A stretch of 24,770 bases of DNA, taken from a virus. Where the stretch lies: positions 1-24,770 of IMG/VR virus record IMGVR_UViG_3300027749_000461; one strand, given 5' to 3'. The position numbers and the translations under genes are program-made. How positions within the stretch are numbered: position 1 is the stretch's first letter; every line of letters starts with the position of its first letter. This document shows, in pieces, positions 1 through 24,770 of the stretch. The notes under the pieces are model-generated. The model was not told where the DNA came from and ran no database searches. It worked only from the letters and a program-made list of their open reading frames with translations.

Positions 1-2
1 AT

Positions 3-74
3 TACGATCTATATCGTAATGCAAAAATGCACAAATATATAATTAAAGAAGTTAAAGATAATTTAATGGAATAA
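3..74 (+). CDS. C-terminal end of an unknown protein (partial)
   Basis: An open frame enters from the left edge and gives 23 residues, starting YDLYRNAKMH and ending at TAA 72-74, three bases before tRNA-Val. The other two forward frames hit stops early. It is basic and looks like the tail of a soluble protein, but it is too short to place in a family. It could be chance. Confidence 0.4.
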   Translation, partial: YDLYRNAKMHKYIIKEVKDNLME

Positions 75-77
75 ATT

Positions 78-152
78 GCCTGGTTAGCTCAGGGGTAGAG
101 CGTCTCGTTTACACCGAGAGGGTCGGCGGTTCGAAACCGTCACCAGGTACCA
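78..152 (+). tRNA. tRNA-Val (anticodon UAC), CCA encoded
   Basis: A full cloverleaf is visible. The acceptor stem is GCCTGGT (78-84) with ACCAGGT (142-148). The D arm is GCTC/GAGC. The anticodon arm is TCTCG-TTTACAC-CGAGA, so the anticodon is UAC (Val). The T arm is GGCGG-TTCGAAA-CCGTC. The discriminator is A149 and CCA is genome-encoded at 150-152. The first pair is a G-U wobble. The next gene starts six bases after the CCA, so the tRNA is probably released from a longer transcript. Confidence 0.93.
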
Positions 153-158
153 AACAAC

Positions 159-560
159 ATGACCAAAGTAATTGTAAACGGAACATTTGATATACTGCAT
201 CGTGGGCATTTGGAAATGTTACATTATGCAAAAAGTCAAGGTGACTATCTTTTAGTTTGTATCGATTCCGACGAACGTGTTCGACAACTTAAAGGCGCCA
301 CCCGTCCCATAAACAACCAAAGTGATAGACAGTTCATGCTGAACAGTTTAAAATGTGTAGACTATGTGAAGATCTTTAATACACAGGAAGAGTTAGTAGA
401 GCTAATTAAACTGTACAAACCAGACATCATGGTGAAAGGCAGTGACTGGCGTGGCAAAAGCATAGTGGCACAACAACATGTTAATCAAGTGATATTTTAT
501 GACAGAGTCGGTGAATACTCAACAACAAAAACAATTCAAGATATTGCTAATAGGCGATAA
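159..560 (+). CDS. rfaE2: D-glycero-D-manno-heptose 1-phosphate nucleotidyltransferase (HldE C-terminal domain type)
   Basis: This 133-residue protein is a stand-alone cytidylyltransferase-fold enzyme. The nucleotide-binding HxGH motif is at residues 14-17 within GTFDILHRGH. Further family signatures are the SDERVRQLKG stretch, VKGSDW, and a terminal GEYSTTKTI like the EGYSTT end of HldE. In E. coli this domain is the C-terminal half of HldE, where it makes ADP-heptose from heptose-1-phosphate for LPS core. Here it is a separate gene placed before the kinase and overlapping it by 62 bases. No clear Shine-Dalgarno is seen in the six bases after tRNA-Val. The family assignment is strong; the exact nucleotide (ADP or another) is inferred from the neighbouring kinase and HldD. 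Confidence 0.85.
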   Translation: MTKVIVNGTFDILHRGHLEMLHYAKSQGDYLLVCIDSDERVRQLKGATRPINNQSDRQFMLNSLKCVDYVKIFNTQEELVELIKLYKPDIMVKGSDWRGKSIVAQQHVNQVIFYDRVGEYSTTKTIQDIANRR

Positions 561-1260
561 CTGTACTGATGTTTATCAGTACGGCACGGTGGATCGTTTG
601 AGTCCAGAAGCACCTGTTCCTGTATTTGTTCCTACCTATACAGAAACCCGTGCTGGCATGGCCGGCAATGTGTTCAATAACTTGGAAGCGTTGGGCTGTG
701 ATGTGAACTATTTGCATGGCGAAACCAGTACCAAAACTAGACTGATAGACCAGCGCAGCAAACAACAGATTGTTCGCATTGATAAGGATGTGGAATCAAC
801 AGCTATCACATTTGAAACAGCTATACCCAACACATATGATGCTGTGGTTATCAGTGACTATAACAAAGGCACTGTTAGTTACGAACTGATGGAAGAAATT
901 ATTGCCACAGTCAAATGCCCGGTGTTCATTGACACTAAGAAAACAGACTTGTCTCGCCTACAAGGCGCATGGGTAAAGATCAACGAACTTGAACACAGCA
1001 AACTCACTAGTGAATGCAGTGGACTCATTGTTACCCGCGGCGACAAAGGTGCTAGTGTGTTGTATCATGACATCAGTAGACCAGCTCCCCGTGTGGAAGT
1101 TGCAGATGTTACTGGTGCTGGTGACACATTCCTTGCAGCGTTTGCATATCAATACATCAGCACAAAAAACTTGCTACAGTCAACCAGTTTTGCCATTGCT
1201 GCGAGTGCGGTCACTGTACAGCACTTTGGTTGTTACTCTCCTACAATAACAGAACTATGA
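499..1260 (+). CDS. rfaE1: D-glycero-D-manno-heptose 7-phosphate kinase (PfkB family, HldE N-terminal domain type)
   Basis: This 253-residue protein is a PfkB-type sugar kinase. RLSPEAPVPVF (residues 34-44) and the MAGNVFNNLEALG stretch match the sugar-binding N-terminus of HldE. VTGAGDT carries the GAGD motif (206-209), with D209 the expected catalytic base. At 253 residues it is clearly shorter than the roughly 318-residue kinase half of HldE, with the loss in the middle. ATG 499 is the only ATG before the domain and forces a 62-base overlap with the upstream gene; GTG 511 is an alternative. It ends in an ATGA overlap with the epimerase. Together the three genes form an ADP-heptose module (inference). 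Confidence 0.82.
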   Translation: MTESVNTQQQKQFKILLIGDNCTDVYQYGTVDRLSPEAPVPVFVPTYTETRAGMAGNVFNNLEALGCDVNYLHGETSTKTRLIDQRSKQQIVRIDKDVESTAITFETAIPNTYDAVVISDYNKGTVSYELMEEIIATVKCPVFIDTKKTDLSRLQGAWVKINELEHSKLTSECSGLIVTRGDKGASVLYHDISRPAPRVEVADVTGAGDTFLAAFAYQYISTKNLLQSTSFAIAASAVTVQHFGCYSPTITEL

Positions 1261-2063
1261 ATATATTATTAACTGGTTACAAAGGTTTTATTGGTAGTCA
1301 CATGTTGACAGCATTGGAGTCTGCTGGACACAATGTAAGCACGTACGAATGGGGCGAGAGCAATCTTCCCAGTGTACTGGAACAAGATTGGGTAATCCAT
1401 ATTGGTGCTATCAGTAGTACTACCGAACGAGATGTAGATAAAGTACTGAGACAAAATTTTGATTTCAGCAGACAACTGTACAACGCCTGTAAAACATACG
1501 GAGTTAATTTTCAATACTCCAGTAGTGCAAGTGTTTACGGGTTGACCAGTACTTTTAGAGAAGATGCACCTGTTGATCCACGTACTCCTTATGCGTGGAG
1601 CAAATACTTGTTTGAACGCTATGTTCGTGAGCATCCAGCGGGTGCGGTTGTGCAAGGTTTTCGATACTTTAATGTGTATGGCCCCGAAGGTGAAGAACAC
1701 AAAGGCGATCAAGCAAGTCCATATTATAAATTTACAAAACAAGCCAAAACAAACGGCATTATTAAAGTGTTCGATAACAGTGGAAATTATCATAGAGATT
1801 TTATTCACGTGTCCGATATAGTTAACGCTCATCTTAAATTTTTAAATATCCAAGAGTCAGGACTTTGGAATCTAGGCACAGGCAAAACTAAAAGTTTTTT
1901 AGAAATTGCATCTGAGATAGGAAAAGAATATCCGTCAGTGGTAGAGCAAATAGCAATGCCTGACAATTTGAAAGACTCGTATCAAAAGTACACTTGTGCT
2001 GATATGAGCAAGTTTAATGCAACGGTGGCAGAGAGGTCCAATGCACGGGATTGCAAATCCTGA
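1257..2063 (+). CDS. hldD: ADP-L-glycero-D-manno-heptose 6-epimerase-like, C-terminally truncated by a tRNA gene
   Basis: This 268-residue extended short-chain dehydrogenase/epimerase has a Rossmann GxxGxxG at residues 7-13. The catalytic SSSASVYG (88-95) and Y112-x3-K116 are intact, followed by RYFNVYGPEG (136-145) and YHRDFIHVSD. The match to HldD continues to the CADMSKFN segment. From residue 255 onward the reading frame is the tRNA-Cys gene, so the last 14 residues are translated tRNA. E. coli HldD has about 310 residues, so a C-terminal helix region is missing. The active site is complete and the enzyme may still work, but it could be a decaying gene. ATG 1257 overlaps the kinase stop (ATGA). 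Confidence 0.83.
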   Translation: MNILLTGYKGFIGSHMLTALESAGHNVSTYEWGESNLPSVLEQDWVIHIGAISSTTERDVDKVLRQNFDFSRQLYNACKTYGVNFQYSSSASVYGLTSTFREDAPVDPRTPYAWSKYLFERYVREHPAGAVVQGFRYFNVYGPEGEEHKGDQASPYYKFTKQAKTNGIIKVFDNSGNYHRDFIHVSDIVNAHLKFLNIQESGLWNLGTGKTKSFLEIASEIGKEYPSVVEQIAMPDNLKDSYQKYTCADMSKFNATVAERSNARDCKS

Positions 2064-2096
2064 AAACCGGGGGTTCAAATCCCTCCCGTTGCTCCA
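2019..2096 (+). tRNA. tRNA-Cys (anticodon GCA), CCA encoded, overlapping hldD
   Basis: The acceptor stem is GCAACGG (2019-2025) with CCGTTGC (2086-2092). The D stem is GCA/TGC with GG in the loop. The anticodon arm is CGGGA-TTGCAAA-TCCTG, giving GCA (Cys). The T arm is GGGGG-TTCAAAT-CCCTC. The discriminator is T2093, followed by encoded CCA at 2094-2096. The 5' end coincides exactly with a codon boundary of hldD, whose stop lies inside the tRNA at 2061-2063. Confidence 0.92.
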
Positions 2097-2108
2097 ATTG
2101 ATATTGCA

Positions 2109-2116
2109 TATAAATA
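2109..2116 (+). promoter_or_regulatory. TATAAATA box (T4-like late promoter candidate)
   Basis: An exact match to the T4 late-promoter box TATAAATA lies four bases before ATG 2121. In T4, transcription starts a few bases after the box, which here would give a nearly leaderless mRNA. The region is AT-rich, so chance is a real alternative. Confidence 0.35.
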
Positions 2117-2120
2117 TACA

Positions 2121-2660
2121 ATGTCACCATTTGTATATATTGATATTAAGAATCAACAATTGATATCTGATAAACTGTATAATTTTGTTATTAGTAAAAC
2201 TAATATAATTCAAAATTGTTACAGTTGGAATACTTTAAATCTTGCTGAATTAAAAAATCATGTTCCTGAATTGTTTTTAGAATTGGAAAAATTCATAGGT
2301 TCCAATATAGTAATGGCAGCAGTAGTGTGTCGATGTCCATACAATGGGGGCGAGCCGCACATTGATTATAATAAAGCAGCTAGAGTATTATTTCCGATTA
2401 AAAATTATTTAGGGTCTTATACTAAATTTTATGATCTAAACGGAAATAGTATAATTGAAAAAACAGGAAATAACGGACATAAATGGTTTGAACATAGCAA
2501 AGAATTTCCATTAATAGAAACACATTCTGCTGAATTAATTAAGCCTATTATTTTTGACAGTGGAATAATGCACGGGATTGTTGTAAATCCAAATTGCTTG
2601 GAACATAGATTAACCCTCACAGTAAAATTTATAAAAGACATCAGATCTTATCTTAAATAA
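2121..2660 (+). CDS. 2OG-Fe(II) oxygenase-like protein (small double-stranded beta-helix)
   Basis: This 179-residue protein carries the facial-triad pattern of 2OG/Fe(II) oxygenases. H80-x-D82 lies in EPHIDYN, distal H151 in GIMHGIVV, and R163 twelve residues later in EHRLTLTV is the expected 2-oxoglutarate carboxylate ligand. The substrate is unknown. It resembles the minus-strand protein at 16728-17255 in size and in the layout around HxD, followed by a short hydrophobic strand and a Y/F-rich strand. No Shine-Dalgarno is evident; a TATAAATA box sits just before the ATG. It is separated from tRNA-Cys by 24 bases and is followed by the structured RNA locus. Confidence 0.6.
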   Translation: MSPFVYIDIKNQQLISDKLYNFVISKTNIIQNCYSWNTLNLAELKNHVPELFLELEKFIGSNIVMAAVVCRCPYNGGEPHIDYNKAARVLFPIKNYLGSYTKFYDLNGNSIIEKTGNNGHKWFEHSKEFPLIETHSAELIKPIIFDSGIMHGIVVNPNCLEHRLTLTVKFIKDIRSYLK

Positions 2661-2674
2661 GAATAAAACATGTG

Positions 2675-2717
2675 CTAGTTCATTCTAACTAGATGGTGGA
2701 AGCGTCACTAACCAGTG
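2675..2717 (+). ncRNA. 5' hairpins of the structured RNA locus
   Basis: Two simple hairpins precede the repeated units. CTAGTT (2675-2680) pairs with AACTAG (2687-2692) across a six-base loop. CACT (2706-2709) pairs with AGTG (2714-2717) across AACC. Whether they belong to the same transcript as the units is not known. Confidence 0.4.
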
Positions 2718-2725
2718 GCCCCTAT

Positions 2726-2777
2726 TAGGATGCTAACAGCAATTTTATTTCACTGCAAATGAAGAAAATGCATCCTG
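2726..2777 (+). ncRNA. Structured RNA unit 1
   Basis: The closing stem is AGGATGC (2727-2733) with GCATCCT (2770-2776), extended by a T-G wobble (2726/2777). ACAGCAA (2736-2742) follows the 5' strand after two bases. A hairpin fills the rest: TTTT/AAAA (2743-2746 with 2765-2768), a bulged A, then TTTCA/TGAAG (2748-2752 with 2760-2764) around a seven-base loop. It is about 52 nt and is the simplest unit together with unit 4. Confidence 0.7.
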
Positions 2778-2797
2778 TTTAGCCAAAATACATAGAC

Positions 2798-2848
2798 ACA
2801 GATTTGATTCTGTACTATAATAGATACATAGCAAGCAATAATGCTTGT
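2798..2848 (+). ncRNA. Spacer hairpins between RNA units 1 and 2
   Basis: ACAGA (2798-2802) can pair with TCTGT (2809-2813). CAAGCA (2832-2837) can pair with TGCTTG (2842-2847) over an ATAA loop, plus a G-T wobble. They fill the only long spacer between units; the later units are almost directly adjacent. Confidence 0.4.
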
Positions 2849-2856
2849 AAGAGTTT

Positions 2857-3023
2857 TAGGATCGGTACAGCAAACATTCATATACTATGGATTGTTAGAC
2901 ACTGTGGTAGTTGGTGGAGCAGAGTGCGTAAAAACACCGAGCGTTGAAGGCAACTATTGAAACAAGACTAACGAGCACAGAGTGATGGCCTGTGTAAAAT
3001 AAAAGCAGTCAACAACGATCCTG
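2857..3023 (+). ncRNA. Structured RNA unit 2 (large insert)
   Basis: The closing stem is AGGATCG (2858-2864) with CGATCCT (3016-3022), plus the T-G wobble (2857/3023). ACAGCAA is at 2867-2873, again two bases after the stem. Nested inside are TTGTTAG (2892-2898) with CTAACGA (2968-2974), GTAGTTG (2907-2913) with CAACTAT (2951-2957), and hairpin CACAG (2976-2980) with CTGTG (2990-2994). The segment around 2909-2921 resembles a tRNA D loop, but no matching D stem was found, so tRNA mimicry here is only a suggestion. Confidence 0.65.
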
Positions 3024-3031
3024 TTTAGTCA

Positions 3032-3261
3032 TAGGATGACTACAGCAATTTAAAACCTAAATTACTGCTATAGAAGGTGGTTGAGAAACACAGTAGCAAT
3101 ACTGTTCTAGAAATAGACGCTCAAGAAATAGATAGGTCCGGAGAATCTGGAATATGATTTACATACAGAAAAACATGTAATAGACAACATGAATTGTTGT
3201 TAGGGTCTGGGTGCTGTAATTAGCCAGACCAGAAAATAAACAAATTGGCACGATCATCCTG
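3032..3261 (+). ncRNA. Structured RNA unit 3 (large insert, GNRA-loop three-way junction)
   Basis: The closing stem is AGGATGA (3033-3039) with TCATCCT (3254-3260), plus the T-G wobble (3032/3261). ACAGCAA is at 3042-3048. Internal helices include AATTTA/TAAATT (3047-3052 with 3058-3063). TTGAG/CTCAA (3081-3085 with 3120-3124) encloses two adjacent hairpins, ACAGTA-GCAA-TACTGT (3090-3105) and TCTA-GAAA-TAGA (3106-3117). Further hairpins are TCCGGA-GAA-TCTGGA (3137-3151), TTACAT/ATGTAA (3159-3164 with 3175-3180), ACAACA/TGTTGT (3184-3189 with 3195-3200) and GGTCTGG/CCAGACC (3204-3210 with 3224-3230). Two GNRA tetraloops and this density of helices argue for a folded RNA. Confidence 0.7.
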
Positions 3262-3270
3262 TTAAAGTTT

Positions 3271-3327
3271 TAGAATGTTAACAGCAACTTTAAATTTCAA
3301 CTATAATCGAAAATAAAATACATTCTG
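3271..3327 (+). ncRNA. Structured RNA unit 4, abutting the DUF2828 ribosome-binding site
   Basis: The closing stem is AGAATGT (3272-3278) with ACATTCT (3320-3326), plus the T-G wobble (3271/3327). ACAGCAA is at 3281-3287, two bases after the stem. Inside, TTTA/TAAA (3289-3292 with 3314-3317) and TTTC/GAAA (3295-3298 with 3309-3312) form a hairpin like that of unit 1. The second stem position reads A instead of G and the partner strand has the matching T, a compensatory change. The unit ends immediately before the AAGGA site of the next gene, so its folding could affect translation. Confidence 0.68.
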
Positions 3328-3340
3328 TAAAGGAAATAAA

Positions 3341-4753
3341 ATGAACGCATTTGTAACAGCAGTAGCTAATCAAGAAGCCCGTACCGCAAACGGTATGAAG
3401 GCTCGTAAGTCAACAGCTTCGGCTTGTGTCGACCTGTTCTACAACATCGGCGCAAGCCGTGGTAAGGACATCACAGGCGACTTCACCGCCGCTTATGTGG
3501 AAAACCCAGACGTAGCACTACGCATCGCACAATGGGCACGTGATGTGCGTGGTGGTGCAGGTGAACGTCAACTGTTCCGCGACATTCTAGTTCATCTAGA
3601 AAAGCGTGACCCAGACGCCGCTTTGGCTCTGTTGAAGAAGGTTCCAGAAGTGGGCCGTTGGGATGATATCTTTGTCTTCCAATCACCAGTGTTGAAGTCA
3701 GCCGCTTATACCATGTTGGGTGATGCCCTACGTGCTAAGAACGGGTTGGCTGCAAAGTGGACTCCTCGTAAGGGCCAAATCGCGGCTGAAGTACGAGCAT
3801 TCTTCGGAATGTCTCCGAAGCAATACCGTAAGAGCCTAGTTGGTATGACCACAGTTGTGGAAACACAAATGTGTGCAGGCGATTGGGACAACATCAACTT
3901 TAGCCATGTTCCTAGTGTAGCTTCTCGAATCTACAAGAAGGCATTCAATCGTCACAGCCCAGCGTTTGCTGAGTATGTTGCCAAGTTGGTAAGTGGTGAC
4001 AAGACTGTGAAGGTTAACGCCAACGCAATCTTCCCACATGATGTGTTGAAGGGTGTTATCGGTTCTTACCGTGCAAGTTTGAACAAGACAGAAACTGACC
4101 ATGTGATCGCACAATGGGACGCTCTGCCTAACTACGTTGGAGATGCCAGCATCATGCCAATCGTAGACGTTAGCGGTTCTATGAGTTGCCCAGCAGGAAA
4201 GAACACTAATGTGACTTGTATGGATGTTTCAATCAGCTTGGGCTTGTACCTAGCAGACAAGAACAAGGGTGTGTTCAAGGACACATTCTTGACTTTCTCT
4301 AGCAAGCCACAACTGGTTACTCTAAAGGGTAACATTGTTGACAAGGTTGCTCAAATGAGCAAGAGTGATTGGGACATGAGCACTAACTTGCATGCGGCTA
4401 TGGACAAGATCCTAGACGTTGCGGTTAAGGGTTCAGTACCAGCTAGCGACATGCCAGCCATGTTGCTGATCTTGAGTGACATGCAGTTTAACCAATGCGC
4501 CAAGTTTGACGACAGCGCAATGCAAATGATCGAACGCAAGTTTGAAGACGCAGGTTACACTGTGCCACAGATTGTTTTCTGGAACCTAAACAGTTCAGAC
4601 AACGTACCTGTGGTGTCAGACAAGAGTGGTGCCGCATTGGTAAGTGGATTTAGTCCAAGTATAATGACTAGCTTGCTAGCCGCTGATTTGGATCAATTCA
4701 CTCCAGAAGGCATCATGCTTAAGACTGTAATGAGTGATCGTTACACTCTTTAA
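3341..4753 (+). CDS. DUF2828 protein: TROVE/Ro60-like RNA-binding domain plus vWA domain
   Basis: This 470-residue protein matches the DUF2828 family, a relative of TROVE (Ro60) proteins that bind Y RNAs and other structured or misfolded RNA. The N-terminal alpha-helical part carries the family stretches NGMKARKSTASACVDLFY, WARDVRGGAGERQLFRD, VGRWDD and VVETQMCAGDW. The von Willebrand A part has the MIDAS-like motif DVSGSMS (about residues 274-280), with a later LILSDMQFN strand. AAGGA at 3330-3334 is a good Shine-Dalgarno for ATG 3341. Codon use is unlike the neighbours: lysine is nearly always AAG and asparagine mostly AAC, suggesting strong expression or a different origin. The structured RNA directly upstream is the obvious candidate partner, by analogy with bacterial Rsr/Y-RNA loci (inference). 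Confidence 0.85.
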   Translation: MNAFVTAVANQEARTANGMKARKSTASACVDLFYNIGASRGKDITGDFTAAYVENPDVALRIAQWARDVRGGAGERQLFRDILVHLEKRDPDAALALLKKVPEVGRWDDIFVFQSPVLKSAAYTMLGDALRAKNGLAAKWTPRKGQIAAEVRAFFGMSPKQYRKSLVGMTTVVETQMCAGDWDNINFSHVPSVASRIYKKAFNRHSPAFAEYVAKLVSGDKTVKVNANAIFPHDVLKGVIGSYRASLNKTETDHVIAQWDALPNYVGDASIMPIVDVSGSMSCPAGKNTNVTCMDVSISLGLYLADKNKGVFKDTFLTFSSKPQLVTLKGNIVDKVAQMSKSDWDMSTNLHAAMDKILDVAVKGSVPASDMPAMLLILSDMQFNQCAKFDDSAMQMIERKFEDAGYTVPQIVFWNLNSSDNVPVVSDKSGAALVSGFSPSIMTSLLAADLDQFTPEGIMLKTVMSDRYTL

Positions 4754-4755
4754 TT

Positions 4756-4773
4756 TGTTGTAGAGATACAACA
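4756..4773 (+). other. GAGA-tetraloop hairpin after DUF2828
   Basis: TGTTGTA (4756-4762) pairs perfectly with TACAACA (4767-4773) over a GAGA tetraloop. It lies three bases after the stop codon and just before the terminator. It may protect the transcript 3' end or form part of the upstream RNA system. Confidence 0.5.
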
Positions 4774-4775
4774 CT

Positions 4776-4811
4776 AAACCCAGTCAGCCCAGGTTGACTG
4801 GGTTTCTTTTT
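4776..4811 (+). terminator. Rho-independent terminator after DUF2828
   Basis: AAACCCAGTCA (4776-4786) pairs over 11 bases with TGACTGGGTTT (4795-4805), followed by a C and a T run. It ends the RNA/DUF2828 transcription unit. Its 3' arm overlaps the -35 box of the next promoter. Confidence 0.85.
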
Positions 4812-4822
4812 GATGCTATAAT
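4794..4822 (+). promoter_or_regulatory. Sigma70-type promoter with extended -10
   Basis: TTGACT (4794-4799), 17 bases, then TATAAT (4817-4822), with the extended TGn element at 4814-4816. The -35 box lies in the terminator's 3' arm. It should drive the genes from 4853 onward using host RNA polymerase. Confidence 0.75.
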
Positions 4823-4852
4823 ACATACTTAAACAAACAACTGGAGTGACAT

Positions 4853-5026
4853 ATGGCAGGCAAAGCAAAATCGGTTTACTTAACAATAACCAAAAAAGAT
4901 TCTTTTAAGACAGAATTTACTAGGGTATTCTTTAATGCGAAAGATTATAATGAGTATGTCAAAACAGAAGAATTTAAAGCTAAATGGCCAGACACTGAAT
5001 TTAACATTGTAAAAGAAACATATTGA
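4853..5026 (+). CDS. Small orphan phage protein
   Basis: This 57-residue, lysine-rich, charged protein begins MAGKAKSVYL and ends NIVKETY. GGAG at 4843-4846 gives a good ribosome-binding site. The layout (a beta-like VYLTITKKDS strand, then FFNAKDYNEYVKTEEFKAKWPD) suggests a small compact alpha/beta protein. No family is recognised. It is the first gene behind the sigma70 promoter, so early expression is likely (inference). Confidence 0.65.
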   Translation: MAGKAKSVYLTITKKDSFKTEFTRVFFNAKDYNEYVKTEEFKAKWPDTEFNIVKETY

Positions 5027-5044
5027 ACAGAAAGAGAGCAGATC

Positions 5045-5236
5045 ATGGGTTGGAAAATTTTAGGTAGAACAGCAGACTTGTATCAAGGATACGGCCCTAT
5101 CCCAAAAATGGAAGGCCCGTTTTCTTTTAGCGGACGTATCTTGTATTACGATCCAAAAGAAGGCAAGTACTGGGATCCCAAAACCGATTTCTATGTGCCG
5201 CATGAAGAATATTTTAGATTGGTGGGAATGATTTGA
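5045..5236 (+). CDS. Small orphan protein
   Basis: This 63-residue protein is rich in aromatic residues (YYDPKEGKYWDPKTDFY) and glycine. AGAGAG upstream can serve as a weak ribosome-binding site. It ends in a TTGA overlap with the next gene. The repeated DPK..Y/W pattern suggests a small beta-rich fold. No family is recognised. Confidence 0.6.
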   Translation: MGWKILGRTADLYQGYGPIPKMEGPFSFSGRILYYDPKEGKYWDPKTDFYVPHEEYFRLVGMI

Positions 5237-5460
5237 TAGAAGTAATATATAACAGTGAGTCAAAAGAATTCGAAGACTTAACCCAAGCAATGGCTTGGGC
5301 TAAAGTAATAGGTAAATTTGTAACAATACGAATTGCCGGAATGGAACTTGTAGGCAAATTTGGTGTTGACTCCATTGTAGACGGTAAGTGCCCTGATGGT
5401 GTTGCTTACGATTGGAGCAAGGCATCACGTATTGGACGAGTAAAGAAAGAGAGAACATAA
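5233..5460 (+). CDS. Small orphan protein with TTG start
   Basis: This 75-residue protein probably starts at TTG 5233, which overlaps the previous stop as TTGA, a translational-coupling layout. A later ATG at 5341 would leave only the C-terminal part. The sequence has two beta-like segments (FVTIRIAGMELVG) and a basic end (ASRIGRVKKERT). It ends one base into the start of the phosphatase gene. The function is unknown. Confidence 0.55.
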   Translation: MIEVIYNSESKEFEDLTQAMAWAKVIGKFVTIRIAGMELVGKFGVDSIVDGKCPDGVAYDWSKASRIGRVKKERT

Positions 5461-5936
5461 TGCCATGGATTGAAAATGTGGCCGCCGCTGATATCCCAAC
5501 GGGGTTTCATCATGCGGCTGGCCCTAATAGTATGTTGATCAGTATAGTTGATCCTGCCAGTTGGCGTCCAACTGCCAAGCATGAATTCAAAGAGCGTCAT
5601 GACTTTGAGTTCTTGGATATTGAAGAAAAGGACTTTGCACTTGATGAAGCTATGCGGTGTAGCCATGAGCAAGCGGCTGAACTTGTCCGTTTATTGCAAC
5701 ATGCTCTTGACAACAGGATGAATGTTGTAGTACACTGTTTTGCTGGCATATGCCGTAGTGGTGCAGTTTGCGAAGTTGGTGTGGCAATGGGCTTCAAGGA
5801 CACTGAACGTTTCCGTGCACCAAACTTGCTGGTCAAGCATCGCATGATGAAAGCATTGGGTTGGACATATGACGCAGACGAAAAGCCAGTACCTCTGGCA
5901 GGCGACGAGTTTATGCGACAAGATGGAGATATCTAA
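5460..5936 (+). CDS. Cysteine-based protein/RNA phosphatase-like (HCX5R) protein
   Basis: This 158-residue protein contains VVVHCFAGICRSG, the P-loop of Cys-dependent phosphatases, with nucleophile C93 and R99 (C-x5-R) followed by S100. The size fits a minimal dual-specificity or phage phosphatase. Members of this superfamily act on phosphotyrosine or phosphoserine, and some act on RNA 5' ends; the sequence does not decide between them. I take ATG 5460 (TAATG coupling with the gene before) rather than a longer in-frame start at 5412 that would overlap that gene by 49 bases. It is in one operon with the P-loop kinase at 6127. Confidence 0.75.
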   Translation: MPWIENVAAADIPTGFHHAAGPNSMLISIVDPASWRPTAKHEFKERHDFEFLDIEEKDFALDEAMRCSHEQAAELVRLLQHALDNRMNVVVHCFAGICRSGAVCEVGVAMGFKDTERFRAPNLLVKHRMMKALGWTYDADEKPVPLAGDEFMRQDGDI

Positions 5937-6127
5937 TGCATTTGAGCAAAGAAGAAGTATTAAAAATTTTGGAAGTCATGGAGAAGTTTCCTGAAGCAGG
6001 TTGTTTTGAGTTAAATCAAGATAATGATTCTGGAATCGGATCCATAACTACCCTAACAGTGTTCACAGAGATGCACGGATTTGAAGGCAAATTCGCAATT
6101 GAAATCTCAGGAATCGAGAACTGGTAA
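5936..6127 (+). CDS. Small orphan protein between phosphatase and kinase
   Basis: This 63-residue acidic protein has an N-terminal helix (LSKEEVLKILEVMEKF) followed by beta-like segments (SITTLTVFTEMHGFEGKFAIEISG). It is coupled at both ends by TAATG overlaps. No family is recognised. Confidence 0.62.
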   Translation: MHLSKEEVLKILEVMEKFPEAGCFELNQDNDSGIGSITTLTVFTEMHGFEGKFAIEISGIENW

Positions 6128-6588
6128 TGCCAAAATGTTATCAACTAATAGGTGTGCCGGGTGCAGGTAAAAGTACCTGGGTTAAACATCAAGAGTGGGC
6201 GTTAGGGCTGACTATAGTTAATACCGACGCATTTGTAGAAGACTATGCAAGAACACAGGGTAAGACCTATTCGGAAGTGTTTGTAGAATACATGCCCACA
6301 GCAATTGACCTAATGATCGAACAGGTTGTGTTTGCACGTGAACACAGTCATACTATAATTTGGGATCAAACCAGCACTACTGTTAAAAGTCGTGCTCGTA
6401 AGTTTAACATGTTGCCCGACTACTATCACATTGCTGTGGTGTTTCGTACTCCCGAACATAAAGAACTTGTGCGTCGATTGTTTAGCCGGCCAGGCAAAGA
6501 CATTCCTGATCATGTGGTTGCCAGCATGATTGCCAGTTGGGAAGAACCTACTGAAGCAGAAGGCTTTAAAGAAATTTGGCGAGTTTGA
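6127..6588 (+). CDS. P-loop kinase (polynucleotide-kinase / AAA_33-like)
   Basis: This 153-residue protein has a Walker A motif GVPGAGKST at residues 9-17 and a later TIIWDQTSTTVKSRARK segment. Those features and the size resemble the 5'-kinase domain of T4 polynucleotide kinase and related AAA_33 proteins. The C-terminal LVRRLFSRPGKDIPDHV would be the lid. A role in phosphorylating RNA or DNA 5' ends is plausible, but other small substrates are possible. It overlaps the previous gene as TAATG, and its stop is inside the -35 box of the next promoter. Confidence 0.72.
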   Translation: MPKCYQLIGVPGAGKSTWVKHQEWALGLTIVNTDAFVEDYARTQGKTYSEVFVEYMPTAIDLMIEQVVFAREHSHTIIWDQTSTTVKSRARKFNMLPDYYHIAVVFRTPEHKELVRRLFSRPGKDIPDHVVASMIASWEEPTEAEGFKEIWRV

Positions 6589-6613
6589 CAAAATCAAAAT
6601 TTGATTTTATAAT
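6585..6613 (+). promoter_or_regulatory. Consensus sigma70 promoter (TTGACA-17-TATAAT)
   Basis: TTGACA (6585-6590) and TATAAT (6608-6613) are exact consensus hexamers at the ideal 17-base spacing. The -35 overlaps the stop codon of the kinase gene. It drives the metallophosphoesterase at 6643. Confidence 0.85.
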
Positions 6614-6642
6614 ACTATATTAAACAATGAAAGGAGGGCATA

Positions 6643-7248
6643 ATGCCTAGTGTATTTTTAGTCAGCGACACGCATTTCGGACACACCGGCGTTTGCCGCT
6701 TCACACGTAACGATGGTGTTACAAAGTTAAGGCCGTGGGATAGTCCTGAGGAAATGGACGAGGCAATGGTCAAGTCTTGGAACGAACGGGTAAAGCCCAC
6801 TGACAAGGTGTACCATTTAGGTGATGTTGTTATTAATCGTAAAGCGTTAAAAGTCTTATCCAGACTTAACGGCGACAAGGTTTTGATTCGTGGTAACCAC
6901 GATATCTTTAGAGATGACGAGTATCGGCAGTACTTTAGAGAACTTAGAGCTTATCACGTTATGAACGGTATGATCTTAAGTCATATCCCATTACATTCAG
7001 ATTCAATGGGTCGTTTTGGCACTAACATTCACGGACATACTCACGCAAATCGTGTGAAACGAGCCCGGGGAGTCGATGCTAGAACTGGAGAAGTTCTGTA
7101 CAGCGATGAGAACGATGTGCGCTACCATTGTGTATGCGTGGAACAAACTCCAGACTTTGCTCCGATTCTGTTTGAAGATGTCATAAAGAACATTGAAGCA
7201 GAAGGTGGAAGTGTAGGATTTAAGAATGGTAACGGTCCTACTATGTAA
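6643..7248 (+). CDS. Calcineurin-like metallophosphoesterase
   Basis: This 201-residue protein shows the full set of metallophosphoesterase motifs: D9-T-H11 with FGH, HLGD (58-61), GNHD (84-87), SH114IPLH118 and HGHTH (130-134). All metal ligands appear present. Family members hydrolyse phosphomono- or diesters, and the substrate here is not predictable. AAGGAGG at 6631-6637 is a near-perfect Shine-Dalgarno, six bases before the ATG. With a consensus promoter upstream and a terminator downstream, the gene forms a complete monocistronic unit and is probably strongly expressed from host polymerase. Confidence 0.88.
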   Translation: MPSVFLVSDTHFGHTGVCRFTRNDGVTKLRPWDSPEEMDEAMVKSWNERVKPTDKVYHLGDVVINRKALKVLSRLNGDKVLIRGNHDIFRDDEYRQYFRELRAYHVMNGMILSHIPLHSDSMGRFGTNIHGHTHANRVKRARGVDARTGEVLYSDENDVRYHCVCVEQTPDFAPILFEDVIKNIEAEGGSVGFKNGNGPTM

Positions 7249-7264
7249 TAATAGTAGTACTTTA

Positions 7265-7290
7265 ATAGGGCCTTCGGGCTCTATTTTTTT
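7265..7290 (+). terminator. Rho-independent terminator (TTCG loop)
   Basis: ATAGGGCC (7265-7272), TTCG loop, GGCTCTAT (7277-7284, one G-U pair), then a run of seven T (7284-7290). This is a classic intrinsic terminator closing the phosphoesterase unit. Confidence 0.9.
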
Positions 7291-7312
7291 GGCTATAGCT
7301 TCTGTATATTCG

Positions 7313-7320
7313 AATAAATA
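7313..7320 (+). promoter_or_regulatory. AATAAATA box, late-promoter candidate for the tail gene
   Basis: AATAAATA differs by one base from the T4 late box. It is 26 bases before the tail-fibre ATG, with ACGGAG (7334-7339) as ribosome-binding site between them. It directly follows the terminator, where a new promoter is needed. Confidence 0.4.
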
Positions 7321-7346
7321 CACTTATAGAATAACGGAGATAGCCC

Positions 7347-8423
7347 ATGTCGCTACGTATTAGACGCGGAACAGACGCCCAAAGAAAAACAGTTCAACTT
7401 GATTCAGGCGAATTAGCCTATACTACTGATACTCAACAGCTTTTTGTTGGAGATGGTACTACTATTGGTGGACGCAACATTTTAACTACATCAGCTGGAT
7501 CGGGATTAATTTTTGATAACCTTACTCAAACATTAAAACTTCAAAATCCAAGCGGTATAACATCAGTATCGCAGGATACGTCTCCTAGTATTGGAGGGAA
7601 TTTAGACTTAAATAGTTTTAGTATTATTGGCACTGGAAATATAAGTGTTATGGGATACTTTGCTGCTAGGCAACATATAAATGCCTCGCCGGCAGCATCA
7701 CTGGCGGCTCAACGAAGCAGAGGTACTGCAGTATCTCCACTTACTGTTAATGCAGCTGACTATCTTGGTGGATTTTCTTTTTCAGGATATACTTCTAGCA
7801 CAAATTATGCGCGAGCTAGTACTATTTCAGCCTTGGTATCATCTAGATACCCAGTAACTTCCACAGTAGTACCCGGTAAAATAGAATTCTATACAAATGA
7901 TAACGCTGGTATTTCGAATAAAGTAATGGATTTAGATGCAGATCAAGGTGTTAGACATTATCAAACTAATCCTGGAACTACTGCCCTGGCGGCATACTCG
8001 TATCTTTCACAAGGTGCAGCAGCTTCATTTACAAATTTTGGTAGGTACTCTGGAACTGTGTTATCACCCACCGTTGTAGCAACTGGCGATCAAATACATG
8101 CATTAAGATTCCAAGGATATGATGGTACCAATTTAATAGTAGGTTCTCAGATTACATCAACAATCTACGGTGCTATTACCGCAGGTTCGGTAAGATCTGA
8201 TATAAAAATTCAATGTAGAAATGTAGCCGGTATAATGTCCACTACAACTACATTTTTATCAGATCGTACTACATTTGCTGTTATGCCAGTATTGCCCACT
8301 TACGCAGGGACAGCGGCTGCTACAGCTGCGGTTGGGACAGCTATAAATGGCATGATGTTTTATGATAGCACAACTAGTAAAATTACAGGATATCAAAACA
8401 ACGCATGGGTAGCACTAATTTAA
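7347..8423 (+). CDS. Tail fibre / receptor-binding protein
   Basis: This 358-residue protein starts with IRRGTDAQRKTVQLDSGELA followed by YTTDTQQLFVGDGTTIGG (residues 4-41). That N-terminal attachment module is common to many phage tail-fibre and tropism-determinant proteins. The middle is rich in Ser, Thr, Gly and Ala, as in trimeric fibre shafts. The end (GMMFYDSTTSKITGYQNNAW) resembles the short C-terminal repeats of such fibres. It probably binds a host surface structure. The box upstream and its own terminator-delimited start suggest late transcription. No chaperone or intramolecular peptidase domain is visible at the C-terminus. Confidence 0.72.
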   Translation: MSLRIRRGTDAQRKTVQLDSGELAYTTDTQQLFVGDGTTIGGRNILTTSAGSGLIFDNLTQTLKLQNPSGITSVSQDTSPSIGGNLDLNSFSIIGTGNISVMGYFAARQHINASPAASLAAQRSRGTAVSPLTVNAADYLGGFSFSGYTSSTNYARASTISALVSSRYPVTSTVVPGKIEFYTNDNAGISNKVMDLDADQGVRHYQTNPGTTALAAYSYLSQGAAASFTNFGRYSGTVLSPTVVATGDQIHALRFQGYDGTNLIVGSQITSTIYGAITAGSVRSDIKIQCRNVAGIMSTTTTFLSDRTTFAVMPVLPTYAGTAAATAAVGTAINGMMFYDSTTSKITGYQNNAWVALI

Positions 8424-8431
8424 AATAAATA
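8424..8431 (+). promoter_or_regulatory. AATAAATA box upstream of 8458
   Basis: The box immediately follows the tail-fibre stop and lies 26 bases before ATG 8458, the same spacing as in front of the tail gene. AT-richness makes chance possible. Confidence 0.25.
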
Positions 8432-8457
8432 AATTAAACTTATTTAAGAGGCTTACA

Positions 8458-8835
8458 ATGCAAGTTGTGAAAATTACGTGGCGCGGCGGTCCAGAGTGGA
8501 ATCCAAACTCTGCTAGTTCAATTGATTCAACTAAAAAGAAAACACCAATAGAGCACTTGATAGAAACTGGTGGACAGACATTAGAAGAAACTATAGATGC
8601 AATCAGTCATTTTAAAAAAATGCCAATTAAAGTAGAACAAGAAAAAGTAACCGAAGATCCTAACATCAATTGGGTATCCAAATTTATTATAACTTTGGAA
8701 GATGATTCAGATGCTAGTTTTGTTGCAAGCGAGCTTAATAAATTTTACGAAAAGAAAAAACAATCACTAATAGAAAGTGATAGTGATTATTCAATTGATA
8801 TTGAAATTAATAAAATTGAACATCTTGTAAATTAA
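8458..8835 (+). CDS. Orphan protein downstream of the tail fibre
   Basis: This 125-residue protein begins MQVVKITWRGGPEWNPN and has a charged C-terminal half with a helix (ASELNKFYEKKKQSLIESD). AAGAGG at 8446-8451 serves as ribosome-binding site. Position behind the fibre gene suggests a fibre-assembly or tail-associated role, but no family is recognised. Its last 29 bases overlap the 3' end of the convergent gene on the other strand. Confidence 0.6.
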   Translation: MQVVKITWRGGPEWNPNSASSIDSTKKKTPIEHLIETGGQTLEETIDAISHFKKMPIKVEQEKVTEDPNINWVSKFIITLEDDSDASFVASELNKFYEKKKQSLIESDSDYSIDIEINKIEHLVN

Positions 8836-9556
8836 GTTTACTTCTAAAATCTTCAGTAAATACTCCATCAATCCTTAGACTCCAAGTCATAGCGGAATTA
8901 ATATCGCCGCCATGCATATCAAGATCGTTAAAGAATGCCACAGGAGTATTGACATAGTGCTTGATTTTATTCACCTCATCATATACATAAAAGTTTTTAG
9001 ATTCTGTTGGACAGATCCAAAGGAATTCATTGCTATGCGGAGTATAGCTTAATCCGTCTCTATGTGTTAATAGTTTGCAATCATGCTCGTGGATAAAGAA
9101 TAAAATACGACCGTACTGTTGAAATACATCAGCGGTTAGTTTGTCCAACCAGATTTTTAATTTTGGAAATTTGTCTATATTAGAAGTCCATTCAAAAAAA
9201 TCAGATTTAGATTTATGTAAATATGCTTGAATAGGATCTACATCTTTTCTAGGCTCTCTTAAGTAAACGGTAGTAGACGGGTTGTACAAATTAAAATATA
9301 ACTTGGCAAATATGTTCTGCTGATTATGAGACATTTTATTCCATATGTCTTTATACTCTTCAGATTTTTTCATTTTGTTTTTTAACAACATAAAATTACC
9401 GAATGTATCTGCATCCTCAATACCAGGACCGTATACTCCTGCTTTTATATCGCTAACAGCTATACCTGCACAGATTTCTAAATTAAGAGATTTTAGTTCT
9501 TCCACATTAATAAACGACTGACAATCTAAAAATGGTTTATCTAATAGCCCTTTCAT
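8807..9556 (-). CDS. 2OG-Fe(II) oxygenase-like protein
   Basis: In this 249-residue protein H165-R-D167 (LLTHRDG), H215 (DMHGG) and R228 (WSLRIDG) fit the HxD...H...R signature of the double-stranded beta-helix oxygenases. The segment between them (FLWICPTESKNFYVYDEVNKIKHYV) gives the expected strands. The N-terminal 150 residues are helical and unassigned. It overlaps the upstream gene as ATGA (9553-9556) and has AAGGA as ribosome-binding site. It is the last gene of the minus-strand block, and no terminator is visible at its end, which overlaps the convergent plus-strand gene by 29 bases. The substrate is unknown. Confidence 0.62.
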   Translation of the reverse strand: MKGLLDKPFLDCQSFINVEELKSLNLEICAGIAVSDIKAGVYGPGIEDADTFGNFMLLKNKMKKSEEYKDIWNKMSHNQQNIFAKLYFNLYNPSTTVYLREPRKDVDPIQAYLHKSKSDFFEWTSNIDKFPKLKIWLDKLTADVFQQYGRILFFIHEHDCKLLTHRDGLSYTPHSNEFLWICPTESKNFYVYDEVNKIKHYVNTPVAFFNDLDMHGGDINSAMTWSLRIDGVFTEDFRSKLNLQDVQFY

Positions 9557-10689
9557 AAAATTTCCTTATCAAATTTTAACGATGGCAAAATATGTCCATC
9601 TATCATCATATCAAGCGGGTGAACTTTACCAAAAAAATCATTGCTTTCCCATGCTTGCTCGTTTGGTAGCCAATTAAACCACGGATTAAATCCAAGTATA
9701 ACATATATTCTATCAGTCTTATCTGTATTGTCTATTTGAATCTGCCTATGAACAATATTTGTATCCCAAGTATATGCGTAACCTTTTTCAGGAATGCGCG
9801 GGCCGTTGTCAGCTATTTCCATAGCATATGAATTAGTAGTTTGAATTGGAATAATCACGCGAGTATTATGCACAATAGGTTCATCACTGTGCCATGTCCA
9901 TCTATCATTTCCTTGTTCGTAATTTTTAGAACTGATCCTATAATCTCGAAACTCTCCGCGTTGCCACGCAACTCTACTACGCAACACTTGGCAATTGGCA
10001 CTTTCGGTAATCGTTTTGATTCCGCTTTCTACCGAAGCATTAGTCCAATCCGTAAAACTCCAAGTATCAAAATACGCATCTTTTTCTTTATGATACTGAC
10101 TTAATTTTTCTTCGGCAGGTAATTTAATTGATGTTGCTTGCTCAAGTGAGATGAGTCTATGACGAAGCAATTCTGCAACAACTGATTTGTACCCTTTCTC
10201 AACAGCAATGCGAGTGAGAGGTAGCAACTGTTGACTTTCTTCTAATTTCTTGTAAAGAGCATTTCCTAAATTAGAGAATAGGAACCAACTAATAGGACTA
10301 GGTAGCTCACCCATTCCTGCACTTTCTGCTTGTAATCCTTGTGAAGCTGCATAAACTGGATTGGATTTAATACTCCATCCTCCGTAATAGCTGCCTCTGT
10401 TGAGATAATCTACACCTTCATTTGGTCTTCGAATTTTATCATGTTCTGTTTTGGTAGTATTTTCATTTTTATTAATCCAACCCCACCATTTGTATTTGTC
10501 AGTTGCGTGATTGATTCCGTCTAAAAGTTTATTAACATCAAACTCTGTGTTCATACGTAATAAATTTTTCCCCAAATACCTTGGAGAAAGTTTCTGCATC
10601 ATACCAATAAGATTAAACTTGTTTTCAATCCATATATGACAAGGACGATTTATAGGAACTTCTTCCTTGTAAATTTTGATACGAGACAT
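9553..10689 (-). CDS. Aspartyl/asparaginyl beta-hydroxylase-like 2OG oxygenase
   Basis: The C-terminal third of this 378-residue protein carries WTWHSDEPIVHNTRVIIPI, typical of the Asp/Asn beta-hydroxylase family, with H267-S-D269. Distal H314 lies in NIVHRQIQ and R327 in DRIYVILGF. The N-terminal 240 residues have no recognised domain. Family members hydroxylate protein side chains or free amino acids; the target here is unknown. The start codon directly follows the stop of the desaturase gene (TAAATG), so translation is coupled. Confidence 0.68.
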   Translation of the reverse strand: MSRIKIYKEEVPINRPCHIWIENKFNLIGMMQKLSPRYLGKNLLRMNTEFDVNKLLDGINHATDKYKWWGWINKNENTTKTEHDKIRRPNEGVDYLNRGSYYGGWSIKSNPVYAASQGLQAESAGMGELPSPISWFLFSNLGNALYKKLEESQQLLPLTRIAVEKGYKSVVAELLRHRLISLEQATSIKLPAEEKLSQYHKEKDAYFDTWSFTDWTNASVESGIKTITESANCQVLRSRVAWQRGEFRDYRISSKNYEQGNDRWTWHSDEPIVHNTRVIIPIQTTNSYAMEIADNGPRIPEKGYAYTWDTNIVHRQIQIDNTDKTDRIYVILGFNPWFNWLPNEQAWESNDFFGKVHPLDMMIDGHILPSLKFDKEIL

Positions 10690-11505
10690 TTAATTTGATC
10701 GTTTTTTAATTAGTGAAATAAGCATCCCTGACGGGTCAACTTCCCACCAATTTATTTTTCCAAAATTGCTTGCCTTAACATCACCGTGGTGATTATTATG
10801 CCAGCATTCGCCTAGCACAAAGGGAAATAGAATTGGAACATTTGTACTGTTATCATCCGTATCATAGTTCTTGTAACCTAAAAACGTAAAATGTGTGAGA
10901 CTATTTGTTAAACTATAACTGTTAAATGTAATTACGCTAGGTATAATAACAAACCATAACCAAAAATCAAAACTGATTAATGCTATAATAAGATTGGCTG
11001 ACCACCAAAGCGGCATATAGTGTTTATGGCAAAATGCATATAGAGGATTTCTTAAAAGATCAATGATACGTCGTTGATTAATATCAGTCTCTTCAATTTT
11101 CCATAGCCATAAAAACCAACTATTAAAAAAACCTTTTAAAGGAGTATGCGGATCTTTTTCTTTATCTGCAAACGGATGATGCAAATCTCTATGAGTAGCT
11201 GTCCAAAATATTGGACTCCCTTGTCCTGCTAACATAGCAAAAAACAGCATTATGTATTCAATAGGCTTGTAAGTTTCAAAACTCTTGTGACTGATGTATC
11301 TGTGATAACCCATTGTAATACCCAGAATCATTATGCAAAAATATCCAGCAACCAAATAAGCCCAAAATATGTTTTGCCATGCACCTGAGGCGGCAGATAC
11401 CACAGCATATAGCCCAAACAAATGCATGGGGATCAGTCCGCCCCATAGATTTTTATAGGTAAATGTAATTCTTGTAAATTCTTTTAATGTTAAATTTGTA
11501 CGCAT
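10690..11505 (-). CDS. Acyl-CoA/acyl-lipid delta-9-type fatty acid desaturase
   Basis: This 271-residue integral membrane di-iron enzyme has all three histidine boxes: HRYISH (68-73), HRDLHH (105-110) and HNNHH (236-240), the last in GECWHNNHHGD. Hydrophobic segments at about 22-60, 82-102 and 165-195 give the usual four-helix topology, and the DPH after box two fits the acyl-CoA desaturase family. It introduces a double bond into fatty acyl chains using O2 and an electron donor. It would alter host membrane fluidity or supply modified lipids. It overlaps the GNAT gene by 16 bases. No electron-transfer partner is encoded nearby, so it must use host components. Confidence 0.88.
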   Translation of the reverse strand: MRTNLTLKEFTRITFTYKNLWGGLIPMHLFGLYAVVSAASGAWQNIFWAYLVAGYFCIMILGITMGYHRYISHKSFETYKPIEYIMLFFAMLAGQGSPIFWTATHRDLHHPFADKEKDPHTPLKGFFNSWFLWLWKIEETDINQRRIIDLLRNPLYAFCHKHYMPLWWSANLIIALISFDFWLWFVIIPSVITFNSYSLTNSLTHFTFLGYKNYDTDDNSTNVPILFPFVLGECWHNNHHGDVKASNFGKINWWEVDPSGMLISLIKKRSN

Positions 11506-12080
11506 TTTTTTGTCCCTGTTCTCACTCTTATCTCAGTATTTAACTTCTGCCGCCCCATTGACCCCCATACCCATTCATCAACTGGCATGGTGTTAGGTGG
11601 AACAATAACACTCCAGTGGTAATCGTATGTGCTATCAATGTCTTTAAAGTAGCGGTCTGCTACTGCTTGATAACGATTTCTTCCAGTTTCTGGAATGATC
11701 ATGTGCCAACTATTAAGACCTTTGGCTTCACAAACTTCAAACATTTTAGTCCAAAGTTGCAAAATGCCATTTTTTCGAATACTGTATCCGGGTCTAGCTT
11801 TTAAGTTACCCACTACCCAACTGTTATCCAACGGGTAAGGTAAATCACTTCTCCAACCCATACAGCTTACCAAAATATCATTTTCAAAATAACCATACAA
11901 ATCATGTGTGTCGTTTGCTGGAAGATAGTACTTTGCCATGCCCTCAACCCAACGTTTTCGATAATATAAAGCTGATTCTAGTATATTAGGAGCCATTCCC
12001 GAAATAGAAGATTTGGTATTGACTAATTCAACTAATAAATCTTGATCTGCTAGTGTTAGTTTTCTAGTAATAGTGTTCAT
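11490..12080 (-). CDS. GNAT-family N-acetyltransferase-like protein
   Basis: This 196-residue protein starts TRKLTLADQDLLVELVN, followed by a strand LYGYFENDILVSCMGWR and then RKNGILQLWTKMFEVCEAKG. Strands and a helix in this order, ending in a conserved NRYQAVADRYFKDI, fit the GNAT acetyl-CoA fold. The usual acyl-CoA RxxGxG/A loop is replaced by SIRKNGIL, so activity is uncertain. The gene lies between an unknown 182-residue protein and the desaturase and overlaps the latter. Confidence 0.55.
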   Translation of the reverse strand: MNTITRKLTLADQDLLVELVNTKSSISGMAPNILESALYYRKRWVEGMAKYYLPANDTHDLYGYFENDILVSCMGWRSDLPYPLDNSWVVGNLKARPGYSIRKNGILQLWTKMFEVCEAKGLNSWHMIIPETGRNRYQAVADRYFKDIDSTYDYHWSVIVPPNTMPVDEWVWGSMGRQKLNTEIRVRTGTKKCVQI

Positions 12081-12085
12081 TTATA

Positions 12086-12634
12086 TTAAATTTTATGAGA
12101 CCAGTTATTTAACACATTTTTATCACCATGAAAAATTATCTTCTGCCAGCATGACCGGTCAGCTTCGTTGCTGCATGTTAAGAACTTTTCGTTAGGCAAG
12201 TAAAATTCCATGCCGGTCATGTTGGTTAAAATTTCAGAGGCCCACTGTTGCCATTTCCCATCAGTTTGTCTAGACATAAAAACAGCTTGTGAGTTGTTGC
12301 GTTTACACCACGCTAACTGATCTTCAATGAGCATACCAAACCCTTGATCAATATCAAATGCAGATCCGGAATTCATTGTTGGTTTCCATAGTCTGTTTAA
12401 TATCCTGTAAGTGTCTTGTGGCCAGCATGTTCTGGCTAGTATACTGCAAATAATTTTTGGACGGCCGTCGTAACCCCAATAAATACTTTTTGCACTAACT
12501 TCGCTAATATGTGCTATGCTATAATTACTGTACAATCGATGATTGGTATTTTCAAATTGTAATTGTCGGTATTGTTCGTAGACCGCATCTAGCGTACTAT
12601 CATTGACCCAAGTTGTGACTTGATTTTTATACAT
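12086..12634 (-). CDS. Unknown protein, possibly GNAT-like
   Basis: This 182-residue protein has an order of segments (a strand with SIYWGYDGRPKIICSILAR, then a helix MLIEDQLAWCKRNNSQAVFMSRQ) that loosely resembles an acetyltransferase, but no diagnostic motif is present. It is rich in Trp and Cys (six of each or nearly so). Its start codon is back to back with that of the divergent DUF1289 gene (CATATG 12632-12637), leaving no intergenic space for a promoter. Confidence 0.5.
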   Translation of the reverse strand: MYKNQVTTWVNDSTLDAVYEQYRQLQFENTNHRLYSNYSIAHISEVSAKSIYWGYDGRPKIICSILARTCWPQDTYRILNRLWKPTMNSGSAFDIDQGFGMLIEDQLAWCKRNNSQAVFMSRQTDGKWQQWASEILTNMTGMEFYLPNEKFLTCSNEADRSCWQKIIFHGDKNVLNNWSHKI

Positions 12635-12814
12635 ATGAAACTAATTCAAAACCCTTGTAAAAGTATCTGTAAGACGAAAGATAATGTATGTATCGGTTGC
12701 AAACGCACGACTGAAGAAATACAAAATTGGGCTAGTTTATCAAACGAAGAAAAAAAATTAATTGTTGAAAGAATTAAAAATATCGATGGTGATCCGGATA
12801 CTTTTCGGCACTAG
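12635..12814 (+). CDS. DUF1289 small Cys-rich protein, opposite in direction to its block
   Basis: This 59-residue protein matches the DUF1289 pattern: NPCKSICKTKDNVCIGCKRT followed by TEEIQNW and a NEEKK helix. Four cysteines in a C-x3-C-x6-C-x2-C arrangement suggest a metal or Fe-S site; the biochemical role of this proteobacterial family is not established. I start at ATG 12635, because an upstream in-frame codon would extend into the divergent gene. Its last 41 bases overlap the convergent gene at 12774. It is the only plus-strand gene inside the roughly 12-kb minus-strand block. Confidence 0.75.
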   Translation: MKLIQNPCKSICKTKDNVCIGCKRTTEEIQNWASLSNEEKKLIVERIKNIDGDPDTFRH

Positions 12815-13427
12815 TTTTAAAATGATTCTCCATCATATCTTTGTCTTTAAGTGTGTGTACAACTAATAATATTACTTTATTAACACCTTCAGTTTTATCC
12901 GATCCGTGCAAACATGTTGCATTATTATAAACAAACCAGTTTGTGTCTTTAGGTAAAGTAACATAGTTTACACCTGCACCCATTTTAAAAACTTTAAAAG
13001 TGCATTTAGGGTTTTCATCATATATTATAGATCGTAATGCTACAGGTTCTGCAGTATGATCTTTATGAAAAGGAATATTGATTGAACTATTCCATAATCT
13101 CAAAGCAAGTATTTCATCAATCCAAGGACACGCTGCATACATATCGTCAACTACATTTGGAAATATTTCTTTATAATTAAGATAAGGTAGTTTCCAGTGG
13201 CCGTCTTCTAACATTTTTTCGTCTTTGGCGTATATATTGAGACCAATAAAAAATTCTTTATTTTTAGAAGTTTCGGAAAGTCTGTTACCAGCAGGATCAG
13301 ATTTAACAAGATAGCTTGGGCCCGCATGCTCTTTCCATTTTTTCCAAAATAAATCCCAGTCCTGCGGAACTAGAGGTGGCGCGGATAACGCAGCCCATAT
13401 CAAATTATCTGTGTTTATATTATTCAT
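12774..13427 (-). CDS. Tandem-paralogue DSBH oxygenase-like protein, copy 1
   Basis: In this 217-residue protein H121-K-D123 is followed by LRSIIYDENPKCTFKV, then NWFVYNNATCLHGSD with distal H174 and K184. Three other genes in this block share the same plan and an N-terminal FWxxW stretch. The fold should be 2OG/Fe(II)-type; a lysine stands where many relatives have the 2OG-binding arginine. No substrate is predictable. The copy lies at the end of its gene run, separated from the other three by a methyltransferase. Its 3' end overlaps the DUF1289 gene. Confidence 0.6.
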   Translation of the reverse strand: MNNINTDNLIWAALSAPPLVPQDWDLFWKKWKEHAGPSYLVKSDPAGNRLSETSKNKEFFIGLNIYAKDEKMLEDGHWKLPYLNYKEIFPNVVDDMYAACPWIDEILALRLWNSSINIPFHKDHTAEPVALRSIIYDENPKCTFKVFKMGAGVNYVTLPKDTNWFVYNNATCLHGSDKTEGVNKVILLVVHTLKDKDMMENHFKTSAEKYPDHHRYF

Positions 13428-13441
13428 ACTATTTTCTTAGA

Positions 13442-14074
13442 TTAATTAATTATTACTGTACATTGTCCGGTATTTGTCACTACTACTATTCTAGCAGTTT
13501 TATCAGATTCTTGTAACCATTCTGAAAATGCTTTTTTTTCGTGTTCATGTGCATGCCACTCATCAAAGACAATAACAGTGCCTGAAACAATGTAGTTGCC
13601 GATGTGATTAAAAATTGTTTTTGCACTGGAATACAAATCAGAATCTATATGTAAAAAAGCAATAGGATTAATATCTGTCTCTTTAATAAAAACAGGTAAC
13701 GAATCTTTAAACCATCCGTCTACTAATTTAACATTCTTATAAACCTTAGGTTTCTCTGCCGACCAACTTCCCATCGGAAACGTTATACTTTTAGTTGGAT
13801 CACTTAACGAGTTTTTTATAAACCATTCTTCAGGAATACCTTGCCAAGAATCAAAACCGTATATAATGTTTGAACCAATTCTTTTTGCAATAAAATTAAT
13901 GGTATGTCCTTTAAATACTCCAAATTCCAAATACGATCCTTTAATTGTTACCTTAACTAAAGCAAACCAGAGGTTCCTAAATCTACCCGATGTGGACTTA
14001 GAGTTGTCCAACAAGTTAAGTTCAAAGAAATTTTCATCAAATAAAATTCTATCCATATATGCTACATTTCCCAT
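13442..14074 (-). CDS. TylF/macrocin O-methyltransferase-like SAM methyltransferase
   Basis: This 210-residue class I methyltransferase has SAM motif I as LEFGVFKGHT (49-58), followed by IYGFDSWQGIPEEW (71-84). HIDSDLYSSAKTIF (142-155) and FDEWH (170-174) are the metal-binding acidic motifs of the TylF/MycF family. These enzymes methylate sugar hydroxyls in macrolides and occur in surface-glycan clusters. AAGGA precedes ATG 14074. It overlaps the start of the preceding oxygenase-like gene's 3' end by 13 bases and so is translated in the same operon. A sugar or small-molecule acceptor is inferred from the family only. Confidence 0.78.
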   Translation of the reverse strand: MGNVAYMDRILFDENFFELNLLDNSKSTSGRFRNLWFALVKVTIKGSYLEFGVFKGHTINFIAKRIGSNIIYGFDSWQGIPEEWFIKNSLSDPTKSITFPMGSWSAEKPKVYKNVKLVDGWFKDSLPVFIKETDINPIAFLHIDSDLYSSAKTIFNHIGNYIVSGTVIVFDEWHAHEHEKKAFSEWLQESDKTARIVVVTNTGQCTVIIN

Positions 14075-14721
14075 AATGGAAATCCTTTATCTTTTGTATG
14101 TTCAACTTGCTTTAATAATAATTCAGGATACTTTACTTTCCCAAATGCTCTCATTAATATTTTATAATGATTTTTATTGAAGTCAGCGCCGTGATAAAAA
14201 TTTCTGTTATTGAATGCAAATAAATTTTGATTTTCGTTATACGGAACATGTTGTTCTTTTTTAGTAAGTGTATGCCTTACTTTAAATGTTGGGCTAGGGT
14301 TGTTGTCATATATCAAAGATCTAATAGCAACCGGGCCTGGAAATAAAGGAGCAGGATCTATATGGTATGGCACCACCCGAAGGCAAGCCCAAAGAACAAC
14401 AGTATCGCATTCGAACCAAGGCATGCGATCTTCTAATTCTTCAACATAAGGATCCCACAGACTAGGTTCTAAAACTACATTTTGTTTCCACGTACTACCT
14501 TTGACGTACCCATCTGTCTTCAAGTAGGTTATCATCCCATCAAATTGCGGAAGTTCAGTAGCTAAAAATAAATCGTTACCACGACTTTCATCTAGAGAAT
14601 CTTTTTTTACTTTAGTCAAGGGTTCTTTATTGTTATTCCACATGTCCCAAAACTTATCCATACTATGCGGATACAAAGGTTTAACATCTGGTATAAAATA
14701 TCCTACTTTTGATAAATCCAT
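14062..14721 (-). CDS. Tandem-paralogue DSBH oxygenase-like protein, copy 2
   Basis: In this 219-residue protein H120-I-D122, IRSLIYDNNPSPTFKV, LFAFNNRNFYHGAD with H177, and K187 follow the same plan as copy 1. The N-terminus has MDKFWDMW and a PLTKVKKDS basic stretch shared with copy 3. Divergence between copies is large (only motif-level identity is obvious), so the duplication is old or the copies were acquired separately. It shares one base with copy 3 (TAATG-type junction). Confidence 0.6.
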   Translation of the reverse strand: MDLSKVGYFIPDVKPLYPHSMDKFWDMWNNNKEPLTKVKKDSLDESRGNDLFLATELPQFDGMITYLKTDGYVKGSTWKQNVVLEPSLWDPYVEELEDRMPWFECDTVVLWACLRVVPYHIDPAPLFPGPVAIRSLIYDNNPSPTFKVRHTLTKKEQHVPYNENQNLFAFNNRNFYHGADFNKNHYKILMRAFGKVKYPELLLKQVEHTKDKGFPLWEM

Positions 14722-15359
14722 TATGAACTTCCCTCGTGTTTTGCATTATTTGTTAACTGATTATTTATAAACAGCTTAAACCCATCGGGATCAATCAACG
14801 GGCCGTCGATGCGTATTAATATTTTTTTACCGTCTATTGGTGATGATGCACCGTGGAAGAATTTTTCATTGTTAAAAAATAGTAAATTTGGGCCGGTTGA
14901 CAAATCGGGAAAAAATATGTTAAATGGATTACGAGTTACAAGATAAAATGTACGGTTCTTACATTCGTCTAATAACATTATTCGAGGAGCACTTGGATAA
15001 GGGTCTCTGGGTAAGCCGTCTTGGTGAGGACTAACTTGTTTTTTATTAGACCAAAGTGTGATGCCTTGTACGTCAAACCATGGAAGACTTTTAATAATTT
15101 GCTGGATAAGATCTCCAAACAATTCATCGTTTGGTTTGTAGTTAACTTCCCAAACAATTGTTTTTTGATAAGACGGCTGTTGCCATATAGTTACTCCATC
15201 CCAAAATTCACCGTCATAGCCTCCAGCGTTTCCACGAGAATCTTTTTGTATCCTTTTGATAGGAATTGTTACTACATTCCACCAGTCCCAAAATTGTTCA
15301 CGATTGATTTCAAATCTAGGAATATTAGGTACAATGTAGGCTATATTAGAAAGTTCCAT
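14721..15359 (-). CDS. Tandem-paralogue DSBH oxygenase-like protein, copy 3
   Basis: In this 212-residue protein H112-Q-D114, RIMLLDECKNRTFYLV, LLFFNNEKFFHGAS with H169, and K178/K179 match the common plan. It lacks the NP found after the D(E/N/S) in the other copies. Its N-terminus, REQFWDWW and RIQKDSRGN, parallels copies 2 and 4. GAGGAA serves as ribosome-binding site. It is probably another 2OG/Fe(II)-type enzyme with a different substrate or position. Confidence 0.58.
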   Translation of the reverse strand: MELSNIAYIVPNIPRFEINREQFWDWWNVVTIPIKRIQKDSRGNAGGYDGEFWDGVTIWQQPSYQKTIVWEVNYKPNDELFGDLIQQIIKSLPWFDVQGITLWSNKKQVSPHQDGLPRDPYPSAPRIMLLDECKNRTFYLVTRNPFNIFFPDLSTGPNLLFFNNEKFFHGASSPIDGKKILIRIDGPLIDPDGFKLFINNQLTNNAKHEGSS

Positions 15360-15363
15360 AATA

Positions 15364-16008
15364 TTATTCCTCAGTTATTACAAAAATATCTTTGTATTCT
15401 GAATAACTGTCTTCTAAAATTTTGAACCAACGCGGCTCATCTATATTGCCTATTACAAAGTGTGCTATAATTTTAAAATGGCCTTCGTATGTAGCACCGT
15501 GATATATTTTAGGATTATTATATACAAAAGAGTTAGTATTCTCGGGCATTTTTAAAAATTGTTTTTCAGAAAATCTGTTTCTTTGAAAGAAAAAATTAGG
15601 ATTAGGATTACTATCATAAAACATAGATCGATAAGCACAAGCATAAGGCAAGTGGTCTGTTAATTTCATACCGTCTTTATGCAGAGCAACAGGAATAATA
15701 TTGCTTTGAAATAATATTTTATGAGTTTTAAAAGGCAGTTGATCTATCTGTTCTTTTAATTTGGGAAACACCAAATCAAGATTAACAAAATTCACATCCC
15801 ACATTCCAGGTTTAGGATTAGGGTCAACAAGATCCCATATGAATCCATTCCAAGTTACCTCCATCCCGTTGTTTCCAACACGGTCGGGCGCAAGTCGTTT
15901 ATAACCAACAGCGTTTTCTTTCCATATTTTCCAAAAAGTATCCCAGTTGTCTGGTTCTAGTTTAGGAACTTTTATAGGTAATGCTAAAATTTTGTTTATA
16001 TCTTTCAT
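15364..16008 (-). CDS. Tandem-paralogue DSBH oxygenase-like protein, copy 4
   Basis: In this 214-residue protein H110-K-D112, YRSMFYDSNPNPNFFF, SFVYNNPKIYHGAT with H170, and K179 carry the shared pattern. The N-terminal DNWDTFWKIWKEN and DRVGNNG resemble copy 1 most closely. It lies four bases from copy 3 and three bases from the TauD-like gene, so the run from 16725 to 14062 is one tight operon. Confidence 0.58.
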   Translation of the reverse strand: MKDINKILALPIKVPKLEPDNWDTFWKIWKENAVGYKRLAPDRVGNNGMEVTWNGFIWDLVDPNPKPGMWDVNFVNLDLVFPKLKEQIDQLPFKTHKILFQSNIIPVALHKDGMKLTDHLPYACAYRSMFYDSNPNPNFFFQRNRFSEKQFLKMPENTNSFVYNNPKIYHGATYEGHFKIIAHFVIGNIDEPRWFKILEDSYSEYKDIFVITEE

Positions 16009-16011
16009 GTA

Positions 16012-16725
16012 TCATTCCAGCCAAAAATAACTTGTAAGTCGTGTTAGTTTGCAATTACCGTTAGTTACTGATCTTCTATGCGGACATTGATTATTATCAA
16101 AAATTACAAAATCATACGGACGCCACTTAACTGTAAATTTTGGAATGTCTGGAGAATTTAATAAATCTTGACAAAGCAATTTATACGCAGAAGTATCAAA
16201 ATTTCCCTGTAGTTGTGTTCTATTATCGTATCTTAAAACTTTTCGACCAATATGATCGCATTGCGATATAATATTTCGTACAGTATAAGTATCTGCGTTC
16301 ATGTAGTATTTTCCTAAATAATTCTCTAATTCAGGAAATTTTTCTAACAAACGGTCAGTTAGCCATTTAACATCAGCAAATTCTGTTTGATTATTGGCAT
16401 CGACACTTGTGCAATATAACGACCGTATGGGTAAGTATGATGATTCTAAATACGTTTGATCCGTGTGCCATCCCTCTCTAGCGCCTTTTAACCAATCATT
16501 ATTATCTAAATGAATTATGTATGGGTATTCTTTATCTGTAAATTTGACTGGGGCTTGCTGATCAAGATAAGATTGTACCTTACCTAGTTTAGACATTGTG
16601 TGAAATAATACAGCATCACTAAACTGCATTCCTCTGAAACAAATCACACCGTGCTGTGATAGCAATTCACGAAGGCGATCCTCTGTATAGTTAACTGGAT
16701 GGTGATGAATAAATTTACCAAACAT
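16012..16725 (-). CDS. TauD/TfdA-like 2OG-Fe(II) dioxygenase
   Basis: This 237-residue protein begins with the helix-strand unit LRELLSQHGVICFRGMQFS seen at the N-terminus of TauD-type enzymes. The iron ligands are H87-T-D89 in GWHTDQTY and H216 in QCPHRRS; R229 is the 2OG ligand. It keeps the PIRSLYC strand after HxD and the RPYDFVIFDN strand before the distal His. TauD relatives hydroxylate sulfonates, carboxylates, amino acids and antibiotic precursors. Which applies here cannot be read from the sequence. Confidence 0.72.
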   Translation of the reverse strand: MFGKFIHHHPVNYTEDRLRELLSQHGVICFRGMQFSDAVLFHTMSKLGKVQSYLDQQAPVKFTDKEYPYIIHLDNNDWLKGAREGWHTDQTYLESSYLPIRSLYCTSVDANNQTEFADVKWLTDRLLEKFPELENYLGKYYMNADTYTVRNIISQCDHIGRKVLRYDNRTQLQGNFDTSAYKLLCQDLLNSPDIPKFTVKWRPYDFVIFDNNQCPHRRSVTNGNCKLTRLTSYFWLE

Positions 16726-16727
16726 AA

Positions 16728-17255
16728 TTATATAAGATGAGTAGGTTCTTTATTAAATCTAAAACTAATAGACACACGATTATTATCTGTTTGATTATCT
16801 ATACTGTGTGGTTTCTTGACATTTAGAAGTACCGGTTTGTTTAACGTAAAAAAACACACTTCTGACACCATCTCTGGTTCGTACGACACGTACGGTAGAT
16901 TGGTTCCGGGAGTATATTTAACTTTAACCTGCGGTGCGCCGTCTTTTGGTTTATAGAAATAAGTTCTAGTATTTTCACAATTGAAGACTGGAAAATTAAT
17001 AGCTAATTCGTTATCACCTACATCAGTATGTATCATTTGTTTAAATTTAGTAGGTGTCGAAATATAAGCAACCTTTGTTACCAATAAACCCTGACTCTTA
17101 AACCAATTTTGAATAGAAGGTAAAATATCTAATACTTTCTGTACGTCAAGCATTTCAAAACGATGAGGGTGATAATCTTTATTTTTAAAAAAATTAAAAA
17201 TTTCATCCGGGTTGTAGGGAATGTCAAGGTATTTAAAATAAAAAATATCAGTCAT
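16728..17255 (-). CDS. Small 2OG-Fe(II) oxygenase-like protein
   Basis: This 175-residue protein has H76-T-D78 (MIHTDVG), then INFPVFNCENTRTYFYKP, distal H150 (KKPHSID) and R160 (NNRVSISFRF), a complete minimal facial-triad signature. It resembles the plus-strand gene at 2121-2660 in size and motif spacing, so these may be distant copies on the two strands. I start at ATG 17255, which overlaps the upstream stop as ATGA; a longer in-frame start at 17321 would run 70 bases into that gene. Confidence 0.65.
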   Translation of the reverse strand: MTDIFYFKYLDIPYNPDEIFNFFKNKDYHPHRFEMLDVQKVLDILPSIQNWFKSQGLLVTKVAYISTPTKFKQMIHTDVGDNELAINFPVFNCENTRTYFYKPKDGAPQVKVKYTPGTNLPYVSYEPEMVSEVCFFTLNKPVLLNVKKPHSIDNQTDNNRVSISFRFNKEPTHLI

Positions 17256-18073
17256 ATTGCAGGTTTCCAATATTCTGCTAAACTTATTCTTTCTATTCCT
17301 TTGTAGGCAAACAACAAACAATTAGTCTGTGTTAAATTATTGTTAAAACATAGTTTTGTCAATTCTTGTGAATAAGTTTTCCACCAGTAGTCTATGTCAA
17401 ATCTATCTAAAATGTGATTTACTAATTTAACACCTGATAAATTTACGTAGCCTAACTTATTGAGTATTGTTAATGTGCTTATTTCAGTTTTAGAAAACAT
17501 TATACCTATACGATTATACGGTATAGCCAACGTCTTACTAAAGCTAAAACTAGCTGTTTCAAAGTTAGAAATATCAATGTGGTCGGGCTTTACCAATCCT
17601 AGGTACGCACAATCAAGATGCTTGCGCAAAACTGTGCATTGTTCTGCGAACTCCAGTTGTTCTCTGTTACCCCATGTGTATCCAGGCCAGGATACAACTA
17701 AGTCTTCTGCAACTTGCGGAACTTCTAGTTCAGTATGCGGTTTTTTGTTTAGTTTATGCCAATAGCTATAATAAGAGTAGTCTCCTTTTTTCCAAGAAAT
17801 ATGTTTGTAATGATTAAAAATAGTGTTCAAGCTATCAGTATTACCGTTCATTACATACATATAGGGAAATTTTTCTAAGCCTGAAATCCAATCTTTAGAC
17901 CAATCAGTAAACTTTGATCTCAACTCTTGGATAGGTACCAGTCTTTCATCATAGTTTAATTCTTTATCGTACGGGCTAAATGTATCTTGCGTGGCAAGAT
18001 GGATGATCCTAGTTAAGTTTTCATCACGAATTGGTTTGATTAGCTTCTTGTAAAAGTCTTGTGTAGCTGTCAT
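17252..18073 (-). CDS. Minimal PLP-dependent aminotransferase-like protein (fold type I)
   Basis: This 273-residue protein shows the order of class I/II aminotransferase landmarks. MNGNTDSLNTIFNHY (75-89) corresponds to the phosphate-cup start, SWPGYTWG (128-135) to the substrate-loop strand, LDCAYLGL (152-159) to the D-x-AY PLP-pyridine motif, and SFSKTLAIPYNRIG (177-190) to the PLP lysine K180 and the phosphate-binding arginine R188. Typical enzymes have about 390 residues. Here the C-terminal small domain is reduced to about 80 residues, so an amino donor site may be incomplete or shared with a partner. I start at ATG 18073, not a TTG at 18100. Confidence 0.62.
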   Translation of the reverse strand: MTATQDFYKKLIKPIRDENLTRIIHLATQDTFSPYDKELNYDERLVPIQELRSKFTDWSKDWISGLEKFPYMYVMNGNTDSLNTIFNHYKHISWKKGDYSYYSYWHKLNKKPHTELEVPQVAEDLVVSWPGYTWGNREQLEFAEQCTVLRKHLDCAYLGLVKPDHIDISNFETASFSFSKTLAIPYNRIGIMFSKTEISTLTILNKLGYVNLSGVKLVNHILDRFDIDYWWKTYSQELTKLCFNNNLTQTNCLLFAYKGIERISLAEYWKPAI

Positions 18074-18078
18074 ATGGA

Positions 18079-18086
18079 TATTTATA
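18079..18086 (-). promoter_or_regulatory. TATAAATA box before the aminotransferase-like gene
   Basis: An exact TATAAATA on the minus strand ends five bases before ATG 18073, the same odd closeness as the box at 2109-2116. If it is used as in T4, the mRNA would be almost leaderless. Confidence 0.35.
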
Positions 18087-18118
18087 ACAGCTAACAGCAA
18101 GCTAACAAATTTCTAAAT

Positions 18119-19282
18119 TTAAAACTTACCCATATAATGAGCTTTGGATCTAATCTTGCTCATTTGATTATCTGCACCAAGATAAATTGGATCTATTCCG
18201 TCAAAGAAGCCGGTGTAGTGGTATTCCCAAGAATCTCTGACACGTTGAAATTCAGGAAGCTCGTATAAGAAAAAATCTCTGTCCTTACCTATACCTGCTT
18301 GTATTGGTTTGTTTGCTTGAAATTTGCCAAAATCCCAGGTAGAAGAATAACAAATCCCTTTTGAGATACTTGTATTAACAGCCAGTACAGTGTCGTGATC
18401 AAGTATTTGATTAGTTGACCACATGAAACTTTGCAAGTGTGGATTGTACTTGAAATACAATATTACTTGGTAAGCCATTTCAAAAGCTACAGCTGGTAGA
18501 TCTGGACTCCAGTAGAATGTTTCAGGAACTCCAGTGGCGCCGGCAGATAGTAACATAGCCCTATCAACAAAAAACATAAAAACATTATTAGTTTTGTGAT
18601 CTATGCCAACACACGGTTTATCAGCTCCAAATATAGTAGCAACCGATTTACCATTATCCAATTGTTCTCTACCCAGCTTAGAAAAATTGGTATTCCTTCC
18701 AAAATTTCCAACACCCCATACATCAGTAACTACAGATATATTTTCTTTTTTAAATAAATCTTCAGATAAATCTTCAGTCCAGTCGCTTATTTCAATTTTA
18801 ATATCTGGATGGGTTTTTGCTAGCTCTTTTAATGTGGGCTCTATTACATAGTCCCATTCACTTATTAAATTCCTAGCACTCTTATCAACTGTGTTAGGAG
18901 TATGTATAGAAGAGTTTAAAACCTTAAATGGCATATGAACAAATATCTGATCCAGCTTAATGTTATTGTTAATGAATGACATCAATACATTATGACTATC
19001 AGCGCCGCCCGAATAAGACAGTATCAAATAGTCGTACTTGTCTCTTAACTGTTGCGCACGTTGTTTATATAATTCATCTAGCGATTGCTTACCTAACAGT
19101 TTACGATCGTAATTATCCCATGCTCGATCGTGCCATATCCATCTTATTTTTGGACAATTATTTTTAGATCCATGTAACAAAGCATCGCGCCTGTTATAAA
19201 ATTGCTGATCATTTACTATCCAACTTCCAAAAAATTTAGATAGTTCCTTATCTGTAGAGGAATTTACTGAGTAATTTATCAT
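18119..19282 (-). CDS. PP-loop ATP pyrophosphatase (asparagine-synthase-like ligase domain)
   Basis: In this 387-residue protein LILSYSGGADSHNVL carries the PP-loop SGGADS (91-96), which binds ATP pyrophosphate in N-type PPases such as the asparagine synthetase C-domain, QueC and related adenylating ligases. There is no N-terminal Cys2 glutaminase domain, so it would use ammonia or another nucleophile. The preceding 80 residues are basic and aromatic-rich. It lies 45 bases upstream of the aminotransferase-like gene on the same strand. A ligase that activates a carboxylate or a carbonyl is the family expectation. The substrate could be a free metabolite, a tRNA base or a peptide. Confidence 0.7.
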   Translation of the reverse strand: MINYSVNSSTDKELSKFFGSWIVNDQQFYNRRDALLHGSKNNCPKIRWIWHDRAWDNYDRKLLGKQSLDELYKQRAQQLRDKYDYLILSYSGGADSHNVLMSFINNNIKLDQIFVHMPFKVLNSSIHTPNTVDKSARNLISEWDYVIEPTLKELAKTHPDIKIEISDWTEDLSEDLFKKENISVVTDVWGVGNFGRNTNFSKLGREQLDNGKSVATIFGADKPCVGIDHKTNNVFMFFVDRAMLLSAGATGVPETFYWSPDLPAVAFEMAYQVILYFKYNPHLQSFMWSTNQILDHDTVLAVNTSISKGICYSSTWDFGKFQANKPIQAGIGKDRDFFLYELPEFQRVRDSWEYHYTGFFDGIDPIYLGADNQMSKIRSKAHYMGKF

Positions 19283-19325
19283 AACATATATATCTGAACA
19301 TATACAGCAGATAATTTATTATGGT

Positions 19326-19640
19326 TTAATCGTTTGTTACAATTTCTTCGTAGCTAGTGTTGATACCATTTCTGCTATTATAATCGGATCTTGCAGCATG
19401 ATCTCTAAACTCTTTTCTAGTTATGCGCCAACGGACATAGTTATCCATAGTATCAAAAACATAGGTTGCCACGGTAGTATCTTGATCTACACGGTTGCGA
19501 GAAGAACTTATAAGGCCAGGCTGACTTAAATTCCAATTTTCAGCAGCTGTTCGTATTGCCGAATTAAAAAGTGGATCAGAATCTGCAAAGAACTGTACAT
19601 TGCTGGGTTTTGTAATAGTAAGAATAACTGTAACTGTCAT
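19326..19640 (-). CDS. Small orphan protein
   Basis: This 104-residue protein begins MTVTVILTIT and has a long YVFDTMDNYVRWRITRKEFRD segment suggesting one beta strand and one helix, ending in polar residues. It could be a small dimeric barrel, but no family motif is present. It lies between the TctC-like gene and the PP-loop gene, with no strong ribosome-binding site visible. Confidence 0.5.
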   Translation of the reverse strand: MTVTVILTITKPSNVQFFADSDPLFNSAIRTAAENWNLSQPGLISSSRNRVDQDTTVATYVFDTMDNYVRWRITRKEFRDHAARSDYNSRNGINTSYEEIVTND

Positions 19641-19726
19641 TTTTAAGAACCTGTATTATTTCATATTATTTAGTTAAAAATTTAGTAAAATGTCCAATGT
19701 TATAAATTTGTTTACAGTATAAAACC

Positions 19727-20638
19727 CTAATTCAAAATCCAAGATTTCGTTTCCTTAACAATTTTTTTAAACTCCGTTGGTCCAAATGGTAACCCAACCA
19801 TTTGATTATCTACAAAACTTTGTTGTACTGATTTATCTTCAAGGTATGCTTTTAAAAATTCAGACCAAAATTTAACAGCATCAGCATTAGTATTTTTTGG
19901 AACAAGGACACCATAGCCGTCTACTTCCTTCCAACTTGGATATATACTTTCCATAGTAGGAATATTGTATCCTGGAACTTTATTACGTGTAACTGTTAGA
20001 ACTTTTAAGTTACCTGAATCTACAAACCCTTTAACTAGCACAAAAGGAATTCTGGCGGCAGTAATATGACCACCTACTAGATCGTTAACTACCTGTGAGC
20101 CGCCTTTATATCCAACAAGTACTGGTTCTTTGGTTGGCTTTGAAATTTTAAAAAATTCGTTTAGCATTATTTTTTGCGCAGGGGCACCGTAACCAAAAGT
20201 GATATTGTCCCCATTGTGTACAGATTTTTCTAAATCCTTAATTGTATCAATACCAGATTGTGAACTTACAACAAACGCCCCAACTGTATCACTTACTCCG
20301 GTAATAATTTCTATTGGCTTGTCAGGATATGCTATCTCATAAGATGCAACAACTCCAGATGTTGTTATTGAAATAGTGTAACCGTCGGTTAGACTTTTGG
20401 ATAGTTCTCGTAACCCTATTGTGCCATCAGCTCCTGGTTTATATAACGGCACAAATTTGATATGTTTATCAATACAATATTGTTCTAACATACGAAATAC
20501 TCTATCGGCGCCGCCACCGGGTGCAAATGGAATTATTACAGTTATAGGTTTTAATACAGGATCAAATGCAAAAGAACTTTGAGCAAAGAAAGTAATTACA
20601 ATTGATAAAAATATTTTGGTTATGTATTTTAAGTTCAT
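19727..20638 (-). CDS. TctC/Bug-family periplasmic solute-binding protein
   Basis: This 303-residue protein starts with a Sec signal peptide (about residues 1-24, cleavage near FA-FDP). PITVIIPFAPGGGADRVFRML is diagnostic for the Bug/TctC binding protein of tripartite tricarboxylate transporters, and PGADGTIGLRELSKSLTDGY and the GVLVPKN segment also fit. Family members bind carboxylates or amino-acid-like ligands in the periplasm and pass them to TctAB. No membrane partners are encoded here, so it would have to use a host transporter or only sequester a ligand. It is the first gene of the minus-strand run. Phage carriage is unusual and suggests capture from a proteobacterial host. Confidence 0.82.
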   Translation of the reverse strand: MNLKYITKIFLSIVITFFAQSSFAFDPVLKPITVIIPFAPGGGADRVFRMLEQYCIDKHIKFVPLYKPGADGTIGLRELSKSLTDGYTISITTSGVVASYEIAYPDKPIEIITGVSDTVGAFVVSSQSGIDTIKDLEKSVHNGDNITFGYGAPAQKIMLNEFFKISKPTKEPVLVGYKGGSQVVNDLVGGHITAARIPFVLVKGFVDSGNLKVLTVTRNKVPGYNIPTMESIYPSWKEVDGYGVLVPKNTNADAVKFWSEFLKAYLEDKSVQQSFVDNQMVGLPFGPTEFKKIVKETKSWILN

Positions 20639-20689
20639 AAGTTTTGGTTATCTGTATTTGAGATTAGATGATATTTAGTAATTAGCTGC

Positions 20690-20718
20690 TTGACTTTTAA
20701 TTGATATGACTATATAAT
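20690..20718 (+). promoter_or_regulatory. Sigma70-type promoter placed at the tRNA-like gene
   Basis: TTGACT (20690-20695), 17 bases, TATAAT (20713-20718). The start site would fall at about 20725, exactly the first base of the tRNA-like gene. It would also drive the secreted protein gene at 20860. It lies in the divergent gap upstream of the TctC-like gene. Confidence 0.8.
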
Positions 20719-20724
20719 ACAAAT

Positions 20725-20834
20725 GTGGACGTGAGTGGAACTGGTATACCTCCTCCTAGTAGCGCAAGCGAACGGAGGGACAGGGCCTTGCCCTTAGGGT
20801 GGCTTTGTAGGTTCGAATCCTACCGTCCGCACCA
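20725..20834 (+). tRNA. Aberrant class II tRNA-like gene, isotype undetermined, CCA encoded
   Basis: The acceptor stem is GTGGACG (20725-20731) with CGTCCGC (20824-20830). The T arm is GTAGG-TTCGAAT-CCTAC, followed by A20831 and encoded CCA at 20832-20834. The D region (GTGGAACTGGTATAC) resembles tRNA-Leu. The anticodon stem CCTCC (20752-20756) with GGAGG (20774-20778) would enclose 17 bases instead of seven, including a small GCGCAAGC hairpin. The variable region is long and forms GCC-TT-GCCC-TTA-GGGT-GGC (20785-20803). No standard anticodon loop with U33 can be placed. It may be a tRNA with an inserted loop, a degenerate tRNA, or a tRNA mimic. Confidence 0.62.
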
Positions 20835-20859
20835 TTTTTAACTACACACAGAGGCTCGT

Positions 20860-21192
20860 ATGAAAAAGGCATTGGTAATCATAAGTTTGTTAGTAACCGC
20901 TAACTCGTTTGCATATCAAGAAGATCCGCATGAAGAGTTCAATATGACTCGTAACATGACCAATCGAACAACAATTACATTTAGACCTGTAGCCAATGTA
21001 CAAGCTGCCTGTGATGCAGAAAGCAAACGTTTGACTGGACAGGGTTTTGGATTTGGTGTGGATGCTTGCAGCTTTTGGAATGACCAAGGCACCCAGTGTA
21101 CAATCATTACTGGACCTACCGCAAACTTCCACACAATTGGACATGAAGTAAGACATTGCATTCAAGGTAATTTTCATGCAGGAAAAAAATAA
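20860..21192 (+). CDS. Small secreted zincin-like protein
   Basis: This 110-residue protein has a Sec signal peptide (about 1-18, MKKALVIISLLVTANSFA). The mature part has four Cys (51, 70, 80, 100) that could form two disulfides. H95-EVR-H99 followed by H106 is an HExxH zinc-protease signature with a plausible third ligand, as in GHEVRHCIQGNFH. AGAGG upstream is the ribosome-binding site. It probably acts in the periplasm. Protease activity is inferred from the motif only, since the protein is very small. Confidence 0.6.
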   Translation: MKKALVIISLLVTANSFAYQEDPHEEFNMTRNMTNRTTITFRPVANVQAACDAESKRLTGQGFGFGVDACSFWNDQGTQCTIITGPTANFHTIGHEVRHCIQGNFHAGKK

Positions 21193-21730
21193 AAAAGTAG
21201 CAAGCAGTCACGAACGACACACCTTCCAAAAAGAAGGGTATATCAAACGCTGTGAGGAAAAAGGTGAAGAGCCTAGTCCTGACGTTGTTAATATGTACAA
21301 CTCTTTTAGAGATCAGGATGAGGCTGATCTTGTTGATCCAACATGGCAAAAAAACAACATGGAATACGATTTGCGGGCCAGTAAAGAAATGTGCGACAAA
21401 GTCAAACAGTCAGACAACTATGCTCAAAACTTGTATGCGGCTATGTGCAACATGACTTGGCAAAGCAGAGAGTTTTGGCAGGAACTAAAAGGTGAAGCTT
21501 GGAGTTGCAGTTGGCGACACGCTGGCGGCATCATTGCTGACATGCAGGAAAAGGGTGACTACATTGATTGGTACTGTAGCGGCATTGGTAATAGTGAAGA
21601 TGGCTACGGTCTTGCAGGCAACAAACCTGAACAAGGTGCTTATGTGCCAGAAGGTGTTGTTACGGAAGAAATTGAATTGGATTTGAACCGTTTGGGTTGG
21701 AGACCAATTCCTTGGAGTGATGATGAATAA
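21176..21730 (+). CDS. Unknown phage protein, Trp/Cys-containing
   Basis: This 184-residue protein has a polar N-terminus, then NMTWQSREFWQELKGEAWSCSWRHAGG and a C-terminal WYCSGIGNSED and YVPEGVVTEEIELDLNRLGW. The layout looks like a compact globular domain with an acidic tail. It overlaps the secreted gene by 17 bases. No function is recognised. Repeated residues W, C and H suggest a possible metal site. Confidence 0.65.
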   Translation: MQEKNKKVASSHERHTFQKEGYIKRCEEKGEEPSPDVVNMYNSFRDQDEADLVDPTWQKNNMEYDLRASKEMCDKVKQSDNYAQNLYAAMCNMTWQSREFWQELKGEAWSCSWRHAGGIIADMQEKGDYIDWYCSGIGNSEDGYGLAGNKPEQGAYVPEGVVTEEIELDLNRLGWRPIPWSDDE

Positions 21731-21745
21731 CAGAGTAAATACACA

Positions 21746-21916
21746 ATGGAAAAACTAACATTTAACGCAGAAGATATATTTGAAGACATTCCTGGAGATC
21801 CGGACAATGTTATTATGAAACTTCCGCCTGAGCTCTTGGAGCACACCGGCTGGAAAGACGGAGACACGTTAAACATTGAAATCGAGGATGGCGCCATTGT
21901 GATTAGTAAAGTATGA
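21746..21916 (+). CDS. AbrB/MazE-like (SpoVT-AbrB type) small protein
   Basis: This 56-residue protein ends with MKLPPELLEHTGWKDGDTLN and IEIEDGAIVISKV, which matches the swapped-hairpin AbrB fold found in transcription regulators and MazE-type antitoxins (the LPxELLxxxGWxxGDxLxI signature). The N-terminus (LTFNAEDIFEDIPGDPDN) is acidic and unlike a DNA-binding arm. It overlaps the IF-1 gene as ATGA, so translation is coupled. No toxin gene is adjacent. Confidence 0.65.
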   Translation: MEKLTFNAEDIFEDIPGDPDNVIMKLPPELLEHTGWKDGDTLNIEIEDGAIVISKV

Positions 21917-22131
21917 GTAAAGACGATGTAATTGAATTAACCGGACAGGTTGAAGAAGTATTGCCCGGGAATATGTTTAGAGTAAAAGTTGATAATATGC
22001 CTAATTTGTTACTTTGCTATTTGGGCGGAAAACTTAAACAGAATAAAATAAGAATTATCTTGGGAGATAATGTAAGACTAGAAGTCAGTACATACGATCT
22101 CTCAAAAGGTAGAGTAACTTATAGGTTGTAA
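21913..22131 (+). CDS. infA: Translation initiation factor IF-1 homologue
   Basis: This 72-residue protein is the same length as bacterial IF-1. It follows the family throughout: IELTGQVEEVLPGNMFRVKV, then LGGKLKQNKIRIILGDNVRL and EVSTYDLSKGRVTYRL, which correspond to IF-1 segments ending in YDLSKGRI. IF-1 is an OB-fold protein that occupies the ribosomal A site during 30S initiation. The sequence deviates in the middle (NMPNLLLCYLGG instead of the usual HVVTAHISG). A phage copy could favour initiation on phage mRNAs or replace the host factor. It starts in the stop of the AbrB-like gene. Confidence 0.88.
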   Translation: MSKDDVIELTGQVEEVLPGNMFRVKVDNMPNLLLCYLGGKLKQNKIRIILGDNVRLEVSTYDLSKGRVTYRL

Positions 22132-22133
22132 TA

Positions 22134-22796
22134 ATGAATATAATTCTCGAACGTGTGTTCAATGTATGTAAGACAGTTCGAGAATCTAGTCCTGAGCAGA
22201 CTACTTTCAAAAAGTTAATAGGTCGTACCCGCAATACATTCAAGCTACACAATTTTGATATTGCTATTAAAACCAAAAAAGATCAAGATTTAGAAGCAGA
22301 CAAATGGTATGTCATGGCGTACTATGACAGTGAGAATGATTTCAATATGGACACAGCTATCGAAGTCATAGTGTATCACAATTTGCAAGGCGACGAACCG
22401 TTTGGCTCTCATCAGGTAACTAGTTTCCTTACAGAAATCTTTGATGCCACTGTACATGAGTTCCGGCACCAATATCAAAGTATACGGCGTGATCATAATC
22501 AATACGGTGAACACGTTGACACGCCATACGAGCGTTATCTAGCAGACGACGATGAATTGGATGCTTATGCTTTTAGCATAGCAATTGAACTGCTACGCAC
22601 AATGGATGCTGAACGTGCCAAGCGCAGAATGAGCAGAATAAGTGTTTTGAGCAAGATGCGTACAGGTGCTCAATTTTCTAGTCCGCAACTAAAAGCCTAC
22701 ATTGGCCACTTTGGCTTGAACAATCTAACCAAAAAGTTATCAAAAAAGATATATCATCACTTGAATACAGTTGACAAAAGATACGTTTTCATGTAA
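22134..22796 (+). CDS. Zincin-like phage protein (HExxH)
   Basis: In this 220-residue protein H108-EFR-H112 (DATVHEFRHQY) followed by E141 in LADDDELDAYAFSI fits a gluzincin-type HExxH...E arrangement. It is cytoplasmic (no signal peptide). It could be a protease with a narrow target, such as a phage structural protein or a host factor, but a non-catalytic zinc fold is equally possible. The C-terminal 60 residues are basic (MSRISVLSKMRTG, NNLTKKLSKKIY). It starts two bases after the IF-1 stop, and its own stop lies in the -10 box of the next promoter. Confidence 0.62.
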   Translation: MNIILERVFNVCKTVRESSPEQTTFKKLIGRTRNTFKLHNFDIAIKTKKDQDLEADKWYVMAYYDSENDFNMDTAIEVIVYHNLQGDEPFGSHQVTSFLTEIFDATVHEFRHQYQSIRRDHNQYGEHVDTPYERYLADDDELDAYAFSIAIELLRTMDAERAKRRMSRISVLSKMRTGAQFSSPQLKAYIGHFGLNNLTKKLSKKIYHHLNTVDKRYVFM

Positions 22797-22799
22797 AAT
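22771..22799 (+). promoter_or_regulatory. Sigma70-type promoter (TTGACA-17-TAAAAT)
   Basis: TTGACA (22771-22776), 17 bases, TAAAAT (22794-22799). It lies within the 3' end of the zincin-like gene and its stop codon, just before the next gene. Confidence 0.75.
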
Positions 22800-22829
22800 A
22801 CACGTATAGAAACTAACAAAGTGAGCAAC

Positions 22830-23516
22830 ATGAAAACGTTTCCTACACAACAAGTTTTAGAACTGGCTTGTGCCGCACAGCGAGTTAACGGTGCATATCT
22901 TAAGGAACCAGTGCCAGTATTAGCGGCAGACTTTACTTATATGTACTCAAAACAATCTAATAAAATGATGATGTTGTGTACAGTAAATCCTAATAACTGG
23001 ACAGCTGATCCAAAAGATGCTCCTATGCCACTTCGTGTGTTGCCCGAAGATATCATATCAGCAGAAGAGATTAAAACATATTTTAAACGACTGTTGTTTG
23101 CAGCCATCGAAGGTGAAAACGAATTTCAAACTAATATCAATAGTTTTTTGAGTGACAATACAATTGAACTTAAAAACTTTGGATACATTGCCTGCTTGCC
23201 AAGTGTCTATGCTAGAGATAGGGTGCAGAACAAGATCAAAAAAGTTGCACGACAAGCAGAAGAAGGTTATCTTGGAGAAATTGGTAGCCAGCTAAAAGAT
23301 TTAGATTGCGAAATACTTGAATCAGTTAAGTCAAAAAACTTTGAAGGTTACAATATTTCTGCTATAATAAACAACAGAATGGCTTCTTGGTTAAACAAAA
23401 CTGCACTGGCACTGGGTCCGTGTGTAATTGTCAAAGCCAAAGTTAAAGATCACACTAAACACTGGAAGCATCAAAATGATGTGACTAGGTTAAATTACGT
23501 TAAGGCAGTACAATAA
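22830..23516 (+). CDS. Unknown phage protein
   Basis: This 228-residue protein starts at ATG 22830; GTG 22821 would add three residues. It has hydrophobic core strands (NFGYIACLPSVYARDRV) and many basic helices (NKIKKVARQAEEGYLGEIGS, SWLNKTALALGPCVIVKAKV). The KVKDHTKHWKHQ end is basic, and nucleic-acid contact is possible. The sigma70 promoter immediately upstream suggests early expression. No family is recognised. Confidence 0.65.
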   Translation: MKTFPTQQVLELACAAQRVNGAYLKEPVPVLAADFTYMYSKQSNKMMMLCTVNPNNWTADPKDAPMPLRVLPEDIISAEEIKTYFKRLLFAAIEGENEFQTNINSFLSDNTIELKNFGYIACLPSVYARDRVQNKIKKVARQAEEGYLGEIGSQLKDLDCEILESVKSKNFEGYNISAIINNRMASWLNKTALALGPCVIVKAKVKDHTKHWKHQNDVTRLNYVKAVQ

Positions 23517-23737
23517 TGTATAAAACAATTTGCACAGAAGTCGAAGTAGATGTCGATTTGAGTGACTTTGACACTGAAGACTTGATTGAAGAATTAGAAA
23601 GCCGTGGCACCGGTGTCAGTGACTTTGGCGACGGCAAAGAAATACTGGAGTCTATTCACGCAAAGCGTAGACTGGGAAAAGATTATCAAACTGAATTGGA
23701 TCAATTGATCTGGGCAGGACTAGGAAAATTTATATGA
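23516..23737 (+). CDS. Small acidic orphan protein
   Basis: This 73-residue protein is rich in Asp and Glu (TEVEVDVDLSDFDTEDLIEELESRG). It shares its first base with the previous stop and overlaps the next gene as ATGA. Acidic proteins of this size in phages sometimes mimic nucleic acid or bind basic partners, but nothing here proves that. Confidence 0.6.
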   Translation: MYKTICTEVEVDVDLSDFDTEDLIEELESRGTGVSDFGDGKEILESIHAKRRLGKDYQTELDQLIWAGLGKFI

Positions 23738-23925
23738 GTACATGGACATTTAGAACATTAATGACTATCTTAGGCATAGTCATCATTGCACAACTAGTTA
23801 TGTTAGTAATTACCAAGCCTAGACCTATTATGTGTTTAGGTGGAGTCATTATGGAACAACACGATGACATGTGGATACAAGTTGGAATATTCCCTAAATT
23901 TTGTGTGCCTATAGATAAGGATTGA
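23734..23925 (+). CDS. Small membrane protein
   Basis: In this 63-residue protein residues about 7-27 (RTLMTILGIVIIAQLVMLVI) form one transmembrane segment, followed by a basic TKPRP and an exposed tail with two Cys. Topology is probably N-in or signal-anchor. It overlaps the acidic protein gene as ATGA. The function is unknown. Confidence 0.6.
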   Translation: MSTWTFRTLMTILGIVIIAQLVMLVITKPRPIMCLGGVIMEQHDDMWIQVGIFPKFCVPIDKD

Positions 23926-23926
23926 T

Positions 23927-24283
23927 ATGAGCGGTTGGAATACAATTCAAAGAATTCGCAATATCGAAGAAAAAATCGATCAACTGGGCTTTAAGTTCAG
24001 CAAGAGTAAACATACCGATTGGTCAGAAGATCACGGTGCTCTAAGCCTTGTGCCAAAAGATCATGATGCCCTGCCAATTTACAGCCGTGATGCGGAACTG
24101 TTTGTTGGTAGTTTGGAACGACTAGAAGATTGGCTAGCCGGTGTGCGCTGGGCCCGTGAATACGACATGATGTTAAAGTTAAGCGATGAAAAGAAACGTA
24201 CTGCCGCTGAACAAAAAGAAAAGAATCGACAATTGATGCGTACCCTTAAAGAAGGCCGACGTGTGGAAGGTGTAGTAGAATGA
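23927..24283 (+). CDS. Unknown phage protein with charged C-terminal helix
   Basis: This 118-residue protein has an N-terminal helix (TIQRIRNIEEKIDQLGFKFS), a middle DHGALSLVPKDHDALPIY, and a long charged helix (LKLSDEKKRTAAEQKEKNRQ) that could form a coiled coil. It starts one base after the previous stop and overlaps the next gene as ATGA. No family is recognised. Confidence 0.62.
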   Translation: MSGWNTIQRIRNIEEKIDQLGFKFSKSKHTDWSEDHGALSLVPKDHDALPIYSRDAELFVGSLERLEDWLAGVRWAREYDMMLKLSDEKKRTAAEQKEKNRQLMRTLKEGRRVEGVVE

Positions 24284-24750
24284 AAAAGATATATTACGAA
24301 AAGATTGGACGCAAGTACGTGCCAGTTGCCGAGTATGACAACGACTTTCTAGACAGCTTTACTAAGGGTACACACTTGGTCATGAGCTATCCCGGCGGAT
24401 CCAGTCGCAGATACAATATCGATCCTAACTATGCCGCAATGATTGCCGCTGGCCGAGTTGCCGAAGATGCTATCTGTAAGGCTATCTCAAAAGCCAGTGA
24501 ACTACGGCCAAAGAGTACTCCCATTACTCCAGGACAAAAGAAGGCCTGGGAAAAGTTGGCAAAAGAGTTTGGCGATGATCTTTGCACACTGCACGGACTC
24601 AGTGTACATGACTGTGCTGAAGCAGGAGTCCGAGCCATGATGCTGGAAGCTGACAAGTTATTGTCTAACCCAACTGTACGTAAGGCATACGAAAAGTTTT
24701 TATTTGTAGCAGAATTAACGAGAGATCATAATGAGCAAAGCAAAACATAA
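24280..24750 (+). CDS. Unknown phage protein
   Basis: This 156-residue protein has an N-terminal beta-like region (KKIYYEKIGRKYVPVAEYDN) followed by helical parts, with TPGQKKAWEKLAKEFGDDLC and HDCAEAGVRAMMLEADKL. It is coupled to the preceding gene by ATGA and overlaps the next start by 20 bases. The function is unknown. Confidence 0.62.
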   Translation: MKKIYYEKIGRKYVPVAEYDNDFLDSFTKGTHLVMSYPGGSSRRYNIDPNYAAMIAAGRVAEDAICKAISKASELRPKSTPITPGQKKAWEKLAKEFGDDLCTLHGLSVHDCAEAGVRAMMLEADKLLSNPTVRKAYEKFLFVAELTRDHNEQSKT

Positions 24751-24770
24751 ACCTCACCAATGGATTGACG
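24731..24770 (+). CDS. Start of an unknown gene (runs off the window)
   Basis: ATG 24731 begins MSKAKHKPHQWID and stays open to the window end. It overlaps the previous gene by 20 bases, the overlap style used throughout. Too little is visible to name it. Confidence 0.5.
   Translation, partial: MSKAKHKPHQWID

Follow-up and report, generated by a model that had tools for sequence, protein, structure and literature searches.

Why would a phage encode IF-1, and why would that gene begin within the end of a gene for an AbrB-like protein? These questions are raised by a 24,770-base fragment of one virus record (IMG/VR), which we will call the window and whose contig is that of a phage. The answer that we favor, and think fairly probable, is that this is a selected phage IF-1 within an early-type translation-takeover operon of large, myovirus-like freshwater phages. 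Features are on the plus strand of the window unless stated otherwise.

The phage IF-1 and its contact loop

The IF-1 gene (21913..22131) has an ATG start and encodes 72 amino acids. A preliminary description of this DNA proposed that the protein is a full-length homologue of IF-1, and our searches agree. Residues 3-72 match the infA equivalog TIGR00008 at 84.8 bits (cut-off of 61.15), Pfam's eIF-1a family (PF01176) matches at 62.8 bits (cut-off of 30.2), and PHROG_30201 matches at 4e-22. There are also full-length matches to solved IF-1 structures in the PDB, the best at 1.8e-19. Among phage IF-1 relatives, the median dN/dS is 0.056, which indicates strong purifying selection.

The preliminary description also held that the central loop deviates from bacterial IF-1. 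We compared column counts for about 92 sequences from the phage family with those for 76 bacterial IF-1s (E. coli numbering, with Met as residue 1). Y35, G37, L40, K41, Q42, and K44 are found across the family. Position 35, which is Y in the phages, is H in 51 of the bacteria and Y in 24; position 41, which is K in the phages, is R in 70 and K in 4; and the K at position 44 never occurs among the 76 bacteria. In addition, the beta2-beta3 turn of the phage proteins is longer by one residue, an insertion that none of the 76 bacterial proteins has in the same alignment (a spirochaete IF-1, L124, has a longer one there). The deviation is real, is fixed in the family, and sets these proteins apart from most bacterial IF-1s, but it is not entirely the phages' own: the IF-1 of a betaproteobacterium (Zoogloea, L094) also combines Y35, G37, L40, and K41, so the loop is not wholly without precedent.

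In bacterial IF-1, K39 and M42 touch the 530 loop, R41 and R46 touch the flipped A1492/A1493, and H35, Y60, R64, and R66 face towards S12 (PMC10913371). The phage family keeps K39, R46, Y60, K64, R66, and R70, although some members have R in place of K39 or K in place of R46 (the latter in 22 of 92 sequences). That is, the 30S-contact residues K39, R41, R46, Y60, K/R64, and R66 and the C-terminal R70 are all kept or conservatively changed (R41K). Because the loop changes are fixed and yet the named contact residues are kept, the contact surface is altered, not destroyed. The fixed changes could weaken or alter binding.

These changes also raise the possibility that the protein is an antagonist, which, with its altered loop, would occupy the A site without normal release and so slow host initiation or block host factors from the A site. 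The fixed Y35, G37, K41, Q42, and K44 and the beta2-beta3 insertion lie near A1492/A1493 and the 530 loop (given the contacts in PMC10913371), as this idea would have it. But the strongly conserved contact residues are kept, charge is conserved (R41K and the added K44), Y35, G37, and K41 co-occur in the Zoogloea protein, and a lytic phage still requires initiation. We consider an antagonist unlikely.

The gene was not taken from a host recently. The nearest bacterial IF-1s that we found are 51-59% identical to it. In a tree with 125 rows, the phage family forms one clade (support of 99/99) with a long stem, and when divergent freshwater IF-1s and two marine AbrB-linked IF-1s were added, all of the AbrB-linked IF-1s formed one clade (99/88). 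These values and the low identity rule out recent capture of a host's infA. A sister relation to the Betaproteobacteria has support of just 90/55; a 72-residue protein gives limited resolution, and monophyly is the only inference that we use from the tree.

The AbrB-fold gene and the conserved operon

The gene just upstream of IF-1 (21746..21916) encodes 56 amino acids. As the preliminary description had it, this is an AbrB/MazE-like gene whose stop codon overlaps the start codon of IF-1, in a shared ATGA (21913..21916; 4 nt). The ORF is just above the cut-off for Pfam's MazE_antitoxin family (PF04014; 25.6 vs. 24.7 bits), and its AlphaFold2 model (pLDDT of 90.8) matches MazE and the N-terminal domains of AbrB with Foldseek probabilities of 0.99-1.00. 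The corresponding E values are about 0.1 because the domain is small.

The overlap is highly conserved. A script found overlaps of 1, 4, 8, 11, or 14 nt between the end of the AbrB gene and the start of IF-1 in 101 of 103 distinct junctions; another junction (L074) has the same ATGA by eye, which brings the total to 102. The sole exception is a marine locus (L349), where 2 nt separate the genes and IF-1 begins with GTG and has a GGAG of its own. Sequences resembling a Shine-Dalgarno (SD) site lie 5' of IF-1 in only 12 of the 103 junctions. The AbrB genes at these junctions belong to two subfamilies, with and without an EDIFEDIPGD-type start (about 47-95% and 33-48% identical to the window's copy, respectively), and the overlap is kept in both. 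About 100 distinct phage loci share the pair, far more than chance would give. Taken together, the kept overlap, the scarcity of SD-like sequences, and the presence of the overlap in both subfamilies are the pattern expected of termination-reinitiation. The proposed coupling of the two genes is thus firm as to geometry, and we infer translational coupling as its mechanism.

In mazEF, a MazE-fold gene directly overlaps the next gene, and the same arrangement is seen here. Could the AbrB-fold protein and IF-1 be a disguised toxin-antitoxin pair, in which an OB-fold toxin follows a MazE-like antitoxin? The supposed toxin is above the cut-off for the infA equivalog and is under strong purifying selection, and PADLOC had no match for the AbrB gene. 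Furthermore, the AbrB gene precedes other genes in some related phages that have no IF-1. No MazF-type toxin was found beside the AbrB gene, which is followed by IF-1 and then by a zincin-like gene. We regard a toxin-antitoxin pair as very improbable.

The takeover operon that we favor would also include the genes on either side. The first of these (20860..21192) encodes a protein of 110 amino acids with a signal-peptide-like start and a HExxH-like motif (GHEVRHC); it had no match in a Pfam search. It is followed by a conserved protein of 184 amino acids from an unnamed family (UP184; 21176..21730), which is present in 79 of 80 related loci and had no match in Pfam or PHROG searches. Downstream, the zincin-like protein (22134..22796; 220 amino acids) begins 2 nt past the stop codon of IF-1 and has conserved HExxH and DExDAY motifs. 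Its structure model has a pLDDT of 90.9, and no fold match was found in the PDB; the matches were three unnamed viral models. Next is a conserved protein of 231 amino acids (22821..23516; PHROG_2319), which was found in 54 of the 80 loci, many of the others ending before they reach it. Our promoter scan found a second promoter-like site (TTGACA-17-TAAAAT; 22771..22799) at the end of the zincin-like gene, but it overlaps coding sequence, so its conservation may be partly driven by the protein. A scan of 20500-24770 showed no terminator-like site.

Variations on this layout were seen in other phages. HExxH-type proteins also lie beside an AbrB-fold gene in phages without IF-1 (the loci examined were L348, L349, L356, and L357), which suggests that the partnership of AbrB and zincin is older. 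In another locus (L055, around 6219-6250), the zincin gene is absent and a perfect TTGACA-17-TATAAT lies directly after the stop codon of IF-1. Elsewhere in the window, several adjoining look-alike ORFs of 210-220 amino acids (12774-16008, minus strand) seem to form one family; the one member that was searched against Pfam had no match. These ORFs adjoin genes for TauD, TylF, and a fatty-acid desaturase. A DUF7788/DUF2828 protein (166 and 96 bits) is encoded at 3341-4753.

Phage IF-1 was expected to be rare, but it is not: 227 stretches from IMG/VR have close relatives, and Lak and other huge phages also encode IF-1. In the best 80 of the 227, IF-1 is 82-100% identical, and the conserved gene order is UP184, AbrB, IF-1, the zincin-like gene, and the 231-amino-acid gene. 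With UP184 as the query, we found 78 further loci, all 78 with IF-1; the zincin-like gene gave 30 further loci, again all with IF-1; and the AbrB gene gave 79 loci, of which 18 lack IF-1. A 102-kb phage contig (L338) has the same gene block with IF-1 cleanly absent, and IF-1 was not found elsewhere on that contig, so IF-1 can be lost and is not indispensable. Many GenBank "phage" records with infA look like bacterial contigs, and these were left out as examples of phages. CAKLQH020000005.1 (L083), named Acinetobacter phage MD-2021a, has the look of a bacterial contig, with infA near leuB, leuC, leuD, ansA, and truA.

Among the related contigs, the three largest measure 345, 356, and 383 kb, and a T4-type Gp23 capsid protein is encoded on those of 345 and 383 kb. 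Of 11 large related records, 7 encode ribosomal protein bS21, among them all four above 250 kb, and tRNA-cluster stretches of three jumbo contigs contain 24-29 tRNA genes. IF3 was not found in the 10 related records searched (several are fragments). Of the bacterial bS21s in our comparison, those of Betaproteobacteria are closest to the phages' own. The window itself encodes a solute-binding receptor of the TctC/Bug type (19727-20638, minus strand; PF03401, 57.6 bits), a family that is expanded in the Burkholderiales. Given the affinity of bS21 and this receptor gene, Betaproteobacteria are the likely but unproven hosts.

The bS21 and tRNA genes also suggest a simpler account, in which the phages merely top up translation by providing extra IF-1, bS21, and tRNAs when the host's factors are scarce or attacked, and do not select for phage mRNAs. 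This amounts to the non-selective version of our preferred explanation. Betaproteobacterial-type bS21 and 24-29 tRNA genes in related phages do look like a general supply for translation. On the other hand, the phage IF-1 is not host-like, given its identity of 51-59% to the nearest bacterial IF-1s found and its long stem branch. We view a plain top-up as possible, but it is not the account that we would choose.

A tRNA-like RNA at the head of the operon

The takeover operon that we prefer seems to have a promoter and a leader RNA of its own, both of which the preliminary description overlooked. The promoter scan found a sigma-70-type promoter (TTGACT-17-TATAAT; 20690..20718) with 11 of 12 consensus bases; most of 41 distinct loci have this promoter as well, about 1.05-1.25 kb before IF-1. 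It is followed by an RNA element (20725..20834) that scores 123.7 bits with our covariance model R1, which includes the window's copy itself. Across 105 distinct instances of this leader RNA, the promoter has 10-12 of 12 consensus bases and always has a 17-bp spacer. The end of the -10 box is 6 nt (102 instances) or 7 nt (3 instances) from the first G of the RNA, so transcription is predicted to start at or next to that G. A T4-type late promoter was ruled out: TATAAATA occurs at the chance rate and is absent before the operon. Nor did we find support for the idea that the phages need IF-1 because their messages lack SD sites: the SD core motif was found at 25%, versus 7% for the control, and the SD signals of this phage family's genes are ordinary, if modest.

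The leader resembles a tRNA. Its parts are an acceptor stem, a D-like arm, a hairpin that replaces the anticodon arm, a long variable arm, a T-arm, A73, and CCA, and its length is 96-118 nt across the family. In an alignment of 50 leaders, there are four helices: a 7-bp acceptor stem, a 6-bp helix at the place of the anticodon stem, an 8-bp variable arm, and a 5-bp T-stem. Of the cells at paired positions, 99.3% can pair (98.6% for the acceptor stem and 100% for the T-arm), and 15 of the 26 pairs show changes on both sides. None of 500 shuffles equaled this covariation, and when the partners were slid by 1-3 columns, pairing fell to 38-52%. RNAalifold recovered the same helices with no structure supplied. 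A73 is invariant, the T-loop is UUCGAAU in 48 of 50 leaders, and the 3' end is ACCA in 102 of 105 instances. The folding energies of single leaders are unexceptional (z of -3.6 to +1.0), so the case for the leader rests on covariation and position.

This RNA is tRNA-like and is not a tRNA. Instead of the 7-nt anticodon loop, the hairpin has a loop of 2, 5, 6, 14, 16, 17, or 22-24 nt, often with a UUCG or CUUG cap. Rfam's tRNA model gives the window's leader 23.7 bits, which is below the gathering score of 29, and among leaders from eight sources, none passes. ARAGORN calls no tRNA in the window's copy, calls nothing or inconsistent anticodons elsewhere, and finds no tmRNA in the leaders. An ordinary tRNA with an intron in its anticodon loop is ruled out by the shortest forms, which have a 2-nt loop there. 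Separately, ACCUCC is nearly invariant in the leader (93 of 95 distinct copies) and has the letters of the core anti-Shine-Dalgarno of 16S rRNA. It is often paired with GGAGG in a hairpin (66 of 95), and the two could be purely structural.

The leader is tightly linked to IF-1. A covariance-model search found it in 78 of the first 80 IF-1 loci, and in the other two (L075 and L081), IF-1 begins within 500 nt of where the sequence ends; in other words, all 78 loci with room for the leader have it. In the reverse direction, we scanned IMG/VR for an exact motif, with no regard to the operon, which gave 76 new loci (some of them contigs that were already in our other sets). The promoter was present in all 76, and UP184, AbrB, and IF-1 were present in all 53 with enough downstream sequence. 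Searches of whole records found one strong copy of the leader per phage, and the weaker matches were mostly ordinary tRNAs. In a tRNA cluster of the 383-kb contig (L489, 501-612, minus strand), there is a second, divergent tRNA-like sequence, which scores 43 bits under the leader model and has neither an ARAGORN call nor an encoded CCA. Most of the divergent and marine loci with AbrB and IF-1 (at most 65% identity) lack the leader, so it was either gained or retained by a single sub-lineage.

Which tRNA does the leader resemble? When we ran the leader model on phage tRNAs, three tRNA-Leu scored 35.8, 34.7, and 34.0 bits, versus 34.2 for a tRNA-Tyr and 33.4 for a tRNA-Ser; three of the four best ARAGORN-called tRNAs are phage tRNA-Leu genes. 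In E. coli, LeuRS needs A73, the A15-U48 pair, G18G19, A20a, and contacts between the D- and T-loops, and tRNA-Leu is still leucylated without its anticodon arm and variable arm (PMC9976931). The leader columns that match these determinants are invariant or nearly so, under our own mapping of columns to tRNA numbering. Reasoning from these columns, we predict that the leader may be charged by the host's LeuRS. The leader might also protect the 5' end of the mRNA, but this would be insufficient by itself, as it leaves the kept CCA, A73, and T-loop unaccounted for.

A more ambitious idea would join the RNA to the protein. A tRNA mimic with no anticodon and with the determinants for E. coli LeuRS, either free or at the 5' end of the mRNA, might be charged or bound by LeuRS, EF-Tu, the CCA enzyme, or the ribosome, and might cooperate with the modified IF-1 from the same transcript to seize control of the host's A site and of initiation as infection begins. 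We put this forward tentatively and rather doubt it.

The proposed takeover and known systems

Our preferred explanation, the takeover operon, starts from firm observations of sequence and covariation: the identity of IF-1, its conservation, the geometry of the overlap, the promoter, and the leader RNA. From these, we infer early timing, reinitiation, 30S binding, and displacement of the host's IF-1. The host's sigma-70 RNA polymerase would start the transcript at, or within one nucleotide of, the first G of the tRNA-like RNA. The message would then encode the small HExxH protein, UP184, the AbrB-fold protein, IF-1, and the zincin-like protein. IF-1, which has almost no SD signal of its own, would be translated by ribosomes coming straight from the end of the AbrB-fold gene, so that the two proteins would be produced in a fixed ratio. 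The phage IF-1 is predicted to bind the A site of the host's 30S subunit like any IF-1, and it may supplement or displace the host's IF-1 during infection. Redirection of host initiation to phage mRNAs, as the preliminary description suggested, would be a further and more speculative step. The early timing is suggested by the sequence of the promoter, and against it, the bS21 of other freshwater phages is expressed late (PMC9723584).

These findings bear on how phages divert the host's ribosomes to their own messages. In this case, one conserved, promoter-defined unit joins a divergent IF-1, a partner tied to it in translation, and a tRNA-like RNA, and the biggest contigs add bS21. The parts of the operon are small enough to be expressed in laboratory strains, so ribosome takeover could be tested directly. 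Most surprising is the leader RNA: if the proposal is correct, then a tRNA mimic without an anticodon at the start of a phage mRNA would be, as far as we found, a new kind of viral RNA element.

Each component has known relatives. Like bacterial IF-1 (infA; TIGR00008, PF01176), the phage protein is a full-length single domain of 72 amino acids with nearly all of the 30S-contact residues; unlike it, the phage proteins form a clade with the beta2-beta3 insertion and fixed K44, Q42, K41, and Y35 and share no more than 59% identity with any bacterial IF-1 that we found. IF-1 was mentioned in Lak phages in 2019 (PMC6784885), and IF1 and IF3 were reported in huge phages in 2020 (Al-Shayeb; PMC7162821). 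The IF-1s of huge phages (Lak, those of Al-Shayeb 2020, and that of Sinorhizobium phage Phosso) are likewise phage-encoded, in genomes of hundreds of kilobases, with a proposed role in intercepting host translation. However, they are 44-51% identical to ours and branch elsewhere, on long branches.

Phage bS21 (PMC6375957, PMC9723584) is another part of the initiation machinery that is encoded by large phages, and it co-occurs with this IF-1. In contrast, the phages of PMC9723584 that carry bS21 have Bacteroidetes as their predicted hosts and express bS21 late, and IF-1 is not mentioned there. The AbrB-fold protein shares its fold and its Pfam family with the small DNA-binding proteins AbrB, MazE, and SpoVT, but it has no toxin partner, and the N-terminal EDIFEDIPGD motif is conserved in one subfamily. 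AbrB domains are mentioned in jumbo phages (PMC7824862). The leader is most like class II tRNAs, notably tRNA-Leu, in its acceptor stem, A73, CCA, D-loop GG and A20a, long variable arm, and UUCGAAU T-loop. Unlike them, it has hairpin loops of 2-24 nt in place of the anticodon loop, begins at the expected +1 of a promoter, and heads a protein-coding operon. In the part of the literature that we examined, we found no description of the AbrB-IF-1 unit or of the tRNA-like leader. What is new, then, is the conserved unit: a clade of AbrB-linked IF-1s with a fixed overlap, loop changes, a promoter, and a tRNA-like leader.
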